A DNA stretch of 40,106 bases, from contig JACMPC010000108.1 in assembly GCA_014377705.1 (NCBI GenBank), positions 1 through 40,106 on the forward strand. Reading direction: 5' to 3'. The stretch is from Dermatophilaceae bacterium. GTDB lineage: Bacteria > Actinomycetota > Actinomycetes > Actinomycetales > Dermatophilaceae. Within the stretch, counting starts at the first letter, position 1. Each line of letters opens with the position of its first letter. This document shows, piece by piece, positions 1 to 40,106 of this stretch. Position numbers and translations under genes: made by a program. The notes beneath the pieces are model-generated. The model saw only the letters and a program-made list of their open reading frames with translations. It was not told where the DNA came from and did not search any database.

Positions 1-157
1 GATCGCGGACCCGAACACGGACATAGCGTCCGCCTACCGGGTCAACGGGATCCCGGCACACTTCTTCATCGACAAGTCCGGCACCCTCCGTTCGGTGGCA
101 ACCGGTGGCCTCAGCCCCGAGAAGATGGACTCGGCCCTCAAGGAGATCAGCCGATGA
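1..157 (+). CDS. TlpA/ResA-like thiol-disulfide oxidoreductase, C-terminus only
   Basis: The window opens inside this gene; the reading frame begins at base 2 and ends with TGA at 155-157. The visible 51 residues carry the end of a thioredoxin fold of the TlpA/ResA/CcmG type: a Y-x-V-x-G-I-P segment with the cis-proline, then F-F-I-D and a G-x-L turn, and a last helix. The CxxC active site lies upstream of the window. Proteins of this family reduce disulfides outside the membrane, typically the CxxCH cysteines of apocytochrome c before heme attachment. The stop overlaps the start of the decaheme cytochrome gene (ATGA), so the two are translationally coupled, which supports a cytochrome maturation role. 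Seen: fold motifs and coupling. Inferred: its role for the neighbouring cytochrome. Confidence 0.8.
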   Translation, partial: IADPNTDIASAYRVNGIPAHFFIDKSGTLRSVATGGLSPEKMDSALKEISR

Positions 158-1869
158 CCGACCCTGCGGAGCCAGAGAACCCGGTCGAAGTACCTGAGGC
201 TCCACAGGCCGGCCGCGGGGACGCTGACAAGCGGCACTTCCGACGCATCCGGGCCCTGTTCGCCCCTTTGTGCCGGGTTCTCAACAAGGTCCCCCACCCG
301 CCGCTTCGGAGCAAGCGCGGGCTCTTCCTGCTCTTCCTGCTCGTCGCGGGTTTCGGCTCGATTGTCACGTTCGGGGGCGTCACGGCCGTCGAGTACACCG
401 AGACCGCCAGCTTCTGCGGCCGGTGCCACACGATGGACCCTGAGCTCAAGGCCTACGCGATGTCGCCGCACAAGGAGGTCACCTGCGCGGAGTGCCACGT
501 GGAGCCCGGCGCGGCCGGCTGGATCAAGGCGAAGGCAAACGGCACCAAGCAGCTCATCGGCGTGATGACGGGCGTGTTCCCGACGCCCATTCCGCCCCCG
601 GATCATGCCGACCTCCCCTCCGTGAAGGACACCTGCCTGAAGTGCCACTCGCTGGAGGCGCTCACCAAGGGCGGGGGACCGATCAGGCTGGTCCTGCGGC
701 CCAGGTACCAGCTGAACGAGGCCAACACGCGGGAGACGATCGCGGTGATGCTCCGCCCCGGCGGCCTCGGTGAGGCCAGTGGGGTCCAGGGCGTCCACTG
801 GCACGTCGCGCAAAAAGTCACCTACACCAGCGGCGATATCCGCTCGCGGAAGATCGACCTCGTGGAGATCAAGAAAGGGGACGGTACGACAAAGCAGTAC
901 CTCGCCGGTTCACAGATCTCCGTGTCGTCGGACGTCAGGCCCGACATCGAGCGGCTCAAGTCAAGCCAGACAAACCGGTTGATGGACTGCGTCGACTGCC
1001 ACAACCGCATCGGACACGGGATACCCAGTACGGACCGTGTCCTCGACGAGGCTATCTCCACCGGGAAGATCAGCAGTGCCTTGCCGTTCATCAAGCGCGA
1101 CGGCGTCGCTCTGCTGAATGGCAGCTACCCGTCAATGGACGCTGCTGACCAGGCTTTCGACGGCCTCCGGACCACCCAGGAGAGTCGCTACCCGCTGGTC
1201 TTCAAGGCCAACGAGGCCAAGGTCACCCAGGCGATCGATGAGCTCAAGACCCAGTACCGGCTCATTGCCACCCCCGCAATGAAGGTCCAGGCAAAGACCT
1301 ACCCGGACAACCTGGGCCACCAGACCTCTCTGGGCTGCTTCCGCTGCCACGACGGTGCCCACTTCCTCGTGGACAAGGGGAAGCTCACGAACACGACGAT
1401 CCCGTCCGAGTGTTCCACCTGCCACACCTTCCCTCAGGTCAACTCGAGCGCCTCCAGGTTTCCCCTGACCAACAAGCCCGCCGGCGCAACCGGGATGGCC
1501 TCTGAGCTCGCCAACATCCCTATGGGAGTCAAGCCCGCCAACCACACGGACAAGCTCTGGGTCTTCAGCCACAAGAGGACCGCCCTGAGTGTCGAACCGA
1601 CCGGGACGTCCTGCGCCGCCTGTCATACACCCACCTACTGCCAAAACTGCCACAAGAGCGGTGCGATCAAGATCGATCATGAAGCGATGCTCTACAAGCA
1701 TGCCGGATCCGCCAGGGCAGCCGGTGGTACGCAAGCATGCGCGTACTGCCACCAGGCGGCGACCTGCGCCTCCTGCCACAAGAACCCCATCCTGTCGCCG
1801 AACGCGCCGAACGCGCCGAACGCGCCGAACGCGCCGCCGGTGGCTATCAAGGCGAGGCAGACACCATGA
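154..1869 (+). CDS. Membrane-anchored decaheme c-type cytochrome, NapC/NirT-like N-terminus
   Basis: 571 residues with ten CxxCH heme-binding motifs, with first cysteines near residues 88, 111, 161, 279, 395, 420, 487, 496, 529 and 538. A basic cytoplasmic stretch (about 28-52) is followed by one membrane helix (about 53-75) and then the first two hemes, with spacing like NapC/NirT/NrfH quinol oxidases. Most of the protein should therefore lie outside the membrane and take electrons from the quinol pool. Hemes 7-10 are packed within about 55 residues at the C-terminus, followed by a short Asn-Ala-Pro repeat tail. The long central part with few hemes resembles no family I can name. The start overlaps the thioredoxin gene stop (ATGA) and the stop overlaps the next start (ATGA). 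The terminal acceptor is unknown; nitrite, metal or another cytochrome are all possible. Confidence 0.92.
   Translation: MTDPAEPENPVEVPEAPQAGRGDADKRHFRRIRALFAPLCRVLNKVPHPPLRSKRGLFLLFLLVAGFGSIVTFGGVTAVEYTETASFCGRCHTMDPELKAYAMSPHKEVTCAECHVEPGAAGWIKAKANGTKQLIGVMTGVFPTPIPPPDHADLPSVKDTCLKCHSLEALTKGGGPIRLVLRPRYQLNEANTRETIAVMLRPGGLGEASGVQGVHWHVAQKVTYTSGDIRSRKIDLVEIKKGDGTTKQYLAGSQISVSSDVRPDIERLKSSQTNRLMDCVDCHNRIGHGIPSTDRVLDEAISTGKISSALPFIKRDGVALLNGSYPSMDAADQAFDGLRTTQESRYPLVFKANEAKVTQAIDELKTQYRLIATPAMKVQAKTYPDNLGHQTSLGCFRCHDGAHFLVDKGKLTNTTIPSECSTCHTFPQVNSSASRFPLTNKPAGATGMASELANIPMGVKPANHTDKLWVFSHKRTALSVEPTGTSCAACHTPTYCQNCHKSGAIKIDHEAMLYKHAGSARAAGGTQACAYCHQAATCASCHKNPILSPNAPNAPNAPNAPPVAIKARQTP
1801..1836 (+). 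repeat. 9-bp tandem repeat, four copies, inside the decaheme gene
   Basis: Four exact copies of AACGCGCCG in frame encode the NAP repeat at the C-terminus of the decaheme cytochrome, just before its last residues. A Pro/Ala tail of this kind can act as a flexible linker. Copy number may vary by slippage. Confidence 0.95.
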
Positions 1870-2543
1870 CAACGACCCGCGCCCAGGATGGTGAAGCCAT
1901 CGAGGTGTGGCTGACCGTCCATGAGGCGTGCACGCTGATCGGCGTCTCCCCTGCCACACTGCGTCGCTGGAGTGCTGCCGGTGACGTTCAGGCGTTCACG
2001 ACCCCCGGCGGGCACCGCAGGTTCGCCCGCTCGATGATCCTGGGTCTGCTGCCCACCACCCGCAGGCAGCGGCCCACCCTGGAGCGCCTTGGCGAGACCC
2101 CCGAACACATGACCAGCGTCTACCGTCGCCACCTGGCGGAAGCCTGTCACGGCGTCAGCTGGCTCGCCGGGCTCAGCGAGGACGAGAAGGAACCGCTGCG
2201 CAACCACGGCCGTCGGATCGCCGGATCGCTCCTGGAGTTCATCGACGCGGAGACGCCAGAGGAGCGACGCCCGGCCATGCGGAAGGCCGCAGAAGCAGCC
2301 GCCGAGTACGGCCGGATCGCCGCCCGTGGATCCGGCCAGATCGGCGAGACGGTCGAGACGTTCCTGCGTTTCCGCCTGCTCTTCCTGGGCGAGCTCGCCC
2401 AGGTCGCCCGACGCCGCGGGCTCGACACGGTCGAGGCCACCAACCTGCTGGTGACAGCAACCCGGGCCATCGACCAGCTGCTGGTCGCGCTGATGAATGG
2501 TCACCAGAGCGAGCTAGCTGAGAGTGCACCTACAAAGGGGTAG
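1866..2543 (+). CDS. MerR/excisionase-type HTH regulator with helical C-terminal domain
   Basis: 225 residues. Residues about 14-55 form a winged-helix DNA-binding domain of the MerR/excisionase type (LTVHEACTLIGVSPATLRRW, then a P-G-G-H-R-R-F wing). The rest, about 75-215, is helical and Glu/Arg rich, resembling the RsbRD-like N-terminal helical domain seen in PucR and RsbR proteins; I cannot identify a ligand or partner. ATG at 1866 overlaps the cytochrome stop, so it is co-translated with it. A regulator inside the operon suggests autoregulation of the heme/cytochrome cluster, but no operator is visible here because the promoter lies upstream of the window. A longer reading frame continues upstream inside the cytochrome gene and is not used. 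Confidence 0.8.
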   Translation: MTTTRAQDGEAIEVWLTVHEACTLIGVSPATLRRWSAAGDVQAFTTPGGHRRFARSMILGLLPTTRRQRPTLERLGETPEHMTSVYRRHLAEACHGVSWLAGLSEDEKEPLRNHGRRIAGSLLEFIDAETPEERRPAMRKAAEAAAEYGRIAARGSGQIGETVETFLRFRLLFLGELAQVARRRGLDTVEATNLLVTATRAIDQLLVALMNGHQSELAESAPTKG

Positions 2544-2546
2544 TGC

Positions 2547-3791
2547 GTGATCACCATGTCCTCAACCGCCAGTGTGCCGTCGTCCTCCACCTCGGCTTCG
2601 GCGGCGTGCTCAACAGTTCATCCGCTGCTGCATGCCTCGACCATGGCACCGACAGCCACCCTGGTGGCCCTCGTCGCTCACGCGCGGGGTGTGCCCAGCG
2701 CAGCCCGCGCGGTGTTCGCCGCCCAGTGCGAGGCCCTGGCTGCCCATGACTCGATCATCGTCGTGCGTACGTGCCACCGGGTTGAGCTGTACGTCGCGCT
2801 GGGCGGGTTCAGGGACGGAGAGCTCCCCGAGCTGCCTGCCGGGGGTCTGCGGCTGGAGGACGCCGCTGCCGCAAGCCACCTGATCAACGTCGCCTGCGGG
2901 CTTCAGAGCGCGGTCCTGGGCGAGGACCAGGTCCTTCACCAGGTTCGCGAGACCCTTGCCCTCCGTCACGAGAGTCGGCCCCTTGACCCGGTTCTGGACC
3001 GTCTGTTCCAGGTCGCCCTCAACGCCGGACGCCGCGCCCACGGATGGTTCGCCGGTTCACGTCGGTCGTTGGGCGATGTCGCGCTGGATGAGATCGAACG
3101 CGCGGCCGGGACTCTTGTCGACCAGCCGATCCTGATCGTCGGTGCCGGCAGCATGAGCCGGCTCACGGCACAGGCAGCGGCCCGCCGCGGGGCCCGGGTG
3201 ACCATTACCAACAGGACCGCCCAGCGGGCCATGGACCTGGCCGGCAACCTCGGCGGCACAGCGGTCGTGGGCACCTCGGACGGCACCCTCGGGCCGTTCG
3301 CCGGCGCGGTCGTGGCGGTGTCCGCCAGCTGGTCGGTTCACCCGTCGGACGCCGCGCGTCTGGTCGAGCGCGGCACGACCGTCGTTGACCTGTCATCGCC
3401 ACCAGCCCTGTCGGTGGATTTGCAGACTGAGCTGGGGAACCGCTTCATATCCATAGACGACCTGGCCTGGGGGCCACAGGTAGAGCTTCCCGTGCAGGGC
3501 CGGCTCGAGAGACTTGTCTCCGAGTCCGGCGGGGAATACTGCCGGTGGCTGCGGGCCCGGCACTTCCCGCCGGCCATTCAGGCGATGACAGAGGCAGCCG
3601 AGGCACGCCGGCTCAGTGAGCTGGCGTGGCTGGCGCATCGAATCCCCAACCTCTCCGACCACGATCGTGCCATGATCGAGCAGATGAGCCACAGACTGGT
3701 TGCCGGGATCCTGCACGCGCCTAAATCCGCCCTGCGCCTTGACGAGAGCGGCACCCTCAGCCGCGCGGCCTGGGAGCTCTTCAAGCTGTGA
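2547..3791 (+). CDS. hemA: Glutamyl-tRNA reductase (heme biosynthesis)
   Basis: Reduces glutamyl-tRNA to glutamate-1-semialdehyde, the first step of C5 heme and siroheme synthesis. 414 residues. The catalytic cysteine sits in RTCHRVELY (Cys76 here), where the family usually has TCNRVE. The GLQSAVLGEDQ motif of the catalytic domain, an NADPH-binding G-A-G-S-M domain near 198 and the C-terminal helical dimerisation domain (about 330-405) all follow. GTG at 2547 was chosen because AAAGGGG lies 6 bases upstream; this gives an N-terminus about 30 residues longer than usual, Ser/Ala-rich with no homology signal, so ATG at 2643 is an alternative. It lies 3 bases after the regulator and overlaps the next gene (GTGA). 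Its position suggests a dedicated heme supply for the decaheme cytochrome; whether it is the only hemA cannot be seen. Confidence 0.9.
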   Translation: MITMSSTASVPSSSTSASAACSTVHPLLHASTMAPTATLVALVAHARGVPSAARAVFAAQCEALAAHDSIIVVRTCHRVELYVALGGFRDGELPELPAGGLRLEDAAAASHLINVACGLQSAVLGEDQVLHQVRETLALRHESRPLDPVLDRLFQVALNAGRRAHGWFAGSRRSLGDVALDEIERAAGTLVDQPILIVGAGSMSRLTAQAAARRGARVTITNRTAQRAMDLAGNLGGTAVVGTSDGTLGPFAGAVVAVSASWSVHPSDAARLVERGTTVVDLSSPPALSVDLQTELGNRFISIDDLAWGPQVELPVQGRLERLVSESGGEYCRWLRARHFPPAIQAMTEAAEARRLSELAWLAHRIPNLSDHDRAMIEQMSHRLVAGILHAPKSALRLDESGTLSRAAWELFKL

Positions 3792-5170
3792 CCGTCGCCA
3801 GCCGTCCTGCCAAGGAGCTCATCACCGTCTCGGTGGCGGGAATGACCTGCAGCGCCTGCGAACGACGCATCGCCAAGACCCTGACCGCCTTGCCAGGGGT
3901 CGTCTCCGCAACGGCATCCACCCGCAAGGGCACGGCCAGCCTCATCGTGACCAGCCAGGCCAGCCGCGCGTCGATCGACTGGGCGATCACCGCCCTCGGC
4001 TACGGACTCGGGCGTTCGCCGTGGCTCAACCGCGACCCGCTGGTATGGCGCAGCGCCGGCATGGCTGCGGTCTTCGTCGCCATACTCGTCTGGCTCGTCG
4101 GAATCGGCGACCTCACCGGGCGGATCGGTGACCTCAGCACTGGCGGCCTGCTGCTCGTCCTGGCTCTGGGTCTGGCCGCCGGGGTGTCCACCTGCATGGC
4201 AATGGTCGGTGGCATCGTCCTGGCCGTCTCGGCCAGCGCCGCCCGGCGCTCCTCCGCCAGGGGCAAGGAGACCGAGACCACGGTGAGGCGGACGAACCTC
4301 GCCTTCCAGGCTGGTCGCATCGGCGGGTTCGGCCTGCTCGGCGTCGCCCTGGGTGCCCTCGGCGGGAGGGCTGCGATGCCGCAGGCGGTCGTGGTGACCC
4401 TGATGGTCGTGGTCGCGGTGGCCATGCTGCTGGTGGGGATTCGGCTCACCGAGCTGTCGCCGCGAGTGGCTGGGTGGTCACCGACCATTCCCGCTGCCGT
4501 GGGCGATCGGCTGGGGCTCACCGGTGACGACCCCGCCCGACGGACCGCCAGCGCCGTGATCGTCGGGGCCGCGACCTTCTTCCTGCCCTGCGGTTTCACC
4601 CAGGCCGTGCAGCTCTATGCCTTCTCCACCGGATCACCCAAGGCCGCCGGGGCCATCATGGCCACCTTTGCGATCGGCACCGCGCCCGCCCTTCTGGCCA
4701 TCGCGGGAGCACCGACCCTGTTCACGGGCACCAGCAGAAGTGCCATGCTGCGGGCCCTGGGCGTCGTCGTCATCGGCTTCGCGGTCATCAACGCCACCTC
4801 GGCGATGCGCCTGGCAGGGCTGGAACTCAGCGTCGGTGCCTCCGCGCCGCAGGCCGTCAGCACCAACGTCACCGTCACCCCGGCCGACCAGACGATCAAC
4901 ACCGAACAGGACGGCGACGGCTACAACCCCGGCGAGGCCGTGATCTACGCCGGCCGGCCTACTCACTGGGTCCTGACCTCCACCGCGCCGTTCTCCTGCG
5001 CGGCCAGCCTGAGCTCCCAGGACCTGGGGTTCCAGCAGGTGCTCAACCCCGGCCTCAACGTGGTCGAGCTGCCTAAGCTGACGCCAGGCACCTACGACTA
5101 CAGCTGCAGCATGGGCATGTACAGCGGTCGCATCGTGGTCATCGCGCCTCCGCCTGCGGCAACAAGCTGA
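3788..5170 (+). CDS. HMA domain + SafE/UreH-like membrane domain + cupredoxin-like domain fusion
   Basis: 460 residues in three parts. Residues about 10-70 are a heavy-metal-associated domain with GMTCSAC (Cys21, Cys24). Residues about 90-345 form a six-helix membrane domain of the DsbD_2/UreH/SafE type, with the family's paired motifs G-V-S-T-C-M-A-M-V-G-G and F-F-L-P-C-G-F-T-Q. Residues about 365-455 look like a cupredoxin-type beta domain outside the membrane with two cysteine motifs (FSCAAS and YSCSMGMYSG). Such fusions in Gram-positive bacteria are usually called sulfite exporter TauE/SafE family proteins, but the domains point to copper or thiol-electron transfer across the membrane. 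GTG 3788 overlaps the hemA stop, so it is coupled to the heme operon; a role in supplying reductant or copper for cytochrome assembly is inferred. Confidence 0.82.
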   Translation: MTVASRPAKELITVSVAGMTCSACERRIAKTLTALPGVVSATASTRKGTASLIVTSQASRASIDWAITALGYGLGRSPWLNRDPLVWRSAGMAAVFVAILVWLVGIGDLTGRIGDLSTGGLLLVLALGLAAGVSTCMAMVGGIVLAVSASAARRSSARGKETETTVRRTNLAFQAGRIGGFGLLGVALGALGGRAAMPQAVVVTLMVVVAVAMLLVGIRLTELSPRVAGWSPTIPAAVGDRLGLTGDDPARRTASAVIVGAATFFLPCGFTQAVQLYAFSTGSPKAAGAIMATFAIGTAPALLAIAGAPTLFTGTSRSAMLRALGVVVIGFAVINATSAMRLAGLELSVGASAPQAVSTNVTVTPADQTINTEQDGDGYNPGEAVIYAGRPTHWVLTSTAPFSCAASLSSQDLGFQQVLNPGLNVVELPKLTPGTYDYSCSMGMYSGRIVVIAPPPAATS

Positions 5171-5213
5171 ACAAGGCGCCGGCCTGCCGAGCCTCAGGCG
5201 AGAGTCGTCGTCC

Positions 5214-5242
5214 TTGACAGGTGCGGTCTATTACCTGAATAG
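5214..5242 (+). promoter_or_regulatory. Sigma-70-type promoter of the riboswitch/TerC transcript
   Basis: A consensus -35 box TTGACA at 5214-5219 is followed after 17 bases by GAATAG (5237-5242) as a modest -10. The predicted transcript would start a few bases before the P1 stem of the riboswitch at 5251, which supports the assignment. Confidence 0.6.
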
Positions 5243-5250
5243 TAGTTCTT

Positions 5251-5353
5251 GCGTGAGGGGAGTATCCCCTAGCAGTCCATCGTCACTACGGCCGAGCCGA
5301 TGCCCGGCCCGGTGGGCTGGCCGCCCGGGCAGGGCGGTGGGAGAGACCTCCGC
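5251..5353 (+). promoter_or_regulatory. yybP-ykoY-family (Mn2+) riboswitch aptamer
   Basis: The conserved signature is present: GGGGAGTA at 5257-5264 at the 5' side, CGTCA at 5281-5285, a GC-rich central helix (about 5291-5335) and GAGACCT at 5343-5349 on the 3' side. P1 forms between GCG(T)GAGG at 5251-5258 and CCTCCGC at 5347-5353, seven pairs with one bulged T. This RNA class binds Mn2+ and often sits upstream of TerC/Alx-type Mn exporters, which is exactly the next gene. Confidence 0.9.
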
Positions 5354-5375
5354 AGACTCCACTGTCTGACGGAGG
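5347..5375 (+). promoter_or_regulatory. Expression platform: RBS-sequestering hairpin, mutually exclusive with P1
   Basis: CCTCCGCAGAC (5347-5357) pairs with GTCTG-A-CGGAGG (5364-5375) around a 6-base loop, giving 11 pairs with one bulged A. The GGAGG ribosome binding site of the TerC gene (5371-5375) is locked in this stem. The same bases 5347-5353 form the 3' strand of riboswitch P1, so ligand-stabilised P1 frees the RBS. This reads as a translational ON switch for Mn2+. No T-run follows, arguing against transcription termination. Confidence 0.85.
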
Positions 5376-5380
5376 CAACC

Positions 5381-6307
5381 ATGGACGTACCCTTCTGGCT
5401 CTGGGCTGCGGTGCTTGGCCTGATTCTGTTTATGTTGGCAGTCGATCTGATCGCTCACCGCCGTGCCCACGTCGTCGGCGTCCGGGAGGCGGCGGTGTGG
5501 ACCGCGGTCTGGGTGTCACTCGGCCTGGCCTTCGGCGGCGTGGTGTGGTGGATGTACGGCCCCACGGCGGGCGGGGAGTACTTCGCCGGATACCTGATCG
5601 AGAAGAGCCTGGCGGTGGACAACGTCTTCGTCTTCGCGCTGATCTTCGGATACTTCGCCGTCCCGCGGATGTACCAGCACCGCGTGCTGTTCTACGGGGT
5701 GCTGGGCGCGCTGGTCTTCCGCGCGATCTTCATCGCCGGCGGGGCGGCCCTGATCGACCGGTTCCACTGGGTCCTGTACGTGTTCGGCGCCATCTTGCTC
5801 TACAGCGGGTGGCGCATGCTGCGGCACCGCAACCACGAGATGGACCTGTCCGCCAACCCGGTCCTGCGGCTGGCCCGGCGCCTCATCCCGACCACCGAGG
5901 AGTATGACGGACAGAAGTTCTGGGTCCGCCGCGCCGGCCGGTGGGTGGCCACCCCCCTGTTCATGGTGCTCGTCCTGGTGGAGACCTCCGACATCATCTT
6001 CGCGGTGGACTCCATCCCCGCGATCTTCGCCATCACCCAGGAACCGTTCCTGGTCTTCACCAGCAATGCGTTCGCCATCCTCGGACTGCGCGCCATGTAC
6101 TTCCTGCTCGCCGACCTGATGCACCGCTTCGTCTACCTCAAGGCCGGCCTGGCCGCCATCCTCATCCTGGTCGGCGTCAAGATGCTGCTCATCGACATCT
6201 GGAAGGTCCCGATCGCCGTCTCCCTGGCGGCCATCGCGGCCTGCCTGATCGTCGCGGTCACCGCAAGCCTTCACGCCACCCGCCCGACCAGGACCGGCAG
6301 CCGATGA
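5381..6307 (+). CDS. TerC/Alx family membrane protein, probable Mn2+ exporter
   Basis: 308 residues, about nine membrane helices. Family motifs: EKSLAVDNVFVF near residue 70, ALVFRAIFIAGG near 107, and ETSDIIFAVDSIPAIFAIT near 200 followed by TSNAFAILGLRAMYF. The acidic residues in these helices are the likely metal ligands. Homologues (Alx, MeeF/MeeY) export Mn2+ and help load secreted enzymes with it; others were first linked to tellurite resistance. ATG 5381 has GGAGG five bases upstream. Control by the Mn2+ riboswitch supports the export role. An ATG at 6304 overlaps the stop (ATGA) and opens a 76-codon frame running to 6531, but it collides with the opposite heliorhodopsin gene. Bases 6308-6469 hold no convincing gene. 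Confidence 0.92.
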   Translation: MDVPFWLWAAVLGLILFMLAVDLIAHRRAHVVGVREAAVWTAVWVSLGLAFGGVVWWMYGPTAGGEYFAGYLIEKSLAVDNVFVFALIFGYFAVPRMYQHRVLFYGVLGALVFRAIFIAGGAALIDRFHWVLYVFGAILLYSGWRMLRHRNHEMDLSANPVLRLARRLIPTTEEYDGQKFWVRRAGRWVATPLFMVLVLVETSDIIFAVDSIPAIFAITQEPFLVFTSNAFAILGLRAMYFLLADLMHRFVYLKAGLAAILILVGVKMLLIDIWKVPIAVSLAAIAACLIVAVTASLHATRPTRTGSR

Positions 6308-6469
6308 ACCGCCCCACCCCGGCGGCTCACGAGGGCGCCGCCCCGCCTGGAGAAGTACCTGATCTCCCGACAGCACAGTGCGCTGGCCCTGTTCCGCGAA
6401 ACCCTGCGATGGCGGCAGCGTCGGTGGCCCCGACGACGAGTCGTGGGCTGCGATCGCAGCCAGCCTGGC

Positions 6470-7261
6470 TCAGGGCGCCAATGACCCGCCGAAGATCTGC
6501 CAGGCGAGCAGCGACTTCGCCACGAGGCTGAGCACCAGGTAGGTCTTCTCGCCGTAGGCGTAGTCGGTCCACTTGCCGATCCCGCGGTACTGGAGCCATT
6601 GGTTGAGCCCGAAGCTGAAGAAGAGAATGACCTGGGTGACGACGATCCCGTAGACGAAGCCGGGGACAGTCTTGGATCCGATGATGTTGAACGCGATTGA
6701 GACCCACGGGGCGAGACCGACGATCGTACCGAACCAGAAGGGAAGCATCGTGGTCGTCGTGCGCCCCGGCGGGTTCATCAGCTCCTGGACCCAGCCGAGG
6801 AGGATCATCGCGACGTTGGCGCCGATGATCGCGATGACGGCGTTGATGCTCGTGATACCTGAGTAGAAGCTGATGAGGATGATCATCAGGGTGGCGCTCA
6901 CCGAGTACTCGACCCAACGGAACCGGTTGATCCCTCGTCTCAGGTCACGCTCGTACGTGCCGCGGTACACGGTGGCGGTCAGCAGATGATCGAGCGCTGC
7001 CAGTGCGAGGAATAGAGCGACGGCCCCCCCGACAGGCACGTCGAAGAGTGCGTCCGGGGCCGGGACGGCGGTCCCCGGCGGTCCCTCGGGGAAAGATGAG
7101 GTGACGGTGATCGCAAAGCTGCCCGCCAGCACGAGGATCACCACCGCCTGGACAAGGTGCAACAACGTCAAACCAAGATTCCATGACCGCAGACTGGCAA
7201 GGCGCTGGTCGGTGACGCCGGTGGCCACCGGCGTCACCGGCAAGGTGTCTTTCCTGTTCAT
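6470..7261 (-). CDS. Heliorhodopsin (retinal-binding light-sensing membrane protein)
   Basis: 263 residues, seven helices. The retinal Schiff-base lysine is Lys249 in helix 7 (SLVAKSLLAWQ), the counterion is Glu118 in WVEYSVSAT, and two conserved histidines sit at His35 and His92, matching the H23/H80/E107/K241 set known from heliorhodopsin 48C12. Other family marks are PFWFG and the FGLNQWLQY-x-x-x-G-x-W-x-D-Y stretch. Heliorhodopsins insert with the N-terminus inside, opposite to type 1 rhodopsins, have slow photocycles and do not pump ions strongly; their role is still debated. ATG 7261 has GGGGAG just upstream; the frame stays open further upstream, but that part overlaps the arsM relic and looks non-coding. 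Bases 7262-7551 hold no gene; TTAGAC...GTCTTAG around 7467-7486 may belong to its promoter. No retinal synthesis gene is in the window. Confidence 0.95.
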   Translation of the reverse strand: MNRKDTLPVTPVATGVTDQRLASLRSWNLGLTLLHLVQAVVILVLAGSFAITVTSSFPEGPPGTAVPAPDALFDVPVGGAVALFLALAALDHLLTATVYRGTYERDLRRGINRFRWVEYSVSATLMIILISFYSGITSINAVIAIIGANVAMILLGWVQELMNPPGRTTTTMLPFWFGTIVGLAPWVSIAFNIIGSKTVPGFVYGIVVTQVILFFSFGLNQWLQYRGIGKWTDYAYGEKTYLVLSLVAKSLLAWQIFGGSLAP

Positions 7262-7551
7262 TGCTCTCCCCTCGATGCCGCCGCTCGGCGGCAGATGACG
7301 CGGGCACTTACGGGAGCCAAGCGGCCAGCTGTTGTTGGCACCCTCACCTGGCAGGTTGACTTTCTGGCGGCCATGCACAACGCGCAGACGCCAACTCCCG
7401 TCCGATCCGCCGGACGGCATCGCCCCCTGATGCTCACGTTTGGCAATGCTCATGGCCATCTCTTCTAAGACCAAACAGTCTAATGTCTGTCGAGGGTCTG
7501 TCCATTCCTCAGGCACCTCGGGTTCAAGCGATGATCCCGGGCGGTGTCCGA

Positions 7552-7823
7552 TCACGGCCACGCCGCGTCGGGAGCATCCAGGGGCGAGTCGGGTCCGTAG
7601 AGCTCGGCGCCGAAGACCTCCAGGCCCTGGACATCGGTCGTGACCACGGGCGCCCCGCCACAGCAGAGGTCTCAACGGCGAGGTGGGGCTCGGAAGCCTC
7701 AACCGCGCGGGCCTGCTCATGGTTTGCAGCCGCAGATGCGCGCGCGGCCTCGGCGTACCGCTGGCGAACGTTCTCATGGACGTCCGCCGCTGCGCTCGGG
7801 CGAATGTCCTCGGGTGCACTCAT
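7552..7823 (-). pseudogene. arsM: arsM (arsenite methyltransferase) N-terminal remnant, frameshifted
   Basis: From ATG 7823 the frame gives the ArsM N-terminal helix (D-V-H-E-N-V-R-Q-R-Y-A-E-A-A). It then loses homology. In the next frame, from about 7668 downward, the typical L-C-C-G-G motif (cysteines near 7660-7665), T-T-D-V-Q-G and F-G-A-E-L-Y-G follow, and a TGA closes this frame at 7552-7554. So one frameshift lies near 7670-7720 and the methyltransferase domain (SAM-binding) is absent, the region after it being unrelated sequence in front of the heliorhodopsin gene. An intact ArsM would methylate As(III). It lies 71 bases beyond arsR in the same direction, the place expected for an ArsR-controlled gene. 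Confidence 0.8.
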
Positions 7824-7894
7824 GGTGTTCTGGCTCCTTGTGGTGCAGCCGGGCGGGGTTGACCCTGGTCGGCTGGTCGCCGAGGGTCAACGGG

Positions 7895-8254
7895 CTAGCA
7901 GCAGTTGACGTGCAGTGCCGTGGCGATGGCATGAATCGCTTCGGGGACGCCGCGGTAGTACACGTTCATCCCCCGGCGCTCCTTGGTGAGCAGCCCGCTC
8001 GCCTCGAGCTTCTTGAGATGGTGGGTGACCGTCGGCTCGGACAGTTTCACGATCGGGGCCAGGTCGCAGGTGCGGGCCTCCTGGCCGGGTTGGTCGAGGA
8101 TGTGGGCAAGCAGCTGCAGGCGGGCCGGATCGGCGAGGGCCTTCAGACGGATGGCCAGTGCGACGGCGTCGTCGTGGTCGAGATACGGGCTCGCACCCAG
8201 CGGTGGGCAGCAGATCGGGGACACATCCACGAGCACGGGGAGCGGCCTGGGCAT
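7895..8254 (-). CDS. arsR: ArsR-family As(III)-responsive repressor
   Basis: 119 residues, winged helix. Recognition helix region reads LSEPTVTHHLKKLEASGLL, followed by the wing E-R-R-G-M-N-V-Y-Y-R. The As(III) site is of the corynebacterial type: Cys15-Cys16 near the N-terminus (ICCPP) plus Cys63 (RTCDL), instead of the CVC in the DNA-binding helix of E. coli ArsR. An extra Cys pair ends the protein (118-119). It represses its own and the divergent arsD-arsA promoter until arsenite binds; that is the family role. A perfect palindrome lies 6 bases upstream of its start and is the likely operator. ATG 8254 fits the Cys15/16 numbering exactly. Confidence 0.93.
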   Translation of the reverse strand: MPRPLPVLVDVSPICCPPLGASPYLDHDDAVALAIRLKALADPARLQLLAHILDQPGQEARTCDLAPIVKLSEPTVTHHLKKLEASGLLTKERRGMNVYYRGVPEAIHAIATALHVNCC

Positions 8255-8260
8255 GCCACC

Positions 8261-8302
8261 AGCCTCTCACCTTCTTGACAAATGTCAAGAAGGTGAGAGG
8301 CT
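8261..8302. promoter_or_regulatory. ars operator: perfect inverted repeat, 20-bp arms
   Basis: AGCCTCTCACCTTCTTGACA at 8261-8280 is repeated as its exact reverse complement at 8283-8302, with AA between. The core TTGACA-AA-TGTCAA also provides outward-facing -35-like boxes. It sits between arsR (minus) and arsD (plus), so repressor bound here would cover both promoters. The arms are longer than an ArsR site needs (usually about 12-2-12 or less). Confidence 0.85.
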
Positions 8303-8336
8303 ACATATTAGATATACGTCAAACGACGGAATACAC

Positions 8337-8370
8337 GTCAGAGCACCCCTGAAGTCAGAGCACCCCTGAA
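8337..8370 (+). repeat. 17-bp tandem direct repeat in the arsD leader
   Basis: GTCAGAGCACCCCTGAA occurs twice head to tail (8337-8353, 8354-8370), directly in front of the arsD ribosome binding site (GAAGGAG, 8371-8377). Probably a replication-slippage duplication; a regulatory role is not shown. Confidence 0.9.
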
Positions 8371-8384
8371 GAAGGAGCAATCCG

Positions 8385-8783
8385 ATGACCACGATCCATG
8401 TCTTCGAGCCTGCGTTGTGCTGCAACACGGGAGTGTGCGGGCCGGACGTCGACCAGGCACTGGTGGACTTCACCGCTGACCTCGGTCACCTCCAGGGGCT
8501 GGGCGCCGACGTCCAGCGACACAACCTCGCCAATGACCCGTCGGCCTTCGCCGACAGCGACACCGTGCGGGCATTCCTGAAGGTGGCGGGTTCGGACGGT
8601 CTGCCGTTGACCCTGGTCGACGGCCTCACCGTGATGACGGGGGCCTACCCCGCGCGTGAGCAGCTAATGCGGTATGCCGGGCTGGGTTCCGAGCGCCAGG
8701 GATTATCGACCCCGGCGGGGGCGGGCGGGCTTGGCCTGACCGAGAAGTCCGGCGGCTGCTGCGGCCCCACCGGCTGCTGCTGA
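8385..8783 (+). CDS. arsD: ArsD arsenic metallochaperone
   Basis: 132 residues. ArsD carries As(III) or Sb(III) to the ArsA ATPase and raises its activity. The three essential cysteines are at the canonical positions Cys12, Cys13 and Cys18 (PALCCNTGVCG), followed by a thioredoxin-like fold. The C-terminus has two further vicinal pairs in GGCCGPTGCC, as in the E. coli protein. The start at 8385 follows GAAGGAG with 7 bases spacing. It is the first gene of the arsDA operon and lies 14 bases before arsA. Confidence 0.95.
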   Translation: MTTIHVFEPALCCNTGVCGPDVDQALVDFTADLGHLQGLGADVQRHNLANDPSAFADSDTVRAFLKVAGSDGLPLTLVDGLTVMTGAYPAREQLMRYAGLGSERQGLSTPAGAGGLGLTEKSGGCCGPTGCC

Positions 8784-8797
8784 GAAGCGGGGCCGGC

Positions 8798-10570
8798 ATG
8801 TTGTTTCTCGACGGTCCGCCACGGTTCCTGTTCTTCACCGGCAAGGGCGGGGCGGGCAAGACGTCGGTGGCCTGTGCCACCGCCTTGCACCTGGTGAGCC
8901 AGGGCAGGCGGGTCCTGCTGGTCAGCACCGACCCGGCGTCCAATGTCAGCCAGGTCCTCGGTGTCACCATCGGGAACGCAGTGACACCCATCGACAGGGT
9001 GCCGGGGCTGTCCGCGCTGGAGATCGACCCTGAACAGGCCGCGGAGGCCTACCGGGAGCGGATCATCGCCCCGGTTCGCGGGCTCCTGCCCGACAAGGAG
9101 CTAGCGTCGATCACCGAGCAGCTGTCCGGCTCCTGCACGACCGAGGTCGCCTCGTTCGACGAGTTCACGGACCTTCTCGCCGACGCGAGCCTGACCGACC
9201 AGTACGACCACGTCGTCTTCGACACCGCACCGACCGGGCACACCATCCGGCTGCTGCAGCTGCCCGGCTCGTGGACCGACTTCCTGGAAGCCGGCAAAGG
9301 CGACGCCTCGTGTCTTGGCCCGCTGTCCGGGCTGGAGAAGCAGCGCACGGTGTATGCCCGGGCCGTGAACGCGTTGAAAGACCCCGCCACGACCCGGCTG
9401 ATCCTGGTCGCCCGGGCCCAGGCCTCGTCCCTGGCTGAGATCGACCGCACCTACGGCGAGCTCAGCCAGATCGGGATCAACGGCGAGTACGTCGTCGTAA
9501 ACGGCGTCCTGCCGGCCATCGCCGGCGACGAGGACCTCGCCGCAGCCGTGCGCGAGCGGGAAGCTCACGCCATTGCCGCGATGCCGACCGCGATCGCCGG
9601 GCTCACACGTGACGTGATCGAGCTGAAGGCTTCGAACATGGTTGGCGTCGCAGCACTTGAGACCCTCTTCTCCACAGAAACCATCACCTACGAGAACATC
9701 CACTCCGAGAACAGCAGCAACGGACTGGACGGGCAACCGGAGCAGTCCGAGGTCACGGCCACGACTTTGGCAGCACTGGTGGCCGAGCTCGAGAACGGCG
9801 ATCACGGGCTGATCATGTGCATGGGCAAGGGCGGGGTGGGCAAGACCACCGTCGCCGCAGCCATCGCCGTCGCCCTGGCCCACCACGGCCACCAGGTGCA
9901 CCTGACTACGACCGATCCCGCCGCCCACCTCACCGACACCCTCAACGGCGCAGTCCCCGGGCTGGCTGTCTCACGCATCGACCCGGTCGAGGCCACCCGG
10001 TCCTACCGCGAGCACGTGATGGCGACCAAGGGCAAGAACCTCGACGAGGCCGGACGCGCCACCCTCGCCGAGGACCTGCGCTCCCCCTGCACCGAGGAGG
10101 TCGCGGTCTTTCAGCAGTTCTCCCAGGCGGTTCTGGAGTCCCGGCGCCACTTCGTCGTGATCGACACCGCACCGACCGGCCACACCCTGCTGCTGCTGGA
10201 CGCCGCCGGTTCCTACCACCGGCAGATCGCCCGCCAGATGGGCGACTCCATGCCGTTCAGGACACCGCTCATGCACCTGCAGGACCCGGCCGAGACCAAG
10301 GTCATCCTGGTCACCCTGGCCGAGCCCACCCCGGTCACCGAGGCGCAGGGGCTCCAGGAGGACCTCGAGCGGGCCGGGATCCACCCCTGGGCCTGGGTCA
10401 TCAACAACTCGATCGCCGCCGCGCGCCCCGAAACCGTGTTCCTGCGTCATCGCGCCGCCGGCGAGATCGAGAACGTCAACCGCGTCCACTCACTGGCGGG
10501 CCGGGTGGCCATGGTCCCGCTTCTGGCGACCGAGCCCATCGGGGAGGACCGCCTGGCCGAACTGACCTAA
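8798..10570 (+). CDS. arsA: ArsA arsenite-activated ATPase
   Basis: 590 residues, two tandem P-loop halves, as in E. coli ArsA (583). Walker A motifs are GKGGAGKTS near residue 15 and GKGGVGKTT near 343; each half also has the DTAPTGHT signature. The metal-site cysteines are at Cys113, Cys172 and Cys431, the first two at the same numbers as in E. coli. ArsA takes As(III) from ArsD and drives efflux through the ArsB or Acr3 membrane protein. No such channel follows: the next sequence is a pirin relic and then an opposite gene. The start ATG has only a weak GC-rich ribosome site, consistent with coupling to arsD. Confidence 0.95.
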   Translation: MLFLDGPPRFLFFTGKGGAGKTSVACATALHLVSQGRRVLLVSTDPASNVSQVLGVTIGNAVTPIDRVPGLSALEIDPEQAAEAYRERIIAPVRGLLPDKELASITEQLSGSCTTEVASFDEFTDLLADASLTDQYDHVVFDTAPTGHTIRLLQLPGSWTDFLEAGKGDASCLGPLSGLEKQRTVYARAVNALKDPATTRLILVARAQASSLAEIDRTYGELSQIGINGEYVVVNGVLPAIAGDEDLAAAVREREAHAIAAMPTAIAGLTRDVIELKASNMVGVAALETLFSTETITYENIHSENSSNGLDGQPEQSEVTATTLAALVAELENGDHGLIMCMGKGGVGKTTVAAAIAVALAHHGHQVHLTTTDPAAHLTDTLNGAVPGLAVSRIDPVEATRSYREHVMATKGKNLDEAGRATLAEDLRSPCTEEVAVFQQFSQAVLESRRHFVVIDTAPTGHTLLLLDAAGSYHRQIARQMGDSMPFRTPLMHLQDPAETKVILVTLAEPTPVTEAQGLQEDLERAGIHPWAWVINNSIAAARPETVFLRHRAAGEIENVNRVHSLAGRVAMVPLLATEPIGEDRLAELT

Positions 10571-10610
10571 CTCATCGCCCAGCCGGTCTGACTGACACCG
10601 GGCGGACCAC

Positions 10611-10735
10611 GTGGACGTGTACGGTCCCACCGACGTGCGCGAAAAAGCAGGTATGGCGGTGCAGCCCCATCCGCACCTGGAGCTGCAGACCGTCAGCCGG
10701 CTGGTCCAGGGAACGGTGCTGGGCTGCCTGCGCAT
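10611..10735 (+). pseudogene. Pirin-like cupin remnant
   Basis: About 40 codons read G-M-A-V-Q-P-H-P-H-L-E-L-Q-T-V-S-R-L-V-Q-G-T-V-L, which matches the metal-binding PHPH strand and following strands of pirin proteins (normally followed by H-R-D-S-L-G). After about 10725 the homology stops, with a possible frame-shifted trace (V-H-E) near 10760. The N-terminus and the whole second cupin half are missing. Probably the remains of a gene that once followed arsA. Confidence 0.65.
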
Positions 10736-10817
10736 GCGCGCAACGGCGAGCACCCGTGCATCGTTCATGAGCTCCGTGCAGTGGGTGGCAACGGCCAGCA
10801 GCGCGTCCAGTGAGTTC

Positions 10818-12092
10818 TCAGCTCGGGATCTTGCCCATGGTGACGCCGTGCTTGCCCAGAAGTGAGTCCGGCGGGAGGAAGTCCATCCCGGTGGGGAAGT
10901 TCAGGTATCCCGGTTTGCTGCCGGCGACCCCGGTCTGACCGTACTGCCAGAGGACCGCCTTGCTGTGAGGGTCCAGGATGATGAGCCGGTGGTTGCCCCG
11001 GTCAGCGACCATGTAGTTGCCGTTGGGCAGCGGCATCGCCTGTGATGGCTTGTTCAGAGCCATCTCCCCGGTCGGGCCATAGCGCCACAGCACCTTCCCG
11101 GTGTGGTCGAAGGTCACCACCTGGCCCGGGTTGGAATAGTCGACGGTCAGGTAGCGGTCCTTGGCGATCTCGTTGGGATCGGTGATGTACTTCACACTCG
11201 GAAGATGGACGCTCCAGGCGACCTGCCCGGACAGGCTCATCTCCGAGACCCAGCCGCCGTTGATCTCGCTGACCAGGTAGTTGCCGTTCATCATCGGGAA
11301 AGCCCCGCTCGGGCTGCCGAGGGTCTGGGGTGGGTTGTGCTGACACGTTCCGGCGCGGCCGATCTGGCGGCTCACCGCATGGCCCCCCTCGGGGATCATG
11401 ATGATCCGGCAGTTCGAGATGTCGGAGGCCACGATGTCGCCGTCGGGCAGCATCATCGCGTCGTCAGGGCCGAACAACCGGTCGGAGATCGACCCGGCCC
11501 GCCCGGACTTGCCGAAGCTGTAGACGATCTTGCTGGTGGCGATGTCGATGACGCTGATGACGTTGTCGTCGCCCTGGGTGGCGATGATCTGCTTGCCGTC
11601 CGGCGTGAAGTACGCGTCGTCGGGGGTCTTGAACCTCTGATCTGCGGCCAGGTCACCCTTGCGGGGGAACTCCCACATGGTCCGGCCGTCGCGATCGATG
11701 ATCACCAGACGGTTGTTCTGCTCGTCCGCGATCAGCAGGGGCCTGGGCAGGTCACGGGGGTCCGACCCGGCCATCAGGTGCCCTGGGCCGGAGGCGGTGA
11801 GCGTCAGGGTGCCAAGGGGCTGGATGGTCGGACTCGGTTCGGCCAGCGTTGCCGAGGCCGTTCTGGCCGGCGCGGACGTGGCACCCCCCGGCATGCTCGA
11901 GGCCATCGCCCCCGACTTCGCGGGCGGCTTGGAAGGGGTGTCGGCGGCGGCCACAAACCACCATGAGCCGAAGGCGAGGCTGCCGACCACGGCCGCGACA
12001 AGCCACCGCACGATCCGCCACTGCCGAACGATCTCCGGGGAGGGCGCGAGCCGGTGCTGACCGCTGGCGCCTGATCGATGCTGACCGCTCAT
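10818..12092 (-). CDS. Membrane-anchored NHL/PQQ-like beta-propeller protein
   Basis: 424 residues. A short basic N-terminus is followed by one membrane helix (about 29-50), then a Pro/Ser/Ala-rich linker (about 52-92), then repeated blades of the type L-I-A-D-x-x-N-N-R-L-V-I-I-D-R-D-G, I-I-A-T-Q-G-D-D-N-V-I-S-V-I-D, N-Y-L-V-S-E-I-N-G-G and N-Y-M-V-A-D-R-G-N-H-R-L-I-I-L-D. Such propellers bind ligands or proteins outside the cell; no catalytic residues can be named. ATG 12092 has GGAGG six bases upstream. It stands alone, with a gene-free region before it. Two cysteines (in SNCR and GTCQ) could form a disulfide. Confidence 0.82.
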   Translation of the reverse strand: MSGQHRSGASGQHRLAPSPEIVRQWRIVRWLVAAVVGSLAFGSWWFVAAADTPSKPPAKSGAMASSMPGGATSAPARTASATLAEPSPTIQPLGTLTLTASGPGHLMAGSDPRDLPRPLLIADEQNNRLVIIDRDGRTMWEFPRKGDLAADQRFKTPDDAYFTPDGKQIIATQGDDNVISVIDIATSKIVYSFGKSGRAGSISDRLFGPDDAMMLPDGDIVASDISNCRIIMIPEGGHAVSRQIGRAGTCQHNPPQTLGSPSGAFPMMNGNYLVSEINGGWVSEMSLSGQVAWSVHLPSVKYITDPNEIAKDRYLTVDYSNPGQVVTFDHTGKVLWRYGPTGEMALNKPSQAMPLPNGNYMVADRGNHRLIILDPHSKAVLWQYGQTGVAGSKPGYLNFPTGMDFLPPDSLLGKHGVTMGKIPS

Positions 12093-12531
12093 GGTGTTCC
12101 TCCAGCCAGGGCGCGCCTGCCTGCCCGATCACGGCAGCTACGGGCATCCGCCGGGCTCAGAAGCTGCATGAGTCCGCGTCCCAGCATGGGTTATCGAGGT
12201 TGACCGGGGCGGTACGCCACATCGATCTCTCCTCGTTCGTCTGGCCGTGCCGAGTGCCCGGCATGGTCATTACCGGATTCAGACTAGGCCACGAAAACGG
12301 CCGGCCAGACCACCTGGCCCGCCGCACAGGACCCGCCAGCCAGCCGCCCGCCAGCCCCAGCGACGTTTCCGCGAACGTTGTGAGGGCACCGTGGCGACGA
12401 CCTACCGGCCTGCTAAAGGCGGGTCGAGTCGTCCTGGCGGAATAGGTCCCGCTCCTGGGAGAGGGCGTCGGGGGTGGTCGGCCCCGATCTCGGCCCAGAA
12501 GATCGGAGGCCGGAGGCTAGCTGTCAGTGAC
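12093..12531. other. Gene-free region upstream of the beta-propeller gene
   Basis: 439 bases between the start of the propeller gene and the stop of the phosphodiesterase gene, both on the minus strand. The reading frames crossing it have no recognisable domain and no good ribosome site. It should hold the propeller promoter and the end of the phosphodiesterase transcript. I see no clear palindrome, repeat or RNA gene. Confidence 0.6.
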
Positions 12532-13305
12532 CTACTCGCGGCGGGAGGCCATCGGCGCCCACTGACCGCGCGAGACCAGCACCTCGCGCAAGACGTCGGG
12601 CCGGTCCGTGATGATCGCATCCACCCCGGCATCAAGCAGCCGTCGTATGACGACAGGGTCGTCGACAGTCCAGGTCACCACCCGCACGCCAAGGTCGTAC
12701 GACATCGCGACCAGGCGCTCGACGAAGATCGGGACCCAGCCGAGCTTGACCGGCACGTGCGCGAAGGGCGCGGTGGCCAGAGCCCGCGGCGGGCGCACTC
12801 CTGCCCGGGCGCACATCAGCAGCGTGGTCAGCGAGCGCCAGCCCAACGCCGTGGTGACCGCCGGGACCTCCTGGTGAACGTGAGCAAGCCACCCGTCCCA
12901 GGCACCCGCGATACAGACTCGTTCGGCAACGCCCCTGCGCCGCAGGGATTTCACCAGGGGCGCGATCCCGGCGAGGTCCTTGGAGTCGACGCTGAAGCAC
13001 TGGTCGGGGAAGGCGTCGAGCGCCTCGTCAAACGTGGGAATCGGCTCAGTCCCGTTGATCCGCAACGCGCGTAGCTCGCGCAGGGACCTGAGCCGGACCG
13101 GACCTGTCGCCGAGGTGACCCGATCCAGGGTCTCGTCGTGGAAGCACACCAGATGACCGTCGCTGGTCACCCGGACATCGGTCTCGAGATAGCCCACGCC
13201 AAGCCCCGCGGCCAGGTCGAAGGCGGCGAGCGAGTTCTCAGGAGCGAGTCCGGCGCCACCACGGTGTGCGATGGCGAGCGGTCCGGGTCCCTGGCCGTAG
13301 CTCAT
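12532..13305 (-). CDS. Glycerophosphodiester phosphodiesterase
   Basis: 257 residues, TIM-barrel GDPD family. Catalytic marks: IAHRGG at residues 12-17, PENS just after, ETDVRVTSDGHLVCFHDETLDRVT near 41-64 with the metal-binding Glu and Asp and the second catalytic His, and a conserved Lys in SVDSKD. The end of the barrel reads VVTWTVDDP and ITDRPD. The enzyme splits glycerophosphodiesters into glycerol-3-phosphate and an alcohol. There is no signal peptide, so it is probably cytoplasmic. Length and motif order are normal. It is the last gene before a long gap and is separated by 62 bases from the mannosyltransferase pair. Confidence 0.93.
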   Translation of the reverse strand: MSYGQGPGPLAIAHRGGAGLAPENSLAAFDLAAGLGVGYLETDVRVTSDGHLVCFHDETLDRVTSATGPVRLRSLRELRALRINGTEPIPTFDEALDAFPDQCFSVDSKDLAGIAPLVKSLRRRGVAERVCIAGAWDGWLAHVHQEVPAVTTALGWRSLTTLLMCARAGVRPPRALATAPFAHVPVKLGWVPIFVERLVAMSYDLGVRVVTWTVDDPVVIRRLLDAGVDAIITDRPDVLREVLVSRGQWAPMASRRE

Positions 13306-13367
13306 GATCCAAGGGTGCGGCAGGCAATGCCCCCGCGATGGCCGAATGGGTCAGAACCAGCCAACAT

Positions 13368-14507
13368 CTACCTGCTCCTCATCCGTTTGGTCATCCGTGA
13401 CGCCGCCGGTGCAGCGAGTCCGTGCAGGGCGAGCATCGTGTCCGTGGTGCGCGACCAGGGAAACGACTCCGCCCTGGCCCGGGCCGCCGCCCTGCGTCGC
13501 ACTTCCGGGACGGCAAGCAGTGACGCGATGGCTTCGGCGATTGCTCGCGCCTCGGGCATGGCGGTGCGACCAGCGTCCCCCTCGACGAGCTCGGCCACCG
13601 CGGACGTGCTCGCAGCCACGATGGGGGTGCCACACGCCAGGGCCTCCAGCGCCGCAAGCCCGAAGGTCTCCACCGGGCCCGGCGCCAGGACGACGTCCGC
13701 CGACCCGAGCAGCTGTGCGACAGCGCGGCGATCCGCCAGGTGCCCGACCAGCTCCACCGGCAGCCCCCGGGCCCGCCGCCGCAGCGAGTCGGCGAGCGGG
13801 CCGGACCCGGCCACGACCAGCCGGGCAGTGCACCCGCCGAAGCCGCCGCGAGACAGCACCCGGAGCGCCTCGATGGCCAGGTCGGGCCTCTTCTCCCGCG
13901 ACAGGCGACTGCACAGCACGATGAGGGGAACGCCAGCTGCCGGTGGGCGCTCGGCCGGCCGGAAATGTTCCAGGTCGACCCCCAGCGGCACGTGGTGGGT
14001 GCGCACCCCGATCCGCCCGAACTCCTGCGCGGCGAAACCGGTGGTGGTCACGACCCGGTCGAAGCGTTCGGCGGTCGTCACGTTGTGCCGGTCGGCCGCC
14101 CACTGCGACCCACGGGCTCCCAGGGGGGTGAAGGCGCGCAGTACACCGTCCACCCGTTCGTGCGCGATCACCGTGGAGGGGACCCCGGCCGCGCTGGCCC
14201 ACCGGCCGAGCCCACGCAGGGTCAGCCGGTCGGACACCTCGAGACGGTCCGGCCGCAGTGCGTCAAGAACGGCGCGTACCCCGCCCAGGTCCGCCAGGAC
14301 GCGGTAGCCGCCTGACCCGGGGACCCTCGGCCCGGCAAGGGTGACCCGGCGACCCCACGGCAGGGCCTCGTCGAGCGTCTGCGAGCCCGGGACCACGAGA
14401 ACGAACTCATGGCCGGCCGCGCGGTAGCCGCTCCCGAGGGCGTGGACAGTGGTGCGGATGCCTCCGCTGCGCGGGGTGTAGGCGTTCGCGACATGGACGA
14501 CGCGCAC
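13368..14507 (-). CDS. GT4 glycosyltransferase, PimC-like mannosyltransferase
   Basis: 379 residues, GT-B fold, family 4. The N-terminus M-R-V-V-H-V-A-N-x-Y-x-P-R-S-G-G-I-R-T and the stretch LEVSDRLTLRGLGRW resemble mycobacterial PimC. The donor-site E-x7-E is in ETFGLAALE, with C-S-R-L-S-R-E-K-R-P before it. PimC adds a mannose to phosphatidylinositol mannosides; here the acceptor is inferred only. The start is GTG at 14507, directly after the stop of the upstream gene with no gap, so both are one operon. The C-terminus runs into a Thr/Arg-rich tail. Confidence 0.85.
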   Translation of the reverse strand: MRVVHVANAYTPRSGGIRTTVHALGSGYRAAGHEFVLVVPGSQTLDEALPWGRRVTLAGPRVPGSGGYRVLADLGGVRAVLDALRPDRLEVSDRLTLRGLGRWASAAGVPSTVIAHERVDGVLRAFTPLGARGSQWAADRHNVTTAERFDRVVTTTGFAAQEFGRIGVRTHHVPLGVDLEHFRPAERPPAAGVPLIVLCSRLSREKRPDLAIEALRVLSRGGFGGCTARLVVAGSGPLADSLRRRARGLPVELVGHLADRRAVAQLLGSADVVLAPGPVETFGLAALEALACGTPIVAASTSAVAELVEGDAGRTAMPEARAIAEAIASLLAVPEVRRRAAARARAESFPWSRTTDTMLALHGLAAPAASRMTKRMRSR

Positions 14508-15626
14508 TCAGGACCCGCCCACGACCAGGGTGCTCGCGGCCTCGTCATAGTGGCGCAGCAGGCGGTCGCAGACAACGGGCCAGGTGCGCGCCCGCACCTT
14601 GTCGTGGGCGGCCATGCCCATCGCCCGCCGCTTCCACCTGTCACCCACCAGGTCGGCGACCCGGGTCCGCAGTGCCGCCAGGTCACCCGGCGGGTAGAGC
14701 CAGCCCGTCCGGCTGCTGTCGACGAGGTCGAGCAGCCCGCCCGCTCCCACGGCCACGACCGGGAGCCCGCTGGCCATCGCCTCCTGGGCGACCTGGCAGA
14801 ACGTCTCGTGCGGGCCAGGGTGCACGACGATGTCGAGGCTGGCCAGCGCCCGCGACAGGTCCGGGCCCGTCAGCACGCCGGTGAAGTGGGCGCCCGGCAG
14901 ACGCCGGGTCAGCCGCTCGCGTTCAGGCCCGTCGCCGATGATGACGAGCCGGATGCCGGGCAGGTCGTTCAGCACGGCGAGGTCCTCGACCTGCTTCTCG
15001 GCGGCCAGTCGCCCGACGAAGCCGACCAGGACGTCCCCGGCGGGGCCGAGCCGGTGCCGGAGCTCCGCGTCGCGATGAGCGGGAGAGAAGGCTGCGGTAT
15101 CGACTCCCCGGGGCCATACCTGCACCCGCGGGACGCCGTGCCGCTCGAGGTCGCGGGCGGCGGTGGGCGAGGGGGCAAGGGTGATCTGGGCGCGCTCATG
15201 GATGGAGCGGATGTGCCGCCAGGCGGCGCTCGAGGCGGCGGTGAGCCCGTAGCGCAACGCGAAGCCGGCCACGTCTGTCTGATAGATCGCCACCACGGGT
15301 ATGTCCAGCGAGGCCGCCGCACGCATCACCGGCCCGCCCACGGCGAACGGCGAGGCGAGGTGGATGACGTCGGGCCCGAACTGCGAAAGCTCACGGACGA
15401 GCCGCCCACCGGCGACCATCGGGACGCGCACCTGCGGGTAGCCGGGGAAGCCGACCGACGGCAGCGCCACCACCTCGAAACCCTCGCAGGTGGGGGGCGG
15501 GTTGCCCGGCGCCATGATCATCGCCTGGTGGCCGGTCCTGTTCAGGTGCCCCAGCACCTGGAGCACCGAACCGGTCACGCCGTTGATGTGCGGGAGGAAG
15601 GACTCGGAGACCACGGCCACCTTCAT
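14508..15626 (-). CDS. GT4 mannosyltransferase, MgtA/PimB-prime-like
   Basis: 372 residues. The N-terminus (V-V-S-E-S-F-L-P-H-I-N-G-V-T), the D-V-I-H-L-A-S-P motif, VAIYQTDV, PRGVD, VGFVGRLAAEKQ and the E-x7-E in HETFCQVAQE follow the mycobacterial GDP-mannose-dependent enzyme MgtA (Rv0557). That enzyme mannosylates glucuronosyl diacylglycerol in lipomannan synthesis. The closeness of two mannosyltransferases suggests a glycolipid or lipoglycan pathway in an actinobacterial envelope. ATG 15626 is the first gene of the pair; 122 bases separate it from the next upstream gene. The exact substrate cannot be read from sequence. Confidence 0.88.
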   Translation of the reverse strand: MKVAVVSESFLPHINGVTGSVLQVLGHLNRTGHQAMIMAPGNPPPTCEGFEVVALPSVGFPGYPQVRVPMVAGGRLVRELSQFGPDVIHLASPFAVGGPVMRAAASLDIPVVAIYQTDVAGFALRYGLTAASSAAWRHIRSIHERAQITLAPSPTAARDLERHGVPRVQVWPRGVDTAAFSPAHRDAELRHRLGPAGDVLVGFVGRLAAEKQVEDLAVLNDLPGIRLVIIGDGPERERLTRRLPGAHFTGVLTGPDLSRALASLDIVVHPGPHETFCQVAQEAMASGLPVVAVGAGGLLDLVDSSRTGWLYPPGDLAALRTRVADLVGDRWKRRAMGMAAHDKVRARTWPVVCDRLLRHYDEAASTLVVGGS

Positions 15627-15748
15627 GTGAGCAGTACAGCAGCCTCACCAGAACCGGACGGTGGTCCGCGGATGACGGGTTGCGGACCTCCGCATGAACC
15701 CTGGGTGAAGCGAGTCGCCTGTCGCCTGAGCGTCTGTGGGGGTGAACG

Positions 15749-16576
15749 CTAGCTGGCGGGCGCGATGTCGGCGGGGGACACGTTGTAGCGGACGCTGCCC
15801 GGCGACATGGTGAAGTCCAGGTAGTCCAGCGGGCCCTGCGGCAGGTTCCAGCTGGCGTGGCCGCGGGTGAAGGTGAACCGGTCGCCGTCGGGTTGCCAGC
15901 CGTCGATGGGGGTGGTCCACTCTGCCCTGACCACGCCCTCCTTCAGGTCGGCATACCTGTCGCAGGTGGTGAAGTTCGCCGGCCGCCCGTCGTCATCGAG
16001 CAGGACTCGCGCGGTGACCGTCATACCGGAGTCGACGAGGGTGACGTCGAAGGAGCGGTCGTCGACGGGGGCGAACGAGGTGTTGGGCTGCAGCAGCATC
16101 GACGGCGCCATCAGCACCGCGTCGTTCAGGTAGGTGGAGAGCTCGCTCAGATCTGTCTCCGGACCCTCCGAGTGCGCCACCGTGACCAGGTCGAGCAGCC
16201 TGCCGTGCACGATGCCCTTGCCGCCCACGTAGGTGTCACGGCCCACCATCGGCACCACCCCTTTGACGTCGAGGCGCATGTGAAAAAGGCGGGCGACCTC
16301 GACCGCGCTGTTGTACTGCCAGACCTCGGCGGGCATCCAGGATCCCTTGCCCCGCAACCGGAACCGGCCGGTGATGTGCGCCTGGAACGACCAGACGCGC
16401 GGCTGACCGACGACACCCATGGCACGCAGGTAGCGCTGGACCGTGGCGGGCAGCCCGGCCAGGTCCTGCCCGGTCACCGGCCCGGGCTTCGTGACCCCGG
16501 CGTCCCCGGTGCCCACTCCCGCCGCACAGACATCCTCCGACAGCCGCCGGTACATCTGCCTGCCATGCCAGAACAT
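15749..16576 (-). CDS. DUF6544 family protein
   Basis: 275 residues, soluble, no signal peptide. The core begins with GLPATVQRYLRAMG and G-R-F-R-L-R-G-K-G-S-W, then has a beta-rich repeat-like course (WMPAEVWQYN, FTTCDRYAD), typical of the DUF6544 (earlier DUF6920) family, whose function is unknown. ATG 16576 follows AAGGGAG at good distance; a longer open frame continues into the divergent CoA-binding gene and is rejected. Only 48 bases separate it from that divergent gene, so the two promoters overlap. Confidence 0.8.
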   Translation of the reverse strand: MFWHGRQMYRRLSEDVCAAGVGTGDAGVTKPGPVTGQDLAGLPATVQRYLRAMGVVGQPRVWSFQAHITGRFRLRGKGSWMPAEVWQYNSAVEVARLFHMRLDVKGVVPMVGRDTYVGGKGIVHGRLLDLVTVAHSEGPETDLSELSTYLNDAVLMAPSMLLQPNTSFAPVDDRSFDVTLVDSGMTVTARVLLDDDGRPANFTTCDRYADLKEGVVRAEWTTPIDGWQPDGDRFTFTRGHASWNLPQGPLDYLDFTMSPGSVRYNVSPADIAPAS

Positions 16577-16624
16577 GCCGACTCCCTTGGTCGCCCCGAT
16601 CGTACCTTCCGTAAGGTAGGCGCC

Positions 16625-17104
16625 ATGATCACCATCAAAGAAGCAGCGACTGAGTTCCTCACCGCGAAAAGAGTTGCGGTGACAGGGGTTTCCCGAAAGG
16701 CAGCGGGTCACGGCAGCAACGTCGTGTACAAGCGCCTGAAGCAGCGGGGCTACCAGGTCTTCGCCGTCAACCCGAACGCCGAGATCGTTGAGGGGGATCA
16801 CGCGTATCCCGACCTCACGTCCATCCCGGGCGGTGTCGACGCAGTCGTGATCGGGACCAGGCCCGAGACGGCCGACGTCACCATGGCGGAGTGCGCCGAT
16901 CTGGGGATCAACAAGGTGTGGATGCATCGATCCGGTGGCGCCGGGAGCGTCTCGCCGTCGGCCACCGCGTACGGCCGCCAGCAGGGAATCACCGTCATCG
17001 ACGGTGGCTGCCCCCTGATGTTCGACCCCACGGCGGACTTCGGCCACAAGTGCATGAAGTTCTTCCTCAGCATGTCTGGAGCCGTTCCCAGGAAAGTCAG
17101 CTGA
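16625..17104 (+). CDS. CoA-binding domain protein (YccU-like)
   Basis: 159 residues, a single Rossmann-type CoA-binding domain. Motifs: V-A-V-T-G-V-S-R near residue 18, V-Y-K-R-L-K-Q-R-G-Y-Q-V-F-A-V-N-P, V-D-A-V-V-I-G-T and I-D-G-G-C-P-L-M-F. These proteins resemble the N-terminal domain of acyl-CoA synthetases (ADP-forming) and succinyl-CoA synthetase alpha, but no catalytic domain is present. Physiological role unknown. The ATG at 16625 follows GTAAGGTAGG. It faces the TetR gene convergently with 10 bases between stops. Confidence 0.88.
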   Translation: MITIKEAATEFLTAKRVAVTGVSRKAAGHGSNVVYKRLKQRGYQVFAVNPNAEIVEGDHAYPDLTSIPGGVDAVVIGTRPETADVTMAECADLGINKVWMHRSGGAGSVSPSATAYGRQQGITVIDGGCPLMFDPTADFGHKCMKFFLSMSGAVPRKVS

Positions 17105-17114
17105 CGGTTCGGCA

Positions 17115-17768
17115 TCACCTTCTATCCACAGCCAGATCGGCGTTCCCGCCATCCGGCGTGAGGTACGGCTCAAGCACGACGCGCAGGAGCCGCGTGCCAT
17201 GGTCGGAGCCGGAGTGGACGCCGTCGATCTCGGCGAAGGCCAGCCACGACTCGGCCACGATCCAGAGCGCCCGCACCAGGTCGGCAACGGTCTGGTCGTC
17301 CACCCGCCGGATCACCCCCCGCGTCCGCCAGGCGTGGGCCAGCGCGGTGAAGCCGGCGATCCGTCGCTCCCGGACAGCGCGGTACTCCGCCGCTAGCGCC
17401 GGGTCGGCGTGCAGCAGGCCGAGCAGGTCACGGGACAGGAAGGCGTACCGGCGGGTGAGCGCGGCCCCTTCGGCCAGGCGGGCCAGCACCTCATCGGGGG
17501 TGAGGTCGAGCGGGACCTTGTCAGGATCGCTGCCGCCCGTGCCCCAGAGCCGTTCGTATGCCGCCACGAACTGCGCGTACAGCTCGCGGATGATCTCGTC
17601 CTTGTCGCCGAACCAGTAGTACAGGTTCCCCGGGCTGATCCCCGCCTGCGCGGCAACGTGGTTGGTGCTGACCGCGGCGGTGCCGCCCTCGTTGAACAGC
17701 TCCAGAGCGGAGCTCAGGACCCTGTCGCGAGTTCGCCGGGCTCCGTCTGTGGTCGGTGTTCGCAACAT
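17115..17768 (-). CDS. TetR-family transcriptional regulator
   Basis: 217 residues. Residues about 12-60 hold the HTH: R-D-R-V-L-S-S-A-L-E-L-F-N-E-G-G, then V-A-A-Q-A-G-I-S-P-G-N-L-Y-Y-W-F. The rest is the helical ligand and dimer domain, with a Trp/Leu-rich end; the ligand is unknown. A palindrome lies directly upstream of the ATG (17770-17789), which points to autorepression. Next in the upstream direction is a gene relic. The target gene is not evident. Confidence 0.9.
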   Translation of the reverse strand: MLRTPTTDGARRTRDRVLSSALELFNEGGTAAVSTNHVAAQAGISPGNLYYWFGDKDEIIRELYAQFVAAYERLWGTGGSDPDKVPLDLTPDEVLARLAEGAALTRRYAFLSRDLLGLLHADPALAAEYRAVRERRIAGFTALAHAWRTRGVIRRVDDQTVADLVRALWIVAESWLAFAEIDGVHSGSDHGTRLLRVVLEPYLTPDGGNADLAVDRR

Positions 17769-17769
17769 T

Positions 17770-17789
17770 CTTAGAGTATACGCTCTAAG
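17770..17789. promoter_or_regulatory. Probable TetR operator palindrome
   Basis: CTTAGAG at 17770-17776 and CTCTAAG at 17783-17789 form a 7-6-7 inverted repeat one base upstream of the TetR start codon. The position fits autoregulation of the adjacent gene. Confidence 0.7.
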
Positions 17790-17822
17790 CTTATCCCCGA
17801 CCAGGTGTTCGTTCCGCCGGAG

Positions 17823-17946
17823 TCAGGTCAGCACCACTTCCGCGGTCGGCCGCCGGGGGCTGCGCAGGGCCTCGCCGGCGGGGCGCCCGATCCGGAAGGT
17901 CATCAGCGCGTGCCACCGGGAAAGTCGGCTGCATTGGAGAGTTCAT
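17823..17946 (-). pseudogene. Gene relic: start region joined to a nitroreductase-like C-terminus
   Basis: The minus strand has GAGG and ATG at 17946, followed by only a few codons. In another frame, ending with TGA at 17823-17825, come about 28 residues (M-T-F-R-I-G-R-P-A-G-E-A-L then S-P-R-R-P-T-A-E-V-V-L) that resemble the end of Acg/nitroreductase-type flavoproteins. This looks like an internal deletion that removed nearly the whole gene. The family call rests on a short stretch and is moderate. Confidence 0.45.
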
Positions 17947-17951
17947 GCCTC

Positions 17952-17980
17952 AATTAGAGCACTTACTTTAATTAGAGCAC
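17952..17980. promoter_or_regulatory. Two direct AATTAGAGCAC boxes, candidate operator
   Basis: The 11-base box occurs at 17952-17962 and 17970-17980, 18 bases apart, directly upstream of the relic start codon on the minus strand. The AGAGC half-site recurs in the two nearby palindromes at 17770 and 18791, suggesting binding by one of the two TetR proteins. Confidence 0.45.
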
Positions 17981-18004
17981 GAAGCAGGGCGGCTCAGGCG
18001 GGAC

Positions 18005-18751
18005 TCAACTCTGAGCCGACACCAGGCCGAGCACAGCGGCGAGCCGGCGGACCTCATGGTCGAAGAACGCCTCCCGATCCAGGATGACGTTGTGCCGGTG
18101 GCCAAAGACCTCGAAGGACACCGCCCCGAAAAGATACGTCCAGGCCATCAGGCCCCGGACAATCAGGTCGGACGGGACAGCCTCCGGCATCATCGGCCGC
18201 ACCGGGTCTATCGCGCGACGGACACTCTCGGACGGCTCGGGGTGCGCACCAGCGTCGTAGGACGGCCCGGCCCGCAGGTCCCCGAGCAGGTCGCCGAGCA
18301 GCAGCGGCACCCGGGACGCGGGCGCGACCGTGCCCGGCGGGGCCGCGTAGCCCGGGATCGGCGAGCCGAAGATGAGCGCGTACTCGTGCGGATGGGCCAC
18401 CGCCCAGCCGCGCACGCCATGACAGATCGCCGCCCAGCGGTCTTCGATCGACTGGTGGTGCGCTCGCTCCTCCGCAGCCTCAGCCGCCTCGGCCAGCGCG
18501 CTGTAGCTGTCGATGATCAGCTCGGTCAGCAGCGCATCGCGGTTGTGGAAGTAGCGGAACAGCGCCGAGGACGCCATACCCATCTCGCGGGCTATGGCCC
18601 GCAGGGACAGGGCCGCCCCGCCGCTGGAGGCCAGCTGGGCGAGCGCGACCTCCTTGATCTCGCTGGTCAGCTCGGCCCGGACGCGTTCACGAGCCGTTCG
18701 GGGGGCGGACGGCACGGGGGGCACCGGTGGGACAGTAACGGGCTCGGACAT
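18005..18751 (-). CDS. TetR-family regulator with WHG-type C-terminal domain
   Basis: 248 residues from ATG 18751. The HTH lies about residues 25-72 (I-K-E-V-A-L-A-Q-L-A-S-S-G-G-A-A-L-S-L-R-A-I-A-R-E-M-G-M, then S-A-L-F-R-Y-F-H-N-R-D). The C-terminal part with H-P-H-E-Y-A-L-I-F-G-S-P-I-P-G-Y-A-A-P is typical for the WHG-domain TetR subgroup (TetR_C_13/33-like). ATG 18751 has GAGAGGA about 8 bases upstream; an ATG six codons earlier lacks a ribosome site. Divergent to the broken epimerase gene, with a palindrome between them, so it most likely repressed that gene. Confidence 0.9.
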   Translation of the reverse strand: MSEPVTVPPVPPVPSAPRTARERVRAELTSEIKEVALAQLASSGGAALSLRAIAREMGMASSALFRYFHNRDALLTELIIDSYSALAEAAEAAEERAHHQSIEDRWAAICHGVRGWAVAHPHEYALIFGSPIPGYAAPPGTVAPASRVPLLLGDLLGDLRAGPSYDAGAHPEPSESVRRAIDPVRPMMPEAVPSDLIVRGLMAWTYLFGAVSFEVFGHRHNVILDREAFFDHEVRRLAAVLGLVSAQS

Positions 18752-18790
18752 ACAGACATCCTCTCGCATCTACAGAGCGGTGGCAACAAT

Positions 18791-18807
18791 CAAGAGCGGT
18801 GCTCTTG
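18791..18807. promoter_or_regulatory. TetR operator palindrome between regulator and epimerase
   Basis: CAAGAGC at 18791-18797 and GCTCTTG at 18801-18807 form a perfect 7-3-7 inverted repeat. The right arm overlaps a TTGACT -35-like box (18805-18810) pointing toward the epimerase gene. Typical position for a divergent TetR repressor. Confidence 0.7.
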
Positions 18808-18918
18808 ACTTATGCAACCATCGTCTGTCACCGTTGCAACCAGATCAGCACTCTCGTATCAGAGCACCGATCACCAAGAGCAGACTGACACTGTCACTCA
18901 CCCACCAAGGAGCTCTCC

Positions 18919-19836
18919 ATGTCCAAGCACGTCATCGTCGGCGCGGGCCCGATCGGCACCGCCACAGCGCTCCTTCTGGCCGGGTGCGGCGAGGAGGTCG
19001 TCGTGGTCACCCGCTCGGGCTCCGGCCCCGACCACCTGGCCATCACCCGCATGGCAGCAGACGCGGGATCGGCAGCCACCATGGGGGAGATCACCGCCGG
19101 CGCCGCCGCGATCTAAAACTGTGCCAACCCCCGGTACCACCAGTGGCAGACCGACTGGCCGCCGATCGCGCGATCGCTGCTCTCAGCGGCCGAGGGCTCG
19201 AACGCCGTTCTGGCCACGGTGAGCAACCTCTATGGGTACGGACCGGTCTCCGGCCCGATGAGGGAGGAGCTGCCACTGACCGCAAAAGGGCCCAAAGGAG
19301 GCGTCCGTGCGCAGATGTGGCGCGATGCCTTGGCCTCTCACGAAGCCGGCCGGGTGCGCCTCACCGAGGTGCGAGGGTCGGACTACGTCGGCCCCGGAGC
19401 CCAGAGCCATCTCGGCCAGCGCGTCGTGCCCAGGCTGCTCGCCGGCAAGGACGTCACGGTGATGAGGAGCGCCGACACAGCCCACACCTGGACCGCGACC
19501 CGGGATGTCGCCCGGCTCCTGGTCACCGTGGCGCAGGACGAACGGGCCTGGGGCCGCCCGTGGCACGTGCCGAGCAACCCCCCGAGGACGCAGCGCGAGG
19601 CGGTGGGCGACCTGTGCCGCATCGCCGGAGTCGACCCTGTGAAGGTGAAGGAGTACCCGCGCCTGCTCATCCGCGGGATGGGCCTGTTCAGCAAGCGGAT
19701 GGGCGAGCTTCCCGAGGTGGCCTACCAGTTCGAGGACCCCTTCGTCCTCGACTCCACCGCAGCCCAGGAGACCTTCGACCTCGAGCCGACTCCGTGGGAC
19801 GACGTACTGGCAGACGTCATCGCAGGCTTCCGCTGA
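18919..19836 (+). pseudogene. NAD-dependent epimerase/dehydratase, interrupted by one in-frame TAA
   Basis: One continuous frame of 306 codons, broken only by TAA at 19114-19116. Before it is the NAD-binding start (V-I-V-G-A-G-P-I-G-T-A-T-A). The codons around the stop read A-A-A-I-stop-N-C-A-N-P-R-Y-H; relatives have a Tyr there, so a single TAC/TAT to TAA change explains it. After it come S-N-L-Y-G-Y-G-P-V, a conserved middle and an intact C-terminus (T-P-W-D-D-V-L). The ATG has AAGGAG 8 bases upstream. All other features are intact, so the mutation is recent or a base-call error. Family enzymes are extended SDRs acting on sugar nucleotides or similar; the substrate is unknown. Confidence 0.85.
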
Positions 19837-19884
19837 CCGTCAGGGTGAGACAGGAGAGTGAGGTAAGAGACAGTGGCCGATGCC

Positions 19885-19900
19885 GGGGGACTGATCCCCC
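19885..19900. terminator. Short GC hairpin after the epimerase gene
   Basis: GGGGGA (19885-19890) and TCCCCC (19895-19900) form a 6-bp stem with a CTGA loop, 49 bases after the epimerase stop. There is no T-run, so termination is only possible, not shown. Confidence 0.35.
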
Positions 19901-19928
19901 CCATCCCTGCCAGGTCTACATTCGGGGC

Positions 19929-20168
19929 ATGGTCAGTTCGACAGTGTTCAACCCCCGCACAGGTCAGCCCACAATCCAGGGGGATCTGCAGGATGTGGCT
20001 CACCGGGTTCACGAGGAGTTCGACGGGAAGCTGGACCCACGGGCGGTGGACGAGTGCCTGGCCAGGGTGGCAGCCGAGTTCACCGATGCCAAGGTGCGCT
20101 CCTTCGTCCCGCTGCTGGTGCGACGCTATGTCAGCGACGAGCTGCAGGGGCGACTCGAGCATGCCTAG
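19929..20168 (+). CDS. Small three-helix-bundle dimerisation-like protein
   Basis: 79 residues. After a short Thr/Pro-rich start it reads V-A-H-R-V-H-E-E-F-D-G-K-L-D-P-R-A-V-D-E-C-L, then F-T-D-A-K-V-R-S-F-V-P-L-L-V-R-R-Y-V. This resembles the three-helix bundle dimerisation segment found alone or fused to the N-terminus of actinobacterial low-molecular-weight phosphatase/arsenate reductase proteins. No catalytic domain follows. ATG 19929 is preceded by a weak CGGGG. Its partner is unknown. Confidence 0.65.
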   Translation: MVSSTVFNPRTGQPTIQGDLQDVAHRVHEEFDGKLDPRAVDECLARVAAEFTDAKVRSFVPLLVRRYVSDELQGRLEHA

Positions 20169-20553
20169 CCCCGGTCCGCGGTCCTGCCGCGCCTCCGAGC
20201 CAGGCCATCGGACGTCGACCTTCACCTATCGCCGGCCGGTCCGCTGGAGGGTGTCCCTGTCCACCTCGCTGACGTCCGGGCAGAGACTGGTCAACTCCTG
20301 CAGGGGTATGCCGGCCCGGCGGGTCACCACCTGCACTGCGGCCACCGTCAGGTAGCAGCCGCCATCGCGGCCCGTCCTCTGTCCTGTGCCGGTGGGTGTT
20401 TCGAACTGCCAGGCTCCTCCGGCGGAACGGCCCCGGTTCGGTCGACGTCTCGGCTGGCGACCGTCGGCTCAGTCGGATCGGTTCCTGTGCGCTGAGTTCT
20501 TTCAGGTCATTCTTGTCAGCCGAATCGGCCCGCACCGCCCTAAGGTGGAGTGC
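20169..20553. other. Gene-poor region with a possible minus-strand coding remnant
   Basis: 385 bases between the small protein gene and sppA. On the minus strand, ending with TAG at 20226-20228, about 40 codons read V-A-A-V-Q-V-V-T-R-R-A-G-I-P-L-Q-E-L then C-P-D-V-S-E-V-D-R-D-T-L, which looks like real protein but has no start codon or identifiable family. The right end should hold the sppA promoter. No repeat or RNA gene is seen. Confidence 0.45.
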
Positions 20554-22194
20554 ATGCCCGCTTTACCTGGCCGCAGACCACCCCTGCTGCTCGAGCTGGA
20601 CCTCACCGAGGTCCCGGCCGTGCCCGATCCGGATGACCCTATCGCCCGGCTGCGCGCCCGCGGCCGCCACCAGTTGCGCCCCATCCTGCGAGCGCTGCAT
20701 GAGGCCGCGGCCGACCGCCACGTCGTCGGCCTGATCGCCAAGGTCGGCGGGGCACTGCCCTGGGCTGCCATGCAAGAGCTGCGCCTGGGCGTTCGCGCCT
20801 TCGCCGCCAGCGGCAAGCCGACCCTGGCCTGGGCGGAGAGCTTCGGGGAGGGATCTGGCGACACGGCCGCCTACGTCCTGGCGACCGGGTTCGACCAGAT
20901 CTGGTTGCAGCCCGGCGGGGGCCTCGGCCTGCTCGGCGTCGGGGTGGAGACCACGTTCGTCCGTGGCGCCCTGGACCAGCTGGGCATCGAGCCGCAGTTC
21001 GAGCAGCGCCACGAGTTCAAGAACGCAGCCGACCAGTTCCTGCGCACCGAGTTCACCGACGCCCACCGCCTCGCGCTCGACCGCCTGGCCGAGTCCGTGT
21101 TCACCGAGGCAGTCGCCGCCATCGCCGAAGGACGGGAGATGGAGGCAGCGCGGGTGCGCGAGCTCGCCGACACCGGGCCACGGACAGCGGCGGAGGCCAG
21201 CGACGCCGGCCTGGTTGACCACCTCGGCTACCAGGACGAGGCGTACGCCGCGATGCGCTCCCGGGTGAGCACCGACGCCCAGCTGCTGTTCGCCGACCGG
21301 TGGCGTCCGAAGCGTCATCCGCGTCTGCCGGGGCGCCGCAGGGGCCACGTCGCCCTGGTCGAGGTGCGCGGCACGATCGTGTCCGGGCGGACCCGCCGCA
21401 CTCCGATGGGGCGCCAGGTCGGCAGCGACTCGGTCGGGTCAGCCCTGCGCGCAGCCGCGAAGGACGAGCACGTGCATGCGGTCGTCCTGCACGTCGACTC
21501 GCCCGGGGGCTCGGCCGTCGCGTCCGACACGATCTGGCGCGAGGTGTGCCGGGTGCGCGCGGCTGGCAAGCCGGTCGTCGTGTCGATGGGCCAGGCTGCT
21601 GCTTCCGGCGGCTACTTCATCGCCTGTCCGGCCGACGTGATCGTGGCGCTGCCCTCGACACTCACCGGGTCCATCGGCGTCTTCGGCGGCAAGATGGTTG
21701 TCCGCAAGCTCCTCGATCGACTGGGACTGAACACCGGGGCGATCTCGCACGGGGCGCGTTCGCTGATGTTCTCCTCGCGGCAGGGCTTCAGCGACGACGA
21801 ACGGGAGCGGCTGGCTGTCACCATCGACGCGATCTATGACGACTTCGTGGCCAAGGTGGCGCGCGGCCGCCACCGCCCGGTCGCCGACATCGAGGCGATC
21901 GCCCGCGGGAGGGTGTGGACGGGAAGCGATGCGCTGGGCATCGGCCTGGTCGACGAGCTCGGCGGGCTGCACGACGCCATACGGATTGCCCGCGCACGTG
22001 CCAGCCTGTCGGCCGATGCCCCGGTGAGCCGCGCCGTCCACGTCTCCCTGCTGGCCAGGCTGGGACAGGCGAAGAACACCGAGGACCCGCGAGCCTCGAT
22101 GAGCGCGATGCTGCCCGGGCTCTCCGACATCGCCACCGTGCTGGGGCTGCCCGCCGCCTCTGCGCTTCGGATGCCGTCGATCACGCTGCGCTGA
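20554..22194 (+). CDS. sppA: Signal peptide peptidase SppA (67K type)
   Basis: 546 residues, two tandem S49 protease domains. The nucleophile is Ser351 in GQAAASGGYFIA and the base is Lys156 in EFKNAADQF, the split Ser/Lys dyad of the 67K SppA class. VDSPGGSAVASD marks the oxyanion part of the second domain and LTGSIGVFGGK the next conserved strand. It cleaves leftover signal peptides and other short membrane peptides. Unlike E. coli SppA there is no N-terminal membrane helix, so the protein may be peripheral or cytosolic, as in other actinobacterial forms. ATG 20554 follows AAGGTGGAG; an open frame extends upstream but without homology. Confidence 0.92.
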   Translation: MPALPGRRPPLLLELDLTEVPAVPDPDDPIARLRARGRHQLRPILRALHEAAADRHVVGLIAKVGGALPWAAMQELRLGVRAFAASGKPTLAWAESFGEGSGDTAAYVLATGFDQIWLQPGGGLGLLGVGVETTFVRGALDQLGIEPQFEQRHEFKNAADQFLRTEFTDAHRLALDRLAESVFTEAVAAIAEGREMEAARVRELADTGPRTAAEASDAGLVDHLGYQDEAYAAMRSRVSTDAQLLFADRWRPKRHPRLPGRRRGHVALVEVRGTIVSGRTRRTPMGRQVGSDSVGSALRAAAKDEHVHAVVLHVDSPGGSAVASDTIWREVCRVRAAGKPVVVSMGQAAASGGYFIACPADVIVALPSTLTGSIGVFGGKMVVRKLLDRLGLNTGAISHGARSLMFSSRQGFSDDERERLAVTIDAIYDDFVAKVARGRHRPVADIEAIARGRVWTGSDALGIGLVDELGGLHDAIRIARARASLSADAPVSRAVHVSLLARLGQAKNTEDPRASMSAMLPGLSDIATVLGLPAASALRMPSITLR

Positions 22195-22340
22195 CAAGCC
22201 GGCCTCAGCCTTCTGAGGCCGCCCAACCCGACCGTCCCCGCGATATCAGCGAAGGATCCGGCACGAGTTCATCCCCCAAGGGCTGCTGCCTGGTCCTCAG
22301 CCTGAGAAGGCGGCGACCTCACATTCTGCGACAGGAACAT

Positions 22341-22420
22341 CTGCCAAACACATGTAGCCAAACGTCCCCGCCCAGCCCCAGAACCGAGACGTCTGCCACC
22401 ACATGTAGCCAAACGTCCCC
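22341..22420. repeat. Direct repeat pair in the convergent gap
   Basis: CACATGTAGCCAAACGTCCCC occurs at 22349-22369 and again at 22400-22420 (21 bases, exact), each preceded by CTGCCA, 51 bases apart. The pair fills the gap between the 3' ends of sppA and the ParA gene. No stem of terminator type is formed by one unit. Confidence 0.85.
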
Positions 22421-22426
22421 TTGGGC

Positions 22427-23164
22427 TCAGGAGGGCCTGACTTCGGCCCACAGCTGCTCGTAGCACAGGGCGGCCCGACTGGCCGGTGCGAAGGCGGACA
22501 CCGGCGCCCGGCGCTCGGCCATCTGCTCGATGATCGCGAGCGAGGGGATCACGGTGTCGGCGATACGGGTGCCGTCCCGCGGGATCGTGTCGATCACGTC
22601 CCGGTGCAGGCGTTTGCGCCGATCGGCCATGGAGAAGAAGGCCACGATCTCGGGTCTGCTGCCCTCGGAGTCGGCCACGAACCGGGTCAGCTGGTCCAGG
22701 GTCCGCAGCGACAGGGTTGCCGGGATCAGAGGCACCAGAAGCGTGTCCGAGGCGTGCAACACGTTCTCGGACACCAGCGAGACACTCGGCGGGCAGTCCA
22801 GGAAGACCGTGTCGTAGTCGTCGGCGACGCTGCTCAGCAGCTTGCCCAGCCGACGCGTCCGCTTCTTCGTGTCGTCGAGATCGAGGTCCATGTTGCGATA
22901 GCTGAAGTCGGCAGGCAGCAGGTCCAGATTGTCGAAGTCCGTTGCCTTCAGCGCCGCATCCAGCGGCCAGCTGCGGGTCACCAGGGCGTGGCTGCCACCT
23001 TTGACCCGGGGCCGCACCCGGAACAGGTACGTCGCCGCGGCCTGGGGGTCAAGGTCCCACAGCAGGGTACGACGGCCCTCACGTGCCGAGAGATAGGCGA
23101 GGTTCACTGCTGTCGAGGTCTTCCCGACCCCACCCTTGATGTTGTACGTCGCCAGGACCTTCAC
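22427..23164 (-). CDS. ParA/MinD-family ATPase coupled to a CHAD protein
   Basis: 245 residues. Deviant Walker A at residues 10-16 (KGGVGKT, signature Lys10 and catalytic Lys15), Walker A-prime W-D-L-D-P-Q near 36-41, Walker B in V-F-L-D-C-P-P-S near 120. The C-terminal part has the basic stretch A-D-R-R-K-R-L-H-R that in ParA proteins helps bind DNA non-specifically. No ParB and no parS-like site is near. GTG 23164 overlaps the stop of the CYTH-CHAD gene (GTGA), so the two are made together. ParA ATPases move plasmids, chromosomes or protein cargos by gradients on the nucleoid. Given the partner, polyphosphate granules are a possible cargo (inference). The gene ends just after the repeat pair. 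Confidence 0.9.
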   Translation of the reverse strand: MKVLATYNIKGGVGKTSTAVNLAYLSAREGRRTLLWDLDPQAAATYLFRVRPRVKGGSHALVTRSWPLDAALKATDFDNLDLLPADFSYRNMDLDLDDTKKRTRRLGKLLSSVADDYDTVFLDCPPSVSLVSENVLHASDTLLVPLIPATLSLRTLDQLTRFVADSEGSRPEIVAFFSMADRRKRLHRDVIDTIPRDGTRIADTVIPSLAIIEQMAERRAPVSAFAPASRAALCYEQLWAEVRPS

Positions 23165-24681
23165 GTCACGCCTCCCAGTCGGTGCATCAGATGGAGGCTT
23201 GACGGCCGCTCGAGACGCGCGAACGCGACGTCGAACTCCCGGCGGGCCCGATCCTGCTCAAGGTCGAGGTGGCCGATCAGCTCGCCCATGGCCAGCACGG
23301 CTGCCGCCGGAGTCCCGTCGACCATCATCTCCTCGGCGAACCCGCGCAGCGCCTGCCGTTGCACTTCCGAGTCCTGGAACCGTCCCAGGACGTCCTGCAG
23401 GTCCTTGAGGTCGCCGATGACGCGCTTGCCGGCGGCGGCGTCGATCACCGGGGCGAACACCTCCAGGGCGTAACGCAGCTCCTTGCAACGCTTCCGCAGC
23501 GCGTGCAGGTCGCCGGCTGGCGAGTCGGCCCCGATGGCAGCCCCGCCGCGAGCCACACGCCGGTGTGCCCGCGAGATGCAGCGGCTCCCCAGCTGCCCCG
23601 CCGACAGGGGCTCCTGCTGCTCAACCCCGGGAGTCTGGTGATGTGGAGTGCTCGCGAGCAGGGACAGCTCCTCGCCCCACTCGATGACCAGCCGCCGATA
23701 CCTGGTGGACCTCAGAGCGCGCACCAGCGTCCGGCGTTCCGCGGTCCGCCGGATTCGCAGATGGGTGGCGAAGGCGTCCAGGTCGGCCGCGTCCGCCGAC
23801 ACCAGCCAGCCCTCCAGGCGGGGCAGGTCAAGCTCGTAGACGTCGAGGTCACGAACTGGCGTCGTCAGGTCACCAAGCCACTTGAAGGCAGGCTCCCACC
23901 GGCTTCGCATCACCTGCGGCAGGGCGGGCCGGCCCAGCTTGAGCACCGATCGGGTGCGTCGTACCGCCACCCTGAAGTCGTGCAGGAACTCGGTATCCAC
24001 GTCGTTGAGCAGCCCCGGAAGATTCTCGCCCATCGCCTCGAGGAAGCCGCCCAGAACCGTTGTCAGCAAAACGGTTGAGGGGTCGTCGCCATGAAGCTTC
24101 GGCCGCGGGCGGGCAGGCGGGGCAGCGCGCGCGAGCGGGAGCAGCCCAGCGCCGGTCAGCAGGGCAGCTGCCCGGCGGGCGGAGGCGTCGTAACCGCGCA
24201 AGGGGTACAGGGTGACCTCGGTCGGTACAGCGGAGGCCGGCGAGGCCGGTGCGTCGAGCTCGACCCGGGCCACGGTCTTGCCGTCCTGGTTCTGCAGGGC
24301 CAGGGACTGTATGCGCCGTCTCTCGTCCGAAACCACCATCAGCGCCCGGATGCCGGTCACCGGCGCGATGGCGTCGCGGACCGGACCGGGCGGCAGGGCG
24401 CTCGCGAGCGCCGGCCAGCGCAGGTCCTCTGCGGTCACCGTCACGGTCGGCGAACCGTCCGCACGGGAGAGCACGAGCCGCTCGCCGGTGGCCACGTTCC
24501 GGTGCTCCAGGGCCAGGCCGTCGCAGCCCAGCCGGCGGTCGAAGGTGTCGAGCCGCCTGCGTCGCACCCGTCGACTCGCCCCGGCCACCACGACGTACCG
24601 GCCGGAGAGAGCATGCACCATTGACTCGAGCCGCAGCGACTCCCCCTGGGGTGGCTGGAGGGCGCGGATCGCACTGGTCAT
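23161..24681 (-). CDS. CYTH-CHAD domain protein, probable polyphosphate binder
   Basis: 506 residues. The N-terminal about 190 residues resemble a CYTH (triphosphate tunnel) domain (F-D-R-R-L-G-C-D-G-L-A-L-E-H-R, then L-V-L-S-R), but the usual E-x-E-x-K start is not seen, so catalytic activity is doubtful. From about 215 a CHAD domain follows: F-L-H-D-F-R-V-A-V-R-R-T-R-S-V-L-K near 240 and L-H-A-L-R-K-R-C-K-E-L-R-Y-A-L-E-V-F near 415, the two conserved His/Arg/Lys helices that bind polyphosphate. CHAD proteins locate to polyphosphate granules in Ralstonia. The stop overlaps the ParA start. It is divergent from the SulP gene. Confidence 0.88.
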   Translation of the reverse strand: MTSAIRALQPPQGESLRLESMVHALSGRYVVVAGASRRVRRRRLDTFDRRLGCDGLALEHRNVATGERLVLSRADGSPTVTVTAEDLRWPALASALPPGPVRDAIAPVTGIRALMVVSDERRRIQSLALQNQDGKTVARVELDAPASPASAVPTEVTLYPLRGYDASARRAAALLTGAGLLPLARAAPPARPRPKLHGDDPSTVLLTTVLGGFLEAMGENLPGLLNDVDTEFLHDFRVAVRRTRSVLKLGRPALPQVMRSRWEPAFKWLGDLTTPVRDLDVYELDLPRLEGWLVSADAADLDAFATHLRIRRTAERRTLVRALRSTRYRRLVIEWGEELSLLASTPHHQTPGVEQQEPLSAGQLGSRCISRAHRRVARGGAAIGADSPAGDLHALRKRCKELRYALEVFAPVIDAAAGKRVIGDLKDLQDVLGRFQDSEVQRQALRGFAEEMMVDGTPAAAVLAMGELIGHLDLEQDRARREFDVAFARLERPSSLHLMHRLGGVT

Positions 24682-24804
24682 GCATGCGACCCTAGTGGTT
24701 GACTCACCTCACGCAGATGAGCACACGGCTCCCCCGCAGGATCGATGCTTGCGAGGGTGGACCCATCCAGACGCCGCCATTGACGATTCATGAACGGATA
24801 GGTC

Positions 24805-26508
24805 ATGAGCGCGGGGCAGGAGGTCGCGGGCACACCGTCCAGGTTCGCACGGCATGTGCCTGGGCTCACCCTGCTGCGCCACTATCAGCGGTCCTGGATC
24901 CAGCCAGACCTCGCCGCCGGGCTCATCCTGGCCGCGATCCTCGTGCCCCAGGGCATGGCCTACGCCGAGCTGGCCGGGCTGCCGGCGGTCACCGGGCTCT
25001 ACACCACCGTCGCCTGCCTGGTCGGCTACGCGATCATGGGGCCGTCGCGCACTCTCGTGCTGGGCCCGGACTCGGCCGTCTCGCCACTGATCCTCGCGGC
25101 AACCCTGCCGCTGCTGGGAGCATCCGGAGACCCGGCCACCGCGATCGCCCTCGCCGGGATGCTCGCGCTGCTGGTCGGCGCGATCGAGATCGGCCTCGGG
25201 GTGGCGAAGCTGGGCTTCGTGGCGGATCTGCTGTCCAAGGAGGTCCAGGTCGGCTACCTGAACGGCCTCGGCATCACGATCATCGTCAGCCAGCTCCCGA
25301 AGCTGTGCGGGTTCTCCACCGACGCCGAAGGGTTCTTCGCCCAGACCGGGGCCTTCGTGTCCGACCTCGACACAGCGAACGGGATCACTTTGGCACTCGG
25401 GGCGACCACCCTGCTGGTCCTGCAGGTGCTCCCGCGCATGTCGCAGAAGCTGCCGGCCATCCTCGTCGCCATCGTCGGGGCGACCGTGGTCTCAGCCGTG
25501 TTCGACCTGACCGCGCAGGGCGTCAGCAGGGTGGGCGCGCTTCCCCAGGGGCTGCCGAGACCGGTCCTGCCGTGGACCCAGCTGAGCGACCTGGGGCCGC
25601 TGCTGATCGCCGCGGTCGGCATCACCATCGTGTCCCTGACCGACACCATCGCGACGTCGACCAGCTTCGCCGCACGCCTGGGCGAGGAGGTTGACCCCGA
25701 CCAGGAGATGATAGGGGTGGGCACCGCGAACCTCGCCGCAGGCCTGTTCCAGGGCTTCGCGGTGTCGTCCAGCGCGTCGCGTACCGCCGTGGCCGAGCAG
25801 TCGAAGTCCAAGAGCCAGCTGACCAGCCTGGTGGGGGCCGCCGTCGTCGTCCTGCTCCTGCTGTTCTTCAGCTCGCTGCTGGCGGACCTGCCGCAGACCG
25901 TGCTCGCGGCCGTCATCATGGCGGCTGCCCTGTCGCTGATCGACGTCCCCGTCCTGCGCCACTACTGGCAGGTGCGCCGATCCGCGCTGGTGCTCTCGGT
26001 CGTCGCGTCATTGGCGGTGATCGTCCTGGGCGTGATCAATGGGATCGTCGTCGCGATCAGCCTGTCCATCCTGCTCTTCTTCCGGCGCCAGTGGTGGCCG
26101 CACGGCGAGGTGCTCGGCAGGACGCCGTCCGGCGTCTGGCATGCCCTCCATGACCGGGAAGAGGCCCGGGAAGTGCCTGGAGTCGTGGTATTCCGGTGGG
26201 AGGCGCCGCTGTCCTTCGCCAACGTCGGGATCTTCCGGCAGCAGATGAGGTCCTTGGCCCGCAGGGACGGCGTCGAGTGGATCGTGCTGCAGTGCGAGGC
26301 GGTCACCGACATCGACGTCACGGCCGCCGACATGCTCGAACAGCTCACCGCCGAGCTCAGATCCCGGGGGGTGCACCTGGTGCTCGCGGAGATGCGCACC
26401 AGGCTCAGCGAGCAGATGCGCCGCTACGGCCTTCTGAGGACAGTGGACAAGGACCATCTGTACACGTCGATCGAGGCCGCCGTCACAGCCATTCAGGGCT
26501 CACGCTGA
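24805..26508 (+). CDS. SulP-family anion transporter with STAS domain
   Basis: 567 residues: a membrane domain of 12-14 helices (about 30-425), then a STAS domain (about 445-560). Family marks: A-A-I-L-V-P-Q-G-M-A-Y-A-E-L-A-G-L-P near 45, G-P-D-S-A-V-S-P near 87 and F-A-V-S-S-S-A-S-R-T-A near 315. SulP proteins carry sulfate, bicarbonate or other anions; the substrate cannot be fixed by sequence. Sulfate would suit the assimilation operon about 6 kb downstream, but the distance is large. ATG 24805 has only a weak ribosome site. Confidence 0.9.
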   Translation: MSAGQEVAGTPSRFARHVPGLTLLRHYQRSWIQPDLAAGLILAAILVPQGMAYAELAGLPAVTGLYTTVACLVGYAIMGPSRTLVLGPDSAVSPLILAATLPLLGASGDPATAIALAGMLALLVGAIEIGLGVAKLGFVADLLSKEVQVGYLNGLGITIIVSQLPKLCGFSTDAEGFFAQTGAFVSDLDTANGITLALGATTLLVLQVLPRMSQKLPAILVAIVGATVVSAVFDLTAQGVSRVGALPQGLPRPVLPWTQLSDLGPLLIAAVGITIVSLTDTIATSTSFAARLGEEVDPDQEMIGVGTANLAAGLFQGFAVSSSASRTAVAEQSKSKSQLTSLVGAAVVVLLLLFFSSLLADLPQTVLAAVIMAAALSLIDVPVLRHYWQVRRSALVLSVVASLAVIVLGVINGIVVAISLSILLFFRRQWWPHGEVLGRTPSGVWHALHDREEAREVPGVVVFRWEAPLSFANVGIFRQQMRSLARRDGVEWIVLQCEAVTDIDVTAADMLEQLTAELRSRGVHLVLAEMRTRLSEQMRRYGLLRTVDKDHLYTSIEAAVTAIQGSR

Positions 26509-26509
26509 A

Positions 26510-26538
26510 CTCACGCTGAAACACCGGCGAAGCGTGAG
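26510..26538. terminator. Inverted repeat after the SulP gene
   Basis: CTCACGCT (26510-26517) and AGCGTGAG (26531-26538) form a perfect 8-bp stem with a 13-base loop, right after the SulP stop. CTCACGCTGAA is also directly duplicated (26499-26509, 26510-26520), the first copy covering the stop codon. No T-run follows, so it may be a weak terminator or an operator of fhs. Confidence 0.45.
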
Positions 26539-26598
26539 ACCGGAGATCCTGTCCACCCTGTGGTCTGTGAAAACACGAATGACTGTCATGCTGTCTGT

Positions 26599-28302
26599 AT
26601 GACGGACAAAATCCTGACGGACCTCGAAATCGGCCATGCCACTACTCTTCGGCCGATCGAGGAGATCGCCGCCGCGGCCGGCATCGCAGCAGAGCATCTG
26701 GAGACCTACGGCAGGTACATCGCCAAGGTTGCTCCCACCGCTCAGGTCGCCCTGTCCGACCAGCCGCGTGCGAAGTACATCGTGATCACCGCAGTGACCC
26801 CAACCCCTCTGGGTGAGGGCAAGACCACCACGTCGATCGGGCTCGCCCAGGGCCTGGCGTTGCTCGGTCACCGGTCGATGCTGTCGCTGCGGCAGCCGTC
26901 CCTGGGGCCAACCTTCGGGATCAAGGGCGGTGCCGCCGGGGCCGGCTACAGCCAGGTCGTGCCGATGGAGGCAGTGAACCTGCACCTGACCGGTGACTTC
27001 CACGCCGTCACCGCGGCGCACAACCTGCTTACGGCCATGGTCGACAACCACCTCCATCATGGCAACGAGCTGGACATCGACGTGCGCACGATCGCCTGGC
27101 GGCGGGTGCTGGATGTCAACGACCGCGCCCTCCGCAATATCGTCGTCGGGCTCGGCGAGCGGATGGATGGTCTCCCACGGCAGGCCGGCTTCGACATCAC
27201 GGCCGCGAGTGAGGTCATGGTGATCCTTTCACTGTCCACCTCGCTGAAGGACCTCCGGGAGCGCCTGGGCCACATCGTGGTGGGCTACACGTATGCCGGC
27301 CGGCCGGTCACCGCGGAGGACCTCAAGGCCGCGGGCGCCATGGCCGTGATGATGCGGGACGCGATCAAGCCCAACCTGCTTCAGACGCTGGAGCGCACGC
27401 CGGCCCTGATCCACGCCGGGCCCTTCGGGAACATCGCCACGGGCAACTCCTCGGTCGTCGCCGACCTGCTCGGCATCCGCACCTCCGACTACCTGCTGAC
27501 CGAGGCGGGCTTCGGCGCGGACATGGGAGCCGAGCGCTTCTTCAACGTGAAGTGCCGGGCGTCCGGACTGACCCCGGACGCCGCCGTTCTGGTCGTCACG
27601 GTGCGCGCGTTGAAGACGCACTCCGGTCGCTACCAGGTGGTGGCCGGCCGCGCACTTCCCCCGGAGATGCTCGAGGAGAACCCCGAGGACGTCAGGATCG
27701 GTGGCGCGAACCTGCGCCGCCACATCGAGATCGTGCGCCGGTTCGGGGTGTCCCCGGTGGTGGCCATCAACGCCTTCCCGACCGACTTCGAGTCCGAGCA
27801 CGAGGCCATCCGGCAGATCGCGGCGGACGCCGGCGTCCGGGTGGCCGTCACCCAGCACGTCGCAGACGGCGGCAAGGGCGCTCTGGCCCTGGCAGCCCTC
27901 GTCGTAGAGGCGGCACAGGAGCTGAACTCGTTCCAGTACCTCTACGACCTCGACCTGCCGCTGGTCGACAAGATCGAGAAGATCGCACGGGAGATCTACG
28001 GCGCCGACGGCATCGACCTGTCGCCGGCGGTGAAGAAGCAGCTGGCCCGGTTCGAGGTGCTGGGCTACGGGGAGTTCCCCGTGGTCATCGCCAAGACACA
28101 CCTGTCCCTGTCGTCGGACCCGACTCTGAAGGGCGCCCCGACCGGCTGGCGGATGCCGGTCCGGGAGGTGAGGGCCGCCGTTGGCGCCGGTTACGTCTAC
28201 GCCATCTGTGGCGAGATGCGGACGATGCCAGGACTGCCCAAGCACCCTGCCGCCGAGAGAATTGACCTCGACCGGGACGGCAACGTCGTCGGCCTGTCCT
28301 GA
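26599..28302 (+). CDS. fhs: Formate-tetrahydrofolate ligase
   Basis: 567 residues from ATG 26599. The enzyme joins formate to tetrahydrofolate with ATP, feeding one-carbon metabolism. Marks: T-P-T-P-L-G-E-G-K-T-T-T near residue 65 (ATP site), G-A-A-G-A-G-Y-S-Q-V-V-P-M-E near 105 and L-H-L-T-G-D-F-H-A just after, all typical. The C-terminal half is complete to the final G-E-M-R-T-M-P-G-L-P-K-x-P-A-A. A longer frame from 26560 adds 13 residues without similarity. The start has no clear ribosome site, so the real start or leader type should be confirmed. A stand-alone gene; no other folate gene lies near. Confidence 0.94.
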   Translation: MTDKILTDLEIGHATTLRPIEEIAAAAGIAAEHLETYGRYIAKVAPTAQVALSDQPRAKYIVITAVTPTPLGEGKTTTSIGLAQGLALLGHRSMLSLRQPSLGPTFGIKGGAAGAGYSQVVPMEAVNLHLTGDFHAVTAAHNLLTAMVDNHLHHGNELDIDVRTIAWRRVLDVNDRALRNIVVGLGERMDGLPRQAGFDITAASEVMVILSLSTSLKDLRERLGHIVVGYTYAGRPVTAEDLKAAGAMAVMMRDAIKPNLLQTLERTPALIHAGPFGNIATGNSSVVADLLGIRTSDYLLTEAGFGADMGAERFFNVKCRASGLTPDAAVLVVTVRALKTHSGRYQVVAGRALPPEMLEENPEDVRIGGANLRRHIEIVRRFGVSPVVAINAFPTDFESEHEAIRQIAADAGVRVAVTQHVADGGKGALALAALVVEAAQELNSFQYLYDLDLPLVDKIEKIAREIYGADGIDLSPAVKKQLARFEVLGYGEFPVVIAKTHLSLSSDPTLKGAPTGWRMPVREVRAAVGAGYVYAICGEMRTMPGLPKHPAAERIDLDRDGNVVGLS

Positions 28303-28439
28303 GCCGCCGGGCCACCTCACGCTCTGACCCGGCCTGCTCGGTCATCGGGCAGCGCAGGCCGTTGTATCCTCCAGTACACGAGATTTCCTTGTTCACCAAA
28401 CGCGTATCGGGATGGACCCACATGGGACAGGATGAAATC

Positions 28440-28844
28440 ATGGCCTATGTGAAGCCGCCTGGCCGGGTAACCAAGATCTTCAACAGACTGGCCATGCGCA
28501 GCACTTTGTGGGACGTGCACACCCTTGAGGTTGCCCGTCGCAATGCGGTCAACCCGCAACGGGTTCCGGTGATCCCCCTGGAGCTTGAGGACTCGCTCTA
28601 CGTCGTGTCGACCCGGGGCGAGTCAGACTGGGTCAAGAACGTCCGCGCGGCCGGGCGGGTCCGGCTCGGCCAGAAGGGCAACTTCGAGACCTATGCCGCC
28701 ACGGAGGTCCCCGCCGCCGAACGCGACGACATCCTCACCGCATACCGCGACAAGGCGGGCCGTGAGGTGAACGGCTACTGGAAAAAGCTCCCCGGAGCCC
28801 ACGACCACCCCACCTTCAAGCTCACCCTCCACCCGCAAACCTAG
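28440..28844 (+). CDS. DUF385-type deazaflavin/flavin-dependent reductase
   Basis: 134 residues, split-barrel fold. The stretches V-P-V-I-P-L-E-L, L-Y-V-V-S-T-R-G-E-S-D-W-V-K-N-V-R-A-A-G and F-E-T-Y-A-A-T-E-V match the nitroreductase/quinone reductase family to which the F420-dependent Ddn belongs. The cofactor (F420 or FMN) is not certain. I chose ATG 28440 for the AGGA about 8 bases upstream and for family length; ATG 28422 is also possible. The last five codons and the stop lie inside the first unit of the 32-bp repeat array that follows. Confidence 0.8.
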   Translation: MAYVKPPGRVTKIFNRLAMRSTLWDVHTLEVARRNAVNPQRVPVIPLELEDSLYVVSTRGESDWVKNVRAAGRVRLGQKGNFETYAATEVPAAERDDILTAYRDKAGREVNGYWKKLPGAHDHPTFKLTLHPQT

Positions 28845-28929
28845 GGATCGTGCAGTTTTCCAGACCGCAAACCTAGGGACCGTGCGAGTTTCCAGACCGC
28901 AAACCTCGGCACTGTGCGGGTTTCTCCAG
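28833..28929. repeat. 32-bp tandem repeat, three copies, overlapping a gene end
   Basis: Units at 28833-28864, 28865-28896 and 28897-28929 start with CCGCAAACCT; the first two differ by only a few bases (period exactly 32), the third is more diverged. The DUF385 gene stop codon (28842-28844) lies in unit 1. There is no spacer between units and no stem longer than a few bases. Confidence 0.9.
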
Positions 28930-28989
28930 CGCTGGGCACGATCGTCCCGGCCGGGGCCAGATCCGGGATCGGTCTAGGCTGAAATCAAT

Positions 28990-30270
28990 ATGTCCATCCA
29001 CGAAGCGCAGACCGACGCCACACCGCCGCACGCCGCGGATCGCTCAGTGCGCTCGGCGAAGATCGCCGTATTCGCGGTGTTCGGCCTCAACGGCTTCAAC
29101 TTCGCCAACTGGGCGGCGCGGATCCCGGCCCTGCGCGACGACCTCTCGCTGACCGCCGCCCAGGTCGGGCTGCTGCTGCTGGTCGGCTCGCTGGGCTCCA
29201 TCCTTGCCCTCCCGCTCGTGGGCCTCGTCGTGCAGCGGCTGGGTGCCGGCCGGACCGTGGCCGTCTTCGGGGTGGCCAACACGGTCGGGCTGCTCGTTGC
29301 CGCGGCGGGGATCGTCACAGGCCACCTGTTCGTGGTCGGGTTCGGCCTGATGGTGTTCGGCGTGGGGACCGGCACGTGGGACGCGGCGATGAACATCGAG
29401 GGCGCAGCGGTCGAGCAGAGGCTCGGCAAGGCGATCATGCCCCGCTTCCACGCCGCGTTCTCGTTCGGCACCATGGCCGGCGCCGGCGTAGGGGCGGCCG
29501 CGGCGCACGCGCACCTTTCGGTGTTCTCCCACCTGGCCGTCGCGCTGACGCTGAGCCTGGCCGGCGTGCTGTGGGCGGTCAGGGCGTTCCTGCCGGCCGG
29601 CAACAAGACCGGCATCTCCGCAGGCACCACGACCTCGCCCGCCGCCATCGTCCCGGACGTGAGCCGTGCCCGGCACGCCTTCGGGGCCTGGCTCGAGCCC
29701 CGCACGCTCATGATCGGGCTGGTGGTGCTGGCGGCGGCACTGACCGAGGGCTCGGCGAACGACTGGGTGGGCCTGGCCGTCGTCGACGGCTTCGACCAGA
29801 CGCACGCGGTCGGCGCCCTGGTCTTCGGCCTCTTCGTCACGGCGATGACCACCATGCGCCTGCTCGGCACCAGGCTGCTCGACCGCTGCGGCAGGGTCGC
29901 CGTGCTCCGCCTGTGCGCCGTGCTCTCGATCGTCGGACTGCTGCTGTTCGGGCTGGCGCCGACCCTGCCGCTTGCCCTGGTCGGGGTGGTGCTGTGGGGC
30001 GTCGGCGCCGCGCTCGGCTTCCCGGTCGGCATGAGCGCCGCGAGCGACGACCCGGTCAGGGCCGCAGCCCGGGTGAGCGTGGTCTCCACGATCGGGTACA
30101 CCGCGTTCCTGGCCGGGCCGCCGCTGCTCGGCCTGCTGGCGGCACAGATCGGATACCGGCACGCCCTCCTCGCCATCATCGCGCCGGTGGTCGTCGGACT
30201 GCTCGTCCTTCATGCCGCAGCGCCCCTTCCCACCGCCGCCGGTGGCCCGGAGAACCGGCATACCGCCTAG
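28990..30270 (+). CDS. MFS transporter
   Basis: 426 residues, twelve membrane helices in two groups of six with a central loop near 205-225. Loop 2-3 carries the V-x-R-L-G-A-G-R variant of the MFS motif. The start F-G-L-N-G-F-N-F-A-N-W-A-A-R-I-P and G-V-G-T-G-T-W-D-A-A-M-N-I-E-G are typical of the YbjJ-like branch. Substrate unknown; drug or sugar export are possible. ATG 28990 lies 60 bases after the repeat array. A decayed second MFS gene follows 76 bases downstream. Confidence 0.88.
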   Translation: MSIHEAQTDATPPHAADRSVRSAKIAVFAVFGLNGFNFANWAARIPALRDDLSLTAAQVGLLLLVGSLGSILALPLVGLVVQRLGAGRTVAVFGVANTVGLLVAAAGIVTGHLFVVGFGLMVFGVGTGTWDAAMNIEGAAVEQRLGKAIMPRFHAAFSFGTMAGAGVGAAAAHAHLSVFSHLAVALTLSLAGVLWAVRAFLPAGNKTGISAGTTTSPAAIVPDVSRARHAFGAWLEPRTLMIGLVVLAAALTEGSANDWVGLAVVDGFDQTHAVGALVFGLFVTAMTTMRLLGTRLLDRCGRVAVLRLCAVLSIVGLLLFGLAPTLPLALVGVVLWGVGAALGFPVGMSAASDDPVRAAARVSVVSTIGYTAFLAGPPLLGLLAAQIGYRHALLAIIAPVVVGLLVLHAAAPLPTAAGGPENRHTA

Positions 30271-30346
30271 CTGGACCACCAACTGCTCGGCCCGCCTCGG
30301 AGATGGAGTTGGGACAGCACCCTGGGTCACGGACAATGCGAAGGTG

Positions 30347-30851
30347 ATGACCCCGCTTCCCGACGACGCAACCCAGGCCACCGCGCCGGCCATTGCGCCG
30401 ACCCCCTGGGCTGTGGCCGTCGATCGACCGGGGTGGCGCCGCGATACCTTCGTCTCACTGACGAGCCAGACGATCTCCCTGGCGCTGTTCATGCTCGCGG
30501 GGGCCGACGACTGCGGCTCGTCTATGTCGCGCTGGTGATCCGATCGGTGGGGGCCGGCGTCCAGATGCCGGCGGTGAGTGCGTTGCTGCCACAGATCGTG
30601 CCGACCGAGAAGCTCATGCGGGTCAACGGGATCACAGCACCATCCAGTCGGCGATGATGCTCCTCGCGCCGGCCGCGGCGGCCGCGGCGGCCGCGGTGTA
30701 TGCGGGCTCGTCGATCGTCATCGGCTTCTTCGTCGACATCGGCTTCTTCGTCGACATCGTCACAGCGGTGATCGGCATCGGGCTGCTGAGCCTGATCTCC
30801 GTCCCGCCCCTGGTGCGCCACCCGGACGCCGGCGACGAGCGCAGCGGGTAG
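30347..30851 (+). pseudogene. MFS efflux gene remnant (macrolide-efflux-like), deleted and frameshifted
   Basis: ATG 30347 with AAGG upstream opens a Thr/Pro-rich start and W-R-R-D-T-F-V-S-L-T-S-Q-T-I-S-L. Homology then jumps, in another frame, to R-L-V-Y-V-A-L-V-I-R-S-V-G-A-G-V-Q-M-P-A-V-S-A-L-L-P (about 30515-30610), losing roughly 80 residues of the N-terminal half. A further frame change leads to M-M-L-L-A-P-A-A-A-A (30654 on), ending at 30851 where the second half of the transporter is missing. The two parts match the 3-helix order of MFS_3 macrolide-efflux-type transporters. Confidence 0.75.
30720..30755 (+). repeat. 18-bp tandem duplication in the MFS pseudogene
   Basis: ATCGGCTTCTTCGTCGAC is present twice head to tail (30720-30737, 30738-30755). 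A 9-base GCGGCCGCG unit is also repeated three times just upstream near 30670-30700. Both look like slippage in a gene under no selection. Confidence 0.9.
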
Positions 30852-31007
30852 CCTGGTCACCTTCCTGGTGGTCGCGGTTGCGGTCGCCCCGGCGTCGGGG
30901 CGTCTGGCCATGCGCACCGCCCACCAGCACAACCCGGGTTCAGCGCACCAGAACGATTCGGAGGCGCTGGCCAGAACGATCGCTGGCTCAGCAGACCGGA
31001 ACGCCGG

Positions 31008-31757
31008 CTAGGCGCTGGCCAGTGCCCGGGCCCGGGCCCGGGCGACGAGCAGCTCGACGAACACCGGACTGACCCCGAGCGGGTCGGCCACGGGCAGGCC
31101 GCGGCAAGCAGCGACCACCGAGTCGGTCAGCCTGCCCGGTGCCACGAAGAGCGAGGCGACCGCCGGCCTTTCGATCCCGCGCTCCGACAGGGCTTCCAGC
31201 CCCTGGGTAGGCGAGGGGAACGCCGAGGAGGCGAAAACAGGCTGCACAGGTACTCCGTGCCGGCGCGAGAGCGCACGGGCCAGAGACCTGACGGACAGGA
31301 GGGCCTTGGGCGAGCTCGAGCCGGCCGAGGCCAGAAGCAGCCCGTCAACCTGCGCCCCGGCCCCGGCCTGGGTCAGCCTGTCGGCCAGAGCGGTCATCAG
31401 CAGCTCGCGCGCGCGACGCCCCCCGGCGAGCAGCGGCGGTGCCACGCTGACCTGCATCCTCCCGGTGACCCCGCTGGCTGCGACGGCCTGCGGGACATCG
31501 TGGGTCAGGTGGTAGCCAACAGTGAACAGCAACGGCACCAACCGCACCGAGGTGAACCCGTCAGAGGCCAGCGTCTGAAGGGCCGCCACCGGGTCGGGCG
31601 TGGTGAAGTCCAGGTGAGCCGCCCGGACGGTCAGGCCGGTGCCGGCCGCAACAGCAGCGACCAGCTCGTCGGCAACGGAGCGCGCCTGGGGGTCCCGGCT
31701 ACCGTGGCTCAGTAGCAGGATCGCCGTCGACCGGTCGGCGCCAGCCCGGGGGCTCAT
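31008..31757 (-). CDS. Sirohydrochlorin chelatase (CbiX/SirB type)
   Basis: 249 residues, two-lobed chelatase. The N-terminal lobe has LLSHGSRDP with the metal-binding His, followed by L-V-P-L-L-F-T-V-G-Y-H-L-T-H-D, containing the second conserved His motif. It inserts Fe2+ into sirohydrochlorin to give siroheme, the cofactor of the sulfite reductase encoded upstream in the same operon. It is the last gene, 11 bases after cysN. The cobalt-specific alternative (CbiX for B12) is less likely here because no other cobalamin gene is near. Confidence 0.88.
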   Translation of the reverse strand: MSPRAGADRSTAILLLSHGSRDPQARSVADELVAAVAAGTGLTVRAAHLDFTTPDPVAALQTLASDGFTSVRLVPLLFTVGYHLTHDVPQAVAASGVTGRMQVSVAPPLLAGGRRARELLMTALADRLTQAGAGAQVDGLLLASAGSSSPKALLSVRSLARALSRRHGVPVQPVFASSAFPSPTQGLEALSERGIERPAVASLFVAPGRLTDSVVAACRGLPVADPLGVSPVFVELLVARARARALASA

Positions 31758-31768
31758 CCGGGAGTCAC

Positions 31769-33079
31769 CTAGATGTCCCAGTCGTCGGCGTGCTCACCCT
31801 CGCCGGCCAGCGGGTCGCCGATCATGCCTGCGGCCAGGGTCTGCCCGCTCTGCGCGTCGATCAGCAGGAAAGCGCCGGTGCGGCGATGCCGGGCGTACGG
31901 CTCGGCGGCGATCGGCTCGGCGGTGCGGATCCGCAGCCGCCCGATGTCGTTCAGCCCCAGGTCCTGGGCCGGCACGATCTGCACGGCGTCCAGGTCCAGC
32001 ACCCCGTCGACGGCGCTGACGATCGCCCGGGTGGTGCAGGTGGTGTGCTTCAGCAGCACCCGGCTGTGCTTGCTCAGGGGAGCCTGCGACAGCCAGCAGA
32101 CGGTGGCGAATAGGTCCCTGACCGGCTCGGGCGCATGGTCCGCGGCAGCGATGAGATCCCCTCGGGCGACGTCGATGTCATGGGCCAGGCGCAGCGCCAC
32201 CGACCGCGGGGCGAAGGCCTCGGTCAGCTCGCCGTCGGCGGTGTCGATGCCGGCGATCGTGGTGCGGCGCCCGCTGGGAAGGACCACCACCTCATCGCCC
32301 ACCGTGACCACCCCGGAGGCGATCTGACCGGCATACCCGCGGTATTCGCGGTGGGCAGCGTCGCGCGCAGCCCCCTGCGGTCGCAGGGTGAGCTGGACCG
32401 GGAAGCGGAACTCCTCGTGGCTCGGATCGTCAGCTACCGGAAGGGTCTCGAGGACCTCCAGCAGGCTAGGGCCGGAGTACCAGTCGGTGCGCGCCGAGCG
32501 GTCCACCACGTTGTCGCCCTCCAGGGCCGAGACCGGGACGGTGACCAAGTCCGGGAGTCCGAGATCGAACGCCACCGTCGCCAGGTCCGAGGCAACCTGC
32601 GTGTAGATGTCCTCGTCGAAGCCGACGAGGTCGATCTTGTTGACCGCGACGATCACGTGCGGGACACGCAGCAAGGCGGCCACGGCGAGGTGCCGCCGGG
32701 TCTGTTCCAGCACACCCTTGCGTGCATCCACCAGCAGCACCACGGCGTCAGCGGTCGAGGCCCCGGTGACGGTGTTGCGGGTGTACTGAACATGTCCGGG
32801 GCAGTCGGCCAGGATGAAGGACCGGTCGGCCGTGGCGAAGTAGCGGTAGGCCACGTCGATGGTGATGCCCTGCTCGCGTTCGGCGCGCAGGCCGTCGGTC
32901 AGCAGGGCGAGGTCGGCGCGGGCCAGGCCGCGGTCCCGCGAGACGCGCTCGACAGCATCGAGCTGATCGGCCAGGACCGATTTGGAGTCGTGCAGCAAGC
33001 GCCCGACGAGGGTGGACTTGCCGTCATCGACCGAGCCGGCGGTGGCCAGGCGCAGGAGCGTGGGCTGAGTAACTGGCAT
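31769..33079 (-). CDS. cysN: Sulfate adenylyltransferase subunit 1 (GTPase)
   Basis: 436 residues. EF-Tu-like GTPase: G1 loop GSVDDGKST near residue 15, G3 DCPGHVQYTRN near 92, G4 NKIDL near 147, then two beta-barrel domains. With CysD it makes adenosine phosphosulfate (APS) from sulfate and ATP; GTP hydrolysis drives the reaction. There is no C-terminal APS kinase domain (as in mycobacterial CysNC), so APS is probably reduced directly by the neighbouring CysH. The start codon directly follows the cysD stop (TAG then ATG). Confidence 0.95.
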   Translation of the reverse strand: MPVTQPTLLRLATAGSVDDGKSTLVGRLLHDSKSVLADQLDAVERVSRDRGLARADLALLTDGLRAEREQGITIDVAYRYFATADRSFILADCPGHVQYTRNTVTGASTADAVVLLVDARKGVLEQTRRHLAVAALLRVPHVIVAVNKIDLVGFDEDIYTQVASDLATVAFDLGLPDLVTVPVSALEGDNVVDRSARTDWYSGPSLLEVLETLPVADDPSHEEFRFPVQLTLRPQGAARDAAHREYRGYAGQIASGVVTVGDEVVVLPSGRRTTIAGIDTADGELTEAFAPRSVALRLAHDIDVARGDLIAAADHAPEPVRDLFATVCWLSQAPLSKHSRVLLKHTTCTTRAIVSAVDGVLDLDAVQIVPAQDLGLNDIGRLRIRTAEPIAAEPYARHRRTGAFLLIDAQSGQTLAAGMIGDPLAGEGEHADDWDI

Positions 33080-34018
33080 CTAAAAGTACCCCTCCTTCTT
33101 GCGGTCTTCCATGGCGGCTTCGGAGATCCGGTCGTCTGCGCGGGTGGCGCCCCGTTCAGTCAGCCGGGTGGCCGCCACCTCGATGACGACGTCCTGAACG
33201 GTCACCGCATCGGACTCGACGGCGCCGGTGCAGGACATGTCGCCCACGGTCCGGTAGCGAACCTGTCTGGTGACAACGCTTTCCGTGGCACGAGGCTGCG
33301 ACACCGGGCCGACCGCCAGCAGCATCCCGTCGCGTTCAAAGACGTCACGCTGATGGGCGTAGTAGAGCTCGGGCAGGGCGATGCCCTCCCGGCCGATGTA
33401 CCGCCAGACGTCGAGCTCAGTCCAGTTGGACAACGGGAAGACGCGGACATGCTCCCCCGGCCGGTGCCTGCCGTTGTAGAGGTTCCACAGCTCGGGGCGT
33501 TGGTTGCGCGGGTCCCAGGCTCCGAACTCGTCGCGCAGGCTGTAGATGCGCTCCTTGGCGCGGGCCTTCTCCTCGTCCCGACGTCCGCCGCCGAAGACCG
33601 CGTCGAACCGGTGGTCCGCGATGCCGTCCAGCAGCGGCTGGGTCTGCAGCGGGTTGCGGGTGCCGTCGGTGCGTTCGGCCAGGCGCCCGTCGTCGACGTA
33701 GTCCTGCACCGCGACGACCTCGAGCCGGACGCCCTTCTCGGCGACCGCCCGGTCTCGGTAGGCGAGCACCTCGGGAAAGTTGTGGCCGGTGTCGACGTGC
33801 AGCAGCGGGAACGGGACCGGCCCGGGCCAGAAGGCCTTCGCGGCCAGGTGCAGCATGACCACGGAGTCCTTGCCGCCAGAGAACAGCAGCACCGGTCGTT
33901 CGAACTCCGCGACGACTTCGCGGAAGATGTGGATCGACTCGGACTCGAGGGTGTCCAGATGGCTCAGCGTCAGTCGGCCGCAGCCCACGTCATCGATGGT
34001 CTCGGTGATCGGGTTCAT
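33080..34018 (-). CDS. cysD: Sulfate adenylyltransferase subunit 2
   Basis: 312 residues, PP-loop ATP pyrophosphatase fold. The PP-loop is L-F-S-G-G-K-D-S-V-V near residue 45, and VDTGHNFPE follows, then the conserved F-G-G-G-R-R-D-E-E-K-A-R-A-K-E-R. It adenylates sulfate to APS together with CysN. ATG 34018 overlaps the cysH stop (ATGA). The conserved C-terminus ends D-R-I-S-E-A-A-M-E-D-R-K-K-E-G-Y-F. Length is normal (about 300). Confidence 0.96.
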   Translation of the reverse strand: MNPITETIDDVGCGRLTLSHLDTLESESIHIFREVVAEFERPVLLFSGGKDSVVMLHLAAKAFWPGPVPFPLLHVDTGHNFPEVLAYRDRAVAEKGVRLEVVAVQDYVDDGRLAERTDGTRNPLQTQPLLDGIADHRFDAVFGGGRRDEEKARAKERIYSLRDEFGAWDPRNQRPELWNLYNGRHRPGEHVRVFPLSNWTELDVWRYIGREGIALPELYYAHQRDVFERDGMLLAVGPVSQPRATESVVTRQVRYRTVGDMSCTGAVESDAVTVQDVVIEVAATRLTERGATRADDRISEAAMEDRKKEGYF

Positions 34019-34746
34019 GAGTGGATCCCGCATTCGGTCTTGCCGTTGCCGGACCAGCGTCCGGCCCGGGGGTCTTCGCCCGGGGCGATCTTGCGCGTGC
34101 AGGGAGCACACCCGATCGACGGATAGCCCTGCGCGACGAGGGGATTGCGGGGCAGGTCGTGCTCGACCTGGTAGGCCTCGACATCCTGGTCGGACCAGGC
34201 CACCAGGGGGTTGACCTTGACCAGGTCGTGCTTGTCGTCCCACGAGACGATGGAAGTGTTCGCCCGGGTCGGCGCCTCGATCCGCCGCACCCCGGTGACC
34301 CAGGCGGCCCGCCCGTCCAGCGATCTGGCCAGCGGGTCGACCTTGCGCAGGAAGCAGCACAGGTTGGGGTCGCGGTCGTGCAGCTTCTCGCCGTACTGCG
34401 CGTCCTGCTCGGCCACGCTCTGGGCAGGCAGGGCCTCGACCACGGTGATCGCCAGATCTCGCGCGGCCACGTCGCGGGTCTGCAACGTCTCGGCGAAGTG
34501 GTACCCGGTCTGCAGGAAGAGGACCTCGACGCCGGGGATCGCCTGGGCAAAGAGATGCGGGAGGATGACGTCCTGCATCGAGGCGGCGACGATGACGTCA
34601 GTGCCGAACGCGCCGGCCGTCCAGGCGACGATCTCCTCGGCCGGCTTCCCCTCGAGGGCGGCCGAGACCGCGGCCAGGGACTCGTCTCGTTCTGCCGCGG
34701 GCAGATCGCGAAGGTTCGCGAAGTACTGGACGGGTACCGTCGTCAT
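34015..34746 (-). CDS. cysH: Adenylyl-sulfate (APS) reductase, iron-sulfur type
   Basis: 243 residues. It reduces APS to sulfite and AMP using thioredoxin or a similar donor. The [4Fe-4S] ligands Cys130-Cys131 and Cys213-x2-Cys216 are present, which marks the APS rather than the PAPS type. The catalytic cysteine is Cys239 in ECGIHS at the C-terminus. Both ends overlap neighbours: its ATG overlaps the sir stop and its stop overlaps the cysD ATG. This agrees with a pathway that uses APS without an APS kinase. Confidence 0.96.
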   Translation of the reverse strand: MTTVPVQYFANLRDLPAAERDESLAAVSAALEGKPAEEIVAWTAGAFGTDVIVAASMQDVILPHLFAQAIPGVEVLFLQTGYHFAETLQTRDVAARDLAITVVEALPAQSVAEQDAQYGEKLHDRDPNLCCFLRKVDPLARSLDGRAAWVTGVRRIEAPTRANTSIVSWDDKHDLVKVNPLVAWSDQDVEAYQVEHDLPRNPLVAQGYPSIGCAPCTRKIAPGEDPRAGRWSGNGKTECGIHS

Positions 34747-36425
34747 ACCAGGAGGTCCTCGTCTGCGCGAAGGGCCCAGGTCGCGAAACGCTCGCCCGGC
34801 TCACGGCCGGCCGCGAAGTTGCGGACCACCCGCTCTACGTACACCGGAAGCGCCGCCTCTGTGGTCTTCAGGCCACGCACCTTGCGGCCGAAGCCGGCCT
34901 CCAGGCCGAGCGTGCCACCGAGGTGGACCTGGAAGCCGCCGACCTGGTTGCCCTGCTCGTCGGTGACCAGCATCCCCTTGAGACCGATGTCGGCGACCTG
35001 GATCCGGGCACACGAGTTGGGGCAGCCGTTGACGTTGACGGTCACCGGGACGTCGATCTCATCGATGATGTCGGCGAGCCGATCCTCAAGAAGGGCAACG
35101 GTCTTCGCGGCCAGGCCCTTGGTCTCGACGATGGCGAGCTTGCAGTACTCGATGCCGGTGCAGGCCATCGTGTTCCGGCGGAAGAGGGAGGGGCGGGCCT
35201 GCAGTCCGATCCCGTCCAGCGCCTCGACCAGTGGCTCCACCCGCGGCTTCTCGATGTCCAGCACCAGGAGCTTCTGGTGCGGGGTGAGCCTGACCCGCGA
35301 GGAGCCATGCGCTTCCACCAGATCGGCCAGCTCGAGCAAGGTGGTGCCGGACAGCCGACCCACCAGCGGGGCGGCCCCGATGTAGAACCTGCCGTCCTTC
35401 TGCTCGTGGACCCCGATGTGGTCGCCCCGCTCAGCCGACGGCTCCGGCGCCGGACCGTCCGGAAGGGCGCGATGCAGGTACTCCTGCTCCAGGACGTGGC
35501 GGAACTTCTCGACCCCCCAGTCGGCCAGCAGGAACTTCATCCGGGCCTTGCTCCGCAACCGCCGGTAGCCGTAGTCCCGGAAGAGGGAGATCACCCCGGC
35601 CCAGACATCCGGCACCTCCCGCTCGGTGACGAAGGCGCCGAGACGCTCGGCCAGCCGGGGGTTGGTGGACAGCCCGCCGCCGACCCATAGGTCGAAACCG
35701 GGGCCCAGCTCGGGATGCTCGACCCCGACGAACGAGATGTCGTTGATCTCGTGCACGACATCGTTGGTGAGCATGCCGCTCAGGGCGGTCTTGAACTTGC
35801 GGGGCAGGTTGGAGTAGTCGGGATTACCGATGAAGCGTCGCTTGATCTCGGCGATCGCCCAGGTCGGGTCGATCAGCTCGTCATTGGAGATGCCGGCCAC
35901 CGGGGAGCCCAGCACGACCCGCGGGCAGTCGCCGCAGGCCTCCGTGGTCTGCAGCCCGACAGCCTCCAGGCGAGACCAGATCTGCGGCGCGTCCTCGATG
36001 CGCACCCAGTGCAGCTGGATGTTCTGCCGGTCGGTGATGTCGGCACTGTCGCGGGCCAGGTCCCGGGAGATCTCACCGATGACCCGCAGCTGCGCGGTGG
36101 TCAGCGCGCCGCCGTCGATGCGGACCCGGAGCATGAAATACTTGTCCTCGAGCTCGTGCGGCTCCAGGGTGGCGGTCCTGCCGCCCTCGATACCCTGTTT
36201 GCGCTGGGTGTAGAGGCCCCACCAGCGCAGCCGCCCCTGCAGGTCGTCCGCCGGGATCGAGTCGAAGCCCTCCTTGGAGTAGATCTGCTCGACCCGCGCG
36301 CGCACGTTGAGCGCGTCGTCCTCGAGCTTGAACTTCTCGTTGGGGTTCAGCGGCTGGCGCTCACCCAGGGCCCACTGGCCCTGACCACCCCGGTTGGTGG
36401 TCGCCGACCCGGCGTTGACAGTCAT
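34743..36425 (-). CDS. sir: Ferredoxin-dependent sulfite reductase (siroheme, 4Fe-4S)
   Basis: 560 residues from ATG 36425. Reduces sulfite to sulfide with six electrons. Two ferredoxin-like/siroheme repeats are present: G-D-C-P-R near residue 170, and the cluster ligands C-T-G-I-E-Y-C (C-x5-C) near 430 and C-P-N-S-C (C-x3-C) near 475. D-R-Q-N-I-Q-L-H-W and the R-x-K-x-K-basic patches for siroheme carboxylates are conserved. First gene of sir-cysH-cysD-cysN-chelatase. The start has no clear Shine-Dalgarno site; translation may be leaderless or use a TTG nine codons upstream. A palindrome lies 9 bases upstream of the start codon. Confidence 0.95.
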   Translation of the reverse strand: MTVNAGSATTNRGGQGQWALGERQPLNPNEKFKLEDDALNVRARVEQIYSKEGFDSIPADDLQGRLRWWGLYTQRKQGIEGGRTATLEPHELEDKYFMLRVRIDGGALTTAQLRVIGEISRDLARDSADITDRQNIQLHWVRIEDAPQIWSRLEAVGLQTTEACGDCPRVVLGSPVAGISNDELIDPTWAIAEIKRRFIGNPDYSNLPRKFKTALSGMLTNDVVHEINDISFVGVEHPELGPGFDLWVGGGLSTNPRLAERLGAFVTEREVPDVWAGVISLFRDYGYRRLRSKARMKFLLADWGVEKFRHVLEQEYLHRALPDGPAPEPSAERGDHIGVHEQKDGRFYIGAAPLVGRLSGTTLLELADLVEAHGSSRVRLTPHQKLLVLDIEKPRVEPLVEALDGIGLQARPSLFRRNTMACTGIEYCKLAIVETKGLAAKTVALLEDRLADIIDEIDVPVTVNVNGCPNSCARIQVADIGLKGMLVTDEQGNQVGGFQVHLGGTLGLEAGFGRKVRGLKTTEAALPVYVERVVRNFAAGREPGERFATWALRADEDLLV

Positions 36426-36433
36426 AACGCAGA

Positions 36434-36450
36434 GTTTGGCATATCCAAAC
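36434..36450. promoter_or_regulatory. Palindrome upstream of the sulfur operon
   Basis: GTTTGG (36434-36439) and CCAAAC (36445-36450) form a perfect 6-5-6 inverted repeat just before the sir start codon, within AT-rich sequence unlike its surroundings. It could be the operator of a sulfur-responsive repressor. The regulator is not in the window. Confidence 0.55.
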
Positions 36451-36525
36451 AATTGCTAATGGGATTGTGTCAGAATCCGGACGTTTTGCCCGCGACCGGA
36501 TGTACCTGTGGGCCAGAATGAGCGC

Positions 36526-37386
36526 ATGACCCAACACGATCCCGTCCTCATCAGCGGCTGCTCCTCAGGAATCGGCGCCGCCACCGCCGCGGCCCTGGTG
36601 CACAGCGGGCACACCGTCTACGCGACTGCTAGACGGGTCGAGACCCTCACGGATCTCGAAGCGCTCGGTTGCCACCTGCTGGAGCTGGACGTGACGTCCG
36701 AAGAGTCGATGACGGCCGCTGTGAGAACAGTCGAGGCGGAGCATGGGCGGGTCGGCGTCCTGATCAACAACGCCGGATTCGGTGAGTACGGCCCGATCGA
36801 GGAGTCGGACCTGGCGCGGGTGCGGGCGATGTTCGAGACCAACGTCTTCGGCCTTGCCAGGCTCAGCCAGCTTGTGCTGCCGGGCATGCGCCGGGCGCGC
36901 ACCGGGCGAATCGTCAACATCGGCTCGATGGGCGGACGGATCACCTTCCCCGTCGGCGGTTTCTACCACGCCACGAAGTATGCCGTCGAGGCCATCAGCG
37001 ACGCCCTGCGCGTGGAGGTCAGACCCTTCGGCATCGAGGTCATCCTGGTGGAACCCGGCCTGATCCGCACCAACTTCGAGAGCCGCGTGAACGAGAGCCT
37101 GGAGGTGGGCGCGGCGGCCAGCTCGGAGGGTCACACGGACAACAAGGGCACGGCATACGAGGGGCTGCTGGCGGCGAACAAGAAGAACACGGCCGGCGGC
37201 TACGCGAACGGCTTCCTGTCGACCGGCCCGGATGCGGTGGCCACGGTGGTCCTGCGGGCGGTCGACTCATCCCGGCCCCGGGCCCGCTACGTGGTCACCC
37301 CTGCGGCCAAGGCCATGATCAACCTGCGGCGATTCGGTGGCGACCGCCTGTGGGACGCGACGATGCGCAAGCAGTTCGGCCTCTGA
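36526..37386 (+). CDS. Short-chain dehydrogenase/reductase (SDR)
   Basis: 286 residues, classical SDR. Marks: L-I-S-G-C-S-S-G-I-G at 8-17 (cofactor site), N-N-A-G-F-G-E-Y-G near 81, I-V-N-I-G-S-M-G-G and the catalytic Y-H-A-T-K-Y near 147, followed by P-G-L-I-R-T-N-F. It resembles reductases acting on ketones or retinol-like and lipid substrates; the true substrate is unknown. ATG 36526 is preferred; a GTG at 36508 would add six residues. It is divergent to sir, with 100 bases between. Confidence 0.9.
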   Translation: MTQHDPVLISGCSSGIGAATAAALVHSGHTVYATARRVETLTDLEALGCHLLELDVTSEESMTAAVRTVEAEHGRVGVLINNAGFGEYGPIEESDLARVRAMFETNVFGLARLSQLVLPGMRRARTGRIVNIGSMGGRITFPVGGFYHATKYAVEAISDALRVEVRPFGIEVILVEPGLIRTNFESRVNESLEVGAAASSEGHTDNKGTAYEGLLAANKKNTAGGYANGFLSTGPDAVATVVLRAVDSSRPRARYVVTPAAKAMINLRRFGGDRLWDATMRKQFGL

Positions 37387-37388
37387 CC

Positions 37389-38444
37389 GTGGGCGGCGCG
37401 GCCCTCGGACCGTATGACGCGCTGCGCCGGATCGCCTACCTGCTGGAGCGGTCGCGGGCCGGAACGTACCGGGTCAAAGCCTTCCGTTCGGCGGCCATTA
37501 CCGTGCTCGAGACCGACCCCGCCGAGCTGCGCTCGCGTGCGGCGGCGGGGACGCTCACCGACCTGCCGGGGATCGGGCCCTCAACCGAGGCGGTCATCAG
37601 GCAGGCGCTGGAAGGGGAGCTCCCGGAATACCTGACGTCGATGGAGGACAAGGCGACCGAGCCGCTGGTGGTTGGCGGGCTGGAGGTACGGGCGGCGCTG
37701 CGCGGCGACCTGCACTCACACTCGGACTGGTCCGACGGCGGCTCCCCCATCCAGGAGATGGTGGTGACGGCGATGGACCTTGGCCACGACTACCTGGTGC
37801 TGACCGATCATTCGCCGCGCCTGACCATCGCCAACGGCCTCTCCCCGGAGCGCCTGACAAGGCAGCTGCGGGTCGTGGAGGAGATCAACCCGGCCGTCAG
37901 CGAGTTCACCCTGCTGAAGGGCATCGAGGTCGACATCCTCGACGACGGCTCGCTGGACCAGAGCCCGGAGATGCTGTCACAGCTGGACCTGCGGGTGGCC
38001 TCGGTGCACTCCAAGCTCAAGATGTCGGCGGCGCCGATGACCCGCCGGATGGTCACCGCCGTCCAGAACCCGCACACCAACGTCCTGGGTCACTGCACCG
38101 GGCGGCTGGTCGAGGGCGAGCGCGGCACCCGGGGCCAGAGCTCCTTCGACGCCGCCGCGGTGTTCGAAGCCTGCGCCGCCCACGACGTCGCCGTGGAGAT
38201 CAACGCGCGCCCCGAGCGCTGCGACCCACCCGATGAGCTGATAGCGCTGGCGATGGAGGCCGGGTGCCTGTTCTCGATCGACAGCGACGCCCACGCTCCG
38301 GGGCAACTCGACTTCCAGATCTACGGTTGCGCCCGGGCGCAGCGGATCGGTGTGCCGGTTGAGCGGATCGTGAACACCTGGCCGCTGAAGGGGCTGCTCG
38401 CGTGGGCCAACCAGCACCAAGCTGGTGCTCGCTTTGGCGATTGA
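37389..38444 (+). CDS. PHP-domain protein with N-terminal helix-hairpin-helix (PolX-like C-terminus)
   Basis: 351 residues. The first about 85 residues resemble the 8-kDa/HhH region of DNA polymerase beta-type proteins (L-T-D-L-P-G-I-G-P-S-T-E-A-V-I). The PHP domain then has the metal ligands of this fold: G-D-L-H-S-H-S-D-W-S-D-G-G, V-L-T-D-H-S, L-K-G-I-E-V-D, V-H-S, H-C-T-G-R, E-I-N-A-R-P and D-S-D-A-H. The polymerase palm and fingers of PolX are missing, so this is a phosphoesterase-type protein, possibly for DNA ends. GTG 37389 lies 2 bases after the SDR stop; a frame from 37350 overlaps the SDR gene and has no similarity. Confidence 0.8.
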   Translation: MGGAALGPYDALRRIAYLLERSRAGTYRVKAFRSAAITVLETDPAELRSRAAAGTLTDLPGIGPSTEAVIRQALEGELPEYLTSMEDKATEPLVVGGLEVRAALRGDLHSHSDWSDGGSPIQEMVVTAMDLGHDYLVLTDHSPRLTIANGLSPERLTRQLRVVEEINPAVSEFTLLKGIEVDILDDGSLDQSPEMLSQLDLRVASVHSKLKMSAAPMTRRMVTAVQNPHTNVLGHCTGRLVEGERGTRGQSSFDAAAVFEACAAHDVAVEINARPERCDPPDELIALAMEAGCLFSIDSDAHAPGQLDFQIYGCARAQRIGVPVERIVNTWPLKGLLAWANQHQAGARFGD

Positions 38445-38530
38445 GCACCATCTCCCCTATGCTTCCCTAGTCCTCGACGGATCCGAGCTGCTGCTCGCTA
38501 GCGGCGAGGGATTCGGGTGAGAAGATCCGG

Positions 38531-38603
38531 GTCCCCATCGTCTAGCGGCCCAGGACCCCGCCCTTTCACGGCGGTAGCACGGGTTCGAATCCCGTTGGGG
38601 ATA
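38531..38603 (+). tRNA. tRNA-Glu (anticodon TTC)
   Basis: Acceptor GTCCCCA (38531-38537) pairs with TGGGGAT (38596-38602). The anticodon stem is CCGCC/GGCGG with loop CTTTCAC, anticodon TTC. The TTCGAAT T-loop is present. No CCA is encoded. Confidence 0.95.
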
Positions 38604-38647
38604 CGCAGAAGTTCCCGTTGGGAATGTGCATGAAAGGCCTTACCCAA

Positions 38648-38724
38648 GGCCCCGTAGCGCAGTTGGTTAGCGCGCCGCCCTGTCACGGCGGAGGTCGCCG
38701 GTTCGAGTCCGGTCGGGGTCGCCA
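38648..38724 (+). tRNA. tRNA-Asp (anticodon GTC)
   Basis: Acceptor GGCCCCG (38648-38654) pairs with CGGGGTC (38714-38720), followed by G and an encoded CCA (38722-38724). The anticodon stem is CCGCC/GGCGG with loop CTGTCAC. The T-loop TTCGAGT is present. Confidence 0.95.
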
Positions 38725-38756
38725 GTTTCTTTCCTGCCGCACCCAGCATCAGGCAA

Positions 38757-38833
38757 GGCCAGGTAGCTCAGTTGGTACGAGCGTCCGACTGAAAATCGGA
38801 AGGTCGGCGGTTCGACCCCGCCCCTGGCCACCA
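38757..38833 (+). tRNA. tRNA-Phe (anticodon GAA)
   Basis: Acceptor GGCCAGG (38757-38763) pairs with CCTGGCC (38823-38829), followed by A and an encoded CCA (38831-38833). The anticodon loop is CTGAAAA between TCCGA and TCGGA. Its 3' end is followed by remains of an integrated element, and tRNA genes are common integration targets. Confidence 0.95.
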
Positions 38834-38834
38834 C

Positions 38835-38868
38835 AAACCCGCAGGTCAGAGCCTTGGCCCGCGGGTTT
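38835..38868 (+). terminator. Terminator-like hairpin after the tRNA cluster
   Basis: AAACCCGC (38835-38842) and GCGGGTTT (38861-38868) form a perfect 8-bp stem with an 18-base loop directly after tRNA-Phe. The T-run is short (TTT), which is typical for actinobacterial terminators. Confidence 0.75.
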
Positions 38869-38901
38869 CGTCGTCCCCAGAGCTGGTTTCTGGCAGATTT
38901 G

Positions 38902-39090
38902 CTAACAGATCTTGCTAACACCGCCGCTCTTGCTAACAGGCTTGCTAACGGCAGCCTGCTCGATCGCCCCTGCGAAGCCGTCCGCGACACCAGAGGCGGC
39001 CTTCCGCAGGACGTGGACATAGAGACGGAGAGCTCACGCGGGATCGGAGTGTCCGACCCGGGTCGTGTTGACGCACATGTGGTAACCGGA
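38902..39090 (-). pseudogene. Tyrosine recombinase (integrase) C-terminal remnant with an in-frame TGA
   Basis: The minus-strand frame reads T-R-V-G-H-S-D-P-A, a TGA (39034-39036), then A-L-R-L-Y-V-H-V-L-R-K-A-A, and ends at TAG 38902-38904. G-H-S-D-P-A and the following Tyr are the last active-site motifs (His and the nucleophile Tyr) of tyrosine recombinases; the frame is unbroken except for the one stop. The tail contains V-S-K repeats encoded by four TTGCTAAC units (38899-38950). The N-terminal nine-tenths of the enzyme is missing. It ends close to tRNA-Phe, the usual arrangement for an integrated element. Confidence 0.75.
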
Positions 39091-39159
39091 TGCTCGTTTT
39101 GTAGCAGGGGCTCCGCGGGGTGGTTGCTCAGAGAGCCACGGTGAGCCGAGGCCGCGAAG

Positions 39160-39546
39160 GCGATTGGAACGGGCACCCCCGGCCCAACCACCAAGGTCGA
39201 AGACTTCATCGAGTTCACACCGTCGCATTTGCCGTTCCTCATCACCAACCACCTACCAAAGGTGCCCGCCGACGACCCAGCACTCTGGGCGAGGCCGCTC
39301 GCCATCCCGTTCGACCATTCCTTACTCGGCAGGGAGGATCGGGGTCTCGAGGATCGTCTCTGTGCTGAGCTTCCGGCCGTGCTCGCTTGGGCCGTAGCCG
39401 GCTGGGACGACCACCGACAGCGCGGCCGACTTGACCCGCCCGCTGCAGTGAGCGACGCGACGTCGACCTACCGGATCAACAACGACAGCGTCGCCGAATT
39501 CATCGACGACTGTTGCCTGCTCACCCAACCCGCGACGGCGAACTGA
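39160..39546 (+). pseudogene. P4-type primase/helicase C-terminal remnant
   Basis: The frame reads K-V-E-D-F-I-E-F-T-P-S-H-L-P-F-L-I-T-N-H-L-P-K-V, then D-D-P-A-L-W, A-I-P-F-D, A-V-A-G-W and a final helical part, ending with TGA at 39544-39546. T-N-H-L-P-K-V and the D-D-P-A-x-W segment mark the C-terminal helicase part of phage/plasmid primases of the P4/D5 family. The Walker motifs and the primase domain are absent and no start codon fits, so it is a truncated relic of an integrated element. Confidence 0.75.
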
Positions 39547-39753
39547 GACTGTTCGACACCCTCCCGAATGAGACTCGCCGAGAGCAAGCCAAATCCGATG
39601 TTCTCACTTGGTCCGCCAACGGCCGGGGGTCCTGTATGGAACCCGCAGAATACGGTAGGCGGATGTTCGTCGAAGCCGACCCCTGAGTGGAAAACTCACG
39701 TCACACGCGGCGGTAAGGCTCACATCGCGAGCGGGCGGATCCCTGCAGACATC

Positions 39754-39847
39754 CGGTAGTGGCCGGGTCGCGTCTATGCATGGTTATGCACCCCGAAATT
39801 CGGTGATGGGTCTCTGCGCGGTGACACGGCCTGCCCGGGCCGCCGGC
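39754..39847. repeat. Long direct repeat, copy 1
   Basis: About 94 bases, from CGGTAGT to GCCGCCGGC. The core TCTATGCATGGTTATGCAC (39773-39791) is identical to copy 2. It contains the palindrome TGCAT-GGTT-ATGCA. Overall about 80% alike to copy 2, which starts 260 bases later; some similarity begins earlier (GCGGATC). Confidence 0.85.
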
Positions 39848-40013
39848 GAGATTGGGCAACCGGGCCCACCCCGGTCCACGGATGTCCGCAAAGGATCCCT
39901 CACCGAACAAGGACACACGCCCATCCCCGGTGAGCGGACAAACAAAATCAGCGGCTTCTGCCCTTTCGCGGCGATGTGACGCATGCCTCCACCCGCGCGG
40001 ATCGCGGCTACTT

Positions 40014-40106
40014 CGGTAGTTAGGCCGGGCTGCGTCTATGCATGGTTATGCACGCCGGCAATCGGTCGAGGGTCTCGCGCGGGACACGGCCTGCCTGGCC
40101 GCCGGC
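40014..40106. repeat. Long direct repeat, copy 2, cut by the window end
   Basis: About 93 bases, starting again with CGGTAGT and still matching at the last base of the window (GCCGCCGGC). The TGCAT-GGTT-ATGCA palindrome is conserved. More copies may lie beyond. Confidence 0.85.

Follow-up and report, generated by a model that had tools for sequence, protein, structure and literature searches.

Many ATPases of the ParA/MinD family are described as orphans whose partners are unknown, and for partners of ATPases in this family a positively charged, disordered N-terminus has been shown or suggested (PMC10241942). Among the closest described systems is the carboxysome-positioning McdAB pair: there and in the locus reported here, a ParA-fold ATPase is encoded beside a protein that likely sits on a non-DNA cargo, with no ParB; our locus differs in that the adaptor would be a CYTH-CHAD protein and the proposed cargo polyphosphate. 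The same proposed cargo is spaced in Pseudomonas aeruginosa with the use of the nucleoid, for which a 2025 review credits AlgP, not a ParA (PMC13052382); AlgP, however, is no ATPase but a DNA-binding protein resembling histone H1, to which the role of a tether is ascribed (PMC9239181, PMC13052382). CHAD domains bind polyphosphate and not nucleic acids, and CtCHAD (UniProt Q8KE09) has been solved in complex with polyphosphate (6qva), although no ParA partner is mentioned in the accessible part of that report (PMC6537752). A likeness in gene order is offered by the Acidithiobacillus folD-ppk-parA-CHAD cluster, in which parA likewise lies beside a CYTH-CHAD gene, together with ppk (PMC10892726; PMC6416229), but the cluster is presented there as genomic context and its ParA is linked to plasmid partition. 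The interpretation given by the sequence-only reading is partly supported. Its remark that it knew of no described system of this design has to be qualified on one point: the adjacency of parA and CHAD with ppk in Acidithiobacillus was already reported in 2024 (PMC10892726), though the accessible text offers no positioning interpretation for it.

The window, a stretch of 40,106 nucleotides from a Dermatophilaceae bacterium, carries on its reverse strand a parA-type ATPase gene (22427..23164; 245 aa, GTG start) preceded by a gene for a CYTH-like-CHAD protein (23161..24681; 506 aa, ATG start). The stop codon of the CHAD gene and the start codon of parA share the 4 bp GTGA (23161..23164, reverse strand), as read from the sequence at the outset, and the host genome also carries a PPK1. 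We interpret the two genes, with a probability of roughly 0.6, as a ParA-type positioning module for polyphosphate granules with the CHAD protein as adaptor. The CHAD protein would be anchored to the granule by the polyphosphate binding of its CHAD domain, and its CYTH domain, having lost the catalytic motif, could act as a structural or contact domain. ParA would bind ATP, dimerise and coat the nucleoid without sequence specificity; the granule-borne CHAD protein would then contact ParA, stimulate its ATPase activity and release ParA locally, and granules would therefore ride ParA gradients, stay apart and be shared between daughters, as carboxysomes are with McdA.

The ATPase matches Pfam AAA_31 (E 1.6e-36) and CbiA, and the closest PDB folds to its AlphaFold model (mean pLDDT 86.7) are ParA/Soj (Z 30-32) and McdA (Z 28.8), with BcsQ, FleN and FlhG also among the structural matches. 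The deviant Walker A motif KGGVGKT (residues 10-16; 23117..23137, reverse strand) is intact in MKVLATYNIKGGVGKTS, with both the signature and the catalytic lysine in place (Lys10 and Lys15), just as the sequence-only reading had noticed. Residues K10, K15, D37, D39 and D123 were found in 40/40 aligned relatives and R183 in 38/40, the last aligning with an Arg in the structure of a ParA, which we take to be the DNA-binding Arg of Soj. ATP-dependent dimerisation and nonspecific DNA binding are predicted properties of this ParA. The signature lysine is missing from the McdA of S. elongatus (PMC6328274), whereas the ParA here keeps it.

Although its best structural matches are of the chromosomal ParABS type (Soj-Spo0J), this ParA belongs to a separate clade, split from the other ParA rows used in the tree with an SH-aLRT of 100, and shares 28-35 % identity with the other ParA matches of the family; the locus L078 was excluded from the tree, as it was from the ParA-CHAD distance test and the joint comparison. 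A genome search with ParB_N returned a single match, on contig C66 and adjoining a different ParA, so the absence of ParB near this parA, noticed from the sequence, was borne out, and the grouping with ParB-bearing chromosomal ParA that would have spoken against a positioning role was not seen. A plasmid partition identity was rejected because ParB is absent beside parA and the ParA clade is separate. Membrane attachment of the MinD type is not favoured, since the model has no helix past the last core helix and no added membrane tail.

The CHAD protein matches Pfam CHAD over residues 210-446 (E 3.7e-52), and no Pfam match to the CYTH model was obtained. Nevertheless, in its AlphaFold model (mean pLDDT 92.9), residues 1-189 (24115..24681, reverse strand) match CYTH/triphosphate-tunnel structures with Z 10.2-12.8, so that the CYTH-CHAD identity holds at the fold level. 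This domain has the tunnel fold of CYTH enzymes and lacks their ExExK catalytic motif, a loss suspected from the sequence alone that proved to be a trait of the whole ParA-linked type: the motif occurs in 0/67 ParA-linked CHADs versus about 26/29 other CHADs. The 67 are the CHADs of 69 pairs minus L038, with a reading frame broken in the assembly, and L106, cut at a contig end. The 29 derive from the 30 best-scoring matches and are thus not a random draw, with L172 removed as a linked-type CHAD at a contig end; the figure of 26 is approximate, as 25 fit the strict motif pattern and L159 shows EIERK. Linked CHADs further differ from the others by a Glu-to-Arg change at residue 139, and on these sequence characters ParA-linked CHADs are a distinct CHAD type. 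E. coli YgiF has the same domain order (5a60) but is an active tripolyphosphatase (PMC6537752), whereas the linked CHADs lack ExExK.

That CHAD domains bind polyphosphate, including one that belongs to the linked type, is taken here from the literature, and the protein in the window retains most of what such binding involves. Its CHAD domain (residues 193-506; 23164..24105, reverse strand) superimposes on the CHAD-polyphosphate complex 6qva with Z 32.7 and rmsd 2.2 over 308 aligned residues. Within the putative polyphosphate-contact segment H234-R244 (23950..23982, reverse strand), H234, R237 and R241 align with His253, Arg256 and Arg260 of CtCHAD. Contact residues are kept throughout the linked CHADs, namely H234 in 67/67, R237 in 66/67, R241 in 67/67, R277 in 67/67 and K426 in 64/67; the CHAD fold and the core contact residues expected of phosins (H234, R237, R241 and R277) are therefore present. 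Against the proposal, two of the positions in CtCHAD that are important when the polyphosphate chain is long, the outer sites Arg385 and Arg438, are not kept in the protein of the window, where they align with Ser370 and Gly423. CtCHAD itself agrees with the linked type at 19 of 22 diagnostic CHAD residues and shares most of the measured contact residues. Since the contact residues are mostly kept and the crystallised protein is of the same type, the role of cargo adaptor first proposed for the CHAD protein is the best-supported reading of it.

The pairing recurs far beyond this genome. Within the clade of this ParA, the CHAD gene ends at most 49 bp upstream of ParA in 57 of 80 named loci (four of the 80 lie at contig edges), spread over Actinomycetota, Pseudomonadota, Dormiibacterota, Myxococcota and Acidobacteriota. 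Over all loci examined, CHAD lies directly upstream of ParA in 69/99, a count that takes one locus twice (L059 and L078, same contig), and the junction overlaps in 53 of these 69 pairs, mostly by exactly 4 bp. In the cultured strain Methylotuvimicrobium buryatense 5G (L103), the two genes are separated by 39 bp. By contrast, no CHAD was found within about 1.5 kb of 29 control ParA-like loci, which include two weak ParA-like matches (L006, L007). Where named loci have no adjacent CHAD (19 loci), the genome carries a linked-type CHAD elsewhere in 14 cases (E 1.7e-161 or lower) and a CHAD fragment at a contig edge in one further case; at two contig-edge loci, a weak CHAD match only (L097) and none (L102) were obtained. 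Profile A4 comprised 55 rows, the locus here and 54 named loci, with L109 (ambiguous bases), L078 and all but named loci left out. The random neighbourhood that would have undone the proposal was not encountered: with 57/80 against 0/29 and an unlinked co-occurrence of 14/19, the pairing is strongly non-random.

Genome-wide searches, in which the first few ParA and CHAD candidates per genome were scored, gave a similar picture. The 394 genomes of the host's class include 14 with this ParA, 13 with a linked-type CHAD and nine with both (Fisher 2.4e-12, relatedness ignored). The 303 genomes of the class of Methylobacter tundripaludum include 48 with ParA, 38 with CHAD and 30 with both (Fisher 9e-22, relatedness ignored), the two genes being adjacent in 28, so that a stable link between the ATPase gene and that of a cargo-binding protein is seen in 28/48 ParA genomes of this class. 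Of the 28 genomes of this class in which ParA matched most strongly, 27 carry the CHAD. Among the 18 ParA-only genomes (20 of their 35 neighbours were run against Pfam), a different CHAD gene immediately precedes ParA in four, and in three of these four it has no CYTH match. The coupling is not universal. A linked-type CHAD is absent in 5/14 ParA genomes of the host's class, and 14/48 in the Methylobacter class have neither a linked-type CHAD by profile nor any CHAD beside ParA, including one genome with a strong ParA match (G586). Conversely, ParA is missing at the thresholds used in 4/13 and 8/38 CHAD genomes, respectively; in one of these genomes the contig ends at the CHAD gene and another has a shortened ParA stretch.

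One expectation failed. The Lys/Arg-rich ParA-contact segment anticipated on the CHAD side was not found in the N-terminal tail, linker or loop of the linked CHADs, each with a median net charge of -1; the N-terminal tail is variable, with a net charge of +3 or more in 9 % of proteins. The C-terminal tail has a median net charge of +3 versus +2 in other CHADs, and there is therefore no basic segment specific to the linked type. The basic disordered N-terminal contact peptide of McdAB-like partners is thus lacking. Separately, a repeat downstream of parA was considered as a centromere and rejected, as the 20-mer ACATGTAGCCAAACGTCCCC is a dispersed genomic repeat: besides the two copies just downstream of parA, eight more with at most two mismatches are scattered over the genome, and at this locus as well as two others the copies come in pairs with a spacing of about 51 bp.

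No constant third gene accompanies the pair among its immediate neighbours, which fall into 64 families among 48 upstream genes and 55 among 49 downstream genes, the commonest occurring in four and three (two of 50 upstream and two of 51 downstream neighbours are omitted). The 25 commonest families listed include recurring PPK1, PPK2, Ppx, H+-PPase and His_Phos_1 (SixA-like) genes, whose counts are at least those seen because of the four omitted neighbours and the restriction to these 25 families. Separated CHAD partners adjoin SixA-like, PstS-like and Ppx genes, and one distant ParA gene is immediately preceded by PPK1. The basal ParA relatives L067 and L068 adjoin PhoU_div genes, and L067 also a PHO4 phosphate permease, and in some Methylobacter relatives glycogen phosphorylase adjoins ParA in place of CHAD.

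Such recurrence of polyphosphate enzymes and phosphate transport genes, including those beside the basal relatives, could also suggest that ParA is a regulator, an ATP-dependent switch acting through CHAD on polyphosphate synthesis, breakdown or phosphate uptake, since the ParA fold serves regulators such as BcsQ, FleN and FlhG too. We consider this unlikely: what stays constant beside ParA is a binding protein, neither synthase nor transporter, the enzymes near the pair vary among genomes, and in fold this ATPase comes closer to ParA/Soj and McdA than to BcsQ or FleN. Still less probable is a chromosome tether close to the AlgP proposal, by which the pair would hold polyphosphate to act on DNA (compaction, silencing or cell-cycle exit) with granule spacing as a mere by-product. 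In Pseudomonas aeruginosa, granules do arise within the nucleoid region and influence how the chromosome functions, with AlgP thought to be a tether (PMC9239181), but a pure tether requires no ATPase, and the ATPase residues are kept in 40/40 relatives.

A neighbourhood without function, either a travelling cassette or a plasmid-type partition remnant fallen by chance beside CHAD, would fit the patchy distribution (14/394 genomes of the host's class) and the plasmid partition assignment in Acidithiobacillus (PMC10892726). It is nonetheless very improbable, as the pair stays while its flanks differ, the partners co-occur when unlinked (14/19), translational overlap is frequent (53/69), and ParB is absent beside ParA; ParA and CHAD distances also correlate (r 0.82 over 66 pairs), which is not used as proof because common descent alone gives such a correlation. 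Equally remote is another cargo, such as a different phosphate-rich body, a membrane-bound acidocalcisome or a phosphate transporter, for although a different ligand might be recognised by the CYTH domain and some relatives are tied to phosphate transport (the basal ones) or glycogen phosphorylase (in Methylobacter), the partner that recurs is CHAD, which lacks CYTH in three distant cases, and polyphosphate, not nucleic acid, is what CHAD domains bind (PMC6537752).

The proposed positioning module assigns to this ParA a partner and a likely cargo, and comes with a diagnostic sequence signature and a set of genomes that includes a cultured methanotroph. If it works as proposed, ParA gradients would carry a storage granule in addition to their other cargos, and the partner would be one that lacks the customary basic peptide at its N-terminus. 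More speculatively, and with the odds somewhat against it, this branch of ParA might be devoted to phosphate stores, moving granules along the nucleoid via interchangeable phosphate-linked adaptors (an inactive CYTH-CHAD, CHAD alone, or a basal PhoU-like protein beside a phosphate permease) that are contacted by a folded surface, with no basic N-terminal peptide. If so, polyphosphate granules would rank in several phyla among the cargos of ParA, alongside chromosomes, carboxysomes, flagella and chemotaxis arrays. The pair kept together across several phyla points to an undescribed granule-placing machine.

The CYTH-CHAD gene (window 23161-24681, minus strand, 506 residues) and the ParA gene (22427-23164, minus strand, 245 residues), both delimited as ORFs, overlap in GTGA, which bears out the stop/start overlap described in the sequence-only reading. 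The former product matched the Pfam CHAD model (E 3.7e-52) and no Pfam CYTH model, and the latter matched Pfam models of ParA-type ATPases (AAA_31, E 1.6e-36). Both proteins stayed below the cut-off of every NCBIfam model, the highest score on ParA being 88.7 against a cut-off of 180. The CHAD is the sole one found in its genome, in which PPK1 is also present. Divergent from the CHAD gene lies a SulP sulfate permease gene with a STAS domain (24805-26508). The 20-mer ACATGTAGCCAAACGTCCCC, found twice just 3' of parA (22350-22369 and 22401-22420), is a dispersed repeat with eight further genome sites (up to 2 mismatches), and its copies are paired at a spacing of about 51 bp both downstream of parA and in two further loci. 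One contig of this assembly starts with another C-terminal piece of ParA (L043 1-138, G000:C81; 80% identity over 46 residues), which comes from either a paralogue or a related strain.

Within the window's family (99 genomes), this ParA occurred at 45% identity or more in six genomes; all four of the same genus, the window's own included, had CHAD adjacent, and the two others did not. One species of this genus has an intact ParA beside a CHAD gene with a disrupted reading frame (L038 681-2194), through either assembly error or decay. A scan with the ParA alignment, taking one genome per species, retained the best 80 loci, in 57 of which parA was preceded on its own strand by a CHAD gene ending no more than 49 bp away; four of the rest lay at contig edges and 19 lacked an adjacent CHAD. 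With one duplicate excluded and contig-edge loci scored as misses, CHAD was adjacent in 26/29 loci of Actinomycetota, 26/44 of Pseudomonadota, 2/2 of Dormiibacterota, 1/1 of Myxococcota, 1/2 of Acidobacteriota and 0/1 of Thermodesulfobacteriota. Adding the window and 18 further loci gave 69/99, with overlapping genes in 53 of the 69, against 0/29 control loci of other ParA-like genes, viewed with at most about 1.5 kb of flank to either side, so that the neighbourhood, for which a count had been proposed, turned out to be non-random.

A ParA tree made by a quick method separated 98 rows of this ParA clade from 10 other ParA (SH-aLRT 100) and placed every CHAD-adjacent row within one subclade of 92 (support 96), leaving six basal rows without CHAD. 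The adjacency label changed 11 times on this tree versus 32.7 times in shuffles. Two basal relatives (L067, L068) carry ParA directly before a PhoU_div (DUF47) gene, followed in L067 by a PHO4 phosphate permease (Pfam) and in L068 by a permease called by likeness; these neighbours tie the wider ParA clade to phosphate in a second way. No constant third gene was found around the ParA-CHAD pairs among 48 upstream neighbours, which included at least one PPK1, one PPK2, two H+-PPases and two His_Phos_1 (SixA-like) genes, and 49 downstream neighbours, which included at least two PPK2 and one Ppx.

For the 19 loci lacking an adjacent CHAD, a profile built from CHADs linked to ParA (hereafter the linked type) was run against the whole genomes. 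This type was present elsewhere in 14 (E 1.7e-161 to 7.6e-199), as a fragment at a contig edge in one, and not found by this search in four (L098, L113, L134, L150). Instead of the linked type, the Nitrotoga-like L113 and L134 have a different CHAD gene (assigned to CYTH-CHAD by Pfam for L113) together with a SixA-like gene, at roughly 1 and 3 kb upstream of ParA. As for the contig-edge loci, the genomes of L130 and L143 hold the linked type, that of L097 gave a weak CHAD match only, and that of L102 gave no CHAD match with the profile. Several of the lone CHADs in these genomes lie near SixA-like genes (Pfam matches for L193 and L203, sequence likeness alone for L194, L196 and L198), PstS-like genes (L189 by a binding-protein model, others by likeness) or Ppx (L203). 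In some Methylobacter relatives, ParA directly precedes a glycogen phosphorylase gene (L110 by Pfam; L115, L139 and L144 by likeness), and CHAD is present elsewhere in these four genomes.

Co-occurrence was examined in two classes, scoring the first few candidates per genome. The window's class was sampled with 394 genomes, of which 14 had ParA (E ≤1e-40), 13 the linked-type CHAD (E ≤1e-80) and nine both (Fisher 2.4e-12, relatedness ignored). CHAD of any type occurred in 255/394, and therefore it is the CHAD type that counts. In G104, one of the four genomes with linked-type CHAD but no ParA, the contig stops at the CHAD gene. The remaining three, two of which match the profile in its CHAD half only, showed no ParA within the flanks seen. 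In 303 genomes from the class of Methylobacter tundripaludum (G492), Gammaproteobacteria, ParA (E ≤1e-60) occurred in 48, CHAD in 38 and both in 30, adjacent in 28 (Fisher 9e-22, relatedness ignored); CHAD was present in 27/28 genomes with the strongest ParA matches, the exception being G586. A different CHAD lay directly upstream in 4/18 ParA-only genomes, three of these CHADs (L295, L302, L305) having no CYTH match; from these distant relatives, the constant partner of ParA is CHAD, not CYTH. One ParA-only genome had PPK1 directly upstream (L299) and two had a SixA-like gene beside ParA (L296 by Pfam, L305 by likeness), and the 20 of 35 neighbours scanned also included phosphofructokinase, a calcineurin-like phosphoesterase and many genes without a phosphate link. 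In G792, one of the eight CHAD-only genomes, a shortened stretch of ParA lies downstream.

The AlphaFold model of the CYTH-CHAD protein (alignment of 55 sequences, mean pLDDT 92.9) comprises a triphosphate-tunnel domain at residues 1-189, which matches CYTH/TTM structures at Z 10.2-12.8, followed by a long CHAD domain (residues 193-506), whose top structural match was CtCHAD of Chlorobium tepidum with polyphosphate (6qva, Z 32.7, rmsd 2.2, 308 residues). As suspected from the sequence, the CYTH part lacks the catalytic ExExK motif, present in 0/67 linked CHADs versus about 26/29 other CHADs of the window's class; residue 139 is Glu in 28/29 of the others and Arg in 60/66 linked CHADs. In the portion of the source consulted, polyphosphate contacts tested in CtCHAD or an archaeal counterpart include CtCHAD His253, Arg256, Arg260, Arg296 and Lys441 (PMC6537752). 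These align with window H234, R237, R241, R277 and K426, kept in 67, 66, 67, 67 and 64 of 67 linked CHADs; two more tested sites, Arg385 and Arg438, are lost in the window protein (Ser370, Gly423). CtCHAD carries 19/22 CHAD-domain residues diagnostic of the linked type, and its top BLAST match reached 172 bits among linked CHADs and 59 among others, with medians of 116 (78 matches) versus 38 (48 matches), some proteins being matched several times. CtCHAD is thus of the linked type, which therefore includes a CHAD whose polyphosphate binding has been measured.

The ParA model (40 sequences, mean pLDDT 86.7) resembled ParA/Soj (Z 30-32) and McdA, the carboxysome-positioning ATPase (Z 28.8); the main ATPase residues are invariant in 40/40 relatives, and the last core helix ends the protein. 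Partners of this ATPase family are shown or suggested, in an excerpt, to act through an N-terminus that is disordered and positively charged (PMC10241942). The basic contact segment anticipated on the CHAD side did not materialize: no such N-terminus was found in ParA-linked CHADs, and their C-tail held nothing special. Any ParA-CHAD contact would probably be made by a folded surface, an unusual arrangement.

No ParA system for polyphosphate granules appeared among the matches listed in open-access titles and abstract openings, a search that mostly leaves aside subscription papers and preprints. To that extent the supposition that no such system is described may hold; the gene adjacency itself is in print for Acidithiobacillus, where the parts consulted place parA beside CYTH-CHAD and ppk, linking ParA to plasmid partition (PMC10892726), and show the same arrangement in a figure legend (PMC6416229). 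A review, as excerpted, names AlgP for polyphosphate granules and not ParA (PMC13052382). An extract of another paper reports an unusual abundance of granules in McdA-overproducing cells and suggests that these might be polyphosphate bodies (PMC6328274). There is a strong case that ParA and CHAD are functionally linked. Granule positioning is the most likely use of the pair (probability roughly 0.6), with binding and movement both predicted; as a ParA-type positioning system it would be new in its adaptor and probably in its cargo as well.
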